IMG/VR virus record: IMGVR_UViG_3300035682_000146
Span: 1-28,534 of that record
Length of the DNA stretch: 28,534 nucleotides
Direction: 5' to 3' (one strand)
Origin: a virus
The position numbers and the translations under genes were made by a program. The notes beneath the pieces were generated by a model that was given only the letters and a program-made list of their open reading frames with translations, was not told the DNA's origin and did not search any database. Shown here one piece after another: positions 1 to 28,534 of this stretch. Within the stretch, counting starts at the first letter, position 1, and each line of letters opens with the position of its first letter.

Positions 1-127
1 CATTAGAATATTTTGGGGATAAGATAATACCATTAGAAAATAATACTAAATGGTTTATTCCAAGTTTTATTGAGTTTCAATATCCAAGCGGTTTAAGTGA
101 AAACAACAAAGCGCATACAGGAATAAT
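1..127. repeat. Direct terminal repeat, left copy (circular closure)
   Basis: Bases 1-127 are identical to bases 28408-28534. The repeat lies inside one open gene that continues unbroken across the join. This is what a circular or circularly permuted phage genome gives when assembled with a word size of 127. The exact length of 127 points to an assembly overlap rather than a biological terminal repeat. Non-redundant genome length is 28,407 bp. Confidence 0.95.
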
Positions 128-548
128 CAAAAATTTAGAAAGATATAAAGAACAAATTGATAACTATAAGCCCCTTATAAGCCCCTTGCAAGGGGACAAG
201 GATATGGTTATGGATAAGGTAATGGTTAAGGATAAGGTTAAGGTTATGGTAACAATGCCATTTGAAAGCGAAGAATTTATAAACTATTGGGAAATGTGGA
301 AGGAATTTAAAAGAAAACAATTTAAGTTTACATACGCAACACCTCAAAGCGAACAAGCATCATTAAAAGATTTGGTTAAACTATCTGGAGGGGATGAAAC
401 AATAGCATTAGAAATTATTGAACAATCAATGGCAAAAGGATGGAAAGGTTTTTTTACACTTAAAAACGAAACAAATGCAACAGGAATTAGCAACAATCGC
501 AAACCAACTTACTCTGAACAACAAGCCACAGACCTATGGAATCTCTAA
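3..548 (+). CDS. Phage replication initiator protein, C-terminal part (wraps the ends)
   Basis: This is the 3' part of the gene that begins at 28230; joined across the circle it encodes about 241 residues. The reading frame is open from base 3 to the TAA at 546-548. Residues about 126-143 form an unusual linker of alternating D, K, M and V, encoded by tandem hexamers. The C-terminal region (EEFINYWEMWKEF, then ALEIIEQSMAKGWKGFF) resembles the C-terminal helical domains of DnaD/DnaT-like and phage O-type replication proteins, where a GW-G-F motif is common. The likely role is origin recognition and recruitment of host helicase. An ATG at 204 lies inside the repeat and is not the real start. 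The 3' end overlaps the next gene. The function is inferred from layout and motifs, not from a family match I could test. Confidence 0.8.
   Translation, partial: LEYFGDKIIPLENNTKWFIPSFIEFQYPSGLSENNKAHTGIIKNLERYKEQIDNYKPLISPLQGDKDMVMDKVMVKDKVKVMVTMPFESEEFINYWEMWKEFKRKQFKFTYATPQSEQASLKDLVKLSGGDETIALEIIEQSMAKGWKGFFTLKNETNATGISNNRKPTYSEQQATDLWNL
166..253. other. Candidate replication origin: iteron-like repeats inside the initiator gene
   Basis: Three elements lie side by side. First, an 11-bp tandem repeat ATAAGCCCCTT occurs at 166-176 and 177-187. Second, a perfect 14-bp palindrome CCCCTTGCAAGGGG occupies 182-195 and overlaps the second repeat. Third, nine tandem hexamers of consensus GGWWAW run from 200 to 253 without a break. 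On the other strand the hexamers read as TTATCC/TTAACC-like units. The sequence at 209-217 (TATGGATAA) differs by one base from the DnaA box complement TGTGGATAA. Lambda places its origin iterons within gene O between the two protein domains, and this array sits at the same kind of place. The origin call is an inference. Confidence 0.6.
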
Positions 549-1197
549 ACTTGAACCAGATGAATTAAAAGTTGCTATGGCTTTAGATACAATGAGTGTT
601 GGCAGATGTTCGCCTATTGAAGTAAAGGAGCATTTAAAGACTTGTATTGTTTTGAGTGGATGCCAAACACCATCAATTGATTCTTTTCAATTCTTATGCG
701 AATTTGTAATTAATAATTACGGAAATTATAAACTAAAAGAACTTGGTGTTGCATTTGAACTTTACGCAATGGGCAAACTTTCAGTTGACAAAGCAATTTT
801 ATTTACACCTAAATTCTTTGGTGATGTAATGGCTGCTTATAAGCCAATTGCTTTGCAAGTAAGACAAAAAACCTATGTAGAGCCACAACCAGTAGAGATA
901 CCAAAAATCAATGATGATGAAGTTATTGAGGCATTGTACGAAAATTGGGATAAGTCGGCTAAAAGAGGCTGGGAGTTGCTAAATACAATGGCTTTTGATG
1001 TACTATGGAAGCGAAAGGAATTAAATAAGGATAATCTAAGTCAAGAGAAGGCAGATCAAATAAAGAAAAAGATAATAGCACATTACAAGGTAATGGCTAA
1101 AACACCTAAAGACTTGGAGAAATTAAATAATGAAATATTTATCAAGAATGAGTGCAAAAGATATGCTTTGTACTTATTTTTACAAAACCAACTATGA
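418..1197 (+). CDS. Conserved replication-module protein of Bacteroidota phages, function unknown
   Basis: Up to 259 residues, soluble, with no transmembrane segment. It directly follows the initiator gene, where lambda-like phages keep a helicase loader. A central region (NYGNYKLKELGVAFELYAMGK, then FTPKFFGDVMAAYKP, about residues 100-145) is a pattern I recognise from proteins beside replication genes in Bacteroidota phages, but I know no biochemical function. The last 100 residues are charged and helical. The start is uncertain: ATG at 418 overlaps the initiator by 131 bases, and in-frame alternatives are ATG at 475 and 577. The part that looks clearly protein-like starts near 550. The stop TGA overlaps the next start as ATGA. 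A helicase-loader role is only a positional guess. Confidence 0.75.
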   Translation: MNNQWQKDGKVFLHLKTKQMQQELATIANQLTLNNKPQTYGISKLEPDELKVAMALDTMSVGRCSPIEVKEHLKTCIVLSGCQTPSIDSFQFLCEFVINNYGNYKLKELGVAFELYAMGKLSVDKAILFTPKFFGDVMAAYKPIALQVRQKTYVEPQPVEIPKINDDEVIEALYENWDKSAKRGWELLNTMAFDVLWKRKELNKDNLSQEKADQIKKKIIAHYKVMAKTPKDLEKLNNEIFIKNECKRYALYLFLQNQL

Positions 1198-1322
1198 AAC
1201 AATTAACATTTATTTATGAATTAGCAAAGTTTATGCTGATATCAGTTCCACTTGCGTGTTGCATTTATTTAACGGCACATTTATACTTTGAAATCAAAAG
1301 ATTATGCTTAAAATATTTATAA
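1194..1322 (+). CDS. Small membrane protein (42 aa)
   Basis: The ATG overlaps the upstream stop codon (ATGA), typical of translational coupling. The product has one hydrophobic segment (about residues 12-32, including LISVPLACCIYLTAHL) followed by a short basic tail (IKRLCLKYL), so a single-pass membrane protein with the positive end in the cytoplasm is likely. Two adjacent cysteines lie in the segment. No family is recognised. The tight coupling to neighbours on both sides is the main support for it being a gene. Confidence 0.55.
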   Translation: MKQLTFIYELAKFMLISVPLACCIYLTAHLYFEIKRLCLKYL

Positions 1323-1378
1323 TCATAGCACTTTGGGAATTATTGAAAATACTTTATTACAAACTGATAAACAAATGA
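1304..1378 (+). CDS. Very small hydrophobic peptide (24 aa)
   Basis: The open frame starts at ATG 1304 inside the end of the 42-residue membrane protein and stops with TGA at 1376-1378, which overlaps the next ATG (1375) as ATGA. The product (MLKIFIIIALWELLKILYY, then five more residues) is hydrophobic and would insert in a membrane. It completes an unbroken chain of stop/start overlaps between the genes at 1194 and 1375. It may be a true micro-protein or only a coupling ORF that carries ribosomes to the next gene. Confidence 0.4.
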   Translation: MLKIFIIIALWELLKILYYKLINK

Positions 1379-1572
1379 CAGGGATAGACAACAACATTGA
1401 AGTAAGATTGATTTATCTGGATACAAAAGAGGAGATAGAGTTTAGATCAATTGCAAAGGCAATAAGGTTTTTAGGTACTGACTATAAAACCATAATGACA
1501 TATATGAACCCAATAAACAAAAAACGATACAAGCATAACGATAGATTATGTGTTGTTAGATTGAAAAAGTAA
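1375..1572 (+). CDS. NUMOD1-like small DNA-binding protein (65 aa)
   Basis: The sequence VRLIYLDTKEEIEFRSIAKA followed by RFLGTDYKTIMTYMN resembles the NUMOD1 module (a short strand, then F-x-SI-x-x-A-x-x-FLG and a helix). That module is found in homing endonucleases as a sequence-specific DNA-binding part. Here it stands alone, with a basic end rich in K and R. I chose ATG 1375 because it forms an ATGA overlap with the upstream stop; an upstream TTG at 1333 would add 14 residues that do not fit the motif. It sits just before NinG. The role could be regulation or nuclease targeting; the family assignment is by eye. Confidence 0.6.
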   Translation: MTGIDNNIEVRLIYLDTKEEIEFRSIAKAIRFLGTDYKTIMTYMNPINKKRYKHNDRLCVVRLKK

Positions 1573-1583
1573 ACCTAATTTTG
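1553..1583 (+). promoter_or_regulatory. Bacteroidota-type promoter before ninG
   Basis: TTG at 1553-1555 and TAATTTTG at 1576-1583 are separated by 20 bases, matching the known Bacteroidota pattern TTG-N17-23-TAnnTTTG. The start codon of ninG begins five bases after the last G of the -7 box, so the transcript would have almost no leader. It overlaps the end of the upstream gene. Confidence 0.55.
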
Positions 1584-1587
1584 CTTT

Positions 1588-1947
1588 ATGCCATTGATAC
1601 CTTTACCAAAGTTGTTAGAAAAAACCCAAAAGGTAGTTAATGCTTATATAAGGAAACGAGATGAAGGATTGCCTTGTATTAGTTGCGGAAGCTACAATGG
1701 TAATCAAGCTGGACATTACTTTACTGTTAAAGGTTATTCGGCTTTAAGGTTTAACGAATGGAATATCCATTTACAATGTGCTGGATGCAATATGTTTAAA
1801 CACGGCAACCAAGCAATGTATAGGATTGGCTTAGTAGAAAGGATAGGAGAGAAGGCAGTTAAAGAGTTGGAGTTTGAGGCGGTTAACAACAGGATTAAGA
1901 AATGGCAAAGAAACGAATTAAACGATTTGATTGAAAAATATAAATGA
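1588..1947 (+). CDS. ninG: NinG/Rap-like recombination protein
   Basis: A 119-residue protein with the hallmarks of the lambda NinG (Rap) family: an N-terminal helix (LLEKTQKVVNAYIRKRD), a zinc-type CxxC (CISC, residues 30-33), the AGHYFTVKGYSALRFN block, and a second CxxC followed by NMFKHGN. Lambda Rap cuts branched recombination intermediates such as D-loops and Holliday junctions. Here it is likely to resolve joints made by the Bet protein of this phage (26319-27038). It is shorter than lambda NinG (about 200 residues), as is usual in Bacteroidota phages. The stop overlaps the next ATG as ATGA. A near-consensus promoter ends five bases before the ATG. Confidence 0.88.
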   Translation: MPLIPLPKLLEKTQKVVNAYIRKRDEGLPCISCGSYNGNQAGHYFTVKGYSALRFNEWNIHLQCAGCNMFKHGNQAMYRIGLVERIGEKAVKELEFEAVNNRIKKWQRNELNDLIEKYK

Positions 1948-2108
1948 CCTTAGAATCCAACATATTTAAAACGTGCAAAGAACAAGAGATAGCAGGTTAT
2001 CCTTGCTATGTTTTTGAGATTGATGGCACTACGCACTATGTATTTGGAGAAACACAAGAACAAAGATTTAATTTTATGGCAGACTTAATCAATAATTACA
2101 ATGGCTAA
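1944..2108 (+). CDS. Small acidic protein of unknown function (54 aa)
   Basis: The start overlaps the ninG stop (ATGA) and the end overlaps the next gene, which starts at 2101. The product has short strand-like segments (YPCYVFEIDGTTHYVFGE) and an acidic, amphipathic C-terminal helix. No known family is recognised. The coupling to ninG suggests it is made together with it and could be an accessory factor, which is an inference from position only. Confidence 0.6.
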   Translation: MTLESNIFKTCKEQEIAGYPCYVFEIDGTTHYVFGETQEQRFNFMADLINNYNG

Positions 2109-2220
2109 ATTAACAAATAGTGGTAAAACCAGCTTTGGCAAAAGAAAGTGCGGCAAGTACAAAAAGACATCTGGTCCAAAGGATAAGGCAGTAAAACCTT
2201 ACGCAAGGCAAGGAAGATAA
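2101..2220 (+). CDS. Very basic short peptide (39 aa)
   Basis: The ATG lies within the last codons of the gene upstream (8-base overlap). The 39-residue product is rich in lysine, arginine and glycine (KRKCGKYKKTSGPKDK), with no hydrophobic core. Similar short basic peptides occur in Bacteroidota phages, though I cannot name a family. The composition suggests nucleic-acid or protein binding without a stable fold. It is followed by 52 non-coding bases. Confidence 0.5.
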   Translation: MAKLTNSGKTSFGKRKCGKYKKTSGPKDKAVKPYARQGR

Positions 2221-2272
2221 AATACTTGGTAAAGCCTCTTAGCAATAACGTAACCAAGTTAAAGAATAAACT

Positions 2273-2464
2273 ATGAAAGATACATACGGCAAAAAGCAAT
2301 ACACTTGTAAATGCGGTCAAATTACTGAAGGATATGTATGGTTCGGTAAGATCAAAGAAACACAGTTTGAGTGTACCAAATGTGGCAAATGGCTTGGATA
2401 TACCAATTTAGAAAAGAAAGCAGATAGCATTATATCAATACGAACACCAACTAAAAACCGATAA
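2273..2464 (+). CDS. Zinc-ribbon protein (63 aa)
   Basis: Two metal-binding knuckles are visible: CKC-G at residues 12-15 and CTKCGKW at about residues 34-40. With a strand between them, this gives a single small zinc ribbon. Such proteins bind DNA, RNA or partner proteins. No specific function can be read from the sequence. It lies one base upstream of the next small gene, within the run that leads to the methyltransferase, and is likely co-transcribed with it. Confidence 0.65.
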   Translation: MKDTYGKKQYTCKCGQITEGYVWFGKIKETQFECTKCGKWLGYTNLEKKADSIISIRTPTKNR

Positions 2465-2465
2465 T

Positions 2466-2669
2466 ATGGATGAAAGAAACGATTACAAATCTATTCCAGA
2501 GCAACCCAAAGAGGCTAAGGTTACAAGATTAGAAGTAATTAACCACGCTAAAAATGAAAAGCCAGTAGGTAGAATTTTAACTATGTATAAAGAATTAGGC
2601 GATTTTGAACACATTGAATTAGCCTTTCAAGATGGTGGTAAAACATTAAAAATATTCCTAAATAACTAA
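2466..2669 (+). CDS. Hypothetical protein (67 aa)
   Basis: A small soluble protein with a charged N-terminal tail and a compact second half (GRILTMYKELGDFEHIELAF, then GGKTLKIFLNN) that looks like alternating strands. No family is recognised. It starts 'aatATG' one base after the zinc-ribbon stop and ends one base before the methyltransferase start, so the three genes form a tight group. Confidence 0.6.
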   Translation: MDERNDYKSIPEQPKEAKVTRLEVINHAKNEKPVGRILTMYKELGDFEHIELAFQDGGKTLKIFLNN

Positions 2670-2670
2670 T

Positions 2671-3870
2671 ATGAACATCAACGAAATTAAACCTAACCCA
2701 AGCAACCCAAGAATCATTAAGGATGAGAAGTTTAAGAAGCTGGTTAAGTCAATACAGGACTTCCCTCAAATGCTTGAACTTAGACCTATTGTTATAGATG
2801 AAAACAATGTAGTATTAGGTGGCAATATGCGACTAAAGGCTTGTATTGAAGCTGGTTTAAAAGATGTACCAGTAAAACAAGCAAAAGACTTAACCGAAGA
2901 ACAAAAGAAAGAGTTTATTGTAAAAGATAACGTAGGATACGGAGAATGGGATTGGGATGATCTTGCAAACAATTGGGATGAGCAATTACTTACAGAATGG
3001 GGTTTAGATATACCAAACTTTGATGCAACTGTATTAGAGGCAGAAGAAGATGACTTTGCCGTACCAGATGGCGGAATAGAAACGGACATAGTATTAGGCG
3101 ACTTATTTGAGATAGGCGAACACAGATTACTTTGTGGCGATAGTACAGATAGCGACCAAGTGGCAAAGCTAATGAACGGACAAAAGGCTGATATGTCTTT
3201 TACAAGTCCACCTTATAATGCAGGTAAAAGTGAGGCTTTGAGTGGTAACACACATACAACAGATAATAAATACAACGAATACAACGATAATCAAACTAAA
3301 GATAATTATTTAGATTTATTAATAGGATTTACAAATAACGCAATATTAAATAGCGAATATCTTATTTGCAATATTCAAAGCTTAGCCGGTAATAAAATAG
3401 CTTTAATAGAATATTTGAATGAATATAAAGACAATTTTATAGATGTTGCAATATGGGATAAAGGACACGGAGCGCCAGCAATGGCTGAAAATGTAATGAC
3501 TTCTGCTTGGGAATATATGTTCTTTATATCTTCAAAAGATAAAGCTTCAAGAGCAATACCTAATGCAAATTTTAGGGGAACAGTTCCAAATATATACAGA
3601 GGCAAGCCAAATAGAAATAATGAATTTTCTCACGTTCACGCTGCAACATTCCCAATAGATTTACCAGAATGGGCATTGCAATTTACAAAAGAAGGTCATA
3701 TTGTTTTAGATCAATTTTGTGGAACAGGAACAACAATGGTTGCTTCACATCAAATGAAACGCAAATGTTATGGAATGGAGTTAGACCCAAAATACTGCCA
3801 AGTAATTGTAGATAGGATGAAAAAACTTGAACCATCATTGGTTATCAAAAAGAACGGAGTAACTTTGTAA
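2671..3870 (+). CDS. ParB/Srx-like domain fused to DNA methyltransferase (beta class)
   Basis: A 399-residue fusion. Residues about 1-110 match the ParB/sulfiredoxin-like domain often found before phage methylases (PNPSNPR near the start, GGNMRLKACIEAGLKDVPV at about 50-68). The rest is an S-adenosylmethionine-dependent amino-methyltransferase: catalytic motif IV is TSPPYN (residues 178-183) and the SAM-binding motif FCGTGTT is at residues 349-355. Motif IV before motif I defines the beta class. A serine in the SPPY form is commonest in N4-cytosine enzymes, but N6-adenine cannot be excluded. No cognate restriction enzyme is nearby, so it is an orphan, probably guarding phage DNA from host restriction. 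Adjacency to terminase suggests modification before packaging. The ParB-like part may nick DNA or bind nucleotide. Confidence 0.88.
   Translation: MNINEIKPNPSNPRIIKDEKFKKLVKSIQDFPQMLELRPIVIDENNVVLGGNMRLKACIEAGLKDVPVKQAKDLTEEQKKEFIVKDNVGYGEWDWDDLANNWDEQLLTEWGLDIPNFDATVLEAEEDDFAVPDGGIETDIVLGDLFEIGEHRLLCGDSTDSDQVAKLMNGQKADMSFTSPPYNAGKSEALSGNTHTTDNKYNEYNDNQTKDNYLDLLIGFTNNAILNSEYLICNIQSLAGNKIALIEYLNEYKDNFIDVAIWDKGHGAPAMAENVMTSAWEYMFFISSKDKASRAIPNANFRGTVPNIYRGKPNRNNEFSHVHAATFPIDLPEWALQFTKEGHIVLDQFCGTGTTMVASHQMKRKCYGMELDPKYCQVIVDRMKKLEPSLVIKKNGVTL
3838..3867 (+). promoter_or_regulatory. Promoter before the terminase/head operon
   Basis: TTG at 3838-3840 and TAACTTTG at 3860-3867 are 19 bases apart, a near-ideal Bacteroidota promoter. 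The start of the small terminase gene is 27 bases downstream of the -7 box. The element lies in the last codons of the methyltransferase, so it probably separates early from late transcription. Confidence 0.6.
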
Positions 3871-3893
3871 TAATTAGAGAATATTAAGAAAAT

Positions 3894-4241
3894 ATGGCAA
3901 ACGAGCATAATTTAATACCAGCACAAAAGGGAGAAGTAAGAAACCCAAATGGAAGGGGTAAAGGTGTGCCTAATAGCAAGACAAGGCTTTTACGTTTATT
4001 AGAGTTGGTTACTAAGGTACGCAACCCAGTAACAGGAGAAGATGAGGAGTTTACAATAGCAGAGCAATTAGATATGCAGATCATAGCTAAAGCGAGAAAG
4101 GGCGATTTAAAGGCTTACGAAATACTATTGGATAGATTAGAGGGCAGACCAAAACAAACAACCGACATTACTGCTGATATTAAGGGTAGTGTTCAAATAA
4201 CTATTGAACCAGATGCAGATTGTCAACCAATTAAAGATTAA
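3894..4241 (+). CDS. terS: Terminase small subunit-like protein (DUF5681-like)
   Basis: A 115-residue protein. The N-terminal part has the G-x-x-RNPNGRGKG-x-PN motif typical of the DUF5681 family, which occurs just before large terminase genes, followed by helices (LLRLLELVTKV, AEQLDMQIIAKARKGDLKAYEILLDRLEGRPKQ). Small subunits recognise the packaging site on DNA and load the large subunit. The identification rests on the motif and on position; sequence divergence in this class is large. The end overlaps the large-subunit gene by 29 bases, and a good promoter lies just upstream. Confidence 0.75.
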   Translation: MANEHNLIPAQKGEVRNPNGRGKGVPNSKTRLLRLLELVTKVRNPVTGEDEEFTIAEQLDMQIIAKARKGDLKAYEILLDRLEGRPKQTTDITADIKGSVQITIEPDADCQPIKD

Positions 4242-5379
4242 GGCTACACCAGTTTTTTATGCTAACAAAAAGGCATACGAAGATGGATTTCCTGTTATCT
4301 GTAACGAAGGTGGTTCAAGGTCAAGCAAAAGTTATTCCGTTGTTCAGTTACTAATACACATTGCTTTAAGCAAACCAAATACAAGAATATCATTTGTATC
4401 GCACTCACTCCCACATATTAAGCGTGGAGTTTATAGGGATTTTAAAGGCATAATGGAGCAATGGAACATTTGGGATGAAAAGGATTTCCGTTACACCGAT
4501 TTTATTTATACGTTTAAGAATGGTTCTTATATTGAGTTATTCGGTCTTGAAGACCCTGACAAAGCAAAAGGACCAGCAAGAGATATACTATTCGTAAACG
4601 AGGCAAACCTAATTAGTAAGGCTTTGTTTGACCAATTACTAATAAGAACAACGGGTCAAGTATTCTTAGACTGGAATCCAGCGGACTTTATTAGTTGGGT
4701 TTATGAGGTTGCCGATAACCCACAAAACAAACGCATACATTCTACTTATCTTAACAACATATCAAATCTAAGCGATAGCCAAGTAAGAAACATTGAACAA
4801 TACAAAGACTTACCAGATGATTTTATGTGGAAGGTTTACGGATTAGGGGAACGAGGCTCTGCAAAGGAAATTATATACACTCAATGGAAGCAATACGATG
4901 AAGCACCTGATGGCGATGTATTCTATGGATTAGACTTTGGTTATGTCCATCCAGCTGCACTTATCAAGGTTACACACCACGAAGGACAAAACTACTTTGA
5001 GGAAATAGTTTATCAAAGCGGACTAACTCTTAGTGATCTATCAAGATTGATTAAAGAGAAGCTACCAGAGAGAGCAACTATCTATGCGGATGCAGCCGAG
5101 CCAAAATCTATTGAGGAACTTTACCGACAAGGCTTTAACATTAAACCAGCGCAAAAGGATGTATGGGCTGGAATTGTTAAGATGAAGTCTTACCCAATAA
5201 ACTTGCACTACAATAGCAAAAACCTACGAAGGGAGTTTATGTCTTACAAATGGAAAAAGGATAAAAACGATAACGTAATTGAAGAACCTGTAAAGGCAAA
5301 TGATGACTTGATGGATGCTTGTAGGTATGCCGTATTTACGCATTTAACCAAGCTAAAATTTGAAGTATCTGTTTTTTAG
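4213..5379 (+). CDS. terL: Terminase large subunit (PBSX-type)
   Basis: The packaging motor that pumps DNA into the prohead and cuts it. The N-terminal ATPase has a Walker A-like GGSRSSKS (residues 33-40) and a Walker B with catalytic glutamate (DILFVNE, 124-130). The C-terminal RNase H-like nuclease has acidic residues in DFGYVHP (D241), YADAAEPKS (D293) and NDDLMDACRYAV (D364/D365). The length of 388 residues is usual for this type. I chose ATG 4213; a TTG at 4204 would add three residues. It overlaps the small-subunit gene, a common arrangement. The nearest recognised group is the Bacillus PBSX-like/Terminase_3 family. Confidence 0.93.
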   Translation: MQIVNQLKIKATPVFYANKKAYEDGFPVICNEGGSRSSKSYSVVQLLIHIALSKPNTRISFVSHSLPHIKRGVYRDFKGIMEQWNIWDEKDFRYTDFIYTFKNGSYIELFGLEDPDKAKGPARDILFVNEANLISKALFDQLLIRTTGQVFLDWNPADFISWVYEVADNPQNKRIHSTYLNNISNLSDSQVRNIEQYKDLPDDFMWKVYGLGERGSAKEIIYTQWKQYDEAPDGDVFYGLDFGYVHPAALIKVTHHEGQNYFEEIVYQSGLTLSDLSRLIKEKLPERATIYADAAEPKSIEELYRQGFNIKPAQKDVWAGIVKMKSYPINLHYNSKNLRREFMSYKWKKDKNDNVIEEPVKANDDLMDACRYAVFTHLTKLKFEVSVF

Positions 5380-5390
5380 TATAAAATAAC

Positions 5391-5398
5391 TAACTTTG
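5391..5398 (+). promoter_or_regulatory. Possible -7 promoter box before the portal gene
   Basis: TAACTTTG lies 17 bases before the portal start codon, in the 36-base gap after terL. The -33 TTG is not present at the right distance (only a T-rich stretch), so the promoter may be weak or need an activator. Confidence 0.35.
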
Positions 5399-5415
5399 TT
5401 TTAAATTCATATATA

Positions 5416-6795
5416 ATGGGATTACTTGACTTTTTTGGTAAAAGACAAAAACTATCTACTGTACTACCACAAATTCCTTTTAACGGACAAGTTGCGATAC
5501 AACAAGGGATAATAACTTGGCAAGGTGGCGACAACATTAGCTTTGTTAATGATGGTTATTCAGCAAATGATATAGTTTATTCAATCGTTAAATTAATTGC
5601 GGACAAAGCAAAACTTGCTCCATTCCACGTTTATAAAGTGGTTGATGAAAGTTCTGCAAAGAAATATAAAGCGTTAATGAGCCAACCAGATAAGATTGAG
5701 AACTGGAAGGAAGTGGAGAAGCTACATAAGAAAGCGTTTGAATTATATACAGGAGATGCACGATTAAACGAGTTGTTAAAATATCCTAATGAAGAAGATA
5801 CCTTTGGCGATTTCGTAGAGTCTTGGTGTACTTTTAAATTAGTTACAGGTAACTCTTTTGTTTACGCAAAGATGATTGAAGGTGGAAACAACGATGGTAA
5901 GCCTTATGAGTTGTACGTGCTTCCTTCTCAATATATGTACGTGTTAGCGGACATTCAAAACTTTCCACCAACTATTAGCGGTTACCAATTGAACTATGGT
6001 CCACTTTGGAACTTTAGTAAAAAAGAGATACTACAAGATAAATATGTAAACTTACAATGGAATACAACTGGAAATCAACTATATGGTCAATCTCCTTTGA
6101 TGGCTGCTGCGAGAAACTTGACTCGTTCGAACGAAGCCAAGACTGCTGCGGTTGCATCTTTCCAGAATGGTGGTCCAGCTGGAGTACTATTTATGAATGA
6201 TGAACGCTTTGACCCTATTAGTGGAACACAACAAGCACAAGCACTTAAAAGAGCCGTGAGTGAAAAAGGTGGCTCTGCTAACTTTAATTCAATTGCAGTT
6301 AGTGGTTATAAAGTAGATTGGAAACAAATAGGATTGAGTCCTGTTGAATTAGACATTATTGAGAGTGAGAAGTGGGATATGAAAGCACTTTGTAATATTT
6401 ACGGAGTACCTTCTCAATTGTTAAACGATGCTGAGAATAAGACTTATAACAACCAAAGAGAAGGAGAGAAAGCATTGACAGTTCGTTGTGCTATTCCTTT
6501 GTTAGTTGGTATTAGAGATAACTTAAATCGTAAATTACATTCCGATTGGGGTTATAGAAATACTGGTATCTATATTGACTTTGACCCTACTGTTTATAGT
6601 GAATTAGAAGCAAACAAAGCAGAGCAAGTAGAATGGTTGGATAAAGCGTGGTGGATTGCACCTAAGCAAAAGATGGATATTATGGGATTAGAGATTCCTC
6701 CTTACATAGACCAAACTGAAATGGAAAAATTATATATTCCTTCAAGTTTACAATCACCAGATGAGTTTCAACCTTTAACTTTACCAAATGAATAA
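5416..6795 (+). CDS. Portal protein (HK97 gp3-like)
   Basis: 459 residues, as expected for a phage portal. The twelve-fold ring at one head vertex is the DNA channel, the docking site for terminase and later for the connector. Family features seen are the opening MGLLDFFGKR, a core block with NLQWNTTGNQLYGQSPLMAA, the NGGPAGVL stretch, and the late block DMKALCNIYGVPSQLLND with NNQREGEKAL, typical of HK97-type portals. Between residues about 75 and 120 there is a charged insertion. It overlaps the next gene by eight bases. Confidence 0.92.
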   Translation: MGLLDFFGKRQKLSTVLPQIPFNGQVAIQQGIITWQGGDNISFVNDGYSANDIVYSIVKLIADKAKLAPFHVYKVVDESSAKKYKALMSQPDKIENWKEVEKLHKKAFELYTGDARLNELLKYPNEEDTFGDFVESWCTFKLVTGNSFVYAKMIEGGNNDGKPYELYVLPSQYMYVLADIQNFPPTISGYQLNYGPLWNFSKKEILQDKYVNLQWNTTGNQLYGQSPLMAAARNLTRSNEAKTAAVASFQNGGPAGVLFMNDERFDPISGTQQAQALKRAVSEKGGSANFNSIAVSGYKVDWKQIGLSPVELDIIESEKWDMKALCNIYGVPSQLLNDAENKTYNNQREGEKALTVRCAIPLLVGIRDNLNRKLHSDWGYRNTGIYIDFDPTVYSELEANKAEQVEWLDKAWWIAPKQKMDIMGLEIPPYIDQTEMEKLYIPSSLQSPDEFQPLTLPNE

Positions 6796-7180
6796 TGTAC
6801 AGAAATTCGTACAGTTAGCTAATCAGTTAATAAGCGAAATCAAGAAAACAACAGGCATCAATCGTAGTGGTATTACTCAAGCTGCTTCATTAGTAAGTCA
6901 AGGCAAAGTAATAAACTCAAGCACTTGGAATAGACCAAGCGCAGCTGAAGAAAACGCATACATTGAAGAAAATGGTATGTCTGCTTATGGTAAGTGGTTT
7001 TTAGCTATTGATGCAAACGCTGAAATGGATACTAAAGAACATTGGCACTACATTTACACAAGTGATTTTGTAAACGTAGATAGAGCAGGACTTATAGCTA
7101 TTAGACAAAGAGCAGGTCAACAAAGCCAAACAGATGTATTTAATGCAGCTGGTAAGTTACTTGAAAAAATAGATGCATAA
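6788..7180 (+). CDS. Conserved head-module protein of unknown function
   Basis: A 130-residue soluble protein between portal and MuF-like genes, overlapping both by a few bases. It is mostly helical, with an N-terminal helix (VQKFVQLANQLISEI) and a C-terminal half (HWHYIYTSDFVNVDRAGLIA, then RQRAGQQSQTDVFNAAGKLL) that I recognise as recurring at this position in Bacteroidota phages, without an assigned role. The location suggests a structural, scaffolding or internal head component. Confidence 0.7.
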   Translation: MNNVQKFVQLANQLISEIKKTTGINRSGITQAASLVSQGKVINSSTWNRPSAAEENAYIEENGMSAYGKWFLAIDANAEMDTKEHWHYIYTSDFVNVDRAGLIAIRQRAGQQSQTDVFNAAGKLLEKIDA

Positions 7181-8061
7181 TGATTTGGCAAGACTATAAA
7201 AAGTTATATGCTAATGCATTAAAAACCTATTCGCCTAAGTTCAAGAAAGAACTACAAAGGCAAGTGGATACTTATTGCGATACTCAAGATTTAAACGCAA
7301 TAAGCGACAAGAAGATAAAGAAGACCATCCAAAACCTTCATATTGCAATGGGGGTTAAGATGGCACAAATTACCGAGAAGAACGTTTCTAAATCGGTCAA
7401 GGGATATTCTGGACCAGAGGAGTTGAAGAGTAAGCAAACTGACCTATTTACTTATGTGATGTTGACTTACCTTGAAATGAAAGGATTAGATCAAATTGCT
7501 GCCGAGATAACACAAACAACAAAAAACCAAATTCAACAATATTTAATGAAGTCAGTTGAGGAAGGTTTGACATTGCAAGAAACAATCAAACTATTAAGAA
7601 CGGCTGGAATAACGGATTACCGAGCAGAGATGATAGCAAGAACGGAAACAGGCAGAGCAGCCAACATTGGTTCAATGGTTGGAACGGCTGCAACTGGACT
7701 TGTAACTATGAAAGAATGGATTGCTGCAAGGGATAACCGAACAAGGCGAGTTCCGAGAGATATGTTTGACCATTTTCATATGGATGGAATAAAAGTAGCT
7801 TACGATGAAAAATTTAATGTTAAGACTAAGAATGGAGGTTTTGAGCAAATGTTACATCCTTGCGACCCAAGTGGAAGTGCTGGGGATGTTATCAATTGCC
7901 GTTGTACGTTAGGCTACGAAGCCGTTAGAGGCGAAGATGGTAAGCCAAAAAGATTACAGGATAACCCACCAAGAGGAGATATGGGGTTAGTTTGGAATCT
8001 GATAAATAATGTGGCTTTGATGCAAATTTCTAATTTAATAAGAGATTTGTTAGCAGATTAA
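7180..8061 (+). CDS. Minor head protein, phage Mu F/SPP1 gp7-like
   Basis: 293 residues. The C-terminal half carries the Mu F domain pattern: helices ending in MIARTETGRAANIGSMVGTA, then W-x-AA-RDNRTRRVPRDMFDH, and the closing block LHPCDPSGSAGDVINCRCTL with conserved cysteines and NCRCT. These proteins sit inside or at the base of the head near the portal and help head assembly or DNA injection. The start ATG overlaps the upstream stop (TAATG). A promoter for the next gene lies inside the last codons. Confidence 0.88.
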   Translation: MIWQDYKKLYANALKTYSPKFKKELQRQVDTYCDTQDLNAISDKKIKKTIQNLHIAMGVKMAQITEKNVSKSVKGYSGPEELKSKQTDLFTYVMLTYLEMKGLDQIAAEITQTTKNQIQQYLMKSVEEGLTLQETIKLLRTAGITDYRAEMIARTETGRAANIGSMVGTAATGLVTMKEWIAARDNRTRRVPRDMFDHFHMDGIKVAYDEKFNVKTKNGGFEQMLHPCDPSGSAGDVINCRCTLGYEAVRGEDGKPKRLQDNPPRGDMGLVWNLINNVALMQISNLIRDLLAD

Positions 8062-8079
8062 AAAAAAATAATAACTTTG
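8046..8079 (+). promoter_or_regulatory. Promoter before prohead protease and major capsid genes
   Basis: TTTG at 8046-8049 and TAACTTTG at 8072-8079 are separated by 22 bases, including a run of nine A. This fits the Bacteroidota consensus. The protease ATG starts at 8084, five bases after the -7 box, so the transcript would begin at or within a few bases of the start codon. A dedicated promoter is logical for the capsid gene, the most needed product. Confidence 0.6.
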
Positions 8080-8083
8080 TTAT

Positions 8084-8827
8084 ATGAGTAAGATTGAAAA
8101 CAAAAGCTACAATGATATGATTTTGGATATAGAGCCAGAATCAAGAACAGTAAAAGCGTGTTGGTCAAGAATTGGTAACGTTGATTTAGACAATGATATT
8201 ATTGTTGCTGAAGCGTTTACCAAGACTATCAAAGAACGTGGACCAAAGGGCAAGAATATGATTTGGTCTTTAGTAGATCACAAAGCTGATATGGCACATA
8301 CTTTGGGGAAGCCTAAAGAGTTATACATTGAAGGCGATATGCTTGTTGCGGTTACTGACTTAATAGAAACTGAATGTGGTGAAGATGCTATCAAGTTATA
8401 TGAAGCTGGTTTAATCAATCAACACTCAATCGGATTTAGTACGTTAAAGTCAGATGTAAACCAAAAGACTGGAGTGCGTACAATCACAGAATTAAAACTC
8501 TATGAAGGTTCAGCAGTTCTTTGGGGTGCTAATCCTGAAACTCCAACATTGGGTTTTAAGGGTGAGTTCAAAGAAACTAAAGAAAATTTATCAATAAGAT
8601 TAGAAAACTTAATTAAGGCATTTAGAGGTGGTACATTCACAGATGACACCTTTGCTTTAATGGAGATTCAAATAAAACAAATACAAGCCGAGTTATTAGC
8701 TTTGGAAATTACTGAAACAATCACTCAACCCGCTGAAGCAGTTGAGCCGACACCAGAAGTTGAAGAAAAAAACGATGAGGAAGTATTAAAGGCAATTAAA
8801 CAATTTAACAATCTATTTAAAAAGTAA
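8084..8827 (+). CDS. Prohead protease (HK97 family)
   Basis: 247 residues. The first 165 form the protease domain: a likely catalytic histidine in WSLVDHKADM (H66), a serine in INQHSIGFST (S115), and the strand LYEGSAVLWGANPETPT that closes the fold. These enzymes cut the scaffold part of the capsid protein inside the assembled prohead and then themselves. The C-terminal 80 residues are acidic and helical, with a proline/glutamate stretch (EPTPEVEEKNDEE), and may act as a scaffold tail. It sits three bases before the capsid gene and has its own promoter. Confidence 0.9.
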   Translation: MSKIENKSYNDMILDIEPESRTVKACWSRIGNVDLDNDIIVAEAFTKTIKERGPKGKNMIWSLVDHKADMAHTLGKPKELYIEGDMLVAVTDLIETECGEDAIKLYEAGLINQHSIGFSTLKSDVNQKTGVRTITELKLYEGSAVLWGANPETPTLGFKGEFKETKENLSIRLENLIKAFRGGTFTDDTFALMEIQIKQIQAELLALEITETITQPAEAVEPTPEVEEKNDEEVLKAIKQFNNLFKK

Positions 8828-8829
8828 AA

Positions 8830-9921
8830 ATGGAAAATTTAATCAACGAAATGGCTGAGAACCTTAAAGGTTTTCAAGCTAACGCAGAAGCACAAATCAA
8901 AGAAGTGTCTGCACAAGTAACTGTTGTAAAAGATGAGTTACAAAAGCAAATCGACTCTCAATTAGCTACACAAAAGAAAGCAGCTAAGAAAGAAGTTAAG
9001 TTTATGGATGAAGTAATTATGGAGAAATTAGATGGTAATTTCGATGCAATGGAGAAGTCTTTGAAGACTAATGGTAAATTCCGTTTGGATTTATCTGATG
9101 TTAAGACAATGACTTTAAGTGGTAACTTAACTGGTGATTCTCAAGCATCTTATGCTCCGAACCCAGCTATCCAACCAGCACAATCTTTAAACTTTAGAGA
9201 TTTAATCCCTACTGTTAGAAGTGAAACTGGATTGTATGTTTACTATCGTGAGAATAGCGGTTTAACTAACAACATTGCTGCTCAAACTGAAGGTTCTGAT
9301 AAAGGCGAGAACAACTACTCTTTGACTGAAGTTAAAGTTGTAAATGACTATCTTGCTGGTTTCTCTACTTTCTCTAAGCAAATGTTGAAGTCTTTACCTT
9401 TCTTGACTCAAACTTTACCAAGAATGTTACAAAGAGATTTCTTCAAGGCTGAGAACGCTGCGTTTTTCTCTACTGTATCTGGTGCTGCAACAGGTTCAAC
9501 TACAACTGCTGAAACTAACGATTTGTTACAATTAGTAGACTACATCGCTAACCAAAAGACTGCGAACTTTGTTCCTTCTTATGCTTTAGTATCTCAAACG
9601 CAAATGGGTCGCTTATTGAAAGCAACTATTGCTGCTGGTTACTATGCTGGTGCTGGTAGTGTTGTTGTAAACCCTAATGGTGGAATTACAATCTGGGGTG
9701 TTCCAGTTGTATCTGCATCTTGGGTAACTGATGACAAAGTATTAATCTTTGACAATAGCTATTTAGAGAGAGTTGAAGTAGAAGGATTAGCTATCGAGTT
9801 CTCTTATGAGAATGGAGATAACTTCCAAAAGAACTTAGTAACTGCTCGTATTGAGTGTTACGAAGACATCAACTTAATGTTGACTACATCTGCAATCTTT
9901 GCTGATATGGGTAACGTATAG
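8830..9921 (+). CDS. Major capsid protein (HK97 fold)
   Basis: 363 residues. Residues about 1-60 form a coiled-coil, charged segment (the delta or scaffold part seen in HK97-type capsids, normally cut off by the protease). The shell part follows, with the extended N-arm, the spine helix (FLTQTLPRMLQRDFFKAENAAFF), an A-domain with GGITIWGVPVVSAS and the closing strand region DINLMLTTSAIFADMG. Codon use favours well-translated codons, consistent with strong expression. It is followed by a clear terminator, so capsid transcription likely ends there in part. Confidence 0.93.
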   Translation: MENLINEMAENLKGFQANAEAQIKEVSAQVTVVKDELQKQIDSQLATQKKAAKKEVKFMDEVIMEKLDGNFDAMEKSLKTNGKFRLDLSDVKTMTLSGNLTGDSQASYAPNPAIQPAQSLNFRDLIPTVRSETGLYVYYRENSGLTNNIAAQTEGSDKGENNYSLTEVKVVNDYLAGFSTFSKQMLKSLPFLTQTLPRMLQRDFFKAENAAFFSTVSGAATGSTTTAETNDLLQLVDYIANQKTANFVPSYALVSQTQMGRLLKATIAAGYYAGAGSVVVNPNGGITIWGVPVVSASWVTDDKVLIFDNSYLERVEVEGLAIEFSYENGDNFQKNLVTARIECYEDINLMLTTSAIFADMGNV

Positions 9922-9944
9922 TTCTAAGGATTAGTAAATAAATG

Positions 9945-9972
9945 ACCCCTACCAATTCGGTGGGGGTTTTTT
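9945..9972 (+). terminator. Rho-independent terminator after the capsid gene
   Basis: A nine-pair stem, ACCCCTACC (9945-9953) with GGTGGGGGT (9959-9967), has one U-G wobble and a five-base loop, followed by six T. It is well formed and lies 23 bases after the capsid stop. Confidence 0.85.
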
Positions 9973-9988
9973 ATTGGAATAAATTAAG

Positions 9989-9996
9989 TAATTTTG
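9989..9996 (+). promoter_or_regulatory. Possible -7 promoter box before the connector gene
   Basis: TAATTTTG lies directly after the terminator and 12 bases before the connector start codon. The T run of the terminator occupies the -33 region, and no clean TTG is at the right distance, so support is moderate. Confidence 0.4.
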
Positions 9997-10008
9997 TAAA
10001 AAAAGGAT

Positions 10009-10551
10009 ATGTCTTATTCTAATTATATTAATGACTTTAGTGCCGTTCCTATCGCACCAATTACAGAGCCAGTTACTTTAGCGGAAGCAAAACTTTATTG
10101 CCGTGTTACAACAAGTGCTGAAGATACCTTGATTACGTTAATGATTACACAAGCAAGAGAAGCTATTGAAGTGGCAACAGGATTGAGTTTGATACCAAAG
10201 GACATTACTACTTATTTCAATAATGTGAGTGGCAATTTTGAGATTCCATTCGGTCCAATTGACATATCGACTTTTGAGTTGTTTGATATGGAGCAAGATG
10301 GTTTAGAGATTACAGGAACAAACCTACAATTGATAGGCGATGAGTTCCCTAAGTTAGTTTTCCCAAGATATGCCAACTTTAAGGCAACTTATGAGGCTGG
10401 TTACACAACTATCCCTAAAGACCTTAAATTAGCTATCTTAGACCAAATTAGTTACGATTACGAGAATAGAGGATTAGATGGTGATTCTGGTATTTGTGAG
10501 AAGTCTTGGAAAGCGTGTCAAAGATGGACAAGAATAAGCCCAATTTTATAA
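10009..10551 (+). CDS. Head-tail connector protein (HK97 gp6/DNA-packaging family)
   Basis: 180 residues. The opening EPVTLAEAKLYCRVTTSAED, then LITLMITQAREAIEVATGLSL is the classic signature of the phage gp6-like connector family. The middle block (FEIPFGPIDISTFELFD) and YEAGYTTIPKDLKLAILDQISYDYENRG complete it. The ring it forms attaches below the portal and begins the neck. The start is preceded by an 'aaaggat' purine run, one of the few Shine-Dalgarno-like leaders in this genome. Confidence 0.9.
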   Translation: MSYSNYINDFSAVPIAPITEPVTLAEAKLYCRVTTSAEDTLITLMITQAREAIEVATGLSLIPKDITTYFNNVSGNFEIPFGPIDISTFELFDMEQDGLEITGTNLQLIGDEFPKLVFPRYANFKATYEAGYTTIPKDLKLAILDQISYDYENRGLDGDSGICEKSWKACQRWTRISPIL

Positions 10552-10552
10552 T

Positions 10553-10894
10553 ATGAAGTTAGGAAAAGCGAAAGCAAACTACGTTGATGCAAATACAATG
10601 ACAAGACAAGTCGGTATTTGGGCTGCTACAAGAGTAAGTGATGGTCAAGGTGGTTACACAACAACCTTTGCCCTACAAACCACAGTATGGGGTGATTTAA
10701 GACCAGATAACCAAGTTCGTGCAATAGGAGAGGCAGAATTGCAGTTCGACCAAATGAGTAGGCTTTATATTCGTTTTGGGGTTACTATCAATGATTCGGA
10801 TGAGGTAGAGATAGAAGGCGATAGATATACGATACATTCTATTAAAAACGTAGAGAACCAAAATAGGTTCTTGGAGTTAATAATTTACAAATAA
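10553..10894 (+). CDS. Head closure/head-tail adaptor protein
   Basis: 113 residues, mostly beta. The pattern (GIWAATRVSDGQGGYTTTFA, VWGDLRPD, DEVEIEGDRYTIHSIKNVE and LELIIYK at the end) fits head-tail joining proteins of the SPP1 gp16/HK97 gp9-like group. They close the head after packaging. The gene shares its last base with the next start (TAATG). Position between connector and gp10-like genes is canonical. Confidence 0.82.
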   Translation: MKLGKAKANYVDANTMTRQVGIWAATRVSDGQGGYTTTFALQTTVWGDLRPDNQVRAIGEAELQFDQMSRLYIRFGVTINDSDEVEIEGDRYTIHSIKNVENQNRFLELIIYK

Positions 10895-11436
10895 TGCCAA
10901 GATTTACTTTTGACATAGGTAATTTATCAGATGTATTAAAAAAACTTGATACTTTAGATGCTAAGGTTCAACAAGGTGTAAAGGATGAAGTAAATGCTTC
11001 GGCTTTAAATATTCAAAGTGGAGCAAAAAGATTAGCACCTGTAAACTTTGGTCAATTAAGAAATAGTATTTACTTAAAAGAAAAAAATGTTGAAAAAGGG
11101 TATGTTTTTACAGTTGGTTCAAGTGCTTCTTATGCACCTTATGTTGAGTTTGGAACAGGTGGTAAAGTAAGTATACCTGCTGGATATGAGGAATTAGCAA
11201 GTTCATTTAAAGGTAGAAAAGGTGGTAATTTTAAAGATATGGTAGATGCTTTGACTTTGTGGGTAAAAGGAAAAGGTATTGGAGGTGGTAAAGACAAGTC
11301 AATTGCTTATGCAATAGCCATTAGCATTTTAAGGAAAGGTATGCGACCACAACCTTTTTTAATACCAGCATTTGAAACTGAAAAACCAAAAATGATTAAG
11401 AACATATTAAACGTATTGAAGAATGTTAAATCCTAA
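10894..11436 (+). CDS. HK97 gp10-like tail completion protein
   Basis: 180 residues. Family features include LNIQSGAKRLAPVNFGQLRNS (the A-P-V-x-x-G-x-LR-x-S motif), VGSSASYAPYVEFGTGG (Y-A-x-Y-V-E-F-G-T), and the end RPQPFLIPAFE. These proteins act at the neck or tail end. A basic insertion (SSFKGRKGGNFKDMVDAL) is also common in this family. It overlaps the next gene by 14 bases. Confidence 0.88.
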   Translation: MPRFTFDIGNLSDVLKKLDTLDAKVQQGVKDEVNASALNIQSGAKRLAPVNFGQLRNSIYLKEKNVEKGYVFTVGSSASYAPYVEFGTGGKVSIPAGYEELASSFKGRKGGNFKDMVDALTLWVKGKGIGGGKDKSIAYAIAISILRKGMRPQPFLIPAFETEKPKMIKNILNVLKNVKS

Positions 11437-11830
11437 TATTGAGATAAAGAAGTGGTTTTATACTAATTTGACAAGTGCAAGTGGATTGGTTGTTTATGAT
11501 GGTTATGCTCCAGAGGGTGCAGGAGATGAGTATATTGTAATGACTGGGAGAACATCAAGTCAAGAACAAGGCAAAGCTGGATATACAAATAGTATTTCAA
11601 TCGTAGTTGATATTATTACAAAAAATGCTAACTTTGGATATAAACGTGCTGAAACAATAAGCGATTTAGTGTTGGATGATATAAACTCGGATTCAGTTAT
11701 AACCTTATCAAATGGGTTTACTGCTTCAAGTTTAAGTGTAGAAAGCATTAGAAACTTAGATGGCTTAAACCCTTTAGATAACGTTTTTAGAGTATTAATA
11801 ACATATAACATAACCATAACTCAAAATTAA
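11423..11830 (+). CDS. Tail terminator-like protein
   Basis: 135 residues of alpha/beta pattern: an N-terminal helix, a central VVYDGYAPEGAGDEYIVMTG stretch, ISIVVDIITK and C-terminal FRVLITYNITI. This fits the tail terminator (lambda gpU/DUF3168-like) group by layout, as it lies directly before the tube gene. The protein would cap the tail tube and join it to the neck. Sequence identity to named families is too weak to be sure by eye. Confidence 0.7.
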   Translation: MLNPNIEIKKWFYTNLTSASGLVVYDGYAPEGAGDEYIVMTGRTSSQEQGKAGYTNSISIVVDIITKNANFGYKRAETISDLVLDDINSDSVITLSNGFTASSLSVESIRNLDGLNPLDNVFRVLITYNITITQN

Positions 11831-11841
11831 AATTAAATAAA

Positions 11842-12291
11842 ATGGCAGAAACAAAAGTAAGCGGTAGAGATTATATCCTCTTAGCTGACATTAACAATGA
11901 TGGAACATTCAAGCCAGTAGCTTGTTTGACTTCTAACTCTTTGACATCAACTTTAGGAACAATTGATGCAACTTCTAAATGTGGAGATCAATACACTCCA
12001 AGTCCTTCATTCAATCAATCTTTTGAGTGTGAAGGTTTTGCGATTGATGAAACAGGAACTCCTTCTAAAGATAGTTACCAACAATTGTATTCTGCTCACG
12101 CTGCTCAAACTTTATTCGCAATTAAGATGGGTAAAGCAACTCCAGCAGCAGGTGATATCACTTATGGTGGTGCAGGTCAATTAGTGTTTATTAGCAACTT
12201 TAATGTTAACGCTGCTGATAAGGATGATGTTAAATTTACTGCAACTTTCGTTGTAAGTGTTCCTCCTATTACACAAACTGAAACTGTATAA
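11842..12291 (+). CDS. Major tail tube protein
   Basis: 149 residues, beta-rich, with the pattern of TP901-1-like major tail proteins: a starting block around ISGRDY-like residues (VSGRDYILLADINNDG), CLTSNSLTSTLGTIDATSKC, and a closing region with GQLVFISNFNVNAADKDDV, then KFTATFVVS. Hexamers of this protein stack to make the tube. The position before the tail chaperone genes is standard. A second protein with a similar fold lies at 16726-17418. Confidence 0.82.
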   Translation: MAETKVSGRDYILLADINNDGTFKPVACLTSNSLTSTLGTIDATSKCGDQYTPSPSFNQSFECEGFAIDETGTPSKDSYQQLYSAHAAQTLFAIKMGKATPAAGDITYGGAGQLVFISNFNVNAADKDDVKFTATFVVSVPPITQTETV

Positions 12292-12304
12292 TAAATAAAA
12301 AACT

Positions 12305-12679
12305 ATGTTCGAATTAAAGACTAACAACAACACAATCCACCTAAAGTGGGGTACTTGGTCAATGCGTGAGTTTACAAAAGAAAACAATATCGGTATTGAT
12401 GAGTACTTTAAAGTTCTTTCAACGGCTCAAACAAGTTTGGATGTAATAGTCCAGCTTGTTTACATTGGTTACAAATCTGCTTGTGTAAGTAATAAACAAG
12501 AGATTAAATATACCATTGATGATGCTTGTGAATGGATAGATGAAGTGGGTTCTATTTTTAGCGAAGAAGGTCAAATTATTGACTATATAAAATATATCGT
12601 TGAGAATACAGTCCACACCATTTCAGGTGTAAAGAAGGTAGAAGAAAAAAAAAAGCCTAACAAAGCTAAGCTGGGATGA
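12305..12679 (+). CDS. Tail assembly chaperone, short form (gpG-like)
   Basis: 124 residues, between the tube and tape-measure genes, exactly where tail chaperones occur. The start is 'aactATG'. The N-terminal half is LKWGTWSMREFTKENNIGID, then helical segments typical of the chaperone. The gene ends with a lysine-rich tail (VEEKKKPNKAKLG) just after a run of ten A, at which a second frame is entered to make the long form. The short form normally is made in excess and wraps the tape-measure protein. Confidence 0.82.
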   Translation: MFELKTNNNTIHLKWGTWSMREFTKENNIGIDEYFKVLSTAQTSLDVIVQLVYIGYKSACVSNKQEIKYTIDDACEWIDEVGSIFSEEGQIIDYIKYIVENTVHTISGVKKVEEKKKPNKAKLG

Positions 12680-12974
12680 TATCTTAGTTAAAGCTGCGGA
12701 GTGCGGAATAAGACCAAATGAATTTTGGGATATGACTTGGAAAGACTTTTCCATTATCGTTTTAGGTAATGAAAGAAACGAGTTAAACGAATGGGCAAGG
12801 ACAAGAAACCTTGCCTATATTGTATACTTAAGTTCTACTACCGAGAAAAACCCAAAATCAATGAAGTCTTTTTGGAGTATTCCAGAATTAGATGAAGCAG
12901 ATATTGATGAAGAAAGAGTAATGATAACGGAAGAACAATTGGCAAGGACACTTAAATTGTACGGAGCAAACTAA
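12642..12974 (+). CDS. Tail assembly chaperone extension (gpT-like), reached by frameshift
   Basis: This frame opens right after the TAG at 12639-12641 and has no convincing start codon before its conserved core, so entry from the upstream frame is likely. The core is SWDDILVKAAECGIRPNEFW, then DMTWKDFSIIVLG, the typical second-domain motif of tail chaperones. An ATG at 12732 lies within that motif and would remove half of it. The shift needed is +1 or -2, and the A10 tract at 12645-12654 falls inside the only common open window (12642-12679). The fused product would be about 222 residues and recruits the tube and tape measure. Confidence 0.8.
   Translation, partial: KKKKSLTKLSWDDILVKAAECGIRPNEFWDMTWKDFSIIVLGNERNELNEWARTRNLAYIVYLSSTTEKNPKSMKSFWSIPELDEADIDEERVMITEEQLARTLKLYGAN
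12645..12654 (+). other. A10 slippery tract (programmed frameshift or transcriptional slippage)
   Basis: Ten consecutive A are followed by G at 12655. The upstream gene uses codons starting at positions 2 mod 3 and the downstream domain uses 0 mod 3. Loss of one A, gain of two A, or a ribosomal -2/+1 slip joins them. Runs of nine or more A are known to cause polymerase slippage. Confidence 0.7.
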
Positions 12975-12979
12975 TAAAG

Positions 12980-14752
12980 ATGGCAGATATTTTAGATATA
13001 CAAATTAACATTGGTGCAAGTACTGAAGACTTAGGTGCTGAAATACAAAAAGCCGAAAATTTACTCAAGAAATTACAAAGCGCATTAAGGAAATCAACTG
13101 ATACTAATGAAATAAACCAATTAAATACAAAAATTGGTGTCGTAAATAATTCGCTTGGCATATTAGGTCAAAGAATGAATGCAGTTGGCACACCTGTTAA
13201 TAATGCAACAACTGCTTTATCAAATTTATCAAGGGTTGCACAGGATGCTCCTTATGGGTTTATAGGTATTGCGAATAACTTAAACCCTTTATTAGAATCA
13301 TTCCAACAATTATCATTAAAATCTAATGGAGCAACTGGTGCATTAAAACAAATGGCTGCTGGTTTAGTTGGTCCAGCTGGTATTGGTCTTGCATTGGGTG
13401 TTGTTTCATCTTTAGCGGTTACTTTTAGTGATGAAATAGCAGAATTTTTTATTGGTCCAACTGAAAAACTAAAGAAGTTTAGAGAAGAACTTTTAAAGTT
13501 AAATCAAGATATTTATAAAATAGTTGGCGAAGCGCAATCTAATAGAACTATTGGGTTGAATTTAGTTAACATTATTTCTGGTGGTAATCCTACGCAACAA
13601 CAAGAGGCACTTAAAAGACTAAAGTCTTTATATTCAGATAACAAAGCTATTAAAGAAGCAACAGTTAAAACTGATAAGGCTTATTTAGTACATTTAATTA
13701 ATGTTGCTGCAATACAAGAAGATGCAGCTGGTAAAGAAAAGAATACACAACAAATTTTAGCTGCTGCTTATGCTGAACGTAAAAAGTTAGAAGCACAAAG
13801 AGATGCTGATGTAAAAAAAGTTACTGCAAGTGGTGGTAGTGCAGAATACAATGAAAATAAGGCTAAAAAGGAAAGAAAAAGAATTGCTGATGGGTATAAT
13901 CTTTTAATTACTGATTTAGATAATGTAATTTCAAAAGCAAAAACTAAAAATGCAGAGTTACTAAATACTCTAACTAATATAGAGACTCCAAGTCCAGCTG
14001 GTAAACCACCACCAAAGCCTAAAAAAGATACAACATTATCAGAGAAAGATAGAAGTGATTTAATAAAAAGAATAAATAAAACCAATTCTTTATTAACTCC
14101 ATTAGAAGAAGTAATTGGTGGAGATACTGCAATAGAAGATTTAAAGAAGCAACACGAAGATTATCTTAAATGGTTATCAAAATGGACAAAGGATAAAGAA
14201 AAGTTAGCATTAGATAATATTGATAACGAAAATAAGAAATTAGAAGAATTAAATAAATCTTATGAGAAATTTGCAATGACAATTTCAAGTACTGTTACTA
14301 ATTCAATATTTGGATTATTTGAAGCTATGGAAAGTGGAGCAAGTGCAAGTGAAGCATTAAGTCAAATGTTTAGAAATCTTGCTAAAGAAATAGCAGCATC
14401 ATTATTACAAGCAACATTATTTGCTGCAATATTATCTTTAATTAGTGGTGGTGCAGCTGGTGGTGGGATTTCATTTGGTAAAGCGTTTGGTAAAGTTCTT
14501 GGGTTAGCAAGTGGTGGAGTTGCAACTGGTCCAACATTGGCAATGATTGGGGAAGGAAGCGAAAGTGAAGCAGTTTTACCATTAAGCAAACTTGGTAATA
14601 TGATGCGAGGTTCATTTAATGCTGGTTCTATGGGTAGTGGAAATGGAAGTGGATTAAGCCAATTTGTATTAAGAGGACAAGATTTATTATTATCTGTTAA
14701 CAGGGCGCAAAAGGCATCTAATCTTAAAGGACAAAACATTAGTTTAGCATAA
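12980..14752 (+). CDS. Tail tape measure protein
   Basis: 590 residues. The N-terminal part is coiled-coil (LGAEIQKAENLLKKLQSALR). A hydrophobic stretch lies near residues 124-150 (GLVGPAGIGLALGVVSSLAV), followed by a long charged helical region (about 160-440). A second hydrophobic helical stretch starts near 470 (ASLLQATLFAAILSLISGG), and the C-terminal block is GGVATGPTLAMIGEGSESEA, then VLPLSKL, which is diagnostic for the family. Its length sets tail length; using about 1.5 angstrom per residue from other phages, a tail near 90 nm is expected. It is likely co-transcribed with the chaperone and ends by overlapping the next ATG (ATAATGG). Confidence 0.92.
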   Translation: MADILDIQINIGASTEDLGAEIQKAENLLKKLQSALRKSTDTNEINQLNTKIGVVNNSLGILGQRMNAVGTPVNNATTALSNLSRVAQDAPYGFIGIANNLNPLLESFQQLSLKSNGATGALKQMAAGLVGPAGIGLALGVVSSLAVTFSDEIAEFFIGPTEKLKKFREELLKLNQDIYKIVGEAQSNRTIGLNLVNIISGGNPTQQQEALKRLKSLYSDNKAIKEATVKTDKAYLVHLINVAAIQEDAAGKEKNTQQILAAAYAERKKLEAQRDADVKKVTASGGSAEYNENKAKKERKRIADGYNLLITDLDNVISKAKTKNAELLNTLTNIETPSPAGKPPPKPKKDTTLSEKDRSDLIKRINKTNSLLTPLEEVIGGDTAIEDLKKQHEDYLKWLSKWTKDKEKLALDNIDNENKKLEELNKSYEKFAMTISSTVTNSIFGLFEAMESGASASEALSQMFRNLAKEIAASLLQATLFAAILSLISGGAAGGGISFGKAFGKVLGLASGGVATGPTLAMIGEGSESEAVLPLSKLGNMMRGSFNAGSMGSGNGSGLSQFVLRGQDLLLSVNRAQKASNLKGQNISLA

Positions 14753-16716
14753 TGGCATACGGACTAAGATATACTATAACGCAAGAGTTAAGAGATGGAA
14801 CATCACTAATTGTTAAGATATACGAAAAAAGTTATGTTGGTGCAACTGTTACTCCATATATAGGAACAAATGTTTCTTTAGTTCCTAATGCAGCAAATGA
14901 AGATCCAATAGCAATTATTATATCTTCTCAATTAAATGTGTCTTTTATTATTTCAGACCAAGATGATTATGATAACTTTCCAGACTTATTAAACTTTGAT
15001 GAAACAAAGTATTATGTTGAGTTAGTTATTAATAGTGTAATTAAGTGGAGAGGATTTTTACTTAATGATTATGTTCAAGTTCCTTTTACAACAGGTAATC
15101 AAGAAGTTAGCATTAATTGTATTGATGGATTATCGTTTCTTAGATATATATATTATGATGGGGATGTGAATGTAAATTCATTAATTAAGCAAATTGATAT
15201 TATTGGAACTTGTTTAAATGCTTTGCCATTTGATGATATGATATTTATTTATGCTTGTTGTTCATATTATGCTGATGGAATGTTTGACAGAGGAGATGCT
15301 GGTGGAGATGAACCATTTAGCCAAACGTATCAATATAAAAGGGATTTTTACAAATTAGATTATTATACTATTTTAGAGAATATAATAAAGTCATTTGGAT
15401 GTAGGCTATTCCAAGCTAATGGAGATTGGTATATTTTGCCAATGAATCAACAAGCTGACACAATTTATTATACAAGATATGTAGTTGATGATGTTCCAAG
15501 TATAAGTGGAAATGGTACATTAACAAATACAATAAACATTCAACCATATCAAGATGGAAATGTTCATTTTGTAAATAATAATCAAACTAAAATAGTAAGA
15601 AAAGGTTATCCAACTATTGAATCAACTTTGCCATATCAATATGCAGCAAATTATATATATAACGGAACTTTTAAATTTACTACTGGTTCTGGTTCTTCAT
15701 TAAGAGCAAATGGATGGAGTGAATTTGAATCTGGTACATCAAGGGCAACTTTAGTTATTTTAAATGAAGACCAGTCAAATAGATATGAAGTATTTTATTT
15801 AGGTAGTGGGAATGCTTACATACAAAACTATTTTTTATCTCCAATTGATTATTCTTATTTGCCAAAAATGTATGGAACAAGTGCTAATTTATCTTTTGAA
15901 TTACAAGGAGCAAATGCTGGAGATATAATAAGAGTTTACATAACGGCTTTTATTGGTGGTACAACATACTATTTAAAAAGTGATGATACTTGGAGTACAA
16001 CTGTAAGTTTTAGAGATATAACATATACCACTTTTAATACTTATGTTTCTAATAGTGTAGAAATTCCAATGGGATATTCACAAGCATTAAGTTTAGTTAT
16101 TGAAGGATTAATAGGTATTAAATTTGAAGCAGCAGCTGGTGCAGTTGGTGGTTATATTAAGAATGTAAAATTAACACAAGGGGATGCTTCTATTAAGGAA
16201 GTTGTATTGACAAGAAATATTGGTTCTACATCACAAATAGCAACAGATATTGACATTCCTTATAGTGCAATTTATCCAGCACAAGGTTCATCTCCAATAA
16301 GAAATAATGTAGGTTTATTATTTCAATCAGATGGGGATATATGGACTGATTGGTACAGATATGGGTATCCACCAGAAGCATTTACTATGTTGGCTCAATT
16401 AATTATGCGCCAATATTCAAACTTGCTAAGTAAAAATATTGCTACTTTAGAAGGAGATTTGGGTGCAATAGCAGGTGCTAATGGGTTCATTTATCTTGAT
16501 AAAACATATACAATTCAAGACTCAAGCACAAATGCTTTGTCTTATAATAATAAGAAGTTTTTAATAAATAGGCTTACATCAACACCTTATTTGGATGAAA
16601 CAAGCCAAATACAACTTTTAGAGATTACAATGGTCGATAATGCTTCAACTGCTACTATTGATTATATTGGGGATGTTACGATAGAAACTCCTAAAAGATA
16701 TTTTAATAATGCGTAA
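14752..16716 (+). CDS. Baseplate hub/distal tail tip protein
   Basis: 654 residues, directly after the tape measure. The N-terminal region (MAYGLRYTITQELRDG, then KYYVELVINSVIKWRGFLL) and the conserved block on residues about 195-240 (YYTILENIIKSFGCRLFQAN, GDWYILP) are recurrent in tail-tip proteins of Bacteroidota phages. Residues about 300-475 look like an inserted beta jelly-roll (GWSEFESGTSR, LSFELQGANAGD, YIKNVKLTQGD) of the kind that binds sugars. The end block is YNNKKFLINRLTSTPYLD. The combined picture is a hub protein that joins tail tip and receptor-binding parts. Confidence 0.75.
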   Translation: MAYGLRYTITQELRDGTSLIVKIYEKSYVGATVTPYIGTNVSLVPNAANEDPIAIIISSQLNVSFIISDQDDYDNFPDLLNFDETKYYVELVINSVIKWRGFLLNDYVQVPFTTGNQEVSINCIDGLSFLRYIYYDGDVNVNSLIKQIDIIGTCLNALPFDDMIFIYACCSYYADGMFDRGDAGGDEPFSQTYQYKRDFYKLDYYTILENIIKSFGCRLFQANGDWYILPMNQQADTIYYTRYVVDDVPSISGNGTLTNTINIQPYQDGNVHFVNNNQTKIVRKGYPTIESTLPYQYAANYIYNGTFKFTTGSGSSLRANGWSEFESGTSRATLVILNEDQSNRYEVFYLGSGNAYIQNYFLSPIDYSYLPKMYGTSANLSFELQGANAGDIIRVYITAFIGGTTYYLKSDDTWSTTVSFRDITYTTFNTYVSNSVEIPMGYSQALSLVIEGLIGIKFEAAAGAVGGYIKNVKLTQGDASIKEVVLTRNIGSTSQIATDIDIPYSAIYPAQGSSPIRNNVGLLFQSDGDIWTDWYRYGYPPEAFTMLAQLIMRQYSNLLSKNIATLEGDLGAIAGANGFIYLDKTYTIQDSSTNALSYNNKKFLINRLTSTPYLDETSQIQLLEITMVDNASTATIDYIGDVTIETPKRYFNNA

Positions 16717-16721
16717 ATTTG
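16714..16721 (+). promoter_or_regulatory. Possible -7 promoter box at the end of the hub gene
   Basis: TAAATTTG overlaps the hub stop codon and ends five bases before the next start, the same spacing as at 1583 and 8079. A -33 TTG is not visible, so this is a weak call. Confidence 0.3.
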
Positions 16722-16725
16722 TAAT

Positions 16726-17418
16726 ATGGCAGCAGTAATTGGAAATAATGTAATGCTTTATTGGCATAGGACAGATGTAGACCCAGAGGTTGATGTCGCA
16801 TTTGCGTGTAGTACAACTTGTACGTTTCAAGTAAGTGTAGATCAAAAAGAAGTTACAAGCCAAACAAGTGCTTGGTTTAGAGAATATAAAAACGATGTAG
16901 CTACTTGGAGTGTAACCTGTGATGGGTTAATTACTTTGACTGGTTTTTCTTATTTGTTTATGTTAGAAAAGCAATTGGCAAGAGAGCCAATAGAAATTAA
17001 ATTTGTGGTTGATAACGGAGTTGATGGTTTGGTTATTGTTAACGGAATTTGTAATATATCAAGTTTGGCTATAAACGCACCACAAAAAGATGTGGCTACC
17101 TACAATGTAAGTTTACAAGGTAGCGGAGCATACGGAACAACAGGAACAACGATAAACCCAGAAGGAATAGTAATTGTTGCTGGTGGAGTAGTTATTAGTA
17201 AACAATATACTGCATCAGGTGGGGAAACTACAATCACTTGGGGAGATACAATTGGAAAGACTTGTCTATATGTTTCAAGAGGTGGTATTGATGTGCAGAC
17301 TATATTGACAAGCGGAACTCCTGTTGATGAGGAAGTTAAGTTTGTTTCATCAACTGGTATTTTAACATTTAGTAGAGCATTAGAAAGTGGGGAATTTGTA
17401 AGGGCATTATTCCAATAA
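16726..17418 (+). CDS. Second tail-tube-like protein with C-terminal extension
   Basis: 230 residues. Residues 1-130 show the tail-tube pattern: CSTTCTFQVSVDQKEVTSQT, a loop with FREYKNDVATWSVTCDGLI, and the closing pair GICNISSLAINAPQKDV, then ATYNVSLQGSGAYG. This is closer to the TP901-1-like tube consensus than the gene at 11842. Residues about 145-230 are a separate beta domain (ISKQYTASGGETTITWGD, FVSSTGILTFSRALESGEFV). The gene lies between the hub and the fibre, so it may be a tube-fold adaptor at the tail tip or a decorated tube variant. The C-terminal domain could bind the fibre. The start is ATG 16726. Confidence 0.7.
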   Translation: MAAVIGNNVMLYWHRTDVDPEVDVAFACSTTCTFQVSVDQKEVTSQTSAWFREYKNDVATWSVTCDGLITLTGFSYLFMLEKQLAREPIEIKFVVDNGVDGLVIVNGICNISSLAINAPQKDVATYNVSLQGSGAYGTTGTTINPEGIVIVAGGVVISKQYTASGGETTITWGDTIGKTCLYVSRGGIDVQTILTSGTPVDEEVKFVSSTGILTFSRALESGEFVRALFQ

Positions 17419-17428
17419 AATAATTAAT

Positions 17429-20400
17429 ATGAGCAATCAAATAGTAATATCAAGTGGTGCAAAAGTTAGGTCTTTAGAAGGTGTATTGACAGGTACGGCT
17501 GGTATCGTTAATGCATTAGGTATAAACGTTGCAAATGGTATTCCTCAATTAGATGGTAGTGGTAAAATATTAGTATCTCAATTACCTAATTCGGTAATGG
17601 AGTATAAGGGTACTTGGAACGCTGCAACGAATACACCAACTTTAGCAAACGGAACAGGTAATCAAGGAGATGTTTATTTGTGTAACGTAGCTGGTACAAC
17701 AGACTTTGGTGCTGGTCCTATTACGTTCTTTGTTGGCGACCAAGTTATTTATTCTGGTACTATATGGCAAAGAGCAAGTGGTGCGACAGGAACAGTAACA
17801 AGCGTGGCGGTTACCGAGAGTGGCGATGCTTTAACAATTACAGGAAGCCCAATTACAACAAGCGGAACAATTAACATAGGCTTTGCAGGATTAAGCAATC
17901 AATATATAAACGGAGCAGGTGGATTAACTACGTTTCCAACTTTAATATCAAGCATAGGTTTATCTATGCCAAGTGCTTTTAGTGTCGCTAATAGCCCTTT
18001 AACGGCTAATGGAACGATTGCAGTAACAGGAGCAGGTGTTGCTTCACAATATATAAGGGGTGATGGTACTTTAGCTAACTTTCCTACCTCTGGTGGTGGT
18101 GGTGGTGGCTCGGTTTCTTATTATTTAAACGGAAGTGTCAATCAAGGAACTTTTGTAGGCAATACTTATTATGAAATGAGTAAAGTGCCAGTTATAGGTG
18201 CTGGAACTGATTTTACTATAAATGCGGATGGGTATATTTCTCAATTTATTACGGATGCAGGAGACCCAGCTTTATTAGAAATACCAGCAGGTAATTGGAA
18301 CTTTGAGATGTATTTTAGTGCATCAAGTAGTGGTGGTACTCCTTCATTTTATGTTGAACTTTATAAATATAACGGAAGTACGTTTACTTTGATTTCAAGT
18401 AGTTCAGCTACACCAGAAGGAATTACAGGTGGAACTACTATTGATTTATATACAACGGCTTTGGCAGTACCTACAACGGCTTTAACTTTAACTGATAGAT
18501 TAGCGGTTAGAGTTTATGTAACACATAGTGGAAGGACAATTACTTTACATACTGAAAATAGTCATTTATGTCAAGTTATAACTACGTTTAGCACAGGTAT
18601 TACTGCTTTAAATGGTTTGACTGCTCAAGTACAATTTTTAGCGACAGGAACAAGCGGAACGGATTTTAATATCTCAAGTACAACGGCTACGCATACTTTT
18701 AATATTCCTGATGCGAGTGCAACTGCAAGAGGATTGATTACAACAGGCACTCAAACAATAGCAGGTCTTAAAACTTTTAGTAGTGCAATTAAAGCTGATT
18801 CAGGTATTAGATTAAAAGATGGTGTTGCAACAGGTGGAATAGGATATGTTGGTATTGGTTCAAATGCTGGTCAAGGATTGACTTTAGGCATTTATAATAG
18901 TGGTACAGTTTATTATCAAGATTTATTTTTCCCAATTACTAATGGGTATCAATACACATTCCCAGCTGCAACAGGTACAATAGCATTGACAAGTGATATT
19001 TCATATCCAGTAACAAGTGTATTTGGTAGAACAGGAGCAGTAGTGGCAACGGAAGGAGATTATAGCTTAACTCAATTAAGTGATGTAACGATAACAAGTC
19101 CTACAAACGGACAAGTATTAAAATACAACGGAACAAGTTGGGTTAACGATACGGATGCAAACACAGGAACAGTTACTTCTGTTGATATGAGTGTTCCAAC
19201 AGGATTGTCAGTTAGTGGAAATCCTATTACAACAAGTGGAACTTTAGCGGTTACATTTGCAAGTGGGTATTCTATTCCTACAACTATAAAGCAATCTAAT
19301 TGGGATGATGCTTATACTTTCGTAGCTGCTTTTCCTACACAAACAGGAAATGCTGGTAAGTATTTAACTACAAATGGTTCATCATTGTCTTGGGCGGATA
19401 ACCCATTAGGAACAGTTACAAGTGTGGGATTATCTTCTGCAACAAGTGGAGTAACTATTGGTTCAAGTCCTATCACTACAAGTGGTACGATTACTTTATC
19501 AATAGCAACTGCAAGTGGTTCACAAAATGGTTTATTATCTTCTACTGATTGGACAACATTTAACAATAAGGCATCAACCGCAGATTTAGCTAATTACTTA
19601 CTATTAATAGGTGGAACTTTATCTGGTTCATTAACATCAACAAATAGTAGTGGAACATTTTTTAATGCTACAAATACCGCAGGCGGTTTTGCAAAATTAG
19701 AAGTGTCTTTAAATTCTACTTCATTAGCTACATTAAGTTTTTCAAATTCATTATCTGTAACCGGTGGCGATGTAACATTTTCAAATAAAATTATTAAAAG
19801 TGGTGGAACTTCAAGTCAATTTTTAAAGGCAGATGGTTCAGTTGATTCAACTACTTATGCAGCTGCATTAAGTGGTACTATAAATACTATTGCTTATTGG
19901 GATTCAGCTACAACGATAGCAAGTTTGGCTTTAGCTACTTACCCTTCATTAACTGAATTAAGTTATGTAAAAGGAGTTACAAGTGCTATACAAACGCAAT
20001 TAAATGGTAAGCAAGGAACTTTAACTTTAACTACAACGGGAACAAGTGGTGCTGCTACTTTAGTAGGAAACACTTTAAACATCCCACAATATAGTGGTGG
20101 CGGTGGTGGTGGAATTACTACATTAAATACTTTAACTGCAAGTACACAAACATTTGCAACAAGCACAACGGGAACTGATTTTACAATTAGTTCTGCAACT
20201 TCAACGCATACATTTAATTTACCAAGTGCAAGTGCAACTGCAAGAGGTGTAGTTACAACTGCTGCACAAACTTTTAATGGAACAAAAACCTTTACAAATG
20301 GTTTAGCAGTACAAGGAGGAACTTCTTATATTGTTTTTAATTATTTTGCAAATGCGGCATCAAGAAGTTGGAGATATACATCTGACCAAATAGTTTTTGG

Positions 20401-20977
20401 GGATTTTGCCATACAACAAAGTACAACACAAACGGGAAGCACATTTGATAGTAAATTATATTTAGATGCTACTGCCAATGTAGGAATTGGAACTGTAACT
20501 TTAGGCTCTAAACTTCAAGTAAACGGAAACGCTGCTATTGGTTATTCAGCAAGTACGGCAGCACCTACTAATGGGTTAAGAGTTGCTGGTATAGTTAATA
20601 CTGCATCAAGATTAAATGTTAATGGTGCAACTGATAATTCATTATTTAGTTTATCTAATAATGGAACATTATATACTCTTGGATTTAGTCCTAATGCAAC
20701 TGCTTCAACTTCAACTACCTTAACAATTACAACAGGTCAAACTACTTGGATTTATACAGGTACAGGAGTTGCAACTTGGACATTACCAAATCCAAGTGGA
20801 AATAATAATATGTATTGGATAAAAAACGCTGGCACTGGAATAATTACTTTAAATGCTTTTAGTGGAACAAATATTATAAACAATTCTGGAACAAGTGTAA
20901 GTAGTATTACAATTGCAATTGGAGCAACTGCATTAATACAACAAGACGGAAATGTAAAATCTTACCAATTACAATAA
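17429..20977 (+). CDS. Large tail fibre/receptor-binding protein with modular repeats
   Basis: 1182 residues, rich in G, T, S and N. Residues about 57-118 form a knob-like domain (YKGTWNAATNTPTLANGTG, FVGDQVIYSGTIW) common in phage fibres. A module G-T-V-T-S-V ... G-x-P-I-T-T-S-G-T occurs from residues 121, 580 and 661. A second module (TGTDFxIS, HTFN-P-ASATARG, ... T-F) occurs near residues 405 and 907. Polyglycine linkers lie near 225 and 890. No S74 self-cleaving chaperone is evident at the C terminus; the last region (about 1090-1182) is a beta domain with WIKNAGTGIITLNAF. It likely binds the host surface and is the main specificity determinant. Confidence 0.88.
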   Translation: MSNQIVISSGAKVRSLEGVLTGTAGIVNALGINVANGIPQLDGSGKILVSQLPNSVMEYKGTWNAATNTPTLANGTGNQGDVYLCNVAGTTDFGAGPITFFVGDQVIYSGTIWQRASGATGTVTSVAVTESGDALTITGSPITTSGTINIGFAGLSNQYINGAGGLTTFPTLISSIGLSMPSAFSVANSPLTANGTIAVTGAGVASQYIRGDGTLANFPTSGGGGGGSVSYYLNGSVNQGTFVGNTYYEMSKVPVIGAGTDFTINADGYISQFITDAGDPALLEIPAGNWNFEMYFSASSSGGTPSFYVELYKYNGSTFTLISSSSATPEGITGGTTIDLYTTALAVPTTALTLTDRLAVRVYVTHSGRTITLHTENSHLCQVITTFSTGITALNGLTAQVQFLATGTSGTDFNISSTTATHTFNIPDASATARGLITTGTQTIAGLKTFSSAIKADSGIRLKDGVATGGIGYVGIGSNAGQGLTLGIYNSGTVYYQDLFFPITNGYQYTFPAATGTIALTSDISYPVTSVFGRTGAVVATEGDYSLTQLSDVTITSPTNGQVLKYNGTSWVNDTDANTGTVTSVDMSVPTGLSVSGNPITTSGTLAVTFASGYSIPTTIKQSNWDDAYTFVAAFPTQTGNAGKYLTTNGSSLSWADNPLGTVTSVGLSSATSGVTIGSSPITTSGTITLSIATASGSQNGLLSSTDWTTFNNKASTADLANYLLLIGGTLSGSLTSTNSSGTFFNATNTAGGFAKLEVSLNSTSLATLSFSNSLSVTGGDVTFSNKIIKSGGTSSQFLKADGSVDSTTYAAALSGTINTIAYWDSATTIASLALATYPSLTELSYVKGVTSAIQTQLNGKQGTLTLTTTGTSGAATLVGNTLNIPQYSGGGGGGITTLNTLTASTQTFATSTTGTDFTISSATSTHTFNLPSASATARGVVTTAAQTFNGTKTFTNGLAVQGGTSYIVFNYFANAASRSWRYTSDQIVFGDFAIQQSTTQTGSTFDSKLYLDATANVGIGTVTLGSKLQVNGNAAIGYSASTAAPTNGLRVAGIVNTASRLNVNGATDNSLFSLSNNGTLYTLGFSPNATASTSTTLTITTGQTTWIYTGTGVATWTLPNPSGNNNMYWIKNAGTGIITLNAFSGTNIINNSGTSVSSITIAIGATALIQQDGNVKSYQLQ

Positions 20978-20995
20978 AAATAAAAATAATATAAA

Positions 20996-21280
20996 ATGAA
21001 AATTCAACCTATTACAACTTGGTTCAACGGAGAACCACAAACAGCATCAAACTTTACTTTAATTAGTATTAATGACAACTTTACATCAAGTGCGGTGCTT
21101 TACTATGAACTACAAAAAGAAATCGTAGATGGCGAATCAGTAAGCTACGAAAACCTAATTACTGCTAATTTAGACATTAATGGTCAAGACTATCAAGATT
21201 GGTCAGCTACTCCAGATGCTAACACTTGGATTTACAACTGGGCAGCAAATCAATTAAACTTGGTATTAATTACGGAATAA
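20996..21280 (+). CDS. Hypothetical protein after the fibre gene (94 aa)
   Basis: A small soluble protein: MKIQPITTWFNGEPQTAS, then SSAVLYYELQKE and a tryptophan-rich C-terminal part (YQDWSATPDANTWIYNWAAN). I recall this pattern from proteins directly behind fibre genes in Bacteroidota phages, but know no function. It may be a fibre assembly factor or a minor tip protein. The 18-base gap to the fibre stop suggests co-transcription. A promoter for the next genes overlaps its 3' end. Confidence 0.65.
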   Translation: MKIQPITTWFNGEPQTASNFTLISINDNFTSSAVLYYELQKEIVDGESVSYENLITANLDINGQDYQDWSATPDANTWIYNWAANQLNLVLITE

Positions 21281-21291
21281 ACTTATATTTG
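21260..21291 (+). promoter_or_regulatory. Promoter before the lysis cassette
   Basis: TTG at 21260-21262 and TATATTTG at 21284-21291 are 21 bases apart, matching the Bacteroidota consensus. The next start codon is 19 bases downstream of the -7 box. A separate promoter here would allow late, independent control of lysis genes. Confidence 0.6.
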
Positions 21292-21309
21292 TATATAAAA
21301 TTAAAAACT

Positions 21310-21453
21310 ATGATTACAATCAATGAAACACAATTAAAGGAATTAGAAGCGTTTATTAATCAAATCCCAACAGTTTACGGACTTCCGTTATTGCAGTTTT
21401 TGGGTAAGTTAAATGCAGAACAAAATCCTCCACAAGAAGTAACTCAAGACTAA
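21310..21453 (+). CDS. Small hypothetical protein (47 aa)
   Basis: A 47-residue product, MITINETQLKELEAFINQIP followed by VYGLPLLQFLGKLN and a polar tail. I chose the ATG at 21310, which follows the promoter; an upstream TTG at 21226 lies inside the preceding gene. Two amphipathic helices, no clear membrane segment. It is the first gene of the lysis region and may be a minor regulator. The family is unknown. Confidence 0.6.
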   Translation: MITINETQLKELEAFINQIPTVYGLPLLQFLGKLNAEQNPPQEVTQD

Positions 21454-21454
21454 A

Positions 21455-21628
21455 ATGGTACATAATAGCAATCAATCGGACTTATTAACTATTGTTAGCG
21501 GAACATCCGCATTTATTAGTATTGCCAACGTGCAACCGATAGTTTCACTTATAGCGAGTTTGATTGCTATTATTTCTGGAGTTTATGCCATTCGTTATTA
21601 CATTAAGGCTTCTAAAAGATTCAAGTAA
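21455..21628 (+). CDS. Small membrane protein, candidate holin-type (57 aa)
   Basis: The 57-residue product has one clear transmembrane segment at about residues 28-48 (IVSLIASLIAIISGVYAI) with a basic cytoplasmic tail (RYYIKASKRFK) and a polar N terminus. This is the pattern of class III-like or accessory holins. It starts one base after the previous stop and its stop overlaps the next ATG (TAATG). Placement in front of the endolysin supports a role in lysis, though two further candidates lie nearby. Confidence 0.65.
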   Translation: MVHNSNQSDLLTIVSGTSAFISIANVQPIVSLIASLIAIISGVYAIRYYIKASKRFK

Positions 21629-22179
21629 TGAAAGATGTAGTAATCGTTTTATTAATAGCGGTTCTAATATTTTTCATCTTTAGTGATTCAAAGTACACTA
21701 AAACTGACCCTATAATCATAGCGGACACAGTTTACCAACAGAAAACTTTTACTAAGTTTATCAAAGGGAAATCTATCCCTTTTGTGGTTTTAGACACAAT
21801 TTATAATATTGATACAACAAGATATTATAAAACTGATACAATTTACATTATAAAGGATTACAACCAAGTTAAGGTCTATTCCGATACTATGCGCATAGAC
21901 TCTATTGGATACGCATACATACAAGATACCATCTCACATAACAAGATACAAGGAAGGGGATTTAGTGCCAATTTTAACCTTCCTACGATAACAATTACCA
22001 AGATATTAGAAACAAAGTCAAAGAACCAGCTTTATTTGGGGTTTATAGGCGATTTAAAGCACTCTAACGGACAAATTGGTATTGGCGGTTCAATTGCCCT
22101 TAAAACGGCTAAAAACACCTTATATACGGCAACGGCTACAATGAACGGATATTCTTTTGGTTACTATAAAAAATTCTAA
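21628..22179 (+). CDS. Membrane-anchored periplasmic protein, possible spanin-like role
   Basis: 183 residues. Residues 3-19 form an uncleaved N-terminal membrane anchor (VVIVLLIAVLIFFIFS), followed by a soluble part with repeats of T/D-x-I-Y (KTDTIYIIKDY, DTIYNIDTTRYYKTD) and a C-terminal beta region (GFIGDLKHSNGQIGIGGSIA, YTATATMNGYSFGYY). The topology would place most of it outside the inner membrane. It recalls DUF6808-like proteins found before lysis genes in Bacteroidota phages. An envelope-disruption (spanin-like) role is an inference from topology and neighbours; no lipoprotein partner is visible. Confidence 0.6.
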   Translation: MKDVVIVLLIAVLIFFIFSDSKYTKTDPIIIADTVYQQKTFTKFIKGKSIPFVVLDTIYNIDTTRYYKTDTIYIIKDYNQVKVYSDTMRIDSIGYAYIQDTISHNKIQGRGFSANFNLPTITITKILETKSKNQLYLGFIGDLKHSNGQIGIGGSIALKTAKNTLYTATATMNGYSFGYYKKF

Positions 22180-22382
22180 TGAAGGACTTTATAAACAATA
22201 TGCTATCTGGGGAGAACGGAGCAATAAGCCATAAAAGGGTAATTGCTTCTATTGGTGCATTATGTTTATTTGGTTGCTTTGTATTTAAGGCGAATATTAA
22301 CGAGCATTTAGCTGATCTTGTATTCTGGTTGGTTTGTGCCTGTATGGGATTTGCTTCAATTGATAAATATACCAACAAATGA
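22179..22382 (+). CDS. Holin-like protein with two membrane segments (67 aa)
   Basis: Two hydrophobic segments, about residues 22-40 (VIASIGALCLFGCFVF) and 46-60 (LVFWLVCACMGFASI), are joined by a short polar turn (KANINEHLAD). The N terminus SGENGAISHKR and the C-terminal DKYTNK are polar. This hairpin topology, the 67-residue length and the position one gene before the endolysin make it the best class II holin candidate. The start shares one base with the preceding stop. A holin would form membrane lesions that release the endolysin. Confidence 0.72.
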   Translation: MKDFINNMLSGENGAISHKRVIASIGALCLFGCFVFKANINEHLADLVFWLVCACMGFASIDKYTNK

Positions 22383-22465
22383 GAAACAACGAAAAAAAGG
22401 CTTTTACAATTGGGTTAGCATTTTGGGTAATTAATATGGTTTATTTTATAAATCAAATGTTATGA
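22379..22465 (+). CDS. Very small membrane peptide before the endolysin (28 aa)
   Basis: The ATG overlaps the holin stop (AATGA) and the TGA at 22463-22465 overlaps the endolysin ATG at 22462. The product MRNNEKKAFTIGLAFWVINM plus eight residues has a basic start and one hydrophobic segment. It may be a true membrane peptide modulating lysis or merely a coupling ORF. The exact tiling between two genes argues that it is translated. Confidence 0.5.
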   Translation: MRNNEKKAFTIGLAFWVINMVYFINQML

Positions 22466-23064
22466 TCTCCAAGAAAGCAATTGAAATGATAATCAAGCAC
22501 GAGGTCGGTGGCAGAGCCGTGTATGAGAAACGCTACCAAAAGCCTATTTGGGCTGGTGGTGATTCTGGTTGTACTATTGGACTTGGATATGATGTTGGTT
22601 ATGTAACCGAGAAGCAGTTCTTTAGCGATTGGGATGGCTTAAATTTGAACTTTCTTAATGCGTTAAGGAAAGTGGTAGGGATAAAAGGCGAGGCGGTTAA
22701 ATCAATGATGAGAGGGGAAATTCTACAAGTTAGAATTCCGTACAATTTTGCGTATGATGTTTTCGTTAATAAGTCTTTACCTAAGTATTATGCTTTGACT
22801 AAAAGCATTTACCCAGAGATAGACAGTTTAAACGAGGACACAAGAGGTGCTTTAGTTTCTATGATCTATAACAGAGGTAATAAGTTAGATGGGGATAGAA
22901 GGAAGGAAATGAGGGCAATAGTTGAACTGGTGGCTAAATCGGATTACGAAGGGATAGCCGACCAAATAGAACGAAGCAAACGGCTTTGGGAAAATGTCGG
23001 ACTGGATGGCTTGGTCAAACGTAGAGAAGAAGAAGCAGACCTGATACTAAACTCAATCGCATAA
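22462..23064 (+). CDS. Endolysin, T4-lysozyme/pesticin-like
   Basis: 200 residues. The N-terminal part has the muramidase pattern: a catalytic glutamate in IIKHEVGG (E14), then GGDSGCTIGLGYDVGY with D34 and T38, equivalent in order to E11-D20-T26 of T4 lysozyme. The later VSMIYNRGNKLDGD block is typical of the fold. It should cut the glycan chain of peptidoglycan. There is no signal peptide, so it needs the holin to reach the wall. The start overlaps the stop of the 28-residue peptide. The gene ends the lysis cassette. Confidence 0.85.
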   Translation: MISKKAIEMIIKHEVGGRAVYEKRYQKPIWAGGDSGCTIGLGYDVGYVTEKQFFSDWDGLNLNFLNALRKVVGIKGEAVKSMMRGEILQVRIPYNFAYDVFVNKSLPKYYALTKSIYPEIDSLNEDTRGALVSMIYNRGNKLDGDRRKEMRAIVELVAKSDYEGIADQIERSKRLWENVGLDGLVKRREEEADLILNSIA

Positions 23065-23073
23065 AATAAACCT

Positions 23074-24111
23074 ATGACAACAACAAAAAAAGGCGGAAAA
23101 AAAACCACAATGAGTGGTCAGATAGTCTTGGACTATTTAGCCAAATATCCTCAATGGATGCCTTCTAATACTTTAGCTACTTTGATTATGAAGGAGCAAT
23201 CAGCACACTTTGACAATCACGAAAACGTTAGATATTTAATACGTTATTACAGAGGCAAGACTGGAGAAGATAGAGGAGCAAGAGGTAAGAATACACAATT
23301 TATAGAAGATTTTAAGCGTACAGGTTCACACTTTGTGCAGCCACCTACTTGGGTTGAGGAGAAGGTTGTTTATTGTTTACCAATGGCAATTAAAAAAATG
23401 GGATTTATAAGTGATCTACAAGTTCCATTCCACGACCCAAAGGCGATAGATGTTTGCTTTAAATACTTAAATGACCAAAAGATTGATTCATTATTTATAA
23501 ATGGAGATTTGGTTGACTTTTATCAATTAAGTGATTTCCAGAAAGACCCAAGAGTTAGAAAGTTTGATGAGGAATACGAGGCTATTATTGAGATGCTTGG
23601 GTTTATTAGGGCATCATTTCCGCTAATACCTATTTACTACAACTTGGATGCCAACCACGAATTTAGGTATGAAAGGTATATGAGAACCAAAGCACCAGAG
23701 TTATTAGGGTTAAACGGCAAATTTGACATTGAGGAAATACTAATGCTAAATACTTTTAACATTATTCCGATTAAAAATATAGATCACGTTAAGTTTGGCA
23801 AATTACCTATCATTCACGGAGATACAACATTTAGAAGGGGAAGCGGTGTAAGTCCTGCAAAGACATTATATGATAGGGTTAAGCAATCAGCCATTGCATC
23901 ACACGTTCACAGGACAAGCGAGTTCACTACTAAAAACCAATTTGATGAGGAAATATTTACAACATATACAACTGGACATTTAATGCATCCAAATGTTGAA
24001 TACTGTAAACACGTTGATTCATACAATCAAGGTTTTGCTATTATAGAGAAAGAAACAAATGGAGATTACAGAGTGCATAACCATAGAATCATAAAAAATA
24101 AAGTATTCTAA
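23074..24111 (+). CDS. HTH plus calcineurin-like metallophosphoesterase
   Basis: 345 residues. Residues about 14-65 look like a helix-turn-helix region (LDYLAKYPQWMPSNTLATLI ... ENVRYLIRYYRG). The rest is a metallophosphoesterase: SDLQVPFHD (D114, Q116, H120), NGDLVDF (D145, D148), ANHE (N194-H195-E196), IHGD (H248-D250) and SHVH (H277, H279). Motif I has Q where many members have H, a variation I have seen in phage relatives. Substrate could be nucleic acid ends or cyclic nucleotides; it cannot be read from sequence. Located after the endolysin, in a mixed late region. Some phages use such enzymes to counter host nucleotide signalling, which is speculation here. Confidence 0.85.
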   Translation: MTTTKKGGKKTTMSGQIVLDYLAKYPQWMPSNTLATLIMKEQSAHFDNHENVRYLIRYYRGKTGEDRGARGKNTQFIEDFKRTGSHFVQPPTWVEEKVVYCLPMAIKKMGFISDLQVPFHDPKAIDVCFKYLNDQKIDSLFINGDLVDFYQLSDFQKDPRVRKFDEEYEAIIEMLGFIRASFPLIPIYYNLDANHEFRYERYMRTKAPELLGLNGKFDIEEILMLNTFNIIPIKNIDHVKFGKLPIIHGDTTFRRGSGVSPAKTLYDRVKQSAIASHVHRTSEFTTKNQFDEEIFTTYTTGHLMHPNVEYCKHVDSYNQGFAIIEKETNGDYRVHNHRIIKNKVF

Positions 24112-24112
24112 T

Positions 24113-24304
24113 ATGAGATACCCTAAAAACTTTGCAAAATTGACATCACTACAACAAGAACAATGGTTGGTTTCTAAGCTACAAGAAATACACCAATTAG
24201 AGCAAGAGATTAAAATAACATTAGGTAAGATCAGAGGTGGCGAAGTATTAATATTTAAAGAAATTGACAGACCAGATTTAGCTTTAATGAAAGATGAAAA
24301 TTAA
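24113..24304 (+). CDS. Hypothetical helical protein (63 aa)
   Basis: A short coiled-coil-like protein (LTSLQQEQWLVSKLQEIHQL, EQEIKITLGKI). It starts one base after the phosphoesterase stop and overlaps the next gene by 11 bases. No family is recognised. The overlap with the small zincin gene suggests the two are made in fixed proportion, so it could be a partner of either neighbour. Confidence 0.62.
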   Translation: MRYPKNFAKLTSLQQEQWLVSKLQEIHQLEQEIKITLGKIRGGEVLIFKEIDRPDLALMKDEN

Positions 24305-24563
24305 AATAATTCATAGAAAGTTAGGAAGGGAACAGGCACACGGCATTGCTGAAAGTGATGGTGTTGTTTATATTGACTCACGGCTGAAGGGCAAGAAGCA
24401 TCTGGAAATATTAATCCACGAGTGTATGCACATACTCAATCCAATGGATGAGGAGGAAGCAATTATAGAGAAAAGCGTAACTTTATGTAAGGTTCTTTGG
24501 CAACAAGGATACCGAATGGTTGATAATTCTAATGATACACCATTGCAAGATGGTTCTAAATAG
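24294..24563 (+). CDS. Small zincin (HExxH) metalloprotease-like protein
   Basis: 89 residues with LEILIHECMHILNPMDEEEA: HECMH is a full HExxH zinc site and E in the following DEEEA may be the third ligand. Size and arrangement fit the very small 'minimal zincin' proteins found in phages. The upstream part (GREQAHGIAESDGVVYIDSR) gives two strands typical of this fold. It may cleave a host or phage protein; the substrate is unknown. It is the last gene before two terminators. Confidence 0.78.
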   Translation: MKIKIIHRKLGREQAHGIAESDGVVYIDSRLKGKKHLEILIHECMHILNPMDEEEAIIEKSVTLCKVLWQQGYRMVDNSNDTPLQDGSK

Positions 24564-24579
24564 TTGTTCGTTCATAGTT

Positions 24580-24607
24580 CCCTACCCCTAAAAAGGTGGG
24601 GTTTTTT
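24580..24607 (+). terminator. Rho-independent terminator 1
   Basis: A seven-pair stem CCCTACC (24580-24586) with GGTGGGG (24595-24601), one U-G wobble, an eight-base loop and six T. It follows the zincin stop by 16 bases. It has nearly the same stem sequence as the capsid terminator. Confidence 0.8.
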
Positions 24608-24647
24608 ATATATCTTTGGCTTACATATTGGTGGAACTTAGGTTTAG

Positions 24648-24679
24648 CCCTCCTTTTAGTCTTATTAGGAGGGTTTTTT
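24648..24679 (+). terminator. Rho-independent terminator 2
   Basis: A perfect seven-pair stem CCCTCCT (24648-24654) with AGGAGGG (24667-24673), a 12-base loop and six T. With terminator 1 it forms a tandem end of the late region, 40 bases apart. Confidence 0.75.
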
Positions 24680-24745
24680 ATGCCTTTTTACCATTCATCC
24701 CCTATTATTTGCCGTTCATCACATTTATTTAAAATATTTGCCTTG

Positions 24746-24779
24746 TTTGATAAAGTTATAAGGTTTTACCCTATCTTTG
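24746..24779 (+). promoter_or_regulatory. Early-region promoter
   Basis: TTTG at 24746-24749 and TATCTTTG at 24772-24779 are 22 bases apart, a strong Bacteroidota-type match directly after the tandem terminators and 24 bases before the first early gene. A second lone box TATCTTTG at 24611-24618 lies between the terminators without a -33 partner. Confidence 0.68.
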
Positions 24780-24803
24780 ATTTCTAAACCAAAACAAACC
24801 AAT

Positions 24804-24950
24804 ATGATACAAGCATTTAAAGTTTACAAAGAAGGAACAACAACAAGATGGATTACAATTTGTATTCCAGAAGCAGAATTTAATGATATTACATTAAAAT
24901 TTAAATTAGATAAGTTTACTTATTTAGGATACCAAATTGAAATGATTTAA
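24804..24950 (+). CDS. Early hypothetical protein (48 aa)
   Basis: The first gene after the early promoter. The product opens MIQAFKVYKEGTTTRWITI, with strand-like segments and a C-terminal KFTYLGYQIEMI. It looks like a small all-beta or alpha/beta fold; no family is recognised. The leader AAACC-n-AAACCAATATG is shared with two other early genes. First position in the early operon makes it a candidate host-takeover or anti-defence protein, which is inference only. Confidence 0.6.
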   Translation: MIQAFKVYKEGTTTRWITICIPEAEFNDITLKFKLDKFTYLGYQIEMI

Positions 24951-24968
24951 TAAACCAAAAAAACCAAT

Positions 24969-25097
24969 ATGAACAAGTTAAAAACACCACAACAAAAGGC
25001 TAATGAACGCTACCAAGCCGAAAGCATCAAACCAATGTACGCTTTTATCATTGTATTAATGGCATTTTTATTTACCGCAATCCTTCAAAACATTTAG
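24969..25097 (+). CDS. Small membrane protein (42 aa)
   Basis: A polar, helical N-terminal half (TPQQKANERYQAESIKPM) is followed by one membrane segment (YAFIIVLMAFLFTAIL) near residues 24-39, giving a tail-anchored topology with the N terminus in the cytoplasm. The start has the same ACCAATATGA leader as its neighbours. One base separates the stop and the next ATG. Function unknown; early membrane proteins often act in superinfection exclusion, but nothing here proves it. Confidence 0.58.
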   Translation: MNKLKTPQQKANERYQAESIKPMYAFIIVLMAFLFTAILQNI

Positions 25098-25098
25098 T

Positions 25099-25266
25099 AT
25101 GAATCCACTTGAACTTTACATTAAAACATTAGAAACCCAATTATTAACAATGCCAGATGGCTATGTAAGACAAACTGTAACCGCCTGTAAGGAATTAGCT
25201 GAAGGCATAAAAAGAATCTATGAAATCGATAATCACGACCTTAGTAACAAACCAAATCAAGACTAA
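25099..25266 (+). CDS. Early hypothetical protein (55 aa)
   Basis: A soluble, mostly helical product (LELYIKTLETQLLTMPDGYV, then RQTVTACKELAEGIKRIYEI). No family is recognised. Its last 47 bases overlap the next gene in another frame. It begins one base after the small membrane protein and belongs to the same early transcript. Confidence 0.55.
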   Translation: MNPLELYIKTLETQLLTMPDGYVRQTVTACKELAEGIKRIYEIDNHDLSNKPNQD

Positions 25267-25438
25267 TCTTCAAACCGAAGCCGACTCCAAAAACATTACT
25301 TTAAGTAAGTTGGTTTATAAAATCCTAAAACAATATGAGCAAACTAATCTATCAAGCAAAACAACTAAAGTTGCACCAAAGAGCAACAATACTACTCCAG
25401 CTGCTAAAGGAAGCACAGGGAAGACAAAATCTATTTGA
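25220..25438 (+). CDS. Ribbon-helix-helix (Arc/CopG-like) protein
   Basis: Residues 1-42 show the RHH pattern: a short strand (IITTLVTNQ), helix A (IKTNLQTEADSKN), a turn and helix B (TLSKLVYKILKQYEQ). RHH dimers bind DNA operators through the strand. The remaining 30 residues are a polar basic tail (KTTKVAPKSNNTTPAAKG). The gene overlaps the one before by 47 bases and the one after by 104 bases. It could be the regulator of early or replication genes; no operator could be identified. Confidence 0.6.
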   Translation: MKSIITTLVTNQIKTNLQTEADSKNITLSKLVYKILKQYEQTNLSSKTTKVAPKSNNTTPAAKGSTGKTKSI

Positions 25439-25631
25439 GGCTGATCTAACGGAATGGAGGCGAGGACTGGATGACACAAGAACAATGATTAGCGAGGAAG
25501 ATTTGCTAATTAAGATTGCACGAATGAATGACATCCAGAGAAGAATCCTTAAAAGCTACCATTTCCTTATCCTTGACCTTTATACATTAACAGAGGAGTT
25601 TATGCTCCCAATTAACCTTTTACATTTTTAA
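25335..25631 (+). CDS. Hypothetical helical protein (98 aa), overlaps the RHH gene
   Basis: Starts at ATG 25335 in a different frame from the RHH gene and shares 104 bases with its tail. The product is helical and charged (LKEAQGRQNLFEADLTEWRR, ISEEDLLIKIARMNDIQRR) and ends hydrophobic. The part after 25438 has no competing frame and looks clearly coding. No good later start exists before the conserved-looking stretch except ATG 25485, so either the overlap is real or translation starts late. No family is recognised. Confidence 0.6.
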   Translation: MSKLIYQAKQLKLHQRATILLQLLKEAQGRQNLFEADLTEWRRGLDDTRTMISEEDLLIKIARMNDIQRRILKSYHFLILDLYTLTEEFMLPINLLHF

Positions 25632-25632
25632 T

Positions 25633-25833
25633 ATGACACCAAAAGAGAAAGCAAAAGATTTATTTAATAAGTATTATTTACTTATAGATATAAAAAACTA
25701 TGAAAATACAAAACAATGTGCATTAATAGCAGTAGATGAGATATTAGCAATATTTTATGATGATTATCAGTCTATGTGGGTTAGAGAATTAAATTTTTGG
25801 CATCTTGTTAAACAAGAAATAGAAGCATTATGA
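25633..25833 (+). CDS. Conserved small phage protein (66 aa)
   Basis: The pattern MTPKEKAKDLFNKYYLLI ... ALIAVDEILAIFYD ... FWHLVKQEIEAL is familiar from short proteins found in many Bacteroidota phages and prophages. It is annotated only as hypothetical as far as I know. Helical, soluble. Starts one base after the previous gene and overlaps the next by four bases (ATGA). Confidence 0.65.
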   Translation: MTPKEKAKDLFNKYYLLIDIKNYENTKQCALIAVDEILAIFYDDYQSMWVRELNFWHLVKQEIEAL

Positions 25834-26267
25834 GAGAAGTACATAAGACATATATGGCAGAACTTGAAATAGAGGTTTTGCGAGAGAAAAACAAAAAACT
25901 AAAGCAAGAGATAAATCAATTAAAGGATTTATTAGACAAACATTTAAACATAAAAACAATAAGAATGGACAAAGAACAACAAAAGGAGTATGCGATTGAA
26001 ATAGCTGAAAAAGTATGCAATTATTACCAAATTAAGTATGGACAAATGATGTCCAAATATAGAGGCGAGGAGGTTACTTTAGCAAGGCAAATGACTATGT
26101 ACTTAACAAAGGAAAAAACCGAGTTAAATGGCGAGGAAATCGCACAAATCTTTAATAGGGATAGAACAACAGTTTTACACTCCATCTCTAAGATTAAAGG
26201 ACAATTGTCAAATAAGTTCGATGATACCATAAAAAAGGATGTTTTCAACTTAAATGTGCTTGTTTAA
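25830..26267 (+). CDS. Replication protein with DnaA domain IV-like DNA-binding region
   Basis: 145 residues. The first 40 form a coiled coil (ELEIEVLREKNKKLKQEINQ). Residues about 50-120 match the DnaA C-terminal domain: LARQMTMYLTKEKTELNGEE (ARQ at 85-87), IAQIFNRDRTTVLHSISKI (DRTTVLHS at 111-118, equivalent to the DHTTV signature that reads the DnaA box). There is no AAA+ ATPase, so it cannot act as a full DnaA. It may bind DnaA-box-like sites in the phage origin, compete with or recruit host DnaA, or regulate transcription. It is four genes upstream of the initiator's HNH neighbour and overlaps the small gene before it. Confidence 0.85.
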   Translation: MREVHKTYMAELEIEVLREKNKKLKQEINQLKDLLDKHLNIKTIRMDKEQQKEYAIEIAEKVCNYYQIKYGQMMSKYRGEEVTLARQMTMYLTKEKTELNGEEIAQIFNRDRTTVLHSISKIKGQLSNKFDDTIKKDVFNLNVLV

Positions 26268-26318
26268 TTTGGTTATTAACACCAAAGTAGTTAATTTTAA
26301 ACTCTAAAACCAACCAAT

Positions 26319-27038
26319 ATGAACGAACAACAACTGGCTAAAAAGCCACAACTTTCGTACACGAAAGATCAAGTAGAGTTAGTAAAATCGCAGATTGCTC
26401 CAGAAGCAACAGTTGATGAACTAAAGCTATTTCTTTATCAAGCCCAAAGAACTGGACTTGATGCGTTATCAAGACAGATTTATTGCATCCACAGGAACGT
26501 AAAAACGCAAAATGGATGGGGTAAAAAAATGACCATTCAAACAAGTATCGATGGATTCCGAGTAATCGCTGAACGTAGCGGAAACTATGGTGGACAAAGC
26601 GAACCAGTATTTGTAGAACAAGATGGTAAGTTAATTTCTTGTAAAGTATCAGTATTTAGATTTCACGGAGAAACAAGGTATGAAGCATCCGTTGGTGTAG
26701 CTTATTGGGAAGAATATTGCCAAAAGACAAACGATGGTAAACCTATGGGTTTATGGTCTAAGATGCCACATACAATGCTTAGTAAGGTTGCAGAGGCATT
26801 AGCTTTGCGTAAGGCTTACCCACAAGATTTAAGTGGACTTTACACAGGAGATGAAATGGCTCAATCTACGGATGAAACTCCAGCCTACATTAAGACTCAC
26901 GAAAATGTAGATGACTTAGAGTTAGCTATTGATTTATGCATAAATACTACTGAATTAAGTCAACTTTATGCATTAAACAATGAACTTGCAACTAAAGATG
27001 TAACTAAATTATTTACCAAGAAAAAACAAACTTTATGA
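26319..27038 (+). CDS. bet: Phage recombination protein Bet (lambda Red-beta family)
   Basis: 239 residues. Diagnostic blocks are LFLYQAQRTGLDALSRQIYC, IQTSIDGFRVIAERSGNYGG, and LWSKMPHTMLSKVAEALALR with KAYPQDLSGLYTGDEM. Red-beta anneals complementary single strands, forming rings and filaments on DNA. The C-terminal 50 residues are less conserved and may bind SSB, as in lambda. No exonuclease gene is adjacent or elsewhere recognisable. The start has the shared ACCAATATGA leader. The stop overlaps the following ATG (ATGA). Confidence 0.92.
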   Translation: MNEQQLAKKPQLSYTKDQVELVKSQIAPEATVDELKLFLYQAQRTGLDALSRQIYCIHRNVKTQNGWGKKMTIQTSIDGFRVIAERSGNYGGQSEPVFVEQDGKLISCKVSVFRFHGETRYEASVGVAYWEEYCQKTNDGKPMGLWSKMPHTMLSKVAEALALRKAYPQDLSGLYTGDEMAQSTDETPAYIKTHENVDDLELAIDLCINTTELSQLYALNNELATKDVTKLFTKKKQTL

Positions 27039-27280
27039 CACCAATAAATAAACTTTGGGATTTAAGAGAGAATGTTAAATTTTGGCAATATAAATTTGAT
27101 ACAAGCTACCCACATAATGCAAAAGAAATGCTTGATAAATTAAACATAGCAAAGCAACATCTTAAAAACCATAAACTAAAATACTTTCCAGAGTTATTAG
27201 ATCAACCTAAAAGGGATTACATTCCTTATCAAATGTTAGCTGATAAATTTGAGGTATTTGAAAACTATTTAAACGATTAA
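27035..27280 (+). CDS. Hypothetical protein coupled to Bet (81 aa)
   Basis: An 81-residue helical, aromatic-rich product (LWDLRENVKFWQYKFDTSYP, MLDKLNIAKQHLKNHKLKYF). It starts in an ATGA overlap with the bet stop, so translation is likely coupled. No family is recognised; it is not similar to a Red-alpha or RecE exonuclease, having neither the size nor acidic metal motifs. A Bet accessory role is possible from position. Confidence 0.62.
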   Translation: MTPINKLWDLRENVKFWQYKFDTSYPHNAKEMLDKLNIAKQHLKNHKLKYFPELLDQPKRDYIPYQMLADKFEVFENYLND

Positions 27281-27297
27281 AATTAAAACTATAAACA

Positions 27298-27570
27298 ATG
27301 ATTGTACTAAACATTTGCAAAGAAGACATCAACTGGAAAGAAGCTAAGAACGGCAAAAGTTACGCAAACGTAGCTACTGACTTCTTAAAAGAACCAGATG
27401 ATAAAGGGAACACTCACACAGTATGGAACAACCAAAGTCCAGAAGAAAGAGCAGAAAAAGCTAAGAAAAACTATTGTGGTAGAGGTAAACAAGTTTCTTT
27501 TAATGCACCAACTGCTAAAAAGGAATTTGCCGTAAACCAACAGGAATCAGAAGATGATTTACCATTTTAA
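27298..27570 (+). CDS. Small protein with SSB-like acidic C-terminal tip
   Basis: 90 residues. The last residues, ESEDDLPF, match the conserved SSB tip (DDIPF-type) used to dock replication and repair enzymes. The rest (MIVLNICKEDINWKEAKNGK, YCGRGKQVSFNAPTAKKEF) is too short and unlike a normal OB-fold SSB of about 110 residues or more, though the first 30 residues could form strands. It may be a minimal ssDNA-binding protein, or a decoy that borrows the SSB docking tip. It lies just downstream of bet, fitting a single-strand annealing module. Confidence 0.68.
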   Translation: MIVLNICKEDINWKEAKNGKSYANVATDFLKEPDDKGNTHTVWNNQSPEERAEKAKKNYCGRGKQVSFNAPTAKKEFAVNQQESEDDLPF

Positions 27571-27622
27571 AACAACCCCTCGTTGGGCGATAACGTAAAG
27601 CGCAAATTTAAAACCTACAACT

Positions 27623-27817
27623 ATGAGCCAAAACCAACAAATTGCAAACTACCTAAATAAAGGTAGAAAGTTAACCCCTATTGATGCTTTAAACAAGTTC
27701 GGATGCTTTAGATTAGCAGCACGAATAGCAGACCTTAGGAATGATGGAATGAATATTAAAACTACCATTATTAAGCTAAAAAATAAGAAACAAGTAGCGC
27801 AATATTCGGTTAATTGA
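27623..27817 (+). CDS. Small helix-turn-helix protein (HTH_39-like)
   Basis: 64 residues: QQIANYLNKGRKLTPIDALN, KFGCFRLAARIADLRNDGMN, I-K-T. This is a familiar winged-helix pattern (LTP-x-x-AL-x-x-FG-x-x-RLA-RI-x-DLR-x-x-G) of short proteins common in phages. It probably binds DNA. It sits immediately before the HNH leader, and the promoter-like box at 27819 starts one base after its stop. A role as autoregulator or as regulator of the downstream HNH/replication genes is possible. Confidence 0.75.
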   Translation: MSQNQQIANYLNKGRKLTPIDALNKFGCFRLAARIADLRNDGMNIKTTIIKLKNKKQVAQYSVN

Positions 27818-27818
27818 T

Positions 27819-27826
27819 TATATTTG
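27819..27826 (+). promoter_or_regulatory. Promoter-like -7 box before the structured leader
   Basis: TATATTTG directly follows the HTH stop. The expected start of transcription would be near 27831. A -33 TTG is not present at 17-23 bases, so activation by a factor may be needed. Confidence 0.4.
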
Positions 27827-27830
27827 CAAT

Positions 27831-27919
27831 AGAATGTACGAGATTCTAATCTAAAACTTTTTGCCCAAGGAGGCGTTGGTACTCGTACTACCAGCAAATC
27901 TGCGGGCTATTTTATTTTT
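27831..27919 (+). promoter_or_regulatory. Structured leader with embedded mini-ORF upstream of HNH gene
   Basis: In this 90-base gap, GCCC (27863-27866) can pair with GGGC (27904-27907). It encloses a hairpin GTTGGTA (27875-27881) with TACCAGC (27889-27895), with one G-U pair and a seven-base loop. The enclosed AAGGAGG (27867-27873) is a perfect Shine-Dalgarno sequence, rare in this genome. It is followed after two bases by TTG (27876), which opens a 15-codon frame (MVLVLPANLRAILFL if TTG is read as Met). Its TGA overlaps the HNH ATG. I cannot assign it to a known RNA family. Confidence 0.5.
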
Positions 27920-28237
27920 ATGACATACGGAGAAAAGTTAAAAGACCCAAGATGGCAAAAGAAACGTCTTGAAATTTTACAAAGAGACAACTGGACTTGC
28001 AGATATTGTGGTTCAGACAAACACACATTACACGTACATCATTTTAAATATTTCAAAGAACCTTGGGATATAGAAAATGATAAATTAATAACTTTTTGTG
28101 AAGATTGCCATTGGCTACACGAAACTATGAATTCTACTTCTTATGATAGAATTTTAGAAATTATTAAAAGGCACATTGATAATGGTAAAAGTGAAACATA
28201 TTGTAGAAAAGATTTAAAAAATGATAACAATGGCTAA
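27920..28237 (+). CDS. HNH endonuclease
   Basis: 105 residues. The pattern is DPRWQKKRLEILQRDNWTCR, YCG, then HVHHFKYFKEPWDIENDKLI and CEDCHWLHE: CxxC (residues 31-34), the HH of the HNH core near residues 45-47, N near 58, and the second CxxC near 67-70, giving a zinc-bound HNH fold. Such small nucleases occur as free-standing homing or packaging-related enzymes. Here it lies between the HTH protein and the initiator, which it overlaps by eight bases. Its expression may be controlled by the structured leader. Confidence 0.87.
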   Translation: MTYGEKLKDPRWQKKRLEILQRDNWTCRYCGSDKHTLHVHHFKYFKEPWDIENDKLITFCEDCHWLHETMNSTSYDRILEIIKRHIDNGKSETYCRKDLKNDNNG

Positions 28238-28534
28238 AAGATTTACTGATACAGAAAAATGGAAAAAGCCTTTTATTAGGTCTTTAAAAGCCCCTTACAA
28301 GCTGCTTTGGTTATATGTTTGTGATGATTGCGACCATTCTGGCATTTGGCAAGTTGATATAGAAGTTGCTCAAATAAGAATTGGAGAAAAATTAGATGAA
28401 CAAAAAGCATTAGAATATTTTGGGGATAAGATAATACCATTAGAAAATAATACTAAATGGTTTATTCCAAGTTTTATTGAGTTTCAATATCCAAGCGGTT
28501 TAAGTGAAAACAACAAAGCGCATACAGGAATAAT
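28230..28534 (+). CDS. Phage replication initiator protein, N-terminal part
   Basis: ATG 28230 overlaps the HNH gene; an in-frame ATG at 28221 would add three residues. The frame continues without a stop to the window end and then at base 3. The first 100 residues (KWKKPFIRSLKAPYKLLWLY, SGIWQVDIEVAQIRIG, KWFIPSFIEFQYPSGL) are the winged-helix-like N-terminal region seen in initiators of Bacteroidota phages, which binds origin DNA. The C-terminal part, with the repeat-encoded linker, is at 3-548. The AAGCCCCTT sequence of the origin repeats also occurs at 28288-28296. Confidence 0.82.
   Translation, partial: MAKRFTDTEKWKKPFIRSLKAPYKLLWLYVCDDCDHSGIWQVDIEVAQIRIGEKLDEQKALEYFGDKIIPLENNTKWFIPSFIEFQYPSGLSENNKAHTGI
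28408..28534. repeat. Direct terminal repeat, right copy
   Basis: Identical to bases 1-127. See the left copy; it shows that the contig closes into a circle. Confidence 0.95.

Follow-up and report, generated by a model that had tools for sequence, protein, structure and literature searches.

Introduction

RNAI and RNAII of plasmid ColE1 are antisense partners that meet through 7-nt kissing loops. The CI immunity RNA of the satellite phage P4 and the C4 RNAs of phages P1 and P7 are processed RNAs that act in trans, in a setting of phage replication-operon leaders with self-complementary segments and premature transcription termination. In T4-type phages, hairpins in the leaders of free-standing homing endonuclease genes occlude Shine-Dalgarno sites and involve no kissing helix. 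In the rep leaders of IncI-alpha, IncB and IncL/M plasmids, such as the ColIb-P9 repZ pseudoknot, a leader stem-loop pairs with a distant segment before the replication-initiator gene and so controls its expression, while in the pT181-type countertranscript attenuator, it is termination before the rep gene that sets the initiator level (both cited in PMC10724649).

The leader considered here precedes an HNH endonuclease gene in a viral record (IMG/VR record IMGVR_UViG_3300035682_000146), the entire 28,534 nt of which were analysed and are referred to as the window. It is a real RNA element, apparently not described before, that would control phage genes for replication and for homing endonucleases. 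By analogy, it would work most like the IncI-type pseudoknot rep leaders and the RNA control of P4 and ColE1, although the defining antisense feature of such systems failed where tested. As in the IncI-type leaders, a loop is paired close to where a replication gene begins, as indicated by covariation and by the replication-type genes that follow; at the same time, no conserved TAnnTTTG sequence, and hence no promoter for an antisense RNA to the first loop, was found on the opposite strand of the leaders. The phage leader further differs in having two closed loops, a 7-bp kiss, a U-tract after the second hairpin and a Bacteroidota-type promoter. To the P4 and P1/P7 systems it can be likened by plan, with cis kissing and an intrinsic-type U-tract being proposed here, and to ColE1 in that its 7-nt loops pair over their full length and come in variant types, with the difference that both loops now lie on one RNA. 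As with the T4 endonuclease leaders, structure before the start codon would keep expression low, yet the phage leader also serves genes that do not encode endonucleases. Finally, termination would set the initiator level as in pT181, but neither a countertranscript promoter nor an antiterminator hairpin was found in the phage leader.

Results

The leader and its surroundings

The features assigned to the leader and the genes behind it are as follows.

27819–27826, + strand: TAnnTTTG promoter box TATATTTG of the Bacteroidota -7 type, assigned by sequence and by spacing to the loop of hairpin 1
27830–27848, + strand: hairpin 1 (HP1), stem TAGAAT/ATTCTA, assigned by stem pairing across relatives
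27836–27842, + strand: HP1 loop GTACGAG, 7 nt, first half of the kissing helix, exact complement of 27882–27888
27849–27862, + strand: linker, AACTTTTT in the window and AACTTATT in most relatives, assigned by comparison with relatives
27863–27907, + strand: hairpin 2 (HP2), terminator-like, with symmetric internal loops, assigned by folding and covariation
27863–27866 with 27904–27907, + strand: HP2 basal stem P2a, GCCC/GGGC
within 27863–27907, + strand: HP2 stem P2b, GGA/TCT
27867–27873, + strand: AAGGAGG
27875–27881 with 27889–27895, + strand: HP2 upper stem P2c, GTTGGTA/TACCAGC, seven pairs
27876–27923, + strand: TTG-started mini-ORF, the TGA of which overlaps the HNH gene ATG at 27920
27882–27888, + strand: HP2 loop CTCGTAC, second half of the kissing helix, assigned by covariation
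27908–27919, + strand: U-tract TATTTTATTTTT adjoining HP2, assigned by T count relative to other genes
27920–28237, + strand: HNH endonuclease gene, ATG 12 nt past HP2
28221–28534, + strand: next gene, starting MAKRFTDTEKWKKPF, cut at the window end and resuming at window position 1

The window bears a direct terminal repeat of 127 bp (positions 1–127 are the same as 28408–28534), which probably makes the record a whole phage genome, circular or circularly permuted, with a length of about 28.4 kb. The TAnnTTTG promoter, the low G+C content and the spread of relatives point to a host that is probably a member of the Bacteroidota, likely Flavobacterium. The product of the HNH gene matched Pfam HNH with an E value of 0.0021, under the gathering score. 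The gene at 28221 is of the replication-module type as judged by context; a Pfam search with its product returned no match.

The initial annotation of this region had listed the promoter box, the GCCC/GGGC structure, the seven-pair hairpin, AAGGAGG and the TTG mini-ORF, all of which are present, but had overlooked HP1 and the complementarity between its loop and that of HP2. GTACGAG and CTCGTAC each occur once on the + strand of the whole window. The reported G+C enrichment was likewise borne out, with the GCCC..GGGC block containing 60% G+C, as compared to 34% for the window, a richness equalled by about 0.01% of 45-nt windows. The folding energy of the leader (z = -1.78, with 7 of 200 shuffles folding equally well) is weak evidence by itself; it is comparison with relatives that makes the structure certain. 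A simple terminator scan of the window did not call HP2, since the basal stem is short here, comprising only 4 bp with internal loops. In the main family of leaders described below, the HP2 internal loops are often symmetric (3x3, 4x4) and purine-rich, which suggests non-canonical pairs and a rod-like stem.

Distribution of the leader

A 17-mer from the element matched 39 viral contigs, mostly true relatives, in which quite different genes follow the same leader. Relatives of the HNH gene, in turn, yielded leaders with other letters and the same plan. A loose scanner for kissing loops proved too noisy, while the addition of promoter and start-codon filters reduced matches in shuffled sequence to near zero. 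In total, the main family collected comprises 61 distinct leaders from 170 locus records, the number of contigs being lower than 170 because some were retrieved more than once.

A pattern consisting of the linker and U-tract only, with the loops left unused, returned at least 120 stretches. Among the matches listed, 47 distinct leaders carried an upstream TAnnTTTG box; in all 47, the 5' part was complementary to the inside of HP2 over 6 nt or more, and in 43 of them over 7 nt or more; crossed pairs of different kiss types presented a complement of 6 in 13% of cases and of 7 in 3%. Of 14 unrelated HNH gene leaders with an HP2-like stem and U-tract, 9 had a 5' stretch complementary to the inside of that stem over at least 7 nt, where 0.63 was expected. 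Since these leaders are not homologous, the plan extends beyond the main family. Other HNH gene leaders (L336 near 911, L349 near 1500, L206, L201, L300 and L311) present a 5' complement of 10–11 nt, or an imperfect one, to the inside of the hairpin and no clear hairpin 1. The class with a long 5' strand and no hairpin 1 (L336, L349, L206 and L201) did not rise above shuffles (9 vs 9).

All matches from a pattern search of genome contigs were chance matches, as were those from phage and plasmid collections, where nothing similar was seen. Searching 395 sampled Bacteroidota genomes with HNH proteins and an RNA model revealed no leader, which is weak evidence given that no positive-control genome is known. 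An Rfam 15 scan, also suggested in the initial annotation, gave no match at gathering score for the window or 12 relatives and only chance-level matches at E values up to 10. A literature search, limited mainly with respect to subscription papers, found no description of such a leader. The leader represents a covarying RNA family unmatched in Rfam 15, with no member found in the annotated phage and plasmid collections searched, and would offer an entry point into replication-gene control without Shine-Dalgarno sites in many small phages that probably infect Flavobacterium.

Covariation of the stems and the kissing helix

In a 29-sequence alignment, 95.3% of the cells of the kissing helix, upper stem and basal stem were paired, as compared to 64.4% upon shuffling. 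The covariation score of this alignment was 0.770, as compared to 0.189 ± 0.021 for shuffled alignments, none of 500 of which scored as high, and sliding of the partners gave scores of at most 0.176. Within the kissing helix, 6 of the 7 pairs differ on both sides and none on a single side. Because MAFFT alignment A2 misplaces the 3' arm of HP1 in many rows, HP1 was counted in structure-anchored columns; across 28 distinct types, 109 of 112 cells of its stem were paired (shuffles, at most 87). For the HP2 upper stem, the count was 136 of 140 (shuffles, at most 95). The conservation and covariation on which the idea of a conserved RNA had been made to depend are thus clearly present, and it is near certain, judging from these comparisons, that the fold, including the kissing helix, is real.

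Layout of the leader and start region

The layout is equally constant. From the end of the promoter box to the HP1 loop there are 7–10 nt in 60 of the 61 distinct leaders, the presence of the box itself being in part due to selection, as the scanner required the motif. The two loops are 37–40 nt apart, the HP2 loop lies 29–33 nt from the ATG and the ATG is found 10–13 nt past the HP2 stem. HP2 has a mean energy of -18 kcal/mol, and in 60 of the 61 leaders the 9 nt after its stem include 7–8 T. Likewise, the 11 nt before the ATG contain a mean of 9.6 T in the leaders, as compared to 3.3 in 36 other window genes. An intrinsic-terminator attenuator has a stem adjoining a U-tract 5' of the gene, an arrangement seen here too. 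When HP2 was forbidden in folding, however, the cost was 9–26 kcal/mol and HP1 alone was left, with no antiterminator hairpin appearing; as such, this is not a textbook two-state attenuator.

In these bacteria, initiation is favoured by A at positions -3, -6, -12 and -13 and by low structure (PMC9976891). Of the 61 leaders, 1 has an A at -3, as compared to 25 of the 36 window genes, and 1 has an A at -12, as compared to 19 window genes. Given the reported preference, the leader start regions look better suited to termination than to efficient translation.

Discussion

A proposed cis-acting attenuator

The reading preferred here, to which a probability of roughly 0.5 is assigned, is that of a cis-acting kissing-loop leader, probably attenuating transcription while also concealing the start codon, that would govern replication genes and be used by inserted homing endonucleases. 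The leader RNA of about 85 nt would act in cis, with transcription starting at or just before HP1, as judged from promoter spacing, such that HP1 is probably the 5' end of the RNA. HP1 would fold first, with its 7-nt loop then kissing the 7-nt loop of HP2. The default state would be off or low, with most transcripts ending in the U-tract after the terminator-like HP2. In those transcripts that are read through, the structure would occupy the ribosome landing zone, where the upstream adenines preferred by Flavobacterium ribosomes are nearly absent, presumably blocking translation. The kissing helix might tune how often HP2 forms in time and thereby how frequently polymerase reads through, the direction of this effect being our suggestion. 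The replication-initiation module of these phages would be governed in this manner, while stand-alone HNH and GIY-YIG genes, having entered precisely where the start codon lies, would come under the same control. The fold with its kissing helix, the U-tract, the start-codon spacing and the exchange of downstream genes are the sequence features that support this scheme, although the U-tract could be retained for a reason other than termination. As neither an antiterminator hairpin nor an antisense promoter was detected, control would be exerted via the kiss, a protein, a modified polymerase or another RNA.

Kiss types and possible action in trans

About a dozen kiss types exist in the main family. 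When the pairing of loops was considered, own loops paired in 15 of 15 cases and crossed loops in 8 of 210, solely between variants of one type. On the same HP2 body, the kiss can be altered together with its matching partner (GTCGGAT, GTCGTAT and GTCGTTT in L381, L358 and L371, respectively), and L356 and L132, identical in HP2 body and HP1 stem, differ at 3 of the 7 kiss positions. A second leader with a different kiss, GTGAGAT, was observed within the same phage in L004 (about 3925–4025), L034, L351 and L356, before HNH-type genes where these were read.

The sequence fits a kiss in cis or in trans alike, and the loops could thus serve a trans-acting RNA for self-control or immunity. Here, the terminated leader would accumulate as a short RNA, bind nascent leaders that carry its own loop type and silence replication genes in sister phages or superinfecting ones, with loop types corresponding to incompatibility groups. 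We consider this unlikely and hold it as a minority reading, while finding it the most interesting alternative. The specificity of pairing within types, the differing kisses carried by the four loci with two leader types, the variation of kiss letters on the HP2 side in an otherwise identical HP2 and the replication modules that follow the leaders all agree with such action. Still, with a linker of about 14 nt between the hairpins, pairing in cis should win over pairing in trans, the L375 locus carries two distinct leaders of a single kiss type, contrary to strict incompatibility, and no antisense promoter was found. Moreover, the HP1 stems have changed no more slowly than the kiss, leaving faster evolution of the latter unproven. 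That the kissing loops form a recognition code, with same-type leader RNAs blocking replication of sister or superinfecting phages in trans and escape occurring when both loops change together, is unlikely; were it true, Bacteroidota phages would possess an RNA incompatibility system. The loop types constitute orthogonal parts.

Possible control of translation alone

It is also rather unlikely that control is purely translational, with HP2 and the kiss blocking or positioning the ribosome at the AUG and no termination taking place. The fixed distance of 10–13 nt from stem to AUG and start regions that lack the adenines typical of the other genes fit such control, yet the near-pure U-tract directly after the stem, seen also in the unrelated leaders, would be left unexplained.

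The linker

The linker AACTTATT directly 5' of HP2 is conserved across kiss types (e.g., L381, L371 and L229) and may touch the kissing helix or be bound by a protein. That the leader as a whole binds a protein or ligand, with the conserved internal loops and this linker as the site, is improbable. The conservation of the linker and of parts of the HP2 internal loops across kiss types speaks for such binding. A riboswitch would have a ligand-binding core of unpaired bases kept throughout the family, and in the main family the internal loops and linker are kept in part. On the other side stand the lack of an Rfam match and the fact that the unrelated leaders keep the plan alone and not the letters.

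Gene exchange at the start codon

The leader is followed by genes of the Lin1244_N/DUF4373 type, DUF1376-like and HTH_36-like genes, HNH genes (plain and of the NUMOD4 type) and GIY-YIG-like and methylase-like genes. In other phages, proteins related to the DUF4373-type protein are annotated as replication initiation proteins. Two genes were seen in both arrangements: that starting MAKRF directly behind the leader in L365 and downstream of an HNH gene in L002, and that starting MAKDPAF likewise in L357 and L012, respectively. HNH genes are thus optional inserts between the leader and a replication-type gene. Homology breaks abruptly at the ATG, as reflected in the comparison of L003 and L004, where the agreement is 94% in the upstream region, 98% in the leader and 20% in the gene. 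This sharp boundary shows in what way homing endonucleases appropriate control elements that are already in place.

A similarity break exactly at the ATG, to which many different genes are joined, might equally be expected of a DNA-level element, i.e., a recombination junction or origin for the exchange of replication genes. This is highly improbable, as the G-U pairs in the stems, the promoter spacing, the U-tract and the AUG spacing are RNA features, and second copies stand before HNH genes elsewhere in the same phage.

The Shine-Dalgarno-like motif and the mini-ORF

The initial annotation had read the region as an attenuator or a switch of translation, or else as some other conserved RNA, pointing to a buried Shine-Dalgarno sequence and a 15-codon mini-ORF. 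The conserved, strongly covarying leader RNA has held up, whereas the mechanism, in which translation of the Shine-Dalgarno-led mini-ORF switches the HNH gene, was rejected as almost certainly wrong: although the window does contain AAGGAGG and a TTG-started ORF that overlaps the ATG, neither is kept among relatives, the TTG lies just 2 nt past AAGGAGG and Bacteroidia ribosomes do not use Shine-Dalgarno sequences (PMC9976891). Specifically, AAGGAGG is present in just 12 of the 61 homologous leaders, and most relatives either lack the mini-ORF or have it in another frame or fused to the gene, such that the conserved small ORF of a leader-peptide attenuator was not found. Nor is AAGGAGG nearly absent from the genome, as had been claimed; with 4 copies in the window and 2.87 expected, its occurrence is not exceptional.

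Elsewhere in the window, two further ORFs drew attention. Positions 27623–27817, adjoining the leader upstream, encode a winged-helix protein of 64 amino acids (Pfam HTH_39) that is present in many relatives, and positions 2671–3870 comprise a single ORF in which, by motif reading, a ParB-like N-terminus is fused to a DNA methyltransferase.
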